Source: Actinomycetes bacterium (GTDB lineage: Bacteria > Actinomycetota > Acidimicrobiia > Acidimicrobiales > RAAP-2). From it: a DNA stretch of 40,724 nt. The notes beneath the pieces were generated by a model. That model searched no databases. It saw only the letters and a program-made list of their open reading frames with translations, and was not told the origin of the DNA. Where the stretch lies: assembly GCA_021806045.1 (NCBI GenBank), contig JAJZDI010000024.1, positions 1 to 40,724 on the forward strand. The letters run 5' to 3'. The position numbers were made by a program, and so were the translations under genes. Every line of letters starts with the position of its first letter. Positions within the stretch are counted from its first letter, which is position 1. This document shows, piece after piece, positions 1 to 40,724 of this stretch.

Positions 1-289
1 TGAGGCAGACCCCCGCACTCCCCGGCGGCGCTGACCACCCCGGGATGTGGGCGGCGCCCGCTTATGCCGTGGGCGGGCCCCCGATCACGTCGCATCGTGC
101 CAGGTCAACGCCAAACGTGAAGACCTCGCGTTGTGCTGTCGCCCGCCGGGAACGCGGTGATCCGGCCAGTCATCGGGCTCGGTCGGCGCGTCGTTCCCGG
201 CAACGGTGCCCGGTCGGGCAGCGGCTTGCGGCACAGGACCCGGCGTGGTGGGGCGCCCCGACGGTACCCGGAGGGCACCCGCCGCCCGA
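1..289. other. 5' flank without a supported gene
   Basis: This is the region downstream of the DUF3326 stop codon. Several open frames cross it on both strands, but none has a convincing start, ribosome binding site or recognisable protein motif, and their Arg/Pro-rich composition is what random GC-rich DNA gives. I see no strong hairpin terminator and no RNA gene. Confidence 0.5.
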
Positions 290-1645
290 TCATGTCCCCA
301 CCATCGCCGGCTCTGGCGACCGTGCCCGTCCGGTGACGATGACCTCACGGGTGTCGGCGATCGGCCGCCGGACGATGGCCGGGTCGATCCCGCTGCGCAT
401 GGCGGCCATCACCCCGACCGCCTCCCAGTAGTTGTCGACCACGTGCAGCTGGCCGCGTCTCCACGGCAGGCGGGTCAGGTCGTTGTGTAGGAGGTTGGTG
501 TTCTCCCGCACGGCGATGACGGGGATCCCCTGCTCCAGCGCGGCGAGGGTGGGCAGCCCGATGGCGCCGTCCGGGATGACGAGGACGGACACCTGCTCGG
601 CACTGATCACGTCGTCGGGCGGCGGCGTCCCGGCATCCAGACGCACCAGCCGGGGGCTGCGCTGGAGCCCCTTCAGCACGCACACGAAGAACGCCATGGA
701 GATGGCCTCGGCCGCCATGCGGGGATCGACGACGCCGAGCGACAACGCCTCGACGGCCTTGGACTCGATCATGGGCGCATGGGCGGTGGGCACGTCGTAG
801 AGGGACGACACCGTGTGGGTGAGGATGGCCTCGACGCCGCCCCACGGGTTCACCATGTCTCCCCGGGCCGCGTAGTACTCGGTGTGGTAGCTGAAGGGCA
901 CCTCGATCTGGGTGGACAGGGCGACGGCATCGAACGTGGACCGCCGGGCGTCGAGCGCGTCGAGCAGGCGTTCCAGGTCGTCGACCACGCCGACGGCCCG
1001 CCCCGAGCTGGCGTACGTGGCCCGCAAGCGGATCGGGGGGTCGAGGGCCACCACCTCGGGAGCGTCCAGGCCGAACGACACGCGGGCGGTGCTGACCGAA
1101 TTGATGGCGGCGTCCTCGTACTTCGTGATCTCGTGGCGGTCGATGACCGGCAGCACCCGGTTGGCACGCACCGGACGCAGCCCCACCGTCCCGGCCAGCA
1201 GGCGTGACAGCACGCTGCCCTCCACGTAGAGGGCGTTGGCGGGGAGCTCCATGACGTCCGAGGCGTTGAGGACGTTGGGGTGGGTGACGAGGGTGTCGCA
1301 CGCGGTGGCGAGCAGGGCGGCGACCGGCATGGCGTCCCCGGCGTGGCCGCCGATCTCGGCCCCGATCCCCGTCGGCACCACCAGGACGGCGGTGAAGGCC
1401 CTACTGTCCTCGCCCGTCCGGTGCCGGGTGGCGAACGGCGAGGGGAGGCTCGCCCGCCGCTCAGCTCCGAGGCCGTCGACGACGCCGATCTCGCAGCTCC
1501 AGGCGGCGGGGTCCGACGAGGGGACGGCGAAACGCACCGGTGCCTCGCCGTCGCCCAGGCGCTCGCCGACCGACGCTGCCAGCTGGGCCAAGAGTGCCCC
1601 GTCGCCCGGTGCGGGCACGACCAGTTCCCGTTCAGTGACGCGCAT
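290..1645 (-). CDS. DUF3326 family protein, last gene of the seven-gene operon
   Basis: A protein of 451 residues of unknown function. The DUF3326 family is recognised from VPTGIGAEIGG (residues 90-100), THPNVLN (121-127), NALYVEG shortly after, the GLRPVRANRV segment, and a later WGGVEAILTH segment followed by AHAP. The family core runs from about residue 85 to the end. The first 80 or so residues are an extra N-terminal region compared with the DUF3326 proteins I know, which are roughly 340-350 residues. The ATG at 1645 is chosen because it overlaps the end of the upstream decarboxylase gene by 14 bases; longer in-frame starts would lie deep inside that gene. No signal peptide or membrane segment is visible, so it should be cytoplasmic. 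The conserved Gly, His and Asn motifs suggest a ligand-binding or enzymatic role, but no reaction can be assigned. Coupling to a PLP decarboxylase and an amino-acid importer suggests a role in small-molecule metabolism. Confidence 0.85.
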   Translation of the reverse strand: MRVTERELVVPAPGDGALLAQLAASVGERLGDGEAPVRFAVPSSDPAAWSCEIGVVDGLGAERRASLPSPFATRHRTGEDSRAFTAVLVVPTGIGAEIGGHAGDAMPVAALLATACDTLVTHPNVLNASDVMELPANALYVEGSVLSRLLAGTVGLRPVRANRVLPVIDRHEITKYEDAAINSVSTARVSFGLDAPEVVALDPPIRLRATYASSGRAVGVVDDLERLLDALDARRSTFDAVALSTQIEVPFSYHTEYYAARGDMVNPWGGVEAILTHTVSSLYDVPTAHAPMIESKAVEALSLGVVDPRMAAEAISMAFFVCVLKGLQRSPRLVRLDAGTPPPDDVISAEQVSVLVIPDGAIGLPTLAALEQGIPVIAVRENTNLLHNDLTRLPWRRGQLHVVDNYWEAVGVMAAMRSGIDPAIVRRPIADTREVIVTGRARSPEPAMVGT

Positions 1646-2852
1646 GGGAGCCTCCGTTGATCGTGAGGAAGTCGTCGTAGCGGTAGCGGCGCCGGAGGGT
1701 GACCGAACCGTCGGGCGCCCGGCTGTAGACGGTGGGCAGCGAGATGCCGTTGAACCACGACGCCTCCACCAGCGAGTAGGCACCGACGTCGCTGATCACC
1801 ACCCTGCTGCCCACCCGCAGCGGCTCGGGGAAGCTGTGCAGTCCGAACTGGTCGCTCACCAGGCAGCTGGCCCCGGCCAGCAGGTAGCGGTTGGCGCCGT
1901 CGGTGGCGGCCACGTCGGGCAGGAACGGGAACTCGAGCACCTCGGGCACATGGGTGATGGGCACGTCGAGGACAGCGATGTCTCGCCCGGGGCCCTCGAT
2001 CAGGTCGACCACGGTGGTCACCAGCGATCCGGCGCGGTAGATGAGGGACGTGCCCGGCTCGACGAGGACCTCGACCCCGTAGGTGTCACGCAGCAGCGAG
2101 ACGGCCTTGCGCAGAGGCGTGTGGTCGCGAGCGTCGCGGAACAGATAGCCCCCTCCCAGGTTGACCCACTTCAGCCGGCGCAGCATGGGGTCGAGCTGGT
2201 CGACGAGGTGCTCGACCAGGCGGAGCAGGTCGTCGAATTCGATCGACTCGCAGTTGCTGTGGACAAGCAGTCCTTCGATCCCTTCCAGCACCTGGGGACT
2301 GGTCCGCACCCGAGCGGCCAGCTGGTCGATGGGGACGCCCAGCTTGGAATTGCGGGCGCAGGGATCGAGCCGCTCGTCGGCGACGAAGGACAGCCGGGGG
2401 TTGACGCGCAGGCCGGGACTGGTGCGTCCGACGGCGGCGTCGGCAAAGCGCTGCCACTGGCTCACCGAGTTGAAGCTGATCCGGTCGGACAGCTCGAAGA
2501 TGTCGCCGGCGTCCGACGGGCGCAGACCGGGCGTGGTGGTGTGTACGATCCCGTCCCCGATCACGTGCCGGGCGAGGCGGGCCTCGAACAGCGAGCTGGT
2601 GTGGAAGCCGTCGACGAGGGGGGCCATCACGGCCAGACCGTCCTCGAACGAGAACGCCTTCACGGCGAACAGCAGCTTCGCCCCGGTGGGAGCCAGCGCG
2701 TCGCGGGCGGTGGCCACGTCCTCGGCGATGACCTTCTCGTCGTAGACGAAGGCGGGGGTCTCCAGGTCCATGGTCGACAACTCGGCCACCCGGGCCCGGT
2801 CCGGATCGGGCTGGTGGGCAGGTGTGTTCCACCACTGCTCGCTCTCGTTCAT
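1632..2852 (-). CDS. carboxynorspermidine-decarboxylase-like PLP-dependent decarboxylase (alanine racemase fold)
   Basis: A fold type III PLP enzyme of 406 residues, closest to the NspC (carboxynorspermidine decarboxylase) branch. Visible landmarks are TPAFVYDEK near the N-terminus, LLFAVKAFSFE with the PLP lysine, DGFHTSSLFEARL, SFNSVSQWQRF, LRVNPRLS, CARNSKLGV, the glycine loop KWVNLGGGYLF, VEPGTSLIYRAG, and the C-terminal GASCLVSDQFG, whose cysteine matches the catalytic Cys that reaches across the dimer. A strong ribosome binding site (AGGAGGT on the minus strand, 2858-2864) stands just ahead of the ATG. The known family converts carboxynorspermidine or carboxyspermidine to the polyamine. 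No carboxynorspermidine dehydrogenase gene is present in this window, so the real substrate may be another amino acid, possibly the one imported by the ABC genes immediately upstream. Confidence 0.85.
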   Translation of the reverse strand: MNESEQWWNTPAHQPDPDRARVAELSTMDLETPAFVYDEKVIAEDVATARDALAPTGAKLLFAVKAFSFEDGLAVMAPLVDGFHTSSLFEARLARHVIGDGIVHTTTPGLRPSDAGDIFELSDRISFNSVSQWQRFADAAVGRTSPGLRVNPRLSFVADERLDPCARNSKLGVPIDQLAARVRTSPQVLEGIEGLLVHSNCESIEFDDLLRLVEHLVDQLDPMLRRLKWVNLGGGYLFRDARDHTPLRKAVSLLRDTYGVEVLVEPGTSLIYRAGSLVTTVVDLIEGPGRDIAVLDVPITHVPEVLEFPFLPDVAATDGANRYLLAGASCLVSDQFGLHSFPEPLRVGSRVVISDVGAYSLVEASWFNGISLPTVYSRAPDGSVTLRRRYRYDDFLTINGGSHARH

Positions 2853-2902
2853 CGTCCACCTCCTCTACTGGCTCGGGGGGCCTGTGCCCCTGGCATGCGG
2901 TC

Positions 2903-3673
2903 TCAGAGCACCTTCGAGAGGAACTCCCCGGTCCGGCGGTGCTGTGGGTGCTCGAGAACCTGGCGGGGTGGTCCCGCCTCGACGATCACCCCGCCATCCA
3001 TGAAGGCCACCGTGTCGGCCACCTCGCGGGCGAACGCCACCTCGTGGGTGACCACCACCATCGTCATGCCCGAGTTGGCCAGGTTCCGCATGGCCTCGAG
3101 CACCTCGCCGACCAGCTCGGGGTCGAGGGCGCTGGTCGGCTCGTCGAACAGGATGAGCGAGGGACGCATGGCCAGGGCACGGGCGATGGCGATCCGCTGC
3201 TGCTGCCCGCCGGAGAGCTCGTTCGGGAACGCGGACGCCCGGTCGGCCAGGCCCACCCGGCCGAGCAGTTCCCGGGCATGGTCCTCGGCCACCGGCTTTG
3301 ACTCCTTGTGTACCAGGGTGGGCCCGAGGGTCACGTTGTCCAATGCGGTCATGTGGGGGAAGAGGTGGAGGTGCTGGAAGACCATCCCGACGTTGGCCCG
3401 TGCCCGCGCCACCTCCTTGTCTGGGAGCTCGTAGAGGCGGTTGCCGCGGCGCCGGTACCCGACGAGCTCGCCGTCCACCGAGATCCACCCGGCGTCCACC
3501 GTCTCCAGGCGGTTGACGCACCGGAGGAGGGTCGACTTGCCCGAGCCCGACGGCCCGAGGATGCACACCACCGCTCCCCGGTCCACGTCGAGATCGAGGC
3601 CCTTCAGGATCTCGGTCCGCCCGAACGACTTGTGCAGTTCGCGGATCTGCAGCATGGGTCCGGCCGCGCTCAT
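2903..3673 (-). CDS. polar amino acid ABC transporter ATP-binding protein (GlnQ-like)
   Basis: The ATPase subunit of an amino-acid importer, 256 residues, the normal length for GlnQ/HisP/ArtP proteins. Walker A is GPSGSGKST, the signature is [15 protein letters not shown], Walker B is [14 protein letters not shown], and the switch histidine is in VVVTHEV. The Q-loop lies in [14 protein letters not shown]. The start at 3673 forms an ATGA overlap with the permease stop codon, which argues for translational coupling; an internal Met at residue 7 (MLQIREL) is the more family-typical start and cannot be excluded. It acts at the inner face of the membrane with the permease and binding protein encoded just upstream. 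Confidence 0.95.
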
Positions 3674-4842
3674 CGCCGGTCACTCCTCGGCGCCGGGCTG
3701 GCGGCGCCTGCCATGGCCGGCCGGGCGTGATTGGTGCCCACCAGCCGCCGGAGGCGCTGCCACGGCGTGAGGGGCAGCGACCGCGCCGAACCCCGTGCGA
3801 ACCGGCGCTCCAGGTAGTACTGGCCGACGTTCAGGATCGTGGTCACGATCAGGTACCAAATGACGGCGACCAGCAGCAGCGGGATCTGCTGGAACGTGCG
3901 GGAGTAGACGATCTGCACGCTGTAGAGCAGCTCGGTCACGGCGATGACGCTGGCCAGCGAGCTGGTCTTCAACATGGAGATGACCTCGTTCCCGGTGGGC
4001 GGGACGATGACCCGCATGGCCTGGGGGAGGACGATCGTGCGCATGGTCTGGAGACGGGTGAGCCCGAGGGAGAGCGCCGCCTCGCTCTGCCCCTCGGGCA
4101 CGGAGAGGATCCCGGCCCGGACGATCTCGGCCATGTAGGCCGCCTCGTTGAGACCCAGCCCGAGGATGGCGGCCACGAAAGGCGTGACCACCGTGTTGGC
4201 GTTCCCCTGGACGAAGCTCGGCCCGAAGGGGATGCCGATGGACAGCGTCGGGTAGAGGGCGGCGACGAAGTTCCAGAAGAGGATCTGGACGATGACGGGC
4301 GTGCCCCGGAACACCCACACGTAGACCCAGCTCGCCGAGGACACCAGCGGGTTCGGCGACAGGCGGAGCACGGCGAGCACCGTGCCCAGGATGATGCCGA
4401 TGGCCATCGAGATGACCGTCAGCTCGATGGTGACCCACAGCCCCATGAGGGTGGCGTGGGTGGTGAAGTTCTCCCGCACCACCGACCAGTCGAAGCGGGG
4501 GTTGGTGGCGAGCGAGCGCACCAACATGGCGACGAGGAGGGCGACCAACGCTCCGGCCACCCACCGCCACGGATGCCGGAGCCGGACGACAGTGGCCGGC
4601 TCCCCGCCGATGAGCTCGGCGGCGCCGCCCGGTCCCGTGCCGGTCGGCCCCGTGGCGAGCGGCTGGGCGGCAAACGGCTCGGTGACGATCCCGGCCGGTG
4701 CGGATGGGGGTTCGTCTTCGCCGGAGCCGCCGCGGGTGCCAGCGGCGGCGATGCCGCCGCCGGTCGGGCCGCCGGCGCCGTCTCCGTCGTAGCCGGCGTC
4801 CGGCGCTGCCTGGAGCAGCCGGGGGTCAGCTCGCCGCAGCAT
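3670..4842 (-). CDS. polar amino acid ABC transporter permease (HisM/GlnP-like) with N-terminal extension
   Basis: The membrane subunit of the importer, 390 residues. The core matches the His/Glu/Gln/Arg/opine permease family: [16 protein letters not shown], then [16 protein letters not shown], and the cytoplasmic coupling loop [19 protein letters not shown] followed by [18 protein letters not shown], which contacts the ATPase. The first 80 or so residues are a Pro/Gly/Ala-rich hydrophilic extension before the first membrane helix, which makes the protein about 100 residues longer than usual. The ATG at 4842 is preferred because it overlaps the end of the binding-protein gene by 17 bases; a longer frame back to 4995 would run well into that gene. 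The substrate cannot be read from sequence; polar or charged amino acids, or an opine-like compound, are the family range. Confidence 0.92.
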
Positions 4843-5728
4843 TGATGGCCGGCGTGGTGATGGCGCCGCTCTCCACTCCCCATCGGGCCAGGATGGTCCG
4901 GTACTGCCCGGTCGAGATGAGGTGCTGCACCGCGGCCAGCATGGCCTGCGCCAGCCCGCTGCCCTTGGGAAGTGCGATCCCGTAGGGGGCAGCACCGTAG
5001 ACCGGGCCGGCGAGCTTCAGGGTGCCCTTGGACTGGTGGACCTGGTAGTCCGCCAGGGGTGAGTCGGCCATGGCCACGTCGGCCCGTCCCGCCACGAGGG
5101 CGAGGTTGGCGCCTGCCTGGTCGGGGAAGACCTCGACGTTCACCGCGGGCTTGCCTGCGGCCGTGCACGTGGCCGACTGGGCGGACGCGTCCTGTTCCTG
5201 GGTCGTGCCCTTCTCCACGGCGACGCGGAGACCGCACAGGCTGGACAGGCCGCTGATCGACGGCCCGCCGTTCGACTTCACGAAGAAGGCGGTGCCGGCG
5301 TTGAAGTAGGTGACGAAGTCGACCGTCTTCTCGCGGGTCGCGTTGTCGGTGAAGGACGAGATGCCGACTTCGTACTTGCCCGATGCCAGCCCGGGCAGGA
5401 TGCTGTCGAAGCTGGCGTTCACCACCTTCGCGTGCAGGCCCATGGTGGCGGCGATGGCGTCGATCATGTCCACGTCCATCCCGGCGATCTTCCCGGCGCT
5501 GTTGAAGAATTCGTTGGGTGCGTAGCTGGCGTCGGTGGCCACGGTGAGTTGGCCCGCGTTGCGGTAGCGCTCGGGCACCAGCTTGGCCACGGAGGCGACC
5601 GAGCCCGACGTCGTCTGTGAGCTGGAGCTGCTCCCGCTGGCAGAAGAGCCGCACGCGGCGGCCAGCATCCCGGCGGCCAACACTGCGCTCATGGTTCCCA
5701 TCATCGATCGGTGTCGGAGCTGTCTCAT
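4826..5728 (-). CDS. amino acid ABC transporter substrate-binding lipoprotein (SBP family 3)
   Basis: The extracytoplasmic receptor of the importer, 300 residues. It begins with a lipoprotein signal peptide: Arg/His-rich start, hydrophobic stretch, then lipobox LAAAC with the lipidated Cys at residue 26, followed by a Ser-rich linker. The mature part is a family 3 binding protein: [30 protein letters not shown], the hinge-region [24 protein letters not shown] (two adjoining motifs), [15 protein letters not shown], and [15 protein letters not shown]. The basic or aromatic ligand contacts cannot be assigned by eye. Its ATG overlaps the MFS stop codon (ATGA) and its own end overlaps the permease start, so it sits inside the coupled seven-gene operon. 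Confidence 0.93.
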
Positions 5729-7248
5729 CTCCGCCTCCCTCCGTCCACGTCGTCCGCACTGCCGTCCTGCCCACCGCTCAGTGTCAGAGGGGGTGCCATC
5801 TCGCGGCAGGGTCGTTCGGCACGTTGTGTCGCGCCCGGGCCGCCTGTGGTTCCGCCAGCGGGTCCGCCAGTGGATCCGGCTCGCCGGCGGGCCCGGGTCG
5901 ACAGGACGACGAAGGGGATGGCGGCGACGCCGGCCAGTACGAACACGAGGACGGCCAGGTCGGGCACGGGCAGGCCGAGCAGCCCGGTGGGAACCGCCGC
6001 GTTCACGTGGGTGTGGCCGGAGAAGGCGTCGATGAGGTCGGGGGTGGCATCGCGCAACTGGGCGCCGTGCTGGCCGAGCAGGAGGGCGAACAGTCCCAGC
6101 CCGACCAGCTGGGCCAGGCCGTTGGCCTGATAGACGATCGAGCTCATGGCCGCCCGGTGCTCGGACGGGATGTCGTCCTGCATGCGGGCGAGCGATACCG
6201 GATCCCAGATCTGGTCGAGGAACCCCAGCAGGATGAAGAGCACGATGACCACGCCCAGGCTGCGCCAGGCGAACAGGACGCTCACGCTCAGCCCGATGGC
6301 GACCATGGTGAGGGTGAGGAGCGGTTCGGGACCGATGCGGCGGGCCAGCATCAGCCCGACCACGGGGGCGACCGCCCCGAGCAGGTCACCGGCGATGCCG
6401 AGGGGTGCCAGCACCCGGGCGTCGAGACCCTTGGTGAGTAGGGCCACCGGGAAGGCCTCGTCGGCAGCCGCGCCCGACAGGGCGGCGATGACGACGGCCA
6501 CCGTGAGCAGGAGCAGTGAGCGCCGCCGCACCAGGGCCACCACCGCCGCGCCCATCCGCCGCCACAGGCCGGTCGTCGCCACCGGGTCGCCGTCCGGTCC
6601 GGTCGCCGGCTCGACCCGCTCCTCCCGGATGCCGGCGGCCACGCCCACCGCCACCACGAAGCCGGCCCCCGTCGCGTACCACAGGAGGTCGAGTAGCCCC
6701 CGGTCCACCGGCCGGGTGACGAGGAGGACCAGCGCCAGTGCGCCGGAGACCACGCCGCCGGCAGCGGTCACCGCGAAGGCCCGGGCGAAGAAGGCGTCGA
6801 CGAGGTCCTTGCGGCCCGACCGGTGGAGGTTGTCGACCACCCACGCCTCCTGTGCGCCGGCCATCATCGTCTCGCCCAGGCCCGACACCGAGAAGGCGAC
6901 CGACGCCATGGCCAGCTGCCACCCGCCCGGCAGCCGCACGGCCCACGGCACGGCGGCCATCGCCACCGCCGTCAACGCCCCGCCCAGCAGCACCGACGCC
7001 TTGCGGCTCCACCGGTCGGCCAGGGCGCCGGTGGGGAGCTGCATGGCGAGGGAGGTGGCACTGGCGGCCATGAGGGGGATGACGGCCCACGCCGGCGCGT
7101 CCATCGCCAGGTACAGGTAGGCGAACTGGAAGGGGAAGACGAGGTAGAGAGCGCGGGACAGCCCGATGGCGACGTAGAAGCGTCCCATGAGGCGGCGCTC
7201 ATCGGGCCCGGGCCAGGCCATGGCGGCCAGGCGGCGGGCCAGCTTCAC
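5725..7248 (-). CDS. MFS transporter, probable small-molecule exporter
   Basis: A major facilitator protein of about 507 residues with around 12 hydrophobic segments. The motif A loop between helices 2 and 3 reads TGALADRWSRK. The segment SGLGETMMAGAQEAWVVDNL resembles the antiporter region of drug/H+ antiporters that move small molecules outward. The two halves are separated by a hydrophilic Arg/Glu/Pro-rich loop near the middle (EERVEPATGPDG), and the C-terminus is a Gly/Arg-rich hydrophilic tail. The GTG at 7248 overlaps the GNAT stop codon (GTGA); an internal ATG nine residues on is an alternative. Placed between an acetyltransferase and an importer in one operon, it may export the product of the pathway. 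Substrate is unknown. Confidence 0.85.
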   Translation of the reverse strand: MKLARRLAAMAWPGPDERRLMGRFYVAIGLSRALYLVFPFQFAYLYLAMDAPAWAVIPLMAASATSLAMQLPTGALADRWSRKASVLLGGALTAVAMAAVPWAVRLPGGWQLAMASVAFSVSGLGETMMAGAQEAWVVDNLHRSGRKDLVDAFFARAFAVTAAGGVVSGALALVLLVTRPVDRGLLDLLWYATGAGFVVAVGVAAGIREERVEPATGPDGDPVATTGLWRRMGAAVVALVRRRSLLLLTVAVVIAALSGAAADEAFPVALLTKGLDARVLAPLGIAGDLLGAVAPVVGLMLARRIGPEPLLTLTMVAIGLSVSVLFAWRSLGVVIVLFILLGFLDQIWDPVSLARMQDDIPSEHRAAMSSIVYQANGLAQLVGLGLFALLLGQHGAQLRDATPDLIDAFSGHTHVNAAVPTGLLGLPVPDLAVLVFVLAGVAAIPFVVLSTRARRRAGSTGGPAGGTTGGPGATQRAERPCREMAPPLTLSGGQDGSADDVDGGRRR

Positions 7249-7874
7249 GTGCCGTTGCCGGCAGCTCCGGGGTCGGCGTCGAGCCCGAGGGCCTCGTACC
7301 AGGAGCGCACCGTGCCGGCGTCGAGGTCGACGGCCAGATAGCGGTGGGAGAAGTCCCGCCCGGTGGCATCGGTGAAGCCGAACCGGCGGTAGAGGTCGAC
7401 CAGATCGTCGGCCCGGCCGCCCCCGCCCCAGACCTCGATGCCCACCCGGTGGACGTCGCCGAGCAGGGCCACCAGGAGCATCATCGCCGCCCCTCCCACC
7501 GCGGCGATGCCGTGCCCCTGCCACTCGGGAGCCACCATGCCCGAGTCGAAGAAGTAGTCGGTGCCGTCCACCGTCTCCGTACCGGGATCCTCGTAGTACC
7601 CGAAGCAGCACGCCTCGATGGCGCCGTCCAGTTCGAGAACGACGAGGAGTGCGTCGGGATCGGCGGCCACCTCGTCGAGGGCCCGGTGGTCGAACGCCTC
7701 GCCCTCCCGCCCGAAGGCGGCCGTGTTCAGGTCGAGGATCCGCTCCCGGGTGGCATCGTCCAGCTCGGCGACGGGCCGGATGGTGGCGGCCCTCCCGGTG
7801 CGCTCGGCCAGCAGGGAGCCGAGCCGGTCGAGGACCTGGCGGGCCCGGGGCTCCCGGCCGTCGAAGGAGCGCAT
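7245..7874 (-). CDS. GNAT-family N-acetyltransferase, first gene of the seven-gene operon
   Basis: About 209 residues with a GNAT fold. The acetyl-CoA binding motif A is visible as SGMVAPEWQGHGIAAVGG (Q-x-x-G-x-G/A type), preceded by the beta-strand ALLVVLELDGAIEACCFGYY and followed by VDLYRRFGFTDATG, the usual C-terminal helix-strand. The N-terminus is uncertain: ATG at 7874 (MRSFDG) is chosen, with a GTG three codons earlier also possible; longer frames extend into low-complexity Pro/Thr-rich sequence that overlaps the neighbouring gene and are unlikely. Enzymes of this type transfer acetyl groups to amines; a polyamine or the amine made by the downstream decarboxylase is a reasonable guess, not shown. 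It is followed with a GTGA overlap by the MFS gene, a pairing reminiscent of bltD-blt in Bacillus. Confidence 0.75.
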   Translation of the reverse strand: MRSFDGREPRARQVLDRLGSLLAERTGRAATIRPVAELDDATRERILDLNTAAFGREGEAFDHRALDEVAADPDALLVVLELDGAIEACCFGYYEDPGTETVDGTDYFFDSGMVAPEWQGHGIAAVGGAAMMLLVALLGDVHRVGIEVWGGGGRADDLVDLYRRFGFTDATGRDFSHRYLAVDLDAGTVRSWYEALGLDADPGAAGNGT

Positions 7875-7948
7875 GCCGATCACGGATCCGTCGATCTCCT
7901 CGGGCACGCGCTGCCGCTCATCTGGTGACCGTACGACGGGGGCGGGTG

Positions 7949-7972
7949 CCGGGCCAGGGTCGAACGGCCCGG
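7949..7972 (-). terminator. possible terminator hairpin after the FadD17-like gene
   Basis: A perfect 7-bp GC stem (CCGGGCC / GGCCCGG) with a 10-base loop lies between the stop codon of the acyl-CoA synthetase gene and the GNAT gene. No T-run follows, so it could only be an actinobacterial type hairpin. If real, it separates the steroid gene from the seven-gene operon. Confidence 0.35.
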
Positions 7973-8007
7973 GCCTTTGTGACGCGCTCTGCCGGCTCGC
8001 CGCTCGA

Positions 8008-9789
8008 TCAGCTCCGCCCGCGCCGGTCGTGGGCCAGCCGGTCGTGGGCCAGCCGGTCGTGGTCTCGGGCCTCGGCGTCGAGGGCGGCAGTGTCGGCCGG
8101 GGTGAGGGGCCGGTAGGCGAGCTCGCTCCCGTCCCGGATGAAGACCGGGTCACCGCACCGCCACCCTTCGGCCCGCAGCGGTGCCTTGGTGATCTTGCCG
8201 GTCGCGGTGAGAGGCATCGTCTGCGTCACCCGCACGAAGCGGGGTGCCCACTTGGTTCCCAGGTCGTCCTGGCCGGCGAGGAACGCGCCGAGCCCGGCGG
8301 TGGACCCGTCGGGCTCGGTGGCGAACGAGGTGGGATCGGTGCCGGGCCGGAGCTCGAGGGCGGCCATGACTTGGTCGCCGGTGCGGGGGTCGGGCACGGC
8401 GTAGACGGCGGCCGCCACCACGTCCGGGTGGCGCTCGAGGATCCGCTCGACCGGAGCGGCGGCGATGTTCTCCGAGTCGACCCGGAGCCAGTCGTCGGTG
8501 CGGCCGGCGAACCAGACGAAGCCGTCCTCGTCCACGTAGCCGAGGTCGCCGGTCCAGTACCAGCCGTTGCGCACCCGGGCCGCCTCCGCCTCGGGGTGGC
8601 GCCAGTAACCCTCGAAGCGGCCCGGGCCCGAGCGGTTGACCAGCTCGCCGATGGCCTCCTCCGGGTTCTCGACTGCGCCTCCCGGACCGATGCGGGCCCG
8701 GAGGCACACCTCACCTGTCTCGGGGTCGACGGCCACCACGTCATCCGTCGCCCGGCCGAGGGCGCCGGGCGGGGTGTCGGGGGTGCGGTTGATGGCCAGG
8801 CCGCCCTCGCTGGACCCGTACCCCTCGACCAGGGTGCAACCGAAGCGCCGTTCGAACTCGGCCCGGTCCCGGGCGGAGGCCTCGGTGCCGAACCCGAACC
8901 GCAGGGGCGTCTCCGCGTCGTCGGGGCGCTCGTCGGTGGCCAGCACGTAGGCCAGGGCCCGCCCCACGTAGGTGAAGCGGGTGGCCCCGTAGCGGCGGAC
9001 GTCGTCGGCGAAGCCCGACGCCGAGAACCTCGGGGTGAGGGCGATGCGTGCCCCTGCGGCCAGGGCCGGGGCCCACAGGGCCATGATGGCGTTGCCGTGG
9101 AAGAGGGGCATTGGGCAGTAGCACACGTCCTCGGCGACGAAGCCGTAGTACTGGCCGGCACGGGCGGCGATCTCGGCCAGGCGGCCCTGGGTGCAGCGGA
9201 CGGCCTTGGGGGCGCTGGTGGTGCCCGAGGTGAACAGGAGCAGGTACAGGTCGTCGGGTGCCGGTTCTGGTGTGGGACCGCCACCCGGCTCCGCCGCAGG
9301 CGCCGGCGCGGCCACGGGGCGGTCCACCCGGAGGACCCGCCCGGGTGGGACGCCCGTCTCCAGCCCGTCGATGAGGGCGGCGCCGTCCCCGTCGGTGACG
9401 ACCAGGTGGCAGCAGGTGAAGGCGATGTCACGGGCCAGGTCCGTGCCGCGGCGGGTGGGGTTGATGCCGACGGCCACCGCTCCGGCCAGCGCGGCACCGC
9501 CCAGCCAGAACAGGTACTCGGGCACGTTGGGGAGGAGGACCCCGATGTGGAACGGCGTGGACGGGTCGACCGGCCGGTGGGCGAGTGCGATGGCGGCCCG
9601 GGCCCGGCTCTCGCGTACCACCTCGTCCCACGTCCAGGAGCGGTCGCCGGCCACCAGCCCGATCCGGTCGTCGCCGGCGCGAGCGGCCAGCAGTGCTGCG
9701 ATCGTGCCGGCTGGCTCGGCCCCCCCGGTCCTCACCGTGGTGCCGGATCCCCTGGTCCGCTCGGTCCCTTCCGTCCCCCCGGTCCTCAT
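8008..9789 (-). CDS. fadD17: FadD17-type steroid side-chain acyl-CoA synthetase
   Basis: An adenylate-forming acyl-CoA synthetase of 593 residues. Motifs in order: VGINPTRRGTDLARDIAF, P-loop LLLFTSGTTSAPKAVR, DDVCYCPMPLFHGNAIM, VEGYGSSEGGLAINRTPDTP, WYWTGDLGYVDEDG, FAGRTDDWLRVDSENI, and the C-terminal LTATGKITKAPLRAEGW with the catalytic lysine. The pattern INPxRRG, the RRYGAT-YVGxxLxYVLAT stretch and the TPDTPPGALG segment match mycobacterial FadD17 rather than general fatty-acid ligases. FadD17 is reported to activate shortened (C5) sterol side chains with ATP and CoA. This agrees with the divergent ChsH/Ltp2 operon 97 bases away. The ATG at 9789 is the first Met with a family-like start; upstream codons run into the neighbouring promoter. 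The C-terminus ends in a short tandem repeat (HDRLA units) that is not part of the fold. Confidence 0.85.
   Translation of the reverse strand: MRTGGTEGTERTRGSGTTVRTGGAEPAGTIAALLAARAGDDRIGLVAGDRSWTWDEVVRESRARAAIALAHRPVDPSTPFHIGVLLPNVPEYLFWLGGAALAGAVAVGINPTRRGTDLARDIAFTCCHLVVTDGDGAALIDGLETGVPPGRVLRVDRPVAAPAPAAEPGGGPTPEPAPDDLYLLLFTSGTTSAPKAVRCTQGRLAEIAARAGQYYGFVAEDVCYCPMPLFHGNAIMALWAPALAAGARIALTPRFSASGFADDVRRYGATRFTYVGRALAYVLATDERPDDAETPLRFGFGTEASARDRAEFERRFGCTLVEGYGSSEGGLAINRTPDTPPGALGRATDDVVAVDPETGEVCLRARIGPGGAVENPEEAIGELVNRSGPGRFEGYWRHPEAEAARVRNGWYWTGDLGYVDEDGFVWFAGRTDDWLRVDSENIAAAPVERILERHPDVVAAAVYAVPDPRTGDQVMAALELRPGTDPTSFATEPDGSTAGLGAFLAGQDDLGTKWAPRFVRVTQTMPLTATGKITKAPLRAEGWRCGDPVFIRDGSELAYRPLTPADTAALDAEARDHDRLAHDRLAHDRRGRS
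8022..8062. repeat. 15-bp in-frame tandem repeat at the FadD17 C-terminus
   Basis: The unit GCCGGTCGTGGGCCA is present 2.7 times. It encodes the repeated HDRLA peptide at the very end of the FadD17-like protein, beyond the catalytic C-terminal domain. Confidence 0.9.
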
Positions 9790-9886
9790 GGGTGCACAGT
9801 GTCGCGCCGGTGGCGGTCCGGGTACGCTGCAGCGGTCGCAGCCCGGGGGGGCGGCGGTCGGCGGGCCGGCACGGCCCGGGGGGAGC
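9790..9886. promoter_or_regulatory. divergent promoter region between fadD17 and the chsH/ltp2 operon
   Basis: This 97-base interval must hold the promoters for both directions. A TACGCT hexamer in GGGTACGCTGC could be a -10 element for the rightward operon. I looked for the KstR-type pattern (AAC-N2-GTT core with flanking T/A) and the KstR2 pattern and see neither, so control of this steroid set is not evident from sequence. Confidence 0.4.
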
Positions 9887-10438
9887 ATGAGCGAAGACAC
9901 ACTCGACGACCAGTTCGCCGCCCTGGTGGGCACCATCGTGTCGCGGGGAGGGCCGCAGGTAGCGCCGGACCCGGTCAACCGGCCGATGATCCGTCACTGG
10001 GCGGCCGCCTTCGGCGACGCCAACCCCGTCTACGTGGACGACGAGGCGGCATCGGCCAGCCGGTTCGGCCAGGTGGTGGCCCCGCCGCTGATGCTGCAGA
10101 CGTGGACCATGCCCACCCCGGAGCTGACCGGGATCGCCGAACGGGGCGGCTCGCCGGTGGCCACGGACGGCCCCGGGCCCCTCGACCTGTTCGACCGGGC
10201 CGGCTACGTCGCCACCCTGGCCACCAACTCGGAGTTCGAGATCGTCCGCTACCTGCACCTCGGCGACGTCGTGTCGGCCGAGACGGTGTTCGAGGACGTG
10301 TCCGAGGAGAAGCAGACCCGCCTCGGCCCGGGCCGCTTCGTCACGTGGGCCACCACCTACACCGACAGCGCCGGCGAGGTGGTGGGGCGCCAGCGCTTCC
10401 GCATCCTCAAGTTCCGCCCCGAGGGGGTCCCGTCGTGA
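9887..10438 (+). CDS. chsH2: MaoC-like hydratase subunit, equivalent to the N-terminal half of ChsH2
   Basis: 183 residues forming a hotdog-fold MaoC dehydratase N-terminal domain (FAS1-like). Visible: IRHWAAAFGDANPVYVDDE and FGQVVAPPLMLQTW, then ATNSEFEIVRYLHLGDVVSAE and TRLGPGRFVTWATTY, all typical of the ChsH2 N-terminal domain. In mycobacteria ChsH2 is one protein of about 310 residues: this domain fused to a C-terminal DUF35 domain. Here the gene stops after the hotdog domain and a DUF35 gene begins at once with a GTGA overlap. With ChsH1 it should hydrate the unsaturated C22 acyl-CoA steroid intermediate before retroaldol cleavage. The ATG at 9887 follows a GGGGGGAG stretch that can act as ribosome binding site. 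Confidence 0.85.
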   Translation: MSEDTLDDQFAALVGTIVSRGGPQVAPDPVNRPMIRHWAAAFGDANPVYVDDEAASASRFGQVVAPPLMLQTWTMPTPELTGIAERGGSPVATDGPGPLDLFDRAGYVATLATNSEFEIVRYLHLGDVVSAETVFEDVSEEKQTRLGPGRFVTWATTYTDSAGEVVGRQRFRILKFRPEGVPS

Positions 10439-10881
10439 GCGGGCGCCTGGCGCCCTCGATGACGCCCGACACCGAGTTCTTCTGGCAGGGGTGCCGGGAC
10501 CACCGGCTCCTCATCCAACGCTGCACCGACTGCGGGGCGCTGCGCCACCCACCACGCCCGATGTGCCCGAGCTGCACGTCGCTGGCGTGGGAGACGGTCG
10601 AGGCGTCGGGCCGGGGCACGGTGCTCAGCTTCGTCATGCCACGCCACCCCCAGTTCCCCGGGTTCGACGAGCGTTACATGGTCGCCCTGGTCGAGCTGGA
10701 GGAGGGGACCCGGCTGGTGTCGAACCTGGTCGGCACCACACCGGAGGAGGCGTCGATCGGCATGGCCGTCGAGGTGCGCTTCGAGCAGTTCGACAACGAC
10801 GTCGTGCTGCCGCAGTTCGTGCCGGCGGGCGCCGACGCCGACGCGGCGGGTGGCACCGCTGGGACGGGAGCGGACCGGTGA
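10435..10881 (+). CDS. DUF35 zinc-ribbon/OB-fold protein, equivalent to the C-terminal domain of ChsH2
   Basis: 148 residues. The zinc ribbon is complete: CTDC, ten residues, then CPSC, inside the family segment LLIQRCTDCGALRHPPRPM. An OB-fold follows, with GTVLSFVMPRHPQFPGFDERY, YMVALVELEEGTRLVSNLVG and MAVEVRFEQF. The last 20 residues are an Ala/Gly/Asp-rich tail. In the steroid pathway the DUF35 domain of ChsH2 binds the aldolase Ltp2 and is needed for its activity; here it is a free-standing subunit. The GTG at 10435 overlaps the preceding stop codon (GTGA) and the gene itself ends in a GTGA overlap with the next one, so the four genes are translationally coupled. Confidence 0.88.
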   Translation: MSGRLAPSMTPDTEFFWQGCRDHRLLIQRCTDCGALRHPPRPMCPSCTSLAWETVEASGRGTVLSFVMPRHPQFPGFDERYMVALVELEEGTRLVSNLVGTTPEEASIGMAVEVRFEQFDNDVVLPQFVPAGADADAAGGTAGTGADR

Positions 10882-11348
10882 GCGGGGCGCTCGACACGCC
10901 GGTGGCGGCCCGGGGCGGGGCCGGGGGAGCCGGGACGGTCTCGGTGGGCGACGAGCTCGACCCGCTCGTGATCGAGGTGACGGCCACCCTCATCGTGGCC
11001 GGGGCCATCGCCACCCGGGACTTCATGCCGGCCCACCACGACCGGGACTTCGCCAACGCCCAGGGGGCACCCGACATCTTCATGAACATCCTGTCCGATA
11101 CCGCCTACTGCAGCCGGTTCCTCACCGACTGGGCCGGACCCGACGCCGCCGTCCGGCGGCTGGCCATCCGCCTGGGGGTGCCCGTCTTCCCGGGGCACAC
11201 CCTCACCTACACCGGTTCGGTGACGGCCACCCGCATCGAGGGTGACGACGGGATCGTCGAGGTGTCGTTCCGGGCGGCGGGCGACCTGGGGGACCACGTG
11301 ACCGGCACCGCCGAGCTGTCCCTCCCGGCGGCCAGGGTGGCGCCGTGA
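10878..11348 (+). CDS. chsH1: MaoC-like hydratase subunit ChsH1
   Basis: 156 residues, a single hotdog domain of the MaoC type with a short Gly/Ala-rich leader of about 24 residues not found in the roughly 130-residue mycobacterial ChsH1. The hydratase motif D-x4-H is present in ATRDFMPAHHDRDFANAQGA. Downstream are IFMNILSDTAYCSRFLTDW, FPGHTLTYTGSVTA and a VEVSFRAAGDLGDHVTGTAE strand pair. In the known complex ChsH1 pairs with the ChsH2 hotdog domain to hydrate the C17-propenoyl-CoA side chain of the steroid. The GTG start overlaps the DUF35 stop codon. Confidence 0.88.
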   Translation: MSGALDTPVAARGGAGGAGTVSVGDELDPLVIEVTATLIVAGAIATRDFMPAHHDRDFANAQGAPDIFMNILSDTAYCSRFLTDWAGPDAAVRRLAIRLGVPVFPGHTLTYTGSVTATRIEGDDGIVEVSFRAAGDLGDHVTGTAELSLPAARVAP

Positions 11349-12511
11349 CGGCCGGACTGTCGCGGCGGGCCGCCATCTGCGGCATCGGCCAGACCGAGTT
11401 CTCCAAGGAGTCGGGGCGCACGGAGCTCCAGCTGGCCTGCGAGTGCGTGAAGTCGGCCCTCGACGACGCCGGTCTGTCGCCGGCCGACGTGGACGGCCTC
11501 GTCACCTTCACCATGGACACGACCGAGGAGATCGACGTCGTCCGCAACCTGGGCATCGGCGAGCTGTCGATGTTCTCCCGCGTCCCCTACGGCGGCGGGG
11601 CGGCGGCGGGCACCGTCCTCCAGGCGGCCATGGCCGTGGCCACCGGCGTGGCCGACGTCGTCGTCTGCTACCGGGCGTTCAACGAACGCTCCGGCATGCG
11701 CTTCGGCGGGTTCGCCTCCACCCTCACCTCCATGCCGCTCTTCCTGTCGTGGTACGGGCCCTACGGCCTGCTCACCCCGGCCTCGTGGGTGGCGCTCCAC
11801 GCCCGCCGCTACATGGAGACCTACGGCGTCACCAACGCCGACTTCGCCCCCATCGCGGTGGTCGACCGGAAGCACGCGGCCACCAACCCCGACGCCTGGT
11901 TCCACGGCCGCCCCATCACCGTCGAGGACCACCAGGCCTCCCGGTGGATCGTCGAGCCGGTCCTCCGCCTCCTCGACTGCTGCCAGGAGTCCGACGGCGG
12001 GGTCGCCATCGTGGTCACGTCCACCGAGCGTGCCCGAGACCTACGCCAGGTGCCGGCCGTGATCGAGGCGGCCGCCCAGGGGGCCACCTTCGACGGCGAG
12101 TCGATGACGAGCTACTACCGGGACGACCTGACCGGGCTCCAAGAGATGGGCGCGGTGGCGCGGCGGCTGTGGTCCATGTCGGGCCTGTCACCCGACGACA
12201 TCCAGACGGCGTTCCTCTACGACCACTTCACCCCGTTCGTCCTCATGCAGCTGGAGGAGCTCGGGTTCTGCGGCCGGGGGGAAGCGAAGGAGTTCGCCAC
12301 CGTCGAGAACCTGTCCATCGGCGGCCGCCTCCCCATCAACACCAACGGCGGCCTGCTGGGCGAGGCGTACATCCACGGCATGAACGGCATCACCGAGGGT
12401 GTGCGCCAGGTGCGGGGCACGTCGCACAACCAGGTCGACGCGGTCGAGCACGTGCTGGTCACGTCGGGGACGGGGGTACCGACCAGCGGGCTGATCCTGG
12501 GCCGGGACTGA
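11345..12511 (+). CDS. ltp2: Ltp2-type steroid retroaldolase (thiolase-fold lipid-transfer protein)
   Basis: 388 residues, thiolase superfamily, with close motif-level similarity to mycobacterial Ltp2: ICGIGQTEFSKESGRTELQL, VDGLVTFTMDTTEEI, PYGGGAAAGTVLQAAMA, YRAFNERSGMRFG, RLLDCCQESDGGVAIVVTS, LYDHFTPFVLMQLEELGFCG, GEAYIHGMNGITEGVRQ and SGTGVPTSGLILG. Ltp2 cleaves the C20-C22 bond of the hydroxylated propionyl-CoA side chain, releasing propionyl-CoA and a 17-keto steroid. Tyr292 and Tyr342 here have the same spacing (50) as the two active-site tyrosines I recall for the Thermomonospora curvata enzyme (294 and 344). It is last in the chsH operon (GTGA overlap) and is followed by a strong hairpin. 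Confidence 0.92.
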   Translation: MTAGLSRRAAICGIGQTEFSKESGRTELQLACECVKSALDDAGLSPADVDGLVTFTMDTTEEIDVVRNLGIGELSMFSRVPYGGGAAAGTVLQAAMAVATGVADVVVCYRAFNERSGMRFGGFASTLTSMPLFLSWYGPYGLLTPASWVALHARRYMETYGVTNADFAPIAVVDRKHAATNPDAWFHGRPITVEDHQASRWIVEPVLRLLDCCQESDGGVAIVVTSTERARDLRQVPAVIEAAAQGATFDGESMTSYYRDDLTGLQEMGAVARRLWSMSGLSPDDIQTAFLYDHFTPFVLMQLEELGFCGRGEAKEFATVENLSIGGRLPINTNGGLLGEAYIHGMNGITEGVRQVRGTSHNQVDAVEHVLVTSGTGVPTSGLILGRD

Positions 12512-12513
12512 AC

Positions 12514-12547
12514 GCCGAGGCCCCGGCCAGGGTTGGCGGGGCCCGGC
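12514..12547 (+). terminator. hairpin terminator after ltp2
   Basis: Stem GCCG-A-GGCCCCG pairs with CGGGGCC-CGGC around an 11-base loop, with a single bulged A. It begins two bases after the ltp2 stop codon and lies between convergent genes. No T-run follows, as is common in GC-rich actinobacteria. Confidence 0.6.
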
Positions 12548-12571
12548 GGCGCCGGTCAGGGTGCCTGGTGG

Positions 12572-13717
12572 TCAGGGTGCCTGGCGGTAGAGGGCGTACC
12601 GGCCCCGGCCGTTCTGCTTGGCCGCGTACATGGCCCCGTCCGCATGGGACAGGACGACCTCCGGATCGTCGCCCGACGAGGCCACGGCGACGCCGATGCT
12701 GGCACCGGCCACGATCGTGTTGCCGTCGATCTCGATCGGCTCGCCCAGCGACACCCTGATCCGCTCGGCCACCGCCACCGCCTCTTCCTCGTGGCCCCGG
12801 ATGTCCTCGCACAGGACGACGAACTCGTCGCCTCCGAGCCGGGCGGCGGTGTCGCCGGGACGGACCGAGTCCCGCAGGCGCTCGGCCATGGTCACGAGGA
12901 GCCTGTCCCCGACGCTGTGCCCGTAGCGGTCGTTCACGTTCTTGAAGTGGTCGATGTCCACGAACAGGAGAGCGATGCGTGCCCGCCGCCGGCCCGACGG
13001 CGCCAGCGCCCGCTGCAGCTGCTCGATGAAGAGGACCCGGTTGGGCAGCCCGGTGAGCGAGTCGTGGACGGCGAGGTGGGCCAGACGGGCGCGTTCCTCG
13101 GCCAGCTGCTCCTGCAGCTCGCCGAAGGCCACGTCGAACTGTTTGGCCATGCCGACCATGCTGGAGTCCGCGCCCTGCCTGATCACCTCGAGGGCGAAGC
13201 CGATGACGTTGCGGGGAAGGTCGAGCGCCACTCCCTCCTCACGCACGGCTGCCGACGCGTGGTCACGCCACGACAGGTAGAGCTTGGTCAGCGAGGCGAG
13301 GCCGAGTCGGCGGTCGACCGGCGCCCGTCCCGACTGGGACATGGCCGCTGCCTGCTCGTTCGACGGGGAGTGGCCCGTCACGAGGTAGTGACCGACGGCC
13401 AGGTTGCCGATCTGGGTGACCTTCACGATCTCCGACCGGAGCTCCCCCTCGAAGCTGGTGTGGTCCGGACCGTACTTGTTCGACCAGGCGTCGGCGATGG
13501 CGACGGCGATCTCGGCGGATCGGCCCAGCAACGCGTTGCCGAGCTGGGCGACGCGTGACTCGCCTGGATAGGGAGGGACGTCGAGCCCCTCGTCCTCTGG
13601 TTCTGGTTCGTCACCGTCCGCCGACGCACCGTCCGCCGACGCACCGTCCGCCGACGCACCGACGTCCGTCGCTGCACCTTCCCCCCCGGGCATGGCATCA
13701 CCGTACTCATTTCGCAC
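12572..13717 (-). CDS. GGDEF diguanylate cyclase with a helical N-terminal sensor region
   Basis: 381 residues that should make cyclic di-GMP from two GTP. The C-terminal GGDEF domain spans about 215-378: HDSLTGLPNRVLFIEQL, FVDIDHFKNVNDRYGHSVGD, the signature GGDEF at 295-299, and a closing ADGAMYAAKQNGRGRY. The product-inhibition site RxxD is present (R286 to D289), five residues before the signature. Residues 1-48 are acidic low complexity containing a GASAD tandem repeat. Residues 50-200 are mostly helical (YLSWRDHASAAVREEG, then a predicted coiled coil at 190-212) and resemble the helical sensor regions of actinobacterial regulators such as RsbRD/PucR types, but I cannot name a ligand. 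No membrane segment is visible, so it is cytoplasmic. An internal Met at residue 9 is an alternative start. Confidence 0.9.
   Translation of the reverse strand: MRNEYGDAMPGGEGAATDVGASADGASADGASADGDEPEPEDEGLDVPPYPGESRVAQLGNALLGRSAEIAVAIADAWSNKYGPDHTSFEGELRSEIVKVTQIGNLAVGHYLVTGHSPSNEQAAAMSQSGRAPVDRRLGLASLTKLYLSWRDHASAAVREEGVALDLPRNVIGFALEVIRQGADSSMVGMAKQFDVAFGELQEQLAEERARLAHLAVHDSLTGLPNRVLFIEQLQRALAPSGRRRARIALLFVDIDHFKNVNDRYGHSVGDRLLVTMAERLRDSVRPGDTAARLGGDEFVVLCEDIRGHEEEAVAVAERIRVSLGEPIEIDGNTIVAGASIGVAVASSGDDPEVVLSHADGAMYAAKQNGRGRYALYRQAP
13616..13660. repeat. 15-bp in-frame tandem repeat in the diguanylate cyclase N-terminus
   Basis: Three perfect copies of GTCCGCCGACGCACC. They encode the GASAD peptide repeat in the disordered N-terminal part of the GGDEF protein. 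Confidence 0.92.
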
Positions 13718-13849
13718 TCCGCGTGCTTGGACAGTTGCTCAGAGCGCGCAACACGTTCCAATTGGATCGACCGGCGCCGTCGGGCCGGGCCGGTACTGGA
13801 GCTGGTCGTGCGGCGGGCCGGGCCGGTGCCGGGCTCGTGCTGGCGTCGG

Positions 13850-14896
13850 TCAGGGGACGACGACCAGGCGCCCTTCGATCTGGCCGGCGGCCAGCCGCCG
13901 GTAGCCGTCAGCAGCCTCGTCCAACGGGACCTCGGTGATCGTCGGCCGCACCAGGCCCCGGGCGCCGAGGTCGAGGACCTCGACCAGTTCGGGCCGGGAG
14001 CCCCAGTAGGTCGTCTGGATGGACACCTCGTAGGGGACGCCGAAGAACGAGAGCGGGAACGTCCCGCCGGCGAGCCCGACGATGGTCAGGTCTCCCATCT
14101 GACGGGCCGACATGGCGCCGAGGGCGATGGTGGCATCCGACCCGACGAAGTCGAACACGGCATCGGCACCCCGCCCGCTGGCCAGGTCCCGGACTTCGAG
14201 ACCGGTGGTCGGCCCCGGGTCCAGGGCATGGTCGGCCCCCACCCGGAGGGCCAGCTGGCGGGCCTCCGCCCGGGGGTCGATCGCGATCACCTGCGCGGCC
14301 GTGGTGGCCTTCAGGATCTGGATGGCCAGGTGCCCCAGGCCGCCCACGCCGATCACCACCGCGCTCGACCCGGGCATCAGCTTGGGCCACGACCGGCGGA
14401 TGGCGTGGTAGGGGGTGAGGCCGGCATCGGTCAGCGAGGCCGCGTGCACCGGGGTGAGCCCGTCGGGCAGTGGCACCAGGTGGCGGGCGGCAGGGACCAA
14501 CAGGTACTCCGCCATGCCGCCGTCGAGCCCGAGCCCGCTGCCGCCTGCGATGACGGGAGCCTCGCCCTGGTTCTCGCAGTAGTTCTCCAGGCCCTGCAGG
14601 CACCGGGGGCACGCTCCGCACCCCCAGGCGCCGTAGACGGCGACGGGCTGACCGATCTCGAACCCGTGGACGCCCTCGCCCAGCTCGGCCACCCACCCGG
14701 CGTTCTCGTGCCCGAGGGTGAAGGGAAGCTCCCACGGGAGCAGTCCGGGCTCGAACTCGTGGAGCAGGTGCAGGTCGGAGTGGCAGGCGCCAGCACCGCC
14801 GATCCTGACCACCACCTCGCCGGGCCCGGGGTGCGGCTCGGGGACCTCCATCATCTCGGGGTCCGACTTCCATGCCGTCAGCCGCAGGGCGCGCAT
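13850..14896 (-). CDS. zinc-dependent alcohol dehydrogenase (MDR superfamily)
   Basis: 348 residues, medium-chain dehydrogenase/reductase. The catalytic zinc ligands are in GACHSDLHL and LGHENAGWV; the structural zinc loop is complete with four cysteines in AWGCGACPRCLQGLENYC. The Rossmann motif GVGGLGHLAIQ precedes AIDPRAEARQL, where the Asp after the second strand favours NAD+ over NADP+. It should oxidise an alcohol to aldehyde or the reverse in the cytoplasm; the substrate cannot be told. The ATG at 14896 gives the classic start MRALRLTAW. Longer frames upstream lack similarity. It is divergent from the thioredoxin gene and has no obvious operon partner. Confidence 0.92.
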   Translation of the reverse strand: MRALRLTAWKSDPEMMEVPEPHPGPGEVVVRIGGAGACHSDLHLLHEFEPGLLPWELPFTLGHENAGWVAELGEGVHGFEIGQPVAVYGAWGCGACPRCLQGLENYCENQGEAPVIAGGSGLGLDGGMAEYLLVPAARHLVPLPDGLTPVHAASLTDAGLTPYHAIRRSWPKLMPGSSAVVIGVGGLGHLAIQILKATTAAQVIAIDPRAEARQLALRVGADHALDPGPTTGLEVRDLASGRGADAVFDFVGSDATIALGAMSARQMGDLTIVGLAGGTFPLSFFGVPYEVSIQTTYWGSRPELVEVLDLGARGLVRPTITEVPLDEAADGYRRLAAGQIEGRLVVVP

Positions 14897-15081
14897 CGCC
14901 ACCTCCGATTCCCCGAGCGCCGCGGCGGCGCCGGTGGTCGTGTCCCACCGCGGAGCGCCGCCTCTCGGGCGCCGGCCCGCACTCCCAGGCTGCACCCGCG
15001 CACCCGTGGCGGTCCAGTCCGAGCCGCGGACGGGTGACAAAGGACCCGTGCCAGTGGCGTGGCGTGGCGCGACGATGGCTC

Positions 15082-15582
15082 GTGTCGACCGGAGCGACGA
15101 CCGAGGTGCGGTGCCCGTCATGCGCCACCCGCAACCGGGTGCCGGCCGACGCCACCGGCACGCCACAGTGCGCCTCGTGCCACGTGCCACTGCCGTGGGT
15201 GGTGAGCGCCGGCGACCGGACGTTCGACGCGGTGGCCGTCCGTTCGCCGTTGCCCGTGCTGGTCGACCTGTGGGCGCCGTGGTGTGGACCGTGCCGGGCG
15301 GTGGCGCCGATCGTGGAGCGGGTGGCCGCCGAGCGTGCCGGGCGCCTCAAGGTGGTCAAGGTCAACGTGGACGAGGCACCGAGGACGGCAGCCCGCTACG
15401 GGGTCCAGGGGATCCCCACCCTGCTCCTCCTGGCCGGAGGCTCGGTGCGCGACCGGATCGTGGGGGCGCCGCCCGAAGCCCGGATGCGGGCTCGCGTCGA
15501 CGCCTTCCTCGGGTCGGGACGGCCGGCGACGCCTGGCCCGGACGGCGGTGGCCGTGACGGCGGCGCCAGGGAGCGCGGGTAA
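15082..15582 (+). CDS. zinc-ribbon thioredoxin (Trx2/TrxC type)
   Basis: About 166 residues. The N-terminal zinc ribbon has two CxxC pairs (C11/C14 and C30/C33 with this start), as in TrxC, followed by a thioredoxin domain with active site WCGPC at 67-71, the cis-proline in QGIPTLLLL, and a KVNVDEAPRTAARYGV strand-helix. It reduces protein disulfides; the zinc-ribbon form is linked to oxidative stress in other bacteria. The start is uncertain: GTG at 15082 or GTG at 15106 (VRCPSC), both short before the ribbon. The last 25 residues are a Gly/Pro/Arg-rich tail. The glycosyltransferase gene begins 33 bases downstream on the same strand, so the two may be cotranscribed. Confidence 0.85.
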   Translation: MSTGATTEVRCPSCATRNRVPADATGTPQCASCHVPLPWVVSAGDRTFDAVAVRSPLPVLVDLWAPWCGPCRAVAPIVERVAAERAGRLKVVKVNVDEAPRTAARYGVQGIPTLLLLAGGSVRDRIVGAPPEARMRARVDAFLGSGRPATPGPDGGGRDGGARERG

Positions 15583-15615
15583 TCTGCTCCTTTCCCGCGC
15601 CGTCCTGGAGGTCTG

Positions 15616-18189
15616 GTGGGAGTCCGCATCTGCACCATCGCCGCGCGCAATTACCTGCCGTTCGTGCGCGTCCTGGCCACGTCGGCCGTCCAGGCGGACC
15701 CCGACGCGCGGGTCTCCGCCCTCATCTTCGACGACCTGGACGGCAGCGTGGGCGCCGGCGAGCCCTTCGAGGTCATCCGCCTGGGCGACCTGGGGGAGGA
15801 CCCGGCCGAACTACGCCGCATGGCGGCGATCTACGACGTCACCGAGCTCGCCACCGCGCTCAAACCGTGGCTGCTCGAGGTCCTGCTCGACGCTGACGAC
15901 GAGCCGGTCCTGTACCTCGACCCTGACATCCAGGTCTTCGCCTCGCTGGCACCGCTGGCCCAGGCGGCCGCCGACCACGGGATCGTCCTCACGCCCCACA
16001 TTGACGTGCCCCTGCCCCTCGATGATCTGATGACCGATGACCGGGCCATCCTTGCGTCGGGCACCTACAACCTCGGGTTCATCGGCGTGGGCAAGTCGGC
16101 ACGGCCGTTCCTCTCCTTCTGGAAGGAGCGGCTCAGCCGCCAGTGCGTGAACGACCCGGAGCACATGCGCTTCGTCGACCAGCGGTGGGTCGACTTCGTG
16201 CCCGGCCTCTTCGACCACGTGATCGTGCGGGAGCCGCAGTACAACGTGGCCTACTGGAACCTCCACGGCCGGGAGGTGGCGTGGTCGGGGGAACGCTGGG
16301 AGGTGAACGGTGCACCGCTGGCCTTCTTCCACTTCAGTGGCTACTCGCCCAAGGCCCGCCACCTGCTGAGCAAGCACCAGGGGGACCGGCCCCGGATCCT
16401 CCTGAGCGAGCACCGGGACCTGGCCCAGCTCTGTGACCGCTACGGGGACCTCCTGGTCGCCCACGGGTACGGCACCGACGACACCACGCCCTACGGCTTC
16501 GACGCCATGGCCGATGGCACGCCCATGGACGACGTCGTCCGCGGCGTCTTCCGGGAGTGGCTCGCCGAAGCGGAGGCGGGATCCGGAGCGCCGATGCCGC
16601 CCGACCCCTTCCATCCCGACCAGGTGGCCTCAGTCATGGATCGCCTCACGCGACCCCCGGTCAGTGGTCCCGACGGTCGCCGGGTGGCATCCCCGCTCAG
16701 CGCGTACCTGGCCGCCCTCTACGCCCGGCGTCCCGCCCTCCGGGCAGCCATGCCCGACCCGAACGGTGCCGACCGCGGGCGGTTCCTCGACTGGGCCGTC
16801 TCCGAGGCGCGGGCAGGCCGCATCGCCGAGGCCTTCGTGACCGTCCGGCCGGCGCCGGCGGTGCCGGGGGGTCGCACGCCGCCGCCGGTGACCAGCACCG
16901 CCGGCTCGTGGGCGGCCCCGGAACGGCTCCGGGCCGGGATCGTGGTGGCCGGCTTCCTCAACGCGGAACTCGGCATCGGTGAAAGCGCCCGCCTCATGGT
17001 GTCGGCGGTGGAAGCGAGCGGGCTCCCGTTCACCACGGTCGGGTTCGAGAGGACGAACAGCAGGCAGCAGCACCCGTTCGATGTGGTGGGCACGGACGCC
17101 CGCGACTTCGATACGAACATCGTGGTCGTCAACCCCGACTTCATTGGGCAGTTCGCGGCCGAGGCCGGCAGCGAGTTCTTCGCCGGGCGCACGACGGTCG
17201 CCTACTGGGCATGGGAGCTCGAGGAGTTCCCGGCGTCGTTCCTGCCGGCACTCGAGATGGCGCACGAGATCTGGGCCATCTCCGAGTTCACCCGGGCCGC
17301 CATCGCCAAGGTGACCGACAAGCCGGTGCTGGCGATGCCGTTGCCCGTCGTCCCGCCGCAGGTCGACGAACGGGTCGACCGCCCCGCGCTCGGCCTGCCC
17401 GACGGGTTCCTGTTCCTGTTCTGCTTCGACCTGTTCTCCGCGCTGGAGCGGAAGAACCCGCTCGGACTCATCGACGCCTTCTGCCGGGCGTTCGCCCCGG
17501 GTGAGGGCCCGACGCTGGTCGTGAAGGCGGTCAACGGCGACCGCTGCGTCGCCGATCTCGAGCGGCTGCGACGGGCGATCGGCGATCGTCCCGACATCCT
17601 CCTCATCGATCGCTACCTGTCCAGCCAGGAGAACGCCGCCCTGATGGCGATGGCCGACTGCTACGTGTCGCTGCACCGCAGCGAGGGCTTCGGCCTCACC
17701 ATGGCCGAAGCCATGTCGCTGGGCAAGCCGGTCATCGCCACCGCGTACTCGGCCAACCTGGAGTTCATGGACGAGACCACCGCCTACCTGGTTCGAGCCG
17801 GGATGACCGAGGTTCCCGAGGGGGCCGACCCCTACCCGGCGGGTGCCCGGTGGGGAGACCCGGACCTCGACGAGGCTGCCCGGCTCATGCGGGTCGTGGT
17901 CGACGATCCTGCCGCCGCCGCCGAGGTGGGACGTCGTGCCCAGCAGGCGGTGGTGACCGACCACAGCGTCGACCGGCTCGCCGACCTCGTCCGGCACCGG
18001 TTCGACGAGATCCAGCAGGAGCGCGCCGACCGGGTCGCCCGAGCTGCCTCGAGTACCGATGCGGGTTCCCCCGGCACCGGTCCGGTGCCTACCACCCCGG
18101 GGGACGGGGCCGGTGGTCGGCGGGGTGGCGGTGGCACCCTGGCGTCGTTGGCCGGTCGGGCCGCACGCGCCCTGCGGGCGGGGCGTTAG
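15616..18189 (+). CDS. two-domain glycosyltransferase (GT-A plus GT-B in one chain)
   Basis: 857 residues. Residues 1 to about 290 look like a GT-A nucleotide-sugar transferase related to GT8-like enzymes: ICTIAARNYLPFVRVLATS, the metal-binding LYLDPDIQVF with D102 and D104, YNLGFIGVGKSA, VDQRWVDFVP and AFFHFSGYSPK. A linker of about 140 residues follows. From about 437 a GT4-like GT-B enzyme begins: AGIVVAGFLNAELGIGESAR, YWAWELEEFPASF, FDLFSALERKNPLGLIDAF, and the E-x7-E motif HRSEGFGLTMAEAMSLGKP with E690 and E698. The C-terminal 50 residues are Gly/Pro-rich. It probably adds two sugars in succession to a surface glycan or glycolipid. The GTG at 15616 has a GGAGG ribosome binding site at 15607-15611. 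No membrane segment or signal peptide is visible. Confidence 0.9.
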   Translation: MGVRICTIAARNYLPFVRVLATSAVQADPDARVSALIFDDLDGSVGAGEPFEVIRLGDLGEDPAELRRMAAIYDVTELATALKPWLLEVLLDADDEPVLYLDPDIQVFASLAPLAQAAADHGIVLTPHIDVPLPLDDLMTDDRAILASGTYNLGFIGVGKSARPFLSFWKERLSRQCVNDPEHMRFVDQRWVDFVPGLFDHVIVREPQYNVAYWNLHGREVAWSGERWEVNGAPLAFFHFSGYSPKARHLLSKHQGDRPRILLSEHRDLAQLCDRYGDLLVAHGYGTDDTTPYGFDAMADGTPMDDVVRGVFREWLAEAEAGSGAPMPPDPFHPDQVASVMDRLTRPPVSGPDGRRVASPLSAYLAALYARRPALRAAMPDPNGADRGRFLDWAVSEARAGRIAEAFVTVRPAPAVPGGRTPPPVTSTAGSWAAPERLRAGIVVAGFLNAELGIGESARLMVSAVEASGLPFTTVGFERTNSRQQHPFDVVGTDARDFDTNIVVVNPDFIGQFAAEAGSEFFAGRTTVAYWAWELEEFPASFLPALEMAHEIWAISEFTRAAIAKVTDKPVLAMPLPVVPPQVDERVDRPALGLPDGFLFLFCFDLFSALERKNPLGLIDAFCRAFAPGEGPTLVVKAVNGDRCVADLERLRRAIGDRPDILLIDRYLSSQENAALMAMADCYVSLHRSEGFGLTMAEAMSLGKPVIATAYSANLEFMDETTAYLVRAGMTEVPEGADPYPAGARWGDPDLDEAARLMRVVVDDPAAAAEVGRRAQQAVVTDHSVDRLADLVRHRFDEIQQERADRVARAASSTDAGSPGTGPVPTTPGDGAGGRRGGGGTLASLAGRAARALRAGR

Positions 18190-18333
18190 GCGCACCGGAA
18201 ACCGGCGCCACCGCCGTGAGGTGCCGCCGACCCGGCTTCCTGTTCCCGATGGGGGACCCGGGAGGGGGGACCCGGGACCGGGGGAGCCCCGCGCTCTAAC
18301 GTCGGAGCTGGCCGTTCGACGAGGAGGTGCACC

Positions 18334-19146
18334 ATGGACGCAACCGCTGCCGGCGACGGAGAGGCCGCGGCCGGCCCGGGCATAGTGGTCGAGGACGAGG
18401 GGCCGGTACGGGTCGTCACCATCGACCGGCCCGAGCGGCGGAACGCGGTCGACCGCCCCACCGGCGCCGCGCTGGTGGCCGCGTTCCGGGCCTTCGACGA
18501 GGACGACGCCGTGTCCGTCGCCGTGCTCACCGGAGCGGCCGGTACGTTCTGTGCCGGTGCTGACCTGAAGGCGGTCGCATCGGGCCAGGGCAACCGGGTG
18601 AGCGAGGAGGGTGACGGTCCCATGGGGATCAGCCGCCTGCGGCTCGGCAAGCCGGTGATCGCCGCCATCGAGGGACACGCCGTGGCCGGCGGTCTCGAGC
18701 TCGCGCTCTGGTGCGACCTGCGGGTGGCGGCCCAGGACGCCGTACTCGGGGTCTACTGCCGCCGCTTCGGCGTGCCCCTGGTCGACCTGGGGACCATCCG
18801 GCTCCCCCGCCTCATCGGCCACAGTCGGGCCATGGACCTCATCCTCACCGGCCGGGGTGTGGGTGCGGACGAGGCGGCGGCCATGGGACTCGTGAACCGG
18901 GTGTGCCCGCCAGGTGAGGCCCGCCGGGCCGCCGTGGCCCTCGGCACGGAGATCGCCGCCTTCCCCCAGACCTGCATGCGGGGCGACCGGCTCTCGGCCA
19001 TCGAGCAGTGGGACCTGCCCGAGGACGAGGCCATCCGCAATGAGGTGCGGCGGGGACTGGCCACCATCGCCTCCGGCGAGACGGTGTCGGGTGCGGCCCG
19101 CTTCGCCTCCGGCGAGGGTCGCCACGGTGCCTTCGGCGGCGGCTGA
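18334..19146 (+). CDS. enoyl-CoA hydratase/isomerase (crotonase) family protein
   Basis: 270 residues with a crotonase fold. The oxyanion-hole motifs are GTFCAGADLKAV and GHAVAGGLELALWCDLR. The first catalytic glutamate of enoyl-CoA hydratase is kept (GGLELAL), but the second, in the usual GxPE segment, is replaced: here the stretch reads RRFGVPLVDLGTIRLPRLIG. Classical syn-hydration needs both, so the reaction may be different (isomerase, hydrolase or a specialised hydratase). This RRFGVPLVD-type variant is common in actinobacteria under the general name enoyl-CoA hydratase. The ATG is preceded by a strong GAGGAGG site. It stands alone, convergent with the alpha-glucosidase gene; lipid or steroid breakdown is plausible given the neighbourhood. 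Confidence 0.88.
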   Translation: MDATAAGDGEAAAGPGIVVEDEGPVRVVTIDRPERRNAVDRPTGAALVAAFRAFDEDDAVSVAVLTGAAGTFCAGADLKAVASGQGNRVSEEGDGPMGISRLRLGKPVIAAIEGHAVAGGLELALWCDLRVAAQDAVLGVYCRRFGVPLVDLGTIRLPRLIGHSRAMDLILTGRGVGADEAAAMGLVNRVCPPGEARRAAVALGTEIAAFPQTCMRGDRLSAIEQWDLPEDEAIRNEVRRGLATIASGETVSGAARFASGEGRHGAFGGG

Positions 19147-19185
19147 GGCAGTCGACGGGGCCGTGGCGCTCCGGAGAAGGGCCGG

Positions 19186-20850
19186 TCAGATGCCGGCCGG
19201 CGACAGGACGACGGCCTGGTCGGGTGCCAGCCGGCCACGCCATGGCCGGCCTTCACCCTCGGCGTCGCTGGCGACGTCGACCCGCCACGCCATGGTCGTG
19301 CCGGACAGGGCGGTGGGATCGATGTCGTGATCGTCGTCGGTGAAGTTCACCAGCACGACCCGGCGGTCGGTGCCGGCGGTGCGGGCGAAGCCGAGCACAC
19401 CGCCGGGCATGTCGAGGAGGCGCTGGTCGCCGTGCCGGAGCGCAGGCGAACCGTGGCGGGCTGCCAGGAGGCGCCGGTAGAGGTGCAGGATGGAGCCGGC
19501 GTCGTCCTGCTGGGAGGCGGCGTTCCGCTCGGTGGCGTCGGCCGGGAGCGGGAGCCACGGCTTGCCACCACCGGTGACGGGCCAGCCGTGGTCCGGGGTG
19601 GCGTCCCAGGGGAGCGGGGCACGGCACCCGTCCCGCCCGCCGGGATCGACCCGGCGTGCCTCCGGCACGTCGATGTCGGTCAGGCCGAGCTCCTCCCCCT
19701 GGTAGAGGAAGGGCGTCCCCCGCAGCCCGAGCAGCAGCACGGCCGCTGCCCGGGCCCGCCGCTCGCTGCGACGTTCACGGGTGGCGTCGTCCTCGCCCGC
19801 CCACGAGGCGCCGACGTCGTAGCGGGTCCGGTGGCGGCGGTTGTCGTGGTTGGAGAGGACCCAGGTAGGCCAGGCGCCCCGGGGGACGAGCTCCCGGTCG
19901 ACCTCCTCGACCTGCTGGCGCCAGGTGTCGGCCTGCCACAGGGCGTACAGGGGTGAGAAGTTGAACGCCAGGTGGAGCTCGTTCCCGTCGCCGTAGTAGG
20001 TGGCCACCTGGGCAGCTGAGAGGAGGTAGACCTCGCCCACCATCATCCGGTCACCCGGGTAGGTGTCGAGCAGGGCGCGCAGCTCACGGATTCGCTGGTG
20101 GGTGACGGGGACGTCGTTCACGACGCAGTGGGGCAGGCTCTCGACCTCGGGCGGGTTGTCGGGCAGGGCGGGGTCCTTGCCGATGCAGTGGACCACGTCG
20201 GCCCGGAACCCGTCGACGCCCCGGTCCAGCCAGAACCGCAGCACGTCGGCCATGGCCTCGCGCACGGCGGGCTCGTCCCAGTCGAGGTCGGGCTGGGAGG
20301 GCTCGAAGAGGTGCAGGTACCACTGGCCACTGGCCTCGTCGAAGGTCCAGGCGGGTGCAGCGGGGTCGAACGCAGCCCGCCAGTTGTTGGGTGGTCCGCC
20401 GCCGGGTGCCGGATCCCGCCACACGTACCAGGTCCGGTGGGCACTCGTGCGTCCGGAGCGGGCGTCGACGAACCAGGGGTGTGCGGACGAGGTGTGGTTG
20501 GGCACCCAGTCGATGATGATGCGGAGCCCGGCGGCGTGGACCTCCTCGACCAGGCGGTCGAAGTCCTCGAGCGTGCCGAAGAGGGGGTCGACGTCGCAGT
20601 AGTCGCTCACGTCGTAGCCGAAGTCGGCCATGGGGGAGCGGTAGAAGGGCGAGAGCCACAACGCGTCCACCCCCAGGTCGGCCAGGTACCCGAGCCGGCT
20701 GCGGAGGCCTGGCAGGTCGCCGACGCCGTCGCCGTCGCCGTCGGCGAAGGAGCGGGGGTAGATCTGGTAGAAGACGGCCTCCTGCCACCAGGGGTGGGAT
20801 GGGCCTGCTGCCACCTGGTCCGCCGCCCGTGCGGCCACGTCGTCGGTCAT
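19186..20850 (-). CDS. GH13 alpha-glucosidase (oligo-1,6-glucosidase/alpha-glucosidase type)
   Basis: 554 residues, the usual length for intracellular GH13 alpha-glucosidases. Family regions: FYQIYPRSFADGDGDGVGDL, WLSPFYRSPMADFGYDVSDY, IIDWVPNHTS, GFRADVVH with nucleophile D218, MVGEVY with acid/base E273, and SNHDNRRHRTR with the transition-state Asp336. No signal peptide is seen, so it hydrolyses short alpha-glucosides (maltose, isomaltose or trehalose-like sugars) inside the cell. The C-terminal beta domain ends in VVLVNFTDDDHDIDP. It is convergent with the crotonase gene and divergent from an SDR gene. The glucose released could feed the phosphoketolase route encoded a few kilobases to the right. 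Confidence 0.92.
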   Translation of the reverse strand: MTDDVAARAADQVAAGPSHPWWQEAVFYQIYPRSFADGDGDGVGDLPGLRSRLGYLADLGVDALWLSPFYRSPMADFGYDVSDYCDVDPLFGTLEDFDRLVEEVHAAGLRIIIDWVPNHTSSAHPWFVDARSGRTSAHRTWYVWRDPAPGGGPPNNWRAAFDPAAPAWTFDEASGQWYLHLFEPSQPDLDWDEPAVREAMADVLRFWLDRGVDGFRADVVHCIGKDPALPDNPPEVESLPHCVVNDVPVTHQRIRELRALLDTYPGDRMMVGEVYLLSAAQVATYYGDGNELHLAFNFSPLYALWQADTWRQQVEEVDRELVPRGAWPTWVLSNHDNRRHRTRYDVGASWAGEDDATRERRSERRARAAAVLLLGLRGTPFLYQGEELGLTDIDVPEARRVDPGGRDGCRAPLPWDATPDHGWPVTGGGKPWLPLPADATERNAASQQDDAGSILHLYRRLLAARHGSPALRHGDQRLLDMPGGVLGFARTAGTDRRVVLVNFTDDDHDIDPTALSGTTMAWRVDVASDAEGEGRPWRGRLAPDQAVVLSPAGI

Positions 20851-20981
20851 GGTCCCCCCTCGGGTCGGGAGCGCCGTGCCCGTGTGGCCGCGGCGCCAGG
20901 ACCGGGGAGGCCTGCCACCGCGGGGCGCGCGGCCAGGGTACGGGATGGCCGCCCGGTGGTGGCGGAGGGCAGAATGTCGCC

Positions 20982-21758
20982 GTGCCCATCTCCGACCTCT
21001 TCTCCATCTCCGGCAAGACCGCCCTCGTCACCGGGGGCTCCCGCGGCATCGGCCTGATGATCGCCCGCGGGTTCGTCGAGTCCGGTGCCACCGTCTACAT
21101 CTCCTCCCGCAAGGCCGACGTGTGCGAGCAGGTGGCGGCCGAGCTGTCCCAGTCCGGCACGTGTGTCGCCCTGCCCGCCGACCTGTCGACCGAGGACGAG
21201 TGCCGGCGACTGGCCGGCGAGGTCACGGAGCGGACCGGCGGCCGGCTCGACATCCTGGTCAACAATGCCGGCGCCACCTGGGGCGCACCGCTGGCCGACT
21301 ACGACGAGGCGGCATGGGAGCGGGTGCTCGCCCTGAACGTGAAGGGCGTCTTCCACCTGACCAAGTTCCTGGTTCCCGCCCTCCAGGCAGCCGGCACGGC
21401 CGACGAGCCTGCCCGGGTGGTGAACATCGGTTCCATCGACGGGATCCACGTGCCGATCCTCGAGACCTACGCGTACTCGGCGTCGAAGGCCGCCGTCCAC
21501 CAGCTGACGCGCCACCTGGCCCGCGCCCTGGCGCCCACGGTGACGGTGAACGCCATCGCCCCGGGACCGTTCGAGTCGAAGATGATGGCCGCCACCCTCG
21601 AGTCGTTCGGCGAGCAGATCGCAGCGAGTGCCCCCTTGAAGAGGATCGGGCGGCCGGACGACATGGCGGGCACCGCCCTGTTCCTCACGTCGCGGGCAGG
21701 TGCCTACCTGACGGGCGCCATCATTCCCGTCGACGGCGGGATCGCCACCGTCGGCTGA
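20982..21758 (+). CDS. short-chain dehydrogenase/reductase
   Basis: 258 residues, classical SDR. Cofactor motif TGGSRGIG (about 17-24), NNAGA, catalytic Ser in NIGSIDGIH, and the YSASK active site (Tyr-x3-Lys), then a VNAIAPGPFESKMM loop and the C-terminal GAIIPVDGG signature. The residues after the first strands (SSRKADVC) suggest NADP(H), because of the Ser-Arg pair. This is the FabG/gluconate-5-dehydrogenase-like group and the substrate cannot be assigned. The GTG at 20982 (VPISDLFSIS) fits the family start; GGAGG lies about 14 bases upstream. The gene converges on ackA, with 24 bases between the stop codons. Confidence 0.9.
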   Translation: MPISDLFSISGKTALVTGGSRGIGLMIARGFVESGATVYISSRKADVCEQVAAELSQSGTCVALPADLSTEDECRRLAGEVTERTGGRLDILVNNAGATWGAPLADYDEAAWERVLALNVKGVFHLTKFLVPALQAAGTADEPARVVNIGSIDGIHVPILETYAYSASKAAVHQLTRHLARALAPTVTVNAIAPGPFESKMMAATLESFGEQIAASAPLKRIGRPDDMAGTALFLTSRAGAYLTGAIIPVDGGIATVG

Positions 21759-21784
21759 CGGTCTAGCCGGCTGACCGGGCCGTC
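21757..21784. terminator. possible bidirectional hairpin between the SDR gene and ackA
   Basis: Outer stem GACGG/CCGTC with an inner CCGG/CCGG pair, spanning the short gap and touching both stop codons of the convergent genes. It is symmetrical enough to serve both directions. No T-run is seen. Confidence 0.4.
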
Positions 21785-22934
21785 ACCCGAGCCGGTCGGC
21801 CAGGGCGCGGGCCTGGCGGGCCATCTCCAGGTCCTCGCGGGCATGGACGACGGCGACGGTGACAGGCCCCCCGGCCGAGATGACCCCCTCGCCCTGCAGG
21901 TCGGTGTTCGCCCGGTCGTCGAGGCCGATGCCGAGGAAGCCGAGGCCGGCGCACGTGTCCGCACGCAGCTGGCTCGAGGCCTCGCCCGCGCCGCCGGTGA
22001 AGACGAGCGCGTCGATGCCACCCAGCGATGCGGCCATGGCGGCGATCCCCGCCCGCAGGCGGTGGAGCATCACCCGGTAGGCGAGCGACGCGGTGGCGTC
22101 ACCGGCACCGGCCCGTTCGATCACCCGGGCCAGGTCGGCGTTGCCGGCCAGGGCGACCAGGCCGGAGTGGTGCTCGAGCCCGTCCTCGAGCTGTTCCAGG
22201 GTGACCTCTCCCACCCGCAGCAGGTGGACGAGGATCCCCGGGTCCACCGATCCGGGCCGGGTGGCCATGACCAGGCCGTCGAGCGGTGTGAAGCCCATCG
22301 TGGTGTCCACCGGACGCCCTCCGTGGAGCGCAGCCAGCGACGCCCCCGCCCCGAGGTGGGCGCTCACGACGCGTGTCCGGTCTCCGGGGGTGGCCGTCCG
22401 GGCTGTGCCGGCCGTGCCGGCCGTGTTGGCCGTGCCGGCCAGGACCCGATCGAGCTGGCTGGCCACCCAGGCGTGGGAGAGCCCGTGGAACCCGTAGCGG
22501 CGGATGCTCCAGTGGGCCCGCCACTCCGAGGGAAGGGGATAGGTGGCGGTCTCGTCGGGCAGGTCGGCGAAGAAGCCGGTGTCGAAGCAGGCGACCGCCG
22601 GGCGGTCGGGCATGGCGGCGCGCACCTGGTCGACCAGGCGGAGGGCGGGGGGGACGTGGAGGGGCGCCAGCTCGCCCAGCGCCCGGAGGCGGTCCTCGGT
22701 CGAGGCGTCCACCAGCACGGCGCCGGTGAACCAGGGGCCGCCGTGGACGATCCGGTGGACGGACGCCTGTGGCCGGGCCCGGGCGATCAGCGCGTCGAGT
22801 GCCGCCTCCGCCTCGTCGCTCCCGGCGGGCGGGAGGTGGAGGCTCTCCTCCACGCCGTCGTCGGGACCGAGGACGGTGAGGCGGGTCGACGACGAGCCGG
22901 CGTTCACCACCAGCAGGCGGGTCAACCCGGCCAC
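21783..22934 (-). CDS. ackA: acetate kinase
   Basis: About 383 residues, ASKHA-fold kinase converting acetyl phosphate plus ADP to acetate plus ATP. Motifs: [35 protein letters not shown] with the catalytic Asp, [43 protein letters not shown] and [14 protein letters not shown]. The start is ambiguous: GTG at 22934 (VAGLTRL) is chosen, with TTG at 22925 and GTG at 22940 as alternatives; all overlap the end of the phosphoketolase gene, so the two are translationally coupled. A short Ala/Thr/Gly tandem repeat (22405-22440) is inserted in a loop between the FHGLSH and HLGAG motifs. Together with Xfp it completes the phosphoketolase route from sugar phosphate to acetate and ATP. Confidence 0.93.
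22405..22440. repeat. 9-bp in-frame tandem repeat inside ackA
   Basis: Four copies of GTGCCGGCC (one with TT in place of CC). They encode a Gly-Thr-Ala type repeat in a surface loop of acetate kinase between two conserved motifs. Confidence 0.85.
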
Positions 22935-25318
22935 CGCCACCCGGCCACCTCGGGCGCGTCCTCGCCGTGCTCCCGGGTCCACGCCCGGGCCATGGACCGG
23001 AGGTCGTCCATCTCCTGGCGGACGGCGGCGGCGGTGGTGCCGAGGCCCGGCACCCGGTCGATCACGTCCATGACCAGGTGGTAGCGGTCGAGATCGTTGA
23101 GCATGACCATGTCGAAGGGGGTGGTCGTCGTCCCCTCCTCCTTGTAGCCGCGCACGTGGAGGTCGTCGTGGTGGGCCCGGCGGTAGGTGAGGCGGTGGAT
23201 GAGCCACGGGTAGCCGTGGTAGGCGAAGACGGTGGGGACGCCGGGAGGGAACAGCTCGTCGTACTCGACGTCCGGGAGGCCGTGGGGGTGCTCGCTCGGT
23301 GGTTGCAGGCGCATGAGGTCGACCACGTTGACCACCCGGATGGCCAGGTCGGGCAGGCGGGTGCGCAGCAGGTCCACGGCGGCCAGCGTCTCGAGGGTGG
23401 GGACGTCGCCGGCGCAGGCGAGGATGACGTCGGGGCGCCGGCCCTGGTCGGACGAGGCGAAGGTCCACACGCCGAGGCCACGGCGGCAGTGGAGGCGGGC
23501 GGCGTCGAGGTCCAGCCACACGGGCTCGGCGTTCTTGCCGGCGACGATCACGTTCACGTGGTCGTGGCCGGTGAGGCAGTGCTCGGTCACGGCCAGCAGG
23601 CAGTTGGCGTCGGGCGGCAGGTAGACCCGGGTGACCTCCGCCTTCTTGTTGACGACGTGGTCGATGAACCCGGGGTCCTGGTGGGACAGCCCGTTGTGGT
23701 CCTGGCGCCAGACGTGCGACGAGAGCAGGTAGGTGAGGTCGGGGACCGGGGAGCGCCACGGGAGGGCCTTGGCTGAGCTGATCCACTTGGCGTACTGGTT
23801 GAACATCGAGTCGACGATGTGGATGAACGCCTCGTAGCAGTTGAAGATGCCGTGCCGTCCGGTGAGGAGGTAGCCCTCCAGCCACCCCTGGCAGCAGTGC
23901 TCGGAGAGCACCTCGACCACCCGGCCACCGGGACCGAGGTCCTCGTCGGTGGGGGCCAGGCCTTCCTCCCACTCCCGGTGGGTGACCTCGAAGAGTGCGC
24001 TCAGGCGGTTGGACGCCGTCTCGTCGGGCCCGAAGACGCGGAACCGGTCGGGGTTGGCCCGCATGACGTCGCGGAGCCAGGGGCCGAGGGTGCCGGTGGC
24101 ACCTGCTGCGGTCCGGCCGGGCGCATCGAGGGCCACCGCGGCGGTGTCCAGCGGTGGCAGGTCCAGCGGCCGCGAGATCCGCCCCCCGTCGGCGAACGGC
24201 GTGGCGCCCATGCGGAGGTCACCGGCCGGAGGGTCGCCGAGCACGTCGGCGCGGGGGCGGCCGGCATCGTCGAAGAGCTCGTCGGGCCGGTAGGAGCGGA
24301 GCCACGCCTCGAGCTGGTCGAGGTGCTCGGGGTTGGTGCGCACCTCGGCCAGGGGCACCTGGTGTGCCCGCCAGGTTCCCTCGACCGGCAACCCGTCCAC
24401 CACCCGTGGGCCCGTCCATCCCTTGGGAGTGCGGAGCACGATCATGGGCCAGTAGCCGTGGCGCCGCCCGCCGCTGGGGGCAGCCTTGCCGGCGCGGGCG
24501 GTGGCCTGCAGGTCGGCGATCCTGTCGAAGGCCCGGTCGAGGGCGGCGGCCAGCGCCTGGTGCACCGCGGTCGGGTCGTCCCCCTCGACGGTGATGGGGT
24601 CCCAGCCCCATCCCTGGGCCAGCGCGTCGAGGTCGTCGGGAGGGATGCGGGCGAGGAGTGTGGGGGCGGCGATCTTGTAGCCGTTCAGGTGGAGGATGGG
24701 GAGGACGGCGCCATCGGTGCGGGGGTCGAGGAACGACGGCGCGTGCCACGACGTGGCGAGCGGCCCGGTCTCCGCCTCGCCGTCCCCTACGACACAGGCG
24801 ACGACCAGGTCGGGGTTGTCGAAGGCGGCACCGGTGGCGTGCAGGAGCGAGTAGCCGAGCTCGCCGCCCTCGTGGAGCGATCCGGGCACGTTCGGGGCGG
24901 CGTGGGAGGGCACGCCACCGGGGAACGAGAACTGCCGGAACAGCCGGGCCATGCCGTGCCCGTCGCGGGTCACCGCTGGCTCCCGCTCGGTCAGGCTGCC
25001 CTCGAGCCAGGTCTGGGCGAGCAGGGCAGGTCCGCCGTGGCCGGGCCCGCACACGAACAGCACGGGGACGTCCCGCTCCCGGATGACCCGGTTGAGGTGG
25101 GTCCACACCAGGTTGAGCCCGGGGGAGGTCCCCCAGTGGCCGAGCAGGCGGGGCTTGACGTGCTCGGGGCGGAGCGGTTCCCGCAGCAGCGGGTTCTCGG
25201 CCAGGTAGATCTGGCCGGCGGCCAGGTAATTCGATGCACGCCACCACGCATCGATCCGGGCAAGCGCGCCCGGGTCGAGGGGCCGGGGGGAATCCGGACC
25301 GCCTCCGACGGGTTCCAT
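22922..25318 (-). CDS. xfp: xylulose-5-phosphate/fructose-6-phosphate phosphoketolase
   Basis: 798 residues, the full family length. A TPP enzyme splitting xylulose 5-phosphate or fructose 6-phosphate with phosphate into acetyl phosphate and an aldose phosphate. Landmarks: [15 protein letters not shown] at the N-terminus, [29 protein letters not shown], the TPP/Mg motif [69 protein letters not shown] and a C-terminal [15 protein letters not shown]. It is followed directly by ackA with overlapping ends, so acetyl phosphate made here can be turned into ATP. It diverges from the thioredoxin/DUF302 unit. Confidence 0.97.
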
Positions 25319-25452
25319 ACAAGCAACCTACCGAGGTCGGTGGACGGGTTCCAGGGCAATCCGGCCCCAACACGCCTGTGGGTGCCGGCTCGTTCCATGG
25401 GCCGCAACCGGCCGGCGGGGTGGCGCCGGACCGGTCCTGGAGTCGACCCGGA

Positions 25453-25468
25453 ATACCCCGGGGGGTAT
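25453..25468. promoter_or_regulatory. CsoR/CstR-family operator candidate (ATACCCC-GG-GGGGTAT)
   Basis: A 16-bp site with perfect 7-bp arms, ATACCCCGGGGGGTAT, which is the G-tract inverted repeat bound by CsoR-family repressors (CsoR for Cu(I), CstR for persulfide). It lies 97 bases before the thioredoxin start, between a weak -35-like TCGACC (25443-25448) and a TATATT -10-like hexamer (25466-25471) at 17-base spacing, where a bound repressor would block transcription. The promoter hexamers are inference. No CsoR-family gene occurs in this window. Confidence 0.7.
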
Positions 25469-25564
25469 ATTGGTTGTACTCCAGCGACACACCGGGACGA
25501 ACCCGGATCGCGACGAACGGCGGCCGGCCCGGCCGGAGCCCAGAGAGAAGCAGAGGTGTAAGCA

Positions 25565-25936
25565 ATGGCCACGGTGACGCTGACCAAGGACAACTTCGAG
25601 GACGTGGTGACGAACAACGAGGTCGTCCTGATCGACTTCTGGGCATCGTGGTGCGGGCCCTGCCGGATGTTCGGCCCCATCTTCGAGAAGGCGTCCGAGC
25701 GCTACCCCGACTTCGTGTTCGGCAAGGTCGACACCGAGGACCAGCAGGAGCTGGCCGGCTCGTTCGGCATCATGTCGATCCCGACGCTCATGATCATCCG
25801 TGACCAGATCACGTTGTTCGCCCAGCCCGGGGCGCTGCCGGAGGCGGCCCTCGAGGACCTGATCGGCCAGGTGAAGGCGCTCGACATGGACGACGTCCGG
25901 CGCCAGATCGCCGATCGGGAGCAGGCACCGGCCTGA
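25565..25936 (+). CDS. thioredoxin of the DUF302-linked type
   Basis: 123 residues, single thioredoxin domain. The active site is WASWCGPC with C30 and C33, followed by FGPIFEKASERYPDFVFGKVDTEDQ in two adjacent segments and the cis-proline motif MSIPTLMIIRDQ. The C-terminal helix is extended by about 15 charged residues (MDDVRRQIADREQ). It is preceded by a purine-rich site (AGAGGTGTAAGCA) and by the CsoR/CstR-type operator, and is followed 161 bases later by a DUF302 gene. Thioredoxin plus DUF302 under such an operator points to reactive-sulfur or thiophilic-metal stress; the general role in disulfide reduction is established for the family. Confidence 0.92.
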   Translation: MATVTLTKDNFEDVVTNNEVVLIDFWASWCGPCRMFGPIFEKASERYPDFVFGKVDTEDQQELAGSFGIMSIPTLMIIRDQITLFAQPGALPEAALEDLIGQVKALDMDDVRRQIADREQAPA

Positions 25937-26097
25937 CATGCCGCACCGGTGCCGGGCTCGCCGCCCGGTGCCGGTGGCGTGCCGGCGCTGGCAGGGCCGG
26001 CATCGTCGGGATCTCCGCACCGGGCGTCGCAATGTCCCGAACCCCGACGTCCCGAAGCCGGACGTTCCGAATCGCAGACCATGAAGGCAGGAACACG

Positions 26098-26469
26098 ATG
26101 AAAGCAATCGAGAAGGTCGTCCCCGGCACCCGGGTCGAGGTGGAGCCGGCCGTGAGGCAGGTACTCGCCGACCAGGGCTTCGGCGTCCTCACCGAGATCG
26201 ACGTCGAGGCGACCATCCAGGCCAAGCTCGGCGTGGCGGGCCCACCGGTGAAGATCCTGGGCGCGTGCAACCCCGGCTTCGCCAAGCAGGCCCTCGAGCT
26301 CGACCCGTCGGTGGCCCTGCTCCTCCCGTGCAACGTCGTGCTGCGTGACGTCGACGAGGGCACGCTGGTGTCCATCGCCGACCCCCGGGCGCTCATGGAC
26401 GCGCCCGAGTTCGAGGCGTTGGCCGACGAGGCGGCCGGCAGGCTGCAGGCAGCCGTCGACGCCCTCTGA
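26098..26469 (+). CDS. DUF302 domain protein
   Basis: 123 residues, a complete single DUF302 domain of unknown biochemical function. Visible: VEVEPAVRQVLADQGFGVLT and IDVEATIQAKLG, then the signature VKILGACNPGFAKQAL and VALLLPCNVVLRDVDEG. Two cysteines (C57 and C78) sit in the two most conserved motifs and could bind metal or carry persulfide. The ATG at 26098 has AAGGCAGGA as ribosome binding site. DUF302 genes are found next to CsoR/CstR regulators, thioredoxins and rhodaneses in many bacteria, matching the thioredoxin and operator here. Confidence 0.9.
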   Translation: MKAIEKVVPGTRVEVEPAVRQVLADQGFGVLTEIDVEATIQAKLGVAGPPVKILGACNPGFAKQALELDPSVALLLPCNVVLRDVDEGTLVSIADPRALMDAPEFEALADEAAGRLQAAVDAL

Positions 26470-26485
26470 TCTCCCCATCCCCCCC

Positions 26486-26517
26486 GGGGCCGGCCCGCAG
26501 CGACGCGGGCCGGCCCC
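26486..26517 (+). terminator. strong hairpin terminator after the DUF302 gene
   Basis: A perfect 13-bp GC stem, GGGGCCGGCCCGC and GCGGGCCGGCCCC, around the six-base loop AGCGAC, starting 16 bases after the stop codon. It is followed by a short pyrimidine-rich stretch (ACCTGTTCTCCCC). Confidence 0.8.
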
Positions 26518-26533
26518 ACCTGTTCTCCCCGGT

Positions 26534-26572
26534 CGTCCGGCCAGCTCGCACGCACCGAGAGCTGGTCGGACG
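26534..26572 (-). terminator. hairpin terminator of the cydABDC operon
   Basis: A 14-bp stem (CGTCCGGCCAGCTC with GAGCTGGTCGGACG, one G.T pair) around an 11-base loop. It lies 87 bases beyond the cydC stop codon on the minus strand and back to back with the hairpin that serves the convergent DUF302 unit. The gap next to cydC holds two copies of a 17-bp direct repeat. Confidence 0.6.
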
Positions 26573-26659
26573 CCGGCCGGAGGATCCGGGCCCAGCCGGT
26601 CGGCCCGCAGGACGGTTCCGTCCATCTGGCCGGCCCGCTGGTCAGCTCCGGCCCGCTGG

Positions 26660-28501
26660 TCAGCTCCGTTCGGAGGAGACCTTCCCGGCGGCGAGGGTGA
26701 CGACCCGATCGAAGCCTTCGAGGTCTGAGCGGCCGTAGGCGTCGTCGGGATGGGTGATCCACACCACCGATCTCGGCCCTGCACTGGCGACCACCGAACT
26801 CCGAAGCGCGGAGGCCGTCGCCCGGTCCAGGTGAGCCGTCGGCTCGTCGAGGATGACCACGGGCCGGCCCGACACCAGCGCACGGGCGACCCCCAGCCGC
26901 CGCCGCTCGCCGCCCGACAGCCAACGCCGTCCGTCACCTGGCCGCGTGGCCACCGGCGGCGCCAGATCGGTGCCGAGCCCGTCGGCCAGACCCTCGAACC
27001 AGGAACCGAGGCCGGCGGTGTCCAGCGCGCCGACGAGGTCACCGTCGGAGGCTGCCGGTGCGGCCAACCGGAGGTTCTCGCGCAGGGTGGTGCGGAAGAT
27101 GTGGACCTCCGACGGGGCCCACGCCATCACCCCGGTGGGCGGGGCGCCTGGCGGCCCATCCGCAGGCGGCCCATCCGCTGGCGACCCGTCCACCGGGTGC
27201 GGCACGAAGCGCACCGATCCGTTGGTCAGATCGACGAACCCGAGCAGCGCGTACCCGAGCGTGGTCTTGCCCGAACCCGACGGTCCCACGACGGCGATCC
27301 GTTCACCTGACCCGATGACCAGGTCCACGCCGTCGAGCACCGGCCGCCGGCCGGTGCCGCCGCCGACACGGACGGCGTCGACCACGACGTCGGGCACCTG
27401 TCGGGCCCCGATGGGCCGGACGTGCTGGCCACTGGTCGCCGGGCCTGGCGGGTCGCTGGTCGTCAGGGATGGCTTGCCACCGGTGTCCCGCTCCGACGAC
27501 GCCAGGAGGCGCAGAGCACGGCCGAGGCGGGCGGTCAGGAGCGGGACGTCGGCGAAGGCGGGGGCGACGGAGGCCACCGCCTGCATGCCGGACAGGGCGA
27601 GCAGGGCGGCGACGGCCACGGTCGTCCCGGCCAGCGCCCCCCGTTCGAAGGGGTCGACGCTGGTTGCCACGACGGCGGCGGTCACCCCGCCGACCAGTGC
27701 GGTGCCGAGCGCGTCCACCACCGCCGCCGCCCACGCCCGGTGCCGGCGATGGCCGGCGGCGCCGGCTTCGAGCTGGTCGAGCCGGTCGAGGTAGGTGGTG
27801 CCGGCGCCCAGCGCCGCCAGCTCGTCGGCGCCGTCGGCCAGCTCCACCAGGAGCGCATTGCGGTCGCTCCGCCTGGCCGCGTCGGTGAGCGCCCCCCGGC
27901 CCCCGGCCCAGGCGCCGGCGGCCGGGAGGGCGACGAGCGCCAGTGCCATGCCGGCAACGACGGCCAGCGCGGCTGCCGGATCCAGGACGGCGATCAGGAG
28001 CACGACCACCACGGCGGTGAGGGTGGCCGAGGCGAAGGGCAGCGCGGCCCGTACGGTCAGGTCCTGCACGCCGTCGAGGTCGGAGACGAGGCGGGTGAGG
28101 AGGTCCCCCCGGCGGGTGCCGGGCCACCGCCCCGGCACCAGGGGCTCGAGGCGGACGAAGGCATCGGCGCGCACACGGGTGAGGACGGTGAGCGCCAGGT
28201 CGTGACCGGTCAGCCGTTCGCCGTAGCGGGCGGCAGCCCGTGTCAGGGCGAAGAAGCGGACGCCGACGATGGCGACGGACAGGGTGAGGATGGGGGGCCG
28301 GTGCGAGGCGGCCGCGATCAGCCAGGCGCTGGTGGCCAGCAGGCCGATGCCGGCGAGCTCGGCCCCGGCCCCCGACGCCAGTGCGGCGCCGGCCCGCCAC
28401 CGCTCGCCACGGCGCAGGCGGAGGACGGCGGCAGCCTCCCGCCGACGTTCGGCCCGGGATGCCCCCCCGGACGGGCGATGGCCGGACGGGTGCACCGCCA
28501 T
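26660..28501 (-). CDS. cydC: thiol reductant ABC exporter subunit CydC
   Basis: About 613 residues, half of the heterodimeric ABC exporter that moves cysteine/glutathione-type thiols and is needed to assemble cytochrome bd. The N-terminal membrane domain has the CydC hallmarks LLATSAWLIAAASHRPPI, LTRAAARYGERLTGHD and RRGDLLTRLVSDLDGVQDL. The C-terminal ATPase shows Walker A GPSGSGKTT, signature LSGGERRRLGVARAL and Walker B VVILDEPTAHLD. A Pro/Ala/Asp-rich insert (27150-27194) encoded by a 15-bp repeat sits in the nucleotide-binding domain just after the beta strand that follows Walker A. The ATG at 28501 shares one base with the cydD stop codon (TGATG); a GTG one codon earlier is possible. 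Confidence 0.93.
   Translation of the reverse strand: MAVHPSGHRPSGGASRAERRREAAAVLRLRRGERWRAGAALASGAGAELAGIGLLATSAWLIAAASHRPPILTLSVAIVGVRFFALTRAAARYGERLTGHDLALTVLTRVRADAFVRLEPLVPGRWPGTRRGDLLTRLVSDLDGVQDLTVRAALPFASATLTAVVVVLLIAVLDPAAALAVVAGMALALVALPAAGAWAGGRGALTDAARRSDRNALLVELADGADELAALGAGTTYLDRLDQLEAGAAGHRRHRAWAAAVVDALGTALVGGVTAAVVATSVDPFERGALAGTTVAVAALLALSGMQAVASVAPAFADVPLLTARLGRALRLLASSERDTGGKPSLTTSDPPGPATSGQHVRPIGARQVPDVVVDAVRVGGGTGRRPVLDGVDLVIGSGERIAVVGPSGSGKTTLGYALLGFVDLTNGSVRFVPHPVDGSPADGPPADGPPGAPPTGVMAWAPSEVHIFRTTLRENLRLAAPAASDGDLVGALDTAGLGSWFEGLADGLGTDLAPPVATRPGDGRRWLSGGERRRLGVARALVSGRPVVILDEPTAHLDRATASALRSSVVASAGPRSVVWITHPDDAYGRSDLEGFDRVVTLAAGKVSSERS
27150..27194. repeat. 15-bp in-frame tandem repeat in cydC
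   Basis: Three copies of GGCGGCCCATCCGCA with increasing divergence, encoding repeated Ala-Asp-Gly-Pro-Pro units inserted in the ATPase domain of CydC. Confidence 0.85.
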
Positions 28502-30441
28502 CACGCCCCCTCCCGCTCATGGGGCGGAGGGGGGTTCCCGTGGGGGACCGCGGTCGCGCCGGCGAGGGCGGGGCTGGCGGCGAGGGCGGGGCTGGCGGCG
28601 AGGGCGGGGCTGGCGGCGATGGCGGGGGGGCCGGTTTCGAGGGCGCCCCCGGCCACGTGCACGATGCGCGTGGCCAGGTCGAGGGGCGCGACGCGATGGG
28701 TGGCGAGGAGCACCGTCCGCCCGGCCAGCACGGTCGCCAGCCGGTCCACCACCCGGCGCTCGGTGGCCGGGTCGAGGTGTGACGTGGGCTCGTCCAACAC
28801 CACCAGCCACGCGTCCCGCCTGAGGATGACACGCGCCACGGCCAGTCGCTGGCGCTCGCCGGCGCTCAATCCCGTGCCACCCTCGCCGACCGGGGCATCG
28901 AGGCCGCCGGGCAGCCGGGCCACGAGCGGGGCCAGGTCGGCACGGTCGAGCGCGTCCCACAGCGCGCTGTCGTCCCGGTGGACGCCGGAGGCGGTGTCCG
29001 TGCCGAGGACCAGGTTGTCCCGGATGGTCCCGGCGACGACGATCGGATCCTGGCCGACCCAGCCGACGGCCGACCGCCACGCCCCGTCCGGCCCACCCGG
29101 GTCGATGGAACCGGCGATCCGCACCGTCCCGCTGGACGGCAGCGCCAAGCCGGCCACGGCACGCAGGAGGGTCGTCTTCCCGGCGCCGCTGGGTCCGACG
29201 AGAGCCACCCGCTCGCCCGGTGCGACGTCGAGGTCGACGCCGGTGACCATGGTCACGCCGCCGCTCGTCACGCGCAGGTGGCGGACGGAGACGGCCGGCG
29301 GGCTACCCACCGGGGCCGGCGGGTGCCGCACGGGCACTGGCGCCTTCTCCTCCGGTTTTCCCTCCGGTACCGTCGTGCCGCCGATGGGGCCGGCCTGCGG
29401 CCGGAGGGAGCCGAAGCGGGCTGCATAGGCATCGAGCGCAGCGAGTCCCTCGGTCGACCCGTGGAAGCTGGCAGCCGCCCGCCGCAGGGGCAGGAAGACC
29501 TCGGGTGTGAGGACGAGCACGGCCAGGGCGGGGGCGAGGGTGATCCGCCCGTCGACCAGGCGGATCCCGAGAGGGACGGCCACCAGCGCGGTGCCGATGG
29601 TCGCCAGCAGCTCCAGCGCGAAGGCGGAGAGGAACGACACGGCCAGCACGCCCATCGTGGCCCGGCGGAGACGCTCGTCGGCCTCGGCCATGGCCCGGCG
29701 CTCGTGGGCGGTCCGATCGAAGGCCCGCAGCGTGGCCAGGCCCTCGACGGCGTCGAGGAAGCGCGCCGACAGGCCCGAGAGCGCCTCCCACCGCCGGGCC
29801 ACCCGTTCCTCGGTGCGCCGGCCGATGAGGACCATGAACACGGGTACGAGGGCCAGGGGGACGGCCACGATGGCCAGGGACATGGGGTCGATCCACCCGA
29901 TGGTGAGGAGGACCACCGGGGTGATCACGGCGGCGGCGAGCGTGGTCGGGACCACCTGGCGCACGTAGTCCTCGACGGCGTCGAGCCCGGGGCCGAGGAC
30001 CACGGCCGGTGGTGCCTCGCCGGAGGGGTCGGGAGGGCCGGGTGGGCTGGTGAGGAGGAAGGCGGCACCCCGGCGGCGGAGCACGCGCACGGTGCGGCCG
30101 GCGCCCCCGGCGGCCAGCCGGCCGGCGGCGATGGAGACGGCGGCGCGCAGGACCGTGGCGGCAACGAAGACGGCCAGGTGGGAACCGACGGTGCCGGGCG
30201 CCGGCTGCGGTCCGGCCAGGGCGGCCACCGCTGCGGCGAGCGAGACGGCCTGGGCGGCGATCGCCGCTCCCCGCAGACCCTCCAGTCCGGCGACGGTCGC
30301 CGTCCACCACCGGGCACCGGGGACGGCGTCGAGGAGGCGGCGTTCGAGGGGGCCCCGGCGCTCGAGGGGGCCCCGGCGCTCCGGCACGGGCCGGGGTGCC
30401 CCGCCACGCCCGGTGCGGGGACGGTGCCCGGTCCGGCTCAC
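28501..30441 (-). CDS. cydD: thiol reductant ABC exporter subunit CydD
   Basis: 646 residues, partner of CydC. The membrane half includes YVRQVVPTTLAAAVITPVVL, a GRRTEERVARRWEALSGLS stretch and FLDAVEGLATLRAFDRTAHE; the substrate-gate region has EVFLPLRRAAASFHGSTEG, typical of CydD. The ATPase half has Walker A GPSGAGKTT, signature LSAGERQRLAVARVILR and Walker B VVLDEPTSHLDP. The GTG at 30441 overlaps the cydB stop codon (GTGA). Two disordered parts are encoded by tandem repeats: a RRGPLE repeat near the N-terminus (30343-30378) and an Ala/Ser/Pro repeat in the C-terminal tail (28561-28614). Confidence 0.93.
   Translation of the reverse strand: MSRTGHRPRTGRGGAPRPVPERRGPLERRGPLERRLLDAVPGARWWTATVAGLEGLRGAAIAAQAVSLAAAVAALAGPQPAPGTVGSHLAVFVAATVLRAAVSIAAGRLAAGGAGRTVRVLRRRGAAFLLTSPPGPPDPSGEAPPAVVLGPGLDAVEDYVRQVVPTTLAAAVITPVVLLTIGWIDPMSLAIVAVPLALVPVFMVLIGRRTEERVARRWEALSGLSARFLDAVEGLATLRAFDRTAHERRAMAEADERLRRATMGVLAVSFLSAFALELLATIGTALVAVPLGIRLVDGRITLAPALAVLVLTPEVFLPLRRAAASFHGSTEGLAALDAYAARFGSLRPQAGPIGGTTVPEGKPEEKAPVPVRHPPAPVGSPPAVSVRHLRVTSGGVTMVTGVDLDVAPGERVALVGPSGAGKTTLLRAVAGLALPSSGTVRIAGSIDPGGPDGAWRSAVGWVGQDPIVVAGTIRDNLVLGTDTASGVHRDDSALWDALDRADLAPLVARLPGGLDAPVGEGGTGLSAGERQRLAVARVILRRDAWLVVLDEPTSHLDPATERRVVDRLATVLAGRTVLLATHRVAPLDLATRIVHVAGGALETGPPAIAASPALAASPALAASPALAGATAVPHGNPPPPHEREGA
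28561..28614. repeat. 18-bp in-frame tandem repeat in the CydD tail
   Basis: Three perfect copies of GGCGAGGGCGGGGCTGGC plus a partial one, encoding Ala-Ser-Pro-Ala-Leu-Ala units in the C-terminal tail of CydD. Confidence 0.92.
30343..30378. repeat. 18-bp in-frame direct repeat near the CydD N-terminus
   Basis: Two copies of TCGAGGGGGCCCCGGCG with a variable first base, encoding RRGPLE twice in the N-terminal leader of CydD before the first membrane segment. Confidence 0.85.
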
Positions 30442-31478
30442 GGATGGAGGTCGGGAACCGGTGGTCGGGAGAGCCGACCCCGGAACACCCAGTAGCTCCA
30501 CGCCTGGTACCCGAGGACGAGCGGTGTGAAGACGGCGGCCACGATGCTCATGACCAGGAGCGTCTCGTGGGCGGAGGAGGCGTTCCAGATGGTGAGGGAC
30601 CGGGTCGGCACGGTCGAGACCATCACCCGCGGGAACAGCGACGTGAAGGCGGCGGCGGTGAGGGTGAGGATGGCGGTGCCGGTGGCGGCGAATGCCCAGG
30701 CGTCCCTGTGGCGGAGCACGGCGGCTCCGGCGCCGGCGACGGCGGCCGCGGCAACCGCACCGAGCACCCAGGGTATGGCGGCAGGCACCCGATGGGCGAC
30801 CGGACCGCCACGGCCGTCCAGCCCGACCCACACCACGAGGGCGGCCACCAGCACGGCTGCCGGGGCCCACAGGAGGCGCGCCGCCGCTCGTGCCCGTTCG
30901 GCGAGCTCGCCGGTCGTCTTCAGCGACAGGAACACGGCCCCGTGCAGGCTGAAGAGGACGAGGCTGGCCACGCCCCCGAGGAGGGCGACGGGCTGGAGGA
31001 GCCCGAAGAACCCGCCCGTGTAGTGGTAACCGGGGCCGATCTGCAGCCCGTGGACCAGGTCGGTGAACGCCACCCCCCACAGCAGGGCGGGGATGAGGCT
31101 CCCCACGAACAGGGCCCGGTCCCACCACGCACGCCACCGGGCCGACCGGTCCTTGCCGCGGTACTCGAGGCTGACGCCACGGATGATGAGGCCCACCAGC
31201 ATGAGGAACAGGGCCAGGTAGAAGCCGCTGAACATCGTGGCGTACCAGACGGGGAAGGCGGCGAAGGTGGCCCCGCCGGCCACCAGCAGCCACACCTCGT
31301 TGCCGTCCCACGTCGGACCGATGGTGTTGATGCACATGCGCCGGTCGAGGTCGTCCTTCGACACGAAGGGCGTCAGGATCCCCACCCCGAAGTCGAAGCC
31401 CTCGAGGAAGAAGTAGCCGGTCCACAGCACGGCGATGAGGACGAACCACAGGGTTGCCAGCGTGACGACGGGTGTCAT
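30438..31478 (-). CDS. cydB: cytochrome bd oxidase subunit II
   Basis: 346 residues with 8-9 hydrophobic segments. Hallmarks: ATLWFVLIAVLWTGYFFLEG at the start, FDFGVGILTPFVSKDDLDRR, CINTIGPTWDGNEVWLL, ATMFSGFYLALFLML, LIIRGVSLEYRGK and a FSLHGAVFLSLKTTGE loop. CydB forms the quinol oxidase core with CydA in the cytoplasmic membrane and carries no haem in most actinobacterial enzymes. It is preceded by cydA (96-base gap) and followed by cydD with a GTGA overlap, giving the gene order cydA-cydB-cydD-cydC. Confidence 0.96.
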   Translation of the reverse strand: MTPVVTLATLWFVLIAVLWTGYFFLEGFDFGVGILTPFVSKDDLDRRMCINTIGPTWDGNEVWLLVAGGATFAAFPVWYATMFSGFYLALFLMLVGLIIRGVSLEYRGKDRSARWRAWWDRALFVGSLIPALLWGVAFTDLVHGLQIGPGYHYTGGFFGLLQPVALLGGVASLVLFSLHGAVFLSLKTTGELAERARAAARLLWAPAAVLVAALVVWVGLDGRGGPVAHRVPAAIPWVLGAVAAAAVAGAGAAVLRHRDAWAFAATGTAILTLTAAAFTSLFPRVMVSTVPTRSLTIWNASSAHETLLVMSIVAAVFTPLVLGYQAWSYWVFRGRLSRPPVPDLHP

Positions 31479-31574
31479 GTCAGGTCACCTCTCCGTTGCT
31501 GCCGGTCCACGCGGTGGCGGCCGGTGTCCGCGGTTCCGGGCGTGGGCGTGGGCGTGGGCGCGGACCGGTGCATG

Positions 31575-32963
31575 TCAGTAGACGAGGGCCGGCGAGGATG
31601 CCGGTCCGCTGGTGCCGGCCTCCTCGTCGTGGAGCGGGCGCCGGGCGAAGCGGGCCATCAGCATCACCTCGATGACGCCGAGGACGGTGTACACGAGGGT
31701 GAAGCCGGCCAGGGTGAGGGCGACCGACCCGGCCCCGACGGTGGGTGAGATGGCCTGGTCGGTCCGCATGAGCCCGTTCACCACCCAGGGCTGCCGGCCG
31801 GCCTCGGTGAAGATCCACCCGAACGAGTTGGCCAGGAAGGGTGCGCCGATGGCCAGGAGGGCCGCCCACAGGAACCACCGGGACGAGGTGAGCTTCTTGC
31901 GTCTGGCCAGCCACAGGGCGCCGATGGCCACGGCCAGGATGACGACGCCGAAGCCGATCATCAGCCGGAAGCTCCAGTAGGAGAGCCAGATGACGGGGAC
32001 GTAGCTGCCGGGGCCGTAGGTGGCGGCCTCGTGGGCCTGGACCTGATGGATGCCGGAGACCTGGCCGTTCCACGACATGTCGGCGATCAGGCTCAGCAGG
32101 TGGGGCACGCGGATCTGGAAGATCGGGTTGCCCGACAGGTTGCCCACGGTGAGGATCGAGAAGCTGGCACCGGACTGCGTGTTGTAGAGGGCCTCGGCCG
32201 CAGCCATCTTCATGGGTTGCTGGGTGTCCATGAGGCGGGCCTGGATGTCGCCGGTGATCATCACGCCGATGACGGCCACCAGGCTGACGGCGGCGGCCAG
32301 CTTGGCCGCCCGGAGGAAGGCGGCCGTCTCGCGGTGGCGGAGGAGCTTCCAGGCGCTCACCCCCAGCATGACCATGCCACCGGTGGTGATGGCGGCCAGC
32401 ACGGTGTGGGTGAACTCTGCCCACAGGGTGGAGTTGGCCAGCAGCGCCCAGAAGTCGGTGAGCTCGGCCCGGTCGCCGACGACCTTGTAGCCGACGGGGT
32501 GCTGCATCCAGGCGTTGGCGGCCAGGATGAAGAGCGCGGAGAGCATGGTCCCCACGCTGACCAGCCAGATGGTGGCCAGGTGGAGGCGGGGCGAGAGCTT
32601 CCCGCGGCCGAAGATCCACAGCCCGAGGAAGGTGGACTCCATGAAGAAGGCCAGGAGTCCTTCGATGGCGAGCGGTGCGCCGAAGATGTTGCCCACGAAG
32701 ACCGAGTAGTTGCTCCAGTTCATGCCGAACTGGAACTCCTGGACGATGCCGGTTGCGATCCCCAGGGCGAAGTTGATGACGAACAGCTTCCCGAAGAAGC
32801 GGGCCAGGGCGTCCCACTCCTCGCCGCTCTCGCTGTCCCTCCTGCGGTAGGCGAGGGTCTGCATGACGGCGACCAGGAGTGCCAGCCCGATGGAGACCGG
32901 CACGAAGAGGAAGTGGTACACGGTGGTGATCGCGAACTGCCACCGGTCGAGCATGGTGATCAT
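31575..32963 (-). CDS. cydA: cytochrome bd oxidase subunit I
   Basis: 462 residues, the haem-carrying subunit that oxidises quinol and reduces oxygen to water with high affinity. Conserved parts: WQFAITTVYHFLFVPVSIG with haem ligand His17, FGKLFVINFALGIATGIVQE, GNIFGAPLAIEGLLAFFMES with Glu101 and Glu109, NAWMQHPVGYK, WAEFTHTVLAAIT with His186, and TEAGRQPWVVNGLMRT near the end. The ribosome binding site GGAGGG (32970-32975) with six-base spacing supports the start at 32963 (MITML) rather than the internal Met at residue 4. First gene of cydABDC; a DosR/DevR-like inverted repeat is found 77-93 bases upstream, consistent with induction at low oxygen. Confidence 0.97.
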   Translation of the reverse strand: MITMLDRWQFAITTVYHFLFVPVSIGLALLVAVMQTLAYRRRDSESGEEWDALARFFGKLFVINFALGIATGIVQEFQFGMNWSNYSVFVGNIFGAPLAIEGLLAFFMESTFLGLWIFGRGKLSPRLHLATIWLVSVGTMLSALFILAANAWMQHPVGYKVVGDRAELTDFWALLANSTLWAEFTHTVLAAITTGGMVMLGVSAWKLLRHRETAAFLRAAKLAAAVSLVAVIGVMITGDIQARLMDTQQPMKMAAAEALYNTQSGASFSILTVGNLSGNPIFQIRVPHLLSLIADMSWNGQVSGIHQVQAHEAATYGPGSYVPVIWLSYWSFRLMIGFGVVILAVAIGALWLARRKKLTSSRWFLWAALLAIGAPFLANSFGWIFTEAGRQPWVVNGLMRTDQAISPTVGAGSVALTLAGFTLVYTVLGVIEVMLMARFARRPLHDEEAGTSGPASSPALVY

Positions 32964-33039
32964 CGGTGGCCCTCCACTGCCGGCGTCCGCGCTCCGAGGT
33001 GCATCACCCGCAGTGTCGCCCCGCGGTGGGGGGTGACAG

Positions 33040-33056
33040 TAGGGACGAAGGTCCTA
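33040..33056. promoter_or_regulatory. DosR/DevR-like box candidate upstream of cydA
   Basis: TAGGGACGAAGGTCCTA is an imperfect inverted repeat. Read towards cydA it is AGGACCTTCGTCCC, which by eye matches 11 of 14 core positions of the mycobacterial DosR consensus GGGACTWWAGTCCC. It lies 77-93 bases ahead of the cydA start, a normal place for an activator of the DevR kind. No dosR-like gene is in this window, so the regulator is inferred only. Confidence 0.5.
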
Positions 33057-33130
33057 CGAGATGGTGCCGGATGTCAGGCGAGGGGGTGTGGCGCGGCGGC
33101 TGGGCCTGGTCACGGGAGGTGCCGGGGCCG

Positions 33131-33180
33131 GTTGGGGCCAGTTGGGGCCGGTTGGGGCCGGTTGGGGCCGGTTGGGGCCA
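33131..33180. repeat. 10-bp noncoding tandem repeat
   Basis: Five consecutive copies of GTTGGGGCCG (two end in A) between the cydA promoter region and the stop codon of the convergent-side SDR gene. Unlike the other repeats in the window the unit is not a multiple of three and it lies outside genes. The direct-repeat array has no spacers. Confidence 0.92.
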
Positions 33181-33189
33181 GCGGATCGT

Positions 33190-34008
33190 TCAGTGCGGGC
33201 GAGCGGCCGGGTGCCTGCGGGCCAGCAGCGGCATGAGCAGGGTGCGAGGGGTCAGGTGCGCGGCGACCGCCGTCGCCCGGTTGGCGGCCCCGGGGATCAC
33301 CACGGCCCGGCCGGCCACCAGGCCCTCGACGGCCGCCGACGCCACGGTCTGGGCTGGCACCCACATGATCGAGGGCAGTGCCCGGGTCGCGGCTGCGCGG
33401 TCCATGCCCGAGGTGTCGATGAACTCGGTGTCGACCGGCCCTGGGCACAGGGCCGTGACCGTCACGCCCGAGCCCGCGAGCTCCGCCCGCAGCGCATGGG
33501 TGTACGAGAGGACGAAGGCCTTCGACGCGGCGTAGCCGGCCTGTCCCGGCATGGGCTGAAAGGCCGCGGTGGAGGCGACGTTCAGTACGGCGCCCCGATG
33601 GCGCTCGACCATGCCCGGCACGAACATGCTGCAGAGGTCGCTCACCGCCTCGACGTTGGTGCGGACCATCGCCACCTCCCGGCGGTGGTCGCTGGCGGCG
33701 ACCGGGCCGACGGTCGAGAACCCGGCGTTGTTCACGAGGACATCGACGGTCAGGCCCCGCTCGGCCAGCTGGTCGGGGAGGGCGGCCCGGGCGTCGGCGT
33801 CGGTCAGGTCGAGGGCGATGACCTCGGTGCGGACCAGTGAGGACTCGGCGATGTCCGCAGCCAGTTCCTCCAGGCGCTCACGCCGCCTCGCCACCAGGGT
33901 GATGCCGTGGCCCCGCCCGGCAAGCTCCCGGGCGAGCTCGACGCCGATCCCCGAAGAGGCGCCGGTGACGAGACAGGTGCGGTCGTGCGCTGGGGCGGGA
34001 AGGGTCAT
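33190..34008 (-). CDS. short-chain dehydrogenase/reductase, membrane-lipid-type SDR
   Basis: 272 residues. Cofactor motif LVTGASSGIG, then VARRRERLEELAADI where the Arg cluster favours NADP(H), LVNNAGFSTVGPV, the catalytic Ser in NVASTAAFQPMPG, YAASKAF (Tyr-x3-Lys) and TALCPGPVDTEF. This is the DltE/YqjQ-like classical SDR group often encoded near lipid genes. The last 60 residues are extended, with PRTLLMPLLARRH resembling an amphipathic or membrane-proximal helix. The ATG at 34008 gives a typical MTLPAPAHDRTCLVTG start. It is last in a run with the SRPBCC and MMPL genes (38-base gap), so a role in modifying or handling the exported lipid is possible. Confidence 0.88.
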   Translation of the reverse strand: MTLPAPAHDRTCLVTGASSGIGVELARELAGRGHGITLVARRRERLEELAADIAESSLVRTEVIALDLTDADARAALPDQLAERGLTVDVLVNNAGFSTVGPVAASDHRREVAMVRTNVEAVSDLCSMFVPGMVERHRGAVLNVASTAAFQPMPGQAGYAASKAFVLSYTHALRAELAGSGVTVTALCPGPVDTEFIDTSGMDRAAATRALPSIMWVPAQTVASAAVEGLVAGRAVVIPGAANRATAVAAHLTPRTLLMPLLARRHPAARPH

Positions 34009-34046
34009 GGCTCGATCGTAGGCCGCAGAGCGTGCCGGTGGTCCCG

Positions 34047-34529
34047 CTACCGCGTCGCCGGCGACTCGGCGGCGGTACGTACCCGCTCGAGGGTGGTGGA
34101 GATCCCGGCACGGTTGTGCGCCAGCGTGTCGGACACCCCTCGTGTAGGCCGGCTCAGTGCTCCGAACACAGCGTTGCGCCGGTCGGTGAACGAACCGGTG
34201 ACCCGGGTCGTGCCGTTCCCTGCGTCCTCCACCCGGTAGCCCCAGTCGGCGACGGCGAGACCGAGGAAGTCGACGTGCCAGGCGACCTCGGTCCCCACCT
34301 GGTAGGCGATCACCGTCCCGGTGGTTGTCCACTGCCGCCAGCCCTTCGTGTTGTGCCCGCGGAAGCGGGCACCGAGCGCCGGGCCCGAGGCGCCCCCGAT
34401 CCACGTGACGCGGTCGCATTCGGGCGACCACTCCGCCATACGGGATGGGTCGCCGATGAGATCCCAGACCCGCCCGGTGGGCGCAGCGATGTCGATGGTG
34501 ACCTCGACGTCAGGCGTGGTGCCGCTCAT
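34047..34529 (-). CDS. SRPBCC (polyketide cyclase/START-like) family protein
   Basis: 160 residues with a helix-grip ligand-binding fold. The N-terminal strand VEVTIDIAAPTGRVWDLIGD and the following SRMAEWSPECDRVTWIGG are classic for the SRPBCC group, and a long C-terminal helix (NRAGISTTLERVRTAAE) closes the pocket. Such proteins bind hydrophobic ligands; no catalytic residues can be named. The ATG overlaps the stop codon of the MMPL exporter gene (ATGA), a sign of tight coupling, so it may bind the lipid handled by that exporter. Confidence 0.88.
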   Translation of the reverse strand: MSGTTPDVEVTIDIAAPTGRVWDLIGDPSRMAEWSPECDRVTWIGGASGPALGARFRGHNTKGWRQWTTTGTVIAYQVGTEVAWHVDFLGLAVADWGYRVEDAGNGTTRVTGSFTDRRNAVFGALSRPTRGVSDTLAHNRAGISTTLERVRTAAESPATR

Positions 34530-37500
34530 GCCGGGCTGACCGGGCTGGATGGTCCGTCTGGTCCGTCTGGGCCGTCTGGGCGGGGTCCGGCGTCCGGGGG
34601 GGTGTGCAGGTGATCGGGTTGCCCGGTCGCCTGGTGCGTCGGGGACGTCATGGAGGAGCGCCCGCGCTGCCCGGCCCGCTGTGGCGGTGGGCTGACCTGT
34701 TGGGGTGCCGGCGCCCGGAGGGGCTGTGGAGCCACCCGGGGGGCATCGGCCGTGGGTTGCGGTGCTGCCTGCGGGGTCGGTTGGGCTGCCTGTGCCGGTT
34801 GGGCTGCCTGTGCCGGTTGAGCCGGTTGGGCTGCCTGTGCCGGTTGGGCCGGTTGAGCTGCCTGTGCCGGTTGAGCCGGTTGGGCTGCCGCGGGTGCAGT
34901 CGCCTGAACCTGTGGGTACGCCTGGGCGTGGGCCTGGGCGTACGCAGCCGGAGCAGGTTGGTGCATGGCTGTCGACGGACTGCTCGCGTAGGCACCGCCG
35001 GTCCAGTGGATGGTCGCGTAGTGGGTCGCGAACGCCCGAGCATCGGATGGTGCGTACCCCTGCTGGAGGTAGTACGCCTCATACCGTCCGTGGAGCTCGA
35101 TCCAGGACCCGGGTGGTGCCGCCGCGCCCTGGGCGTAGGTCCCGTTCGTGGCGGGAGCGGGTGACGATGCGACGGTGGCCGGTGATGCGCTGGCCTGTGG
35201 GTTGATGTTCATGCCCTGCATGGGCGTGGCCGCCTGCGGCTGTGCCGCTCCAACCACTTCTGTCGCGGCCGACCCTGCCGTCCCGGCCGTCTGATAGGTC
35301 CCGGCCGTCTGATAGGTCCCGGCCGTCTGATCGGTCGGCATCGTCGGCGGCGCCTCCGCATGCGGGGCGGCCGTGACCGCGGATCCGACCGTCACGCCCG
35401 ACGACGGTTCGGAGCCGTTGCCGATCTGCTGGGCTGCTCCGTCGGGGTGATCGTCACCCGGAGGCGGAGGCACATCGTTGAACCGGCCATGGTCGTCGTC
35501 CCGGCGGATGAGCCCACGTGAGACCCACTGCCGGCCGTCGGCGTCCGCCCAGATGAGGATCGGCGGCAGGATCACCAGCGCGCACAAGAGCGCCACGGCG
35601 ACGTTCAGACCCACGATGATGCCGAAGCCCCGGAGCAGCGGCCACGACGATGTGGCCAGGACGGCGACGCCGGCCACGGCGGTGAGCCCCGAGACCATGA
35701 ACGCCCGCCCGGTCCTTGACGCCGTCACGGCCATGGCGCCCGTCGGGCCGATACCCCGTGACCGCTCCTCCACGAATCGCAACAGGATCAGCGATGTGAA
35801 CTCCGTACAGACGGCCACCACCAGCGGTCCCGACACCGCGGTCATCGGGCTCAACTGCACGTTGAGCGCGTAGGCCAGGATCGACACGGCTCCCACGGCG
35901 ACCATCACCGGGATCAACGACAGCAGCGACCTGATCAGGCTCCGCAGCCGGACCATGAGGAAGAGGCCGACCAGGATGAGGGCCAGGTAGGTCAGCAGGC
36001 TGCGCGACGCGTTCAGGTTGTCGATGAGCCCGACGCCGACGACGGCGATACCTCCCGGCGTGACCGTGATCCCGGGCGGGGCATGGACGCCGTTCTGGAT
36101 GTGGTCGACGACCGGCTTCAGCTGACCGAGCACCGCTGTCTTCGACCGGAAGAAGATGCTGAGGTAGCGACCTCCGTCGGTCGAGCCCGAACGTTGAATG
36201 TCGACCGGCGCGACGGCGTTGACCGCTTTCACCTGTGCTCCGGTGGGGGGAACGACGGATGCGCCGGGAACCTGGATGAACTCGGAGACCAGGTTGACGA
36301 TGCCGGCCGGTTGGAAGAGCGCATTCGGGTACTTGTGGACCAGCTGGTCGGAAAGCGTCGTCACGTAGGCGACGGTGCTGTCGCTCCACGGCTTGTCCGT
36401 CTGCACCAGGGTCCCGAGGGCATTGTCGGAGCCACTCCCGGCCTTGAGCTGGTTGATGTCCTGGACCGTCTGGTTGTGGGGGTCGATCCACTGGAGCGGG
36501 TCCGTCTGGAGCTTGAGGCTGCCCTCCATCGAGAGGCCGAGGAGCAGTACGCCGATGGAGACGATGGCGAACGGAACGGCGGCCTTCGCCGGCACGCTCC
36601 CCAGCCACACCACGAGGCGGCTGAGGCGGCCCTTCGAGAAGTCCTTGCCGCGGGTCGGCGACTTGTACTCGCGGATGCCGAGGATGGACAACGGCAGGAT
36701 GATGCTGCAGATGCAGACGGCGATGATGCCGACGACCAGCAGCCATCCGAACTGTCGGATCATCGGGACCTTCGCGAAGGTCAGTGCCAAGAAGGCGAAG
36801 ACGGCGTCGAAGGTGACCACGAGCAGTGCCGGGCCGAGGCCGCGTGCCGTGGCCTGCATGGGGTGCGCTGACCGGTCGAGGACCACCTCCTCCTCCACCC
36901 GCGAGTGGAGCTGGATGGCGTAGTCCATGCCTATGCCGAGGAGGACGGGCAGCCCAGCGATGCTCCCGAGGGTCAGGGGGATCCCGAAATAGCCGGCGAT
37001 GCCGAACGCCCACACCAACCCGATGGCGACCACGAAGAAGGGGAGAAGGCGCCACCGCACGTTGAAGAGGAGGATGAGGATCACGACCATGATCACCGCC
37101 GCCAGCGCGCCGAGGGTGAGCATTCCCCCCTTCAGGTAGTCGTTGATCGTGCGGAGGAGCGCGGGCACGCCCGTCACCAGGGGCTTGCCCCCCACCACGT
37201 TCTGGAAGTGGCTGTGGGCGAAGATCTGTTCCACGGCGCCGGCCGCCACCGACTCCTGCTCGATGCTGAGCCCGCCCTTGACGAACGCGATGAGCACCGC
37301 ATGCTGGTCGTTGGGCAGGAACGTCGCCGAGGCCACCCGGACCTTGCCACTGGGGTCATGGAGGAGGAAGTGGGCCCACGCCGGGTTGGTGAGCACCTGC
37401 TGGGACGGGGGGATCTTGGACTCACCCTTCAGCAGCGCGGTGATGTCGGCCAGTCGGAGCGCCCTCCCCTGCGGCGACGGGTCCCGCTGCTCGGCACTGA

Positions 37501-37918
37501 GGAGAAGCTGACCGGCAAGGCTGTTGGCCGGATTACCACTTGACGACGACGACAGACTCTGGGAGAGCTCGGCCGCGTCGAGCGGGCTGACGATGCTGAA
37601 GATCGAGGGGTTCGCGGTCAACTCGGCCTGGACACGCCTGAATTCGGCGATGTTGGCCGCGGTGAACAGGTTGTCGATGGTGGTGCCCGGCTTCATCGTG
37701 AACATCACCGCGATCGGGTCGCCGCCGAAGAGCGACTCGTAGTGCTGGTTCTCGATCTGGGCCTTGTCGTTGCCGTTCAGGTAGCTGTTGTTGGTCGTCA
37801 CGAACTGCAGCTGCGTGATGCCGAGCCCCAGCAACAAGGTCAACGCCAGTCCGATCACGGAGACCGATCCGGCGCGCTTGCCAAGATTGAGGCCCAGCCA
37901 CGACCACGCCTTCCGCAT
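34526..37918 (-). CDS. RND/MMPL-family exporter with a long repetitive C-terminal tail
   Basis: 1130 residues. Residues 1 to about 810 form an RND transporter with two repeats of one leading helix, an extracytoplasmic domain and five or more helices. The first cassette contains LGSIAGLPVLLGIGMDYAIQ and HSRVEEEV, where the GIGMDYAIQ Asp is typical of MMPL/HAE3 transporters; the second contains AVCTEFTSLILLRFVEERSR. These use the proton gradient to move lipids or hydrophobic compounds out of the membrane. From about 812 onwards follows a tail of more than 300 residues rich in Pro, Ala, Gln and Gly, with tandem repeats (TYQTAG, PAQAAQ, DGP) and one ordered-looking island, RYEAYYLQQGYAPSDARAFA and HYATIHWTGG, at about 940-985. 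The ATG at 37918 is preceded by AGAAGGGGGAAGGGG. Gene context: SRPBCC and SDR genes follow in the same operon. Confidence 0.9.
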   Translation of the reverse strand: MRKAWSWLGLNLGKRAGSVSVIGLALTLLLGLGITQLQFVTTNNSYLNGNDKAQIENQHYESLFGGDPIAVMFTMKPGTTIDNLFTAANIAEFRRVQAELTANPSIFSIVSPLDAAELSQSLSSSSSGNPANSLAGQLLLSAEQRDPSPQGRALRLADITALLKGESKIPPSQQVLTNPAWAHFLLHDPSGKVRVASATFLPNDQHAVLIAFVKGGLSIEQESVAAGAVEQIFAHSHFQNVVGGKPLVTGVPALLRTINDYLKGGMLTLGALAAVIMVVILILLFNVRWRLLPFFVVAIGLVWAFGIAGYFGIPLTLGSIAGLPVLLGIGMDYAIQLHSRVEEEVVLDRSAHPMQATARGLGPALLVVTFDAVFAFLALTFAKVPMIRQFGWLLVVGIIAVCICSIILPLSILGIREYKSPTRGKDFSKGRLSRLVVWLGSVPAKAAVPFAIVSIGVLLLGLSMEGSLKLQTDPLQWIDPHNQTVQDINQLKAGSGSDNALGTLVQTDKPWSDSTVAYVTTLSDQLVHKYPNALFQPAGIVNLVSEFIQVPGASVVPPTGAQVKAVNAVAPVDIQRSGSTDGGRYLSIFFRSKTAVLGQLKPVVDHIQNGVHAPPGITVTPGGIAVVGVGLIDNLNASRSLLTYLALILVGLFLMVRLRSLIRSLLSLIPVMVAVGAVSILAYALNVQLSPMTAVSGPLVVAVCTEFTSLILLRFVEERSRGIGPTGAMAVTASRTGRAFMVSGLTAVAGVAVLATSSWPLLRGFGIIVGLNVAVALLCALVILPPILIWADADGRQWVSRGLIRRDDDHGRFNDVPPPPGDDHPDGAAQQIGNGSEPSSGVTVGSAVTAAPHAEAPPTMPTDQTAGTYQTAGTYQTAGTAGSAATEVVGAAQPQAATPMQGMNINPQASASPATVASSPAPATNGTYAQGAAAPPGSWIELHGRYEAYYLQQGYAPSDARAFATHYATIHWTGGAYASSPSTAMHQPAPAAYAQAHAQAYPQVQATAPAAAQPAQPAQAAQPAQPAQAAQPAQPAQAAQPAQAAQPTPQAAPQPTADAPRVAPQPLRAPAPQQVSPPPQRAGQRGRSSMTSPTHQATGQPDHLHTPPDAGPRPDGPDGPDGPSSPVSPA
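34551..34577. repeat. 9-bp in-frame tandem repeat at the MMPL C-terminus
   Basis: Three copies of GGTCCGTCT (one with a GG start), encoding the Asp-Gly-Pro repeat just before the end of the exporter. Confidence 0.85.
34778..34890. repeat. Ala/Gln/Pro-coding repeat tract in the MMPL tail
   Basis: A mixed array built from GCCGGTTGGGCTGCCTGT-type units in 15- and 24-base arrangements, all in frame, coding for PAQAAQ/PAQPAQ peptides in the exporter tail. Confidence 0.88.
35282..35335. repeat. 18-bp in-frame tandem repeat in the MMPL tail
   Basis: Three copies of CCCGGCCGTCTGATAGGT, the third with one change, encoding TYQTAG units near the start of the exporter tail. Confidence 0.92.
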
Positions 37919-38254
37919 CCCCTTCCCCCTTCTGCTCCTGCCTGTGCAATCCGCTCCGGACCGGCCCCGCGGGCCGGCGCAACCGCCGCTGGCTCAGCGC
38001 GCCTTCAGCCCAGCCCGGTCAGCAGGGCCGGGGTCCAACGTGCCATGTGCCAGTGTCGCCCTCAGTGCACTGCTTCCTCGATGCGCTGAAGGTCGGGCCT
38101 CGACCGCCGTACGATCTGCGGTCTACGCCGGGTGGAACCGTAGTCGGTCTGGTGACCCGCTGGTAACTCCGCTCCGGCACGTGGCGGCGTGACCCGTCCC
38201 GGTGGCCGGAGGCGCGCCCTGGATACACTGCTCTTCAACCCGACCGAGGTGTGC
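37919..38254. other. divergent intergenic region between the MMPL operon and the SnoaL-like gene
   Basis: 336 bases without a supported gene; short open frames here lack starts with ribosome binding sites. It must hold both promoters. A GGATACACTGC segment at 38220-38230 contains TACACT, a good -10 hexamer for the rightward gene, about 25 bases ahead of its start. A small GC hairpin (CCGGCCCC/GGCCGG around 37959-37976) is of unknown meaning. I see no recognisable operator or RNA element. Confidence 0.45.
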
Positions 38255-38734
38255 ATGCCGGCATCCCGCCACGACGATCTCGAAGCGATCCGCGCTCTCA
38301 AGGCGGCCTACTTCCGCCTCCTCGACACCAAGGAGTTCGCTCTGCTCGGGGACGTGCTGACGGATGACGTGACCACGTCCTACGAAGGCGGGCGCCACAC
38401 CTTTGACGGCCGCAGCGAGGTCATCGGGTTCCTGGAGCGGTCGCTCGGTGACCCGGGGATCGTCCACTCCCACACGGCCCACCACCCGGAGATCACACTG
38501 GCGTCGGATGATGAGGCCACCGGCATCTGGTACCTGGAGGACCGGGTCATCGTGCCGGCAGCCGACTTCATGCTGACCGGCACCGCGCTCTACGAGGACG
38601 TCTACGTCCGCACACCCGCCGGCTGGCGGATCAGGCACACCGGCTACCGGAGGATCTACGAGGAGCGGCGCCGGCACTCGACGGGCGAACTGCTCTCGTT
38701 CACCTCCCGGTTCGAGGAGGGGCCGGGCTCCTGA
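38255..38734 (+). CDS. SnoaL-like (NTF2-fold) protein
   Basis: 159 residues, SnoaL_4/NTF2-like. The N-terminal helix ASRHDDLEAIRALKAAYFRL leads into DTKEFALLGDVLTDDVTTSY, where the conserved Asp pair is typical, then FDGRSEVIGFLERSL, TAHHPEITLASDDEATGIWY and a C-terminal VYVRTPAGWRIRHTGYRRIY. Such proteins are small cone-shaped enzymes or binding proteins, many acting on steroids or polyketides (limonene epoxide hydrolase, steroid isomerase relatives); no specific reaction can be assigned. The ATG at 38255 has GAGGT close upstream; an in-frame ATG 22 codons earlier is less likely. Confidence 0.88.
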   Translation: MPASRHDDLEAIRALKAAYFRLLDTKEFALLGDVLTDDVTTSYEGGRHTFDGRSEVIGFLERSLGDPGIVHSHTAHHPEITLASDDEATGIWYLEDRVIVPAADFMLTGTALYEDVYVRTPAGWRIRHTGYRRIYEERRRHSTGELLSFTSRFEEGPGS

Positions 38735-38783
38735 CGCCGGCGGTGGCACGGGCGCTCACGCCGGCTCGCCCGCCGACGCTGGC

Positions 38784-38855
38784 ACCGGCTCCCGATGCCG
38801 GAGGGAAGCTGGCTCCTGATACCGGAGTGAAGCTGGCTCCTGATACCGGAGTGAG
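38784..38855. repeat. 24-bp tandem repeat between genes
   Basis: Three units of GCTGGCTCCTGATACCGGAGTGAA, the first degenerate and the last two nearly identical, in the 252-base gap between the SnoaL-like gene and the first double-hotdog gene. Each unit contains an inverted repeat (GGCTCCTGATACCGGAG, arms CTCC/GGAG), so the RNA could form a series of small hairpins. Confidence 0.85.
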
Positions 38856-38986
38856 GCCGACCCGTTCGGTCGCAGCTGCGCCGGTTGGCCCGAGGCAGGC
38901 GCGATCGGAGATCATGTCGGGGAGCGGAAGCCGGCATCGGTCGACCGAGCCGGACGGGACACCGCATCGTCCTCGGAGGGGATGGC

Positions 38987-39973
38987 ATGTCATCAGCGTT
39001 GGGCCGCGCGCCGGCTCCGGATCCACAGCGGGGCGGGTGGGGAAGCCCCGACTACCCGCCTCAAGACCACTTCCTGCGGGACCTCGGTGTGACGGTGGAG
39101 CTCCACCCTGACGGAACGGCTCGTGGTGCCATCCCGATCGGTCCGGACGTCCTTCTTGAAGACGGTCATCCGCGGGCGGGGATCGTCGGCGTGCTGGTCG
39201 ACTCCGTCGCGGGCGCGGTCGCTGTGATGAGCGCCCGTCCGGAACGGGTGGCGACGGCCGACATGGCGATGCACCTCCTCCGTCCCGTCCGTTACGGGCT
39301 CGGTTCCGTGCTCACGGTGGAGGCGACCGTCACCCGGCGCGGCCGGACGACGGTGGTCATCGAGGCGACGGTGAGCGACGGTCCGGAGGCAGGTCCGGTC
39401 GACGGTCCGGAGGCAGGTCCGGTCGACGGTCCGGAGGCAGGTCCGGTCGGATGGGCCACCCTGACCTTCGCTCTGCTGCCGACGAGGGAACACCAGCTCA
39501 CACCCGGCGGGCAGCTCCGCCTGGACGAGGTGGTGAGGACCGAGTTCGGAGCCGGCAGCGATCGGCGCTCGGTGCTGGAGCGGATCGGCTTCGCTCCACG
39601 GACCCTCGAGGTCGACGGCGTCGGCGGCGTGGGCGGACGCGTAGCCGTGGTGTCGCCGGGAGACGTGGTGTCGCTCGAGGTCGTCGACTACGTCCGCAAC
39701 ACTTTCGGGGCGGTGCAGGGGGGCATCGTCACCCTCATGGTGGACGAGGCGGCGCGCCGGGCGGTGCCCGGTGCCGCCGTGGTCGATCTCCACCTCGCCT
39801 TCCTGGCGCCGTGCAAGGAGGGCCCGATCGTCGGACGTGCTGACGTCCTCGAGGCGCCCGGGGCAGGTCCTGGCACCGTGCTCGTCGAGCTCCGTGACGT
39901 TGGCGCCGGGGATCGGGTGACCACGATCGCCGATGTGGGCATGGTCCCGACACGGGTTGGAGTGTCGATATGA
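38987..39973 (+). CDS. double-hotdog PaaI-like thioesterase family protein
   Basis: 328 residues with two hotdog domains in one chain. The first (about 25-165) includes LGVTVELHPDGTARGAIPIG, a GIVGVLVDSVAGAVAVMSA helix and HLLRPVRYGLGS; the second (about 180-325) includes YVRNTFGAVQGGIVTLMVDE and HLAFLAPCKEGPIVGRADVL. The second domain has the QGG-x5-DE arrangement of PaaI-type acyl-CoA thioesterases; the first lacks the HGG motif, suggesting a structural or regulatory half. The ATG at 38987 has GGAGGGG nearby upstream. A 24-bp repeat encodes three DGPEAGPV units in a loop of the first domain. The next gene is a paralogue joined by an ATGA overlap. Confidence 0.82.
   Translation: MSSALGRAPAPDPQRGGWGSPDYPPQDHFLRDLGVTVELHPDGTARGAIPIGPDVLLEDGHPRAGIVGVLVDSVAGAVAVMSARPERVATADMAMHLLRPVRYGLGSVLTVEATVTRRGRTTVVIEATVSDGPEAGPVDGPEAGPVDGPEAGPVGWATLTFALLPTREHQLTPGGQLRLDEVVRTEFGAGSDRRSVLERIGFAPRTLEVDGVGGVGGRVAVVSPGDVVSLEVVDYVRNTFGAVQGGIVTLMVDEAARRAVPGAAVVDLHLAFLAPCKEGPIVGRADVLEAPGAGPGTVLVELRDVGAGDRVTTIADVGMVPTRVGVSI
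39377..39448. repeat. 24-bp in-frame tandem repeat in the double-hotdog gene
   Basis: Three perfect copies of an 24-base unit starting GACGGTCCGGAGGCAGGTCC, encoding DGPEAGPV three times within the first hotdog domain. Confidence 0.93.
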
Positions 39974-40724
39974 CCCCGGCCGCTGCAGGCGCCTCGTCCG
40001 GTGGCAGCCGCCCGGCAGTGTTCAGTGACTATTCCGGGCGCGCCGTGAGCGAGTACTTCCGGATGGAGCGGTGGGAGGACCCCGCCCGCCATCGAGAAGC
40101 CGGCGAGAGCGGTTCCGCATCCTCCGGCGATGGCGTCGAGCCGCCCTTCGGCGCCCGGATCCCCATCGACCCTCATGAGCGCGGCCCCGGTGGTGGCATG
40201 CGCGCCGGTGCGCTCATCTCCGTCCTCGACTCGGCTGGCGGCATGATGAGCGGCCTGTCCGTCCTGCCCCGATGGATCGTCACCACGAACCTGATGGTCC
40301 GGCTGGCACGACTCGACCATACCGGACCGTTGCGCGTCGGCGGTCGGGTCCTGCGCAAGGGCCGCACGTCGGTGGTGAGCGGGATGGTGGTCGTCGACGA
40401 GGGCCGTGATGACGTTCCCGTGGCCTCGGCCATCGCCACCATGGCCGTGCTCGAGCCGGCGGAGATGGACCTGAGGTTCGACCGACCCGTCTGGGTCCCT
40501 GCGCCGGCTCCGCCACCCGAGCAGGTGCCGATCGACGACTTCTTCCACATCGAGCCCGGGAGTGGCCCGACGACGAGGCTCGATCTGGTGGAGCATCTCC
40601 GGAATCCCTGGGGCATCCTCCACGGCGGGGCGGTCGCCGTGCTGGCTGACGAGGCGGCCACCCGGGCCACCCGGGCCACCCGGGCCACCCGGGCCACCCG
40701 GGCCACCCGGGCCACCCGGGCCAC
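39970..40724 (+). CDS. double-hotdog PaaI-like protein, truncated by the window end
   Basis: The first 251 codons of a gene that runs off the window. The ATG at 39970 overlaps the preceding stop codon (ATGA), so the two paralogues are coupled. The first hotdog domain (about 30-165) contains IPIDPHERGPGGGMRAGALI, VLDSAGGMMSGLSV and VTTNLMVRLARLD; the second begins at about 185 with IDDFFHIEPGSGP, then LRNPWGILHGGAVAVLADEA, which has the complete HGG motif of thioesterases. Immediately after DEA the sequence enters a 9-bp tandem repeat coding for Ala-Thr-Arg over and over until the window ends; the paralogue upstream has DEAARRAVPG at this point. An acyl-CoA thioesterase or related hotdog enzyme is likely. 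Confidence 0.8.
   Translation, partial: MTPAAAGASSGGSRPAVFSDYSGRAVSEYFRMERWEDPARHREAGESGSASSGDGVEPPFGARIPIDPHERGPGGGMRAGALISVLDSAGGMMSGLSVLPRWIVTTNLMVRLARLDHTGPLRVGGRVLRKGRTSVVSGMVVVDEGRDDVPVASAIATMAVLEPAEMDLRFDRPVWVPAPAPPPEQVPIDDFFHIEPGSGPTTRLDLVEHLRNPWGILHGGAVAVLADEAATRATRATRATRATRATRATRA
40657..40724. repeat. 9-bp in-frame tandem repeat at the window edge
   Basis: At least 7.5 perfect copies of GCCACCCGG, each coding Ala-Thr-Arg, reaching the last base of the window. It falls inside the helix that follows the HGG motif of the second hotdog domain. Confidence 0.97.

Follow-up and report, generated by a model that had tools for sequence, protein, structure and literature searches.

Which signal controls the thioredoxin and DUF302 genes that follow a CsoR-family palindrome in the window, the whole stretch of 40,724 nucleotides analysed here? 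A reading made from the sequence alone had proposed an operator in front of these two genes and had left open whether it answers to copper or to persulfide. We find that the site is very probably the operator of a CstR-type, persulfide-sensing regulon that includes the thioredoxin-DUF302 unit; by analogy with published homologues, the unit would be repressed until sulfane sulfur releases the regulator.

The operator is an exact 16-mer, ATACCCCGGGGGGTAT, at positions 25453..25468 of the plus strand. It has C/G arms and eight bases between its TAC and GTA ends (TAC-X8-GTA, hereafter X8), and its assignment is based on the exact match, the spacing class and the conservation of both arms in a congener. 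A promoter scan returned a single sigma-70-like promoter between 25300 and 26600 (shuffle mean 0.0, sd 0.2) comprising a -35-like hexamer, TCGACC (25443..25448, plus strand), and a -10-like hexamer, TATATT (25466..25471, plus strand), each with the same six bases in the congener promoter. The operator occupies the 17-bp spacer between these hexamers and extends over the first half, three bases, of the -10 box. This agrees with the sequence-only reading, which had placed the site in the likely promoter spacer, and the operator is thus predicted to be positioned to block the promoter. The thioredoxin gene starts 96 bp past the operator and the DUF302 gene comes next. To the left lies a divergent phosphoketolase gene and to the right, on the opposite strand, are a cydDC-like ABC transporter pair (a transporter label given by eye) and cydB.

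The thioredoxin gene (25565..25936, plus strand) encodes a protein of 123 aa with a WCGPC active site and a tail of the QPGALP...LDM subtype that matches PF00085 (E 3.3e-26) and TIGR01068 (103.5 bits against a cut-off of 96.8). The DUF302 gene (26098..26469, plus strand), identified from its profile, alignments and congener counterpart, also encodes 123 aa and matches PF03625 (E 7.6e-21). Its two cysteines, C57 and C78, fall in a conserved CNP...PCN arrangement, and every sequence in two alignments, of 22 and 43 members with the window protein included, has both. The two conserved cysteines noted earlier were thus borne out. The genes are likely co-transcribed. They are separated by a gap of 161 bp (25937..26097, plus strand) that contains a strong, GC-rich hairpin, a possible attenuator whose signal is weak against shuffles (z -1.59); this hairpin could separate the expression of the two genes. 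A second hairpin with a 13-bp stem and no T run (26486..26517, plus strand; z -2.55) is the probable end of the unit.

We considered whether the palindrome is a structural or chance feature, such as a terminator-like hairpin, rather than an operator. These 16 bases also appear in a terminator scan, listed as a hairpin followed by a weak T tail. With up to three mismatches allowed, the window contains two operator matches (one place read on both strands), the mean for shuffles being 0.29, and 3 of 100 window shuffles likewise reach two matches, so the loose pattern is not decisive within the window alone. The genome as a whole gives a different picture. The strict pattern ATACCCCNNGGGGTAT occurs without mismatch at three places in the 3.10 Mb genome where about 0.007 are expected from base composition, and with up to two mismatches at five places versus two for the reversed control. 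The pattern ATACCCNNNNGGGTAT finds the same five places with no mismatch and its reversed form finds none. Together with the counterparts of these sites in the congener, the position of the site inside a promoter and its recurrence before orthologous genes, this makes a structural or chance origin scarcely credible. The operator called from the window alone therefore holds, and the genome search for further copies that had been suggested yields five places in all, three of them with the strict pattern.

The genes behind these sites point to sulfur. The three best sites lie before the thioredoxin-DUF302 unit, before a rhodanese-persulfide dioxygenase (PDO) gene, and between divergent SQR-DsrC-DsrE and flavoprotein genes. 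At C17:224231 the site precedes, on the plus strand, a gene for a rhodanese plus metallo-beta-lactamase protein of the persulfide-dioxygenase kind and, on the minus strand, a divergent gene for a cation-efflux transporter. At C31:188210 it lies between a flavoprotein disulfide oxidoreductase gene (plus strand) and a minus-strand run encoding a PIG-L deacetylase, a CMD/AhpD-like protein, SQR, DsrC and DsrE2. The SQR of the regulon is a type III enzyme (549.9 bits against a cut-off of 525). The model concerned, NF049943, is named 'type III sulfide quinone reductase, selenoprotein subtype', and the gene (L009:3460-4701) has no internal stop. The PIG-L deacetylase superfamily includes deacetylases of low-molecular-weight thiols, and the place of this deacetylase as the first gene of the SQR run could link the supply of thiols with the response to sulfur. 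The remaining two sites lie before a gene for a YgaP-like membrane protein (C23:24644) and at C17:191092-191107. The latter directly adjoins the beginning of a small, conserved reading frame rich in cysteine, MCTAVTCPDCKRPTW..., and overlaps its start codon. This frame has no Pfam match and is followed by a TehB-like methyltransferase gene, with an equivalent in the congener at G565:C118:42360; the small gene is perhaps leaderless and directly blocked by the repressor. No copper gene was identified among the genes at the five sites.

The congener contains six ATACCCNNNNGGGTAT sites and none of the reversed pattern. All five sites of the source genome have counterparts there and the sixth lies before the congener's own CstR gene (L258:3060-3329), whose product of 89 aa has a C-G-C fingerprint and which is next to an rlmN-like gene. 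Alignment of four promoter pairs showed that the ATACCC and GGGTAT arms are both kept and that the centre differs. At the rhodanese-PDO site, compared by eye in gene direction, the arms are again the same and the centre is CC in the source genome and GG in the congener. The two genomes have in common the gene order phosphoketolase, thioredoxin, DUF302 and transporter genes, and the 4.5 kb around the thioredoxin-DUF302 unit aligns at 82%. Identity is 95% for thioredoxin and 86% for DUF302.

Copper sensors of the CsoR family carry a C-H-C fingerprint and CstR-type proteins have no His between their two cysteines, a distinction that comes from the CsoR/CstR literature; the copper CsoR of Streptomyces lividans has such a C-H-C copper site. 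One alternative to persulfide control is that the window site is the operator of a copper-sensing CsoR or RicR and that the thioredoxin-DUF302 unit answers Cu(I). The copper CsoR sites of S. lividans resemble the window site, and their consensus is TAC-X9-GTA in the portions of that paper available to us (PMC3902906), one base longer than the X8 form that the window site has. In the corresponding portions of a study of S. coelicolor, ScCsoR binds ATACC-N6-GGTAT, an X8 site, upstream of its own gene and of pdo and rhod, and polysulfide releases it (PMC7533328). A search of the literature on CsoR/CstR operators for a spacing rule matched only the S. lividans paper.

We counted exact TACCC and GGGTA arms in upstream regions, excluding 43 ids of loci that had been fetched through the site itself. 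X8 spacing was present upstream of 17 of 30 CstR genes (a biased rate, many of these regions coming from genomes picked for a perfect site), 13 of 42 thioredoxin genes of the window's subtype, 7 of 17 rhodanese/PDO and 8 of 109 DUF302 genes. It was upstream of none of 37 C-H-C CsoR genes, defined in this count by a best BLAST match to one of the source genome's two CsoRs, and of none of 45 CopZ/CopA genes. X9 spacing was found in 18/37 and 10/45 of these last two groups and in no other; X10 occurred in one CstR region. The thioredoxin, C-H-C CsoR and CopZ/CopA sets were collected largely through protein searches, and site-bearing genomes supplied some of their regions. Elsewhere a regular expression or inspection by eye served to read the C-H-C and CstR fingerprints, with one member, L201, left unassigned. 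The source genome has its own X9 site at the csoR-copZ-copA operon, as does the congener. Allowing one mismatch in the X9 pattern adds only C22:1930, which has a broken TAC end, and the reversed control also gives two places.

Sites of the same kind recur in the class. The perfect site is present in 18 of 148 genomes, at 28 places, and the reversed pattern at none. Outside the source genome 22 of 25 places adjoin a CstR, rhodanese/PDO, SQR-like or thioredoxin gene and three have no such neighbor, the genes of relatives being named by BLAST with the source genome's own proteins and by a Pfam check for selected genes. All 17 other site-bearing genomes have a CstR-type gene without the His. At one locus (L248, G087:C8) a CstR gene is followed by three clustered X8 sites before a gene for an MMPL-like transporter, so labelled by eye. 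The site is present at 23 of 48 relatives of the thioredoxin (at least 50% identity, at most one mismatch), some of them fetched through the site, and absent from 25; the random-window control for this count is inflated, many loci having been fetched in that way. The exact X8 site is absent from 29 of 42 close thioredoxins.

In named genomes X8 lies within 1.5 kb upstream of DUF302, with at most one mismatch, at 13 of 20 actinobacterial loci versus 2 of 44 others, 'actinobacterial' being assigned from record titles and 16 of the 80 named loci being left out for short flanks. Downstream it occurs at 1 of these 64 loci and the reversed pattern at none. Among DUF302 loci of the class the site (at most one mismatch) is upstream of 9 of 29, downstream of one, and reversed at none. 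Thus, 20 of 29 DUF302 genes of the class, and 42 of 44 outside the actinobacteria, have no upstream X8. In named actinobacteria, for example Nocardioides (L158, L173) and Kribbella (L181), DUF302 recurs with CstR, the same thioredoxin subtype, SQR, DsrC or rhodanese/PDO. The flanks of the 80 named DUF302 loci contain a CopA-like frame in 22 cases, an operator-like site in 18, a CsoR-family gene in 14 and a thioredoxin gene in 11. In three inspected proteobacterial loci (L149, L167, L185), DUF302 directly precedes the gene for a large P-type ATPase that has a CPC motif and, at its N terminus, a YHS-like domain; by appearance these ATPases are of the copper type.

The CopA-like frames and the three ATPase loci favor copper control of the unit, as do the C-H-C fingerprints of the CsoR-family proteins in the source assembly, one of which matches a RicR model below its cut-off. 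Against this, copper operators have X9 spacing in S. lividans, at 18/37 C-H-C csoR genes (X8 at none) and at the csoR-copZ-copA operons of both the source genome and the congener, and none of the genes identified at the five sites is for copper; one of these sites has a divergent cation-efflux transporter gene. From tests of spacing, targets, regulator fingerprint and tree we judge copper control of the window site distinctly unlikely. The X8 spacing, the other genomic sites and the type of regulator that adjoins such sites in relatives lead us to persulfide and not copper, so that of the two signals left open by the sequence-only reading the persulfide one is favored and the copper one is not.

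The sequence-only reading had also held that the repressor is not encoded in the window, and had asked whether the genome has any CsoR-family gene at all. The source assembly contains two, at C2:90144 in a csoR-copZ-copA arrangement and as an orphan at C24:40217-40462, and both are on contigs other than that of the window. Their products both have the C-H-C fingerprint. In a tree of 80 rows they belong to the 41 on the copper side, which a fully supported split sets apart from the 39 of CstR type; the tree is built on few columns and carries a long-branch warning. A CstR-type gene (two Cys, no His between) was not found in this assembly, and a search for a diverged or split cstR with a CstR protein, up to E 10, matched only the two known CsoR-family genes.

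The congener suggests where the missing gene may be. With 40 of 548 candidates scored, the 4.4-kb segment that carries cstR and rlmN in the congener showed only 31-37-base matches in the source assembly, and a search with the rlmN product, run without its own positive control, matched nothing there. The RlmN label (L258) is from a radical-SAM match and a reading of the sequence. To our knowledge RlmN is near-universal, and because its gene is missing as well we favor a gap over loss. The assembly is 97.46% complete in 43 contigs. Thus, on the evidence of the congener and the missing segment, the strain's cstR probably lies in an assembly gap and has not been lost.

We also considered whether the orphan C-H-C protein, which is RicR-like, took over the sulfur regulon in the source species. 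The assembly encodes only one other CsoR-family protein, and the orphan gene has no CopZ/CopA-type gene beside it. However, the congener keeps counterparts of all five sites and also has a CstR, and only two CsoR-family genes are seen in its 88%-complete assembly. The missing cstR segment also holds rlmN, as expected of a gap rather than a loss, and the orphan protein groups with the copper CsoRs and has no X8 site in view before its own gene. We consider such a takeover unlikely. The orphan gene (L012) was not seen in the congener assembly, and the ATPase nearest to it is of the general cation type. Its product matches the RicR model at E 6e-44 and 148.5 bits, below the cut-off of 175; the one CstR-type protein tried also had this copper model as its best match, again below the cut-off. 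The idea that the orphan marks a sulfur locus arose from a relative (G036) in which a csoR with 73% identity lies about 1.3 kb from a thioredoxin gene. This was rejected, since the 14-kb stretch concerned contains no operator-like site and the intervening genes look unrelated by eye.

Under control by a CstR-type regulator, the reduced two-cysteine repressor would sit on the operator between -35 and -10 and keep the thioredoxin-DUF302 unit off. When sulfide is oxidized by the SQR of the regulon, or thiols become persulfidated in another way, the cysteines would react with sulfane sulfur and the repressor would leave. This would allow joint expression of the SQR-DsrC-DsrE and flavoprotein genes, the rhodanese-PDO gene and the thioredoxin-DUF302 unit, and the YgaP-like membrane protein and the small cysteine-rich protein are probably in the same regulon. 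SQR would then oxidize sulfide, PDO-rhodanese and a DsrC/DsrE relay would consume persulfide, and thioredoxin would return protein persulfides to thiols. Reduction of protein persulfides is described for S. aureus thioredoxins in the part of that study available to us (PMC6196236).

The contribution of DUF302 is less clear from its relatives. A structure model (pLDDT 97) matches 1j3m and 1q9u, which are uncharacterised DUF302 structures, and a structural search with E up to 0.001 returned these two and three chains of one Brucella entry. That entry is titled a putative fluoride transporter, a title that seems unfit for the fold, and it gave no functional lead. Literature pairing DUF302 with thioredoxin, sulfur or CstR yielded no function or reaction, in keeping with the earlier statement that DUF302 has no assigned reaction. 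DUF302 genes are reported in sox clusters of Sulfitobacter and in an sqr operon of Synechocystis, in passages that state no function. With its two invariant cysteines, DUF302 would most likely act alongside thioredoxin by carrying, binding or reducing sulfane sulfur.

A broader proposal is offered tentatively, as one we can entertain but would not yet bet on as a whole. DUF302 may be a soft-ligand Cys protein that acts as a sulfane-sulfur carrier or depersulfidase with a dedicated thioredoxin and belongs to the core of the CstR regulon in actinobacteria; proteobacterial relatives beside copper-like ATPases may do related thiol chemistry; and the single base that separates TAC-X8-GTA from TAC-X9-GTA may insulate persulfide control from copper control within one regulator family. 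The useful part is DUF302 as a recurrent member of the regulon. DUF302 is widespread, and a conserved persulfide-type operator makes it a testable part of bacterial sulfur defence. With a one-base spacing rule, sequence alone would suffice to assign the CsoR-family sites of these genomes to sulfur or copper, which would help where annotation models do not part the CstR type from the copper type.

Several known systems resemble the regulon described here, and we compare them from the portions of each report available to us. The SUL module of Arthrobacter plasmids clusters a CsoR-family regulator, a sulfur dioxygenase, rhodaneses and a DUF302 protein (PMC6305408). It differs in being a plasmid cluster, and the passage describing it gives no operator, thioredoxin or DUF302 function. 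TTHA1953 of Thermus thermophilus is likewise CsoR-like and represses sulfur genes, and its regulon is scattered, but it recognizes TACNNTACNNNNGTANNGTA, which has no G tract, and controls Sox genes (PMC10318464). The operator of the copper CsoR of S. lividans is, as here, of Type 2, with G tracts and with TAC and GTA at its ends, but its spacing is TAC-X9-GTA and the targets are copZA (PMC3902906). CstR of S. aureus and YrkD of B. licheniformis are CsoR-family repressors of SQR, PDO and sulfurtransferase genes that sense sulfane sulfur through two cysteines (PMC5480029, PMC9918477). These two proteins are from Firmicutes. Direct control by S. aureus CstR is described as likely limited to a single operon, and the main text of neither report mentions DUF302. 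The ScCsoR circuit of S. coelicolor comprises four genes (csoR, pdo, rhod and tauE) without a thioredoxin or DUF302 gene, and its regulator is beside its targets, whereas in the present genome five separate loci carry the sites and the assembly lacks the regulator gene. Like the regulon described here it belongs to an actinobacterium and has a 16-bp ATACC-N6-GGTAT operator with PDO and rhodanese genes as targets, and its two-cysteine repressor is reported to respond to sulfane sulfur (PMC7533328).
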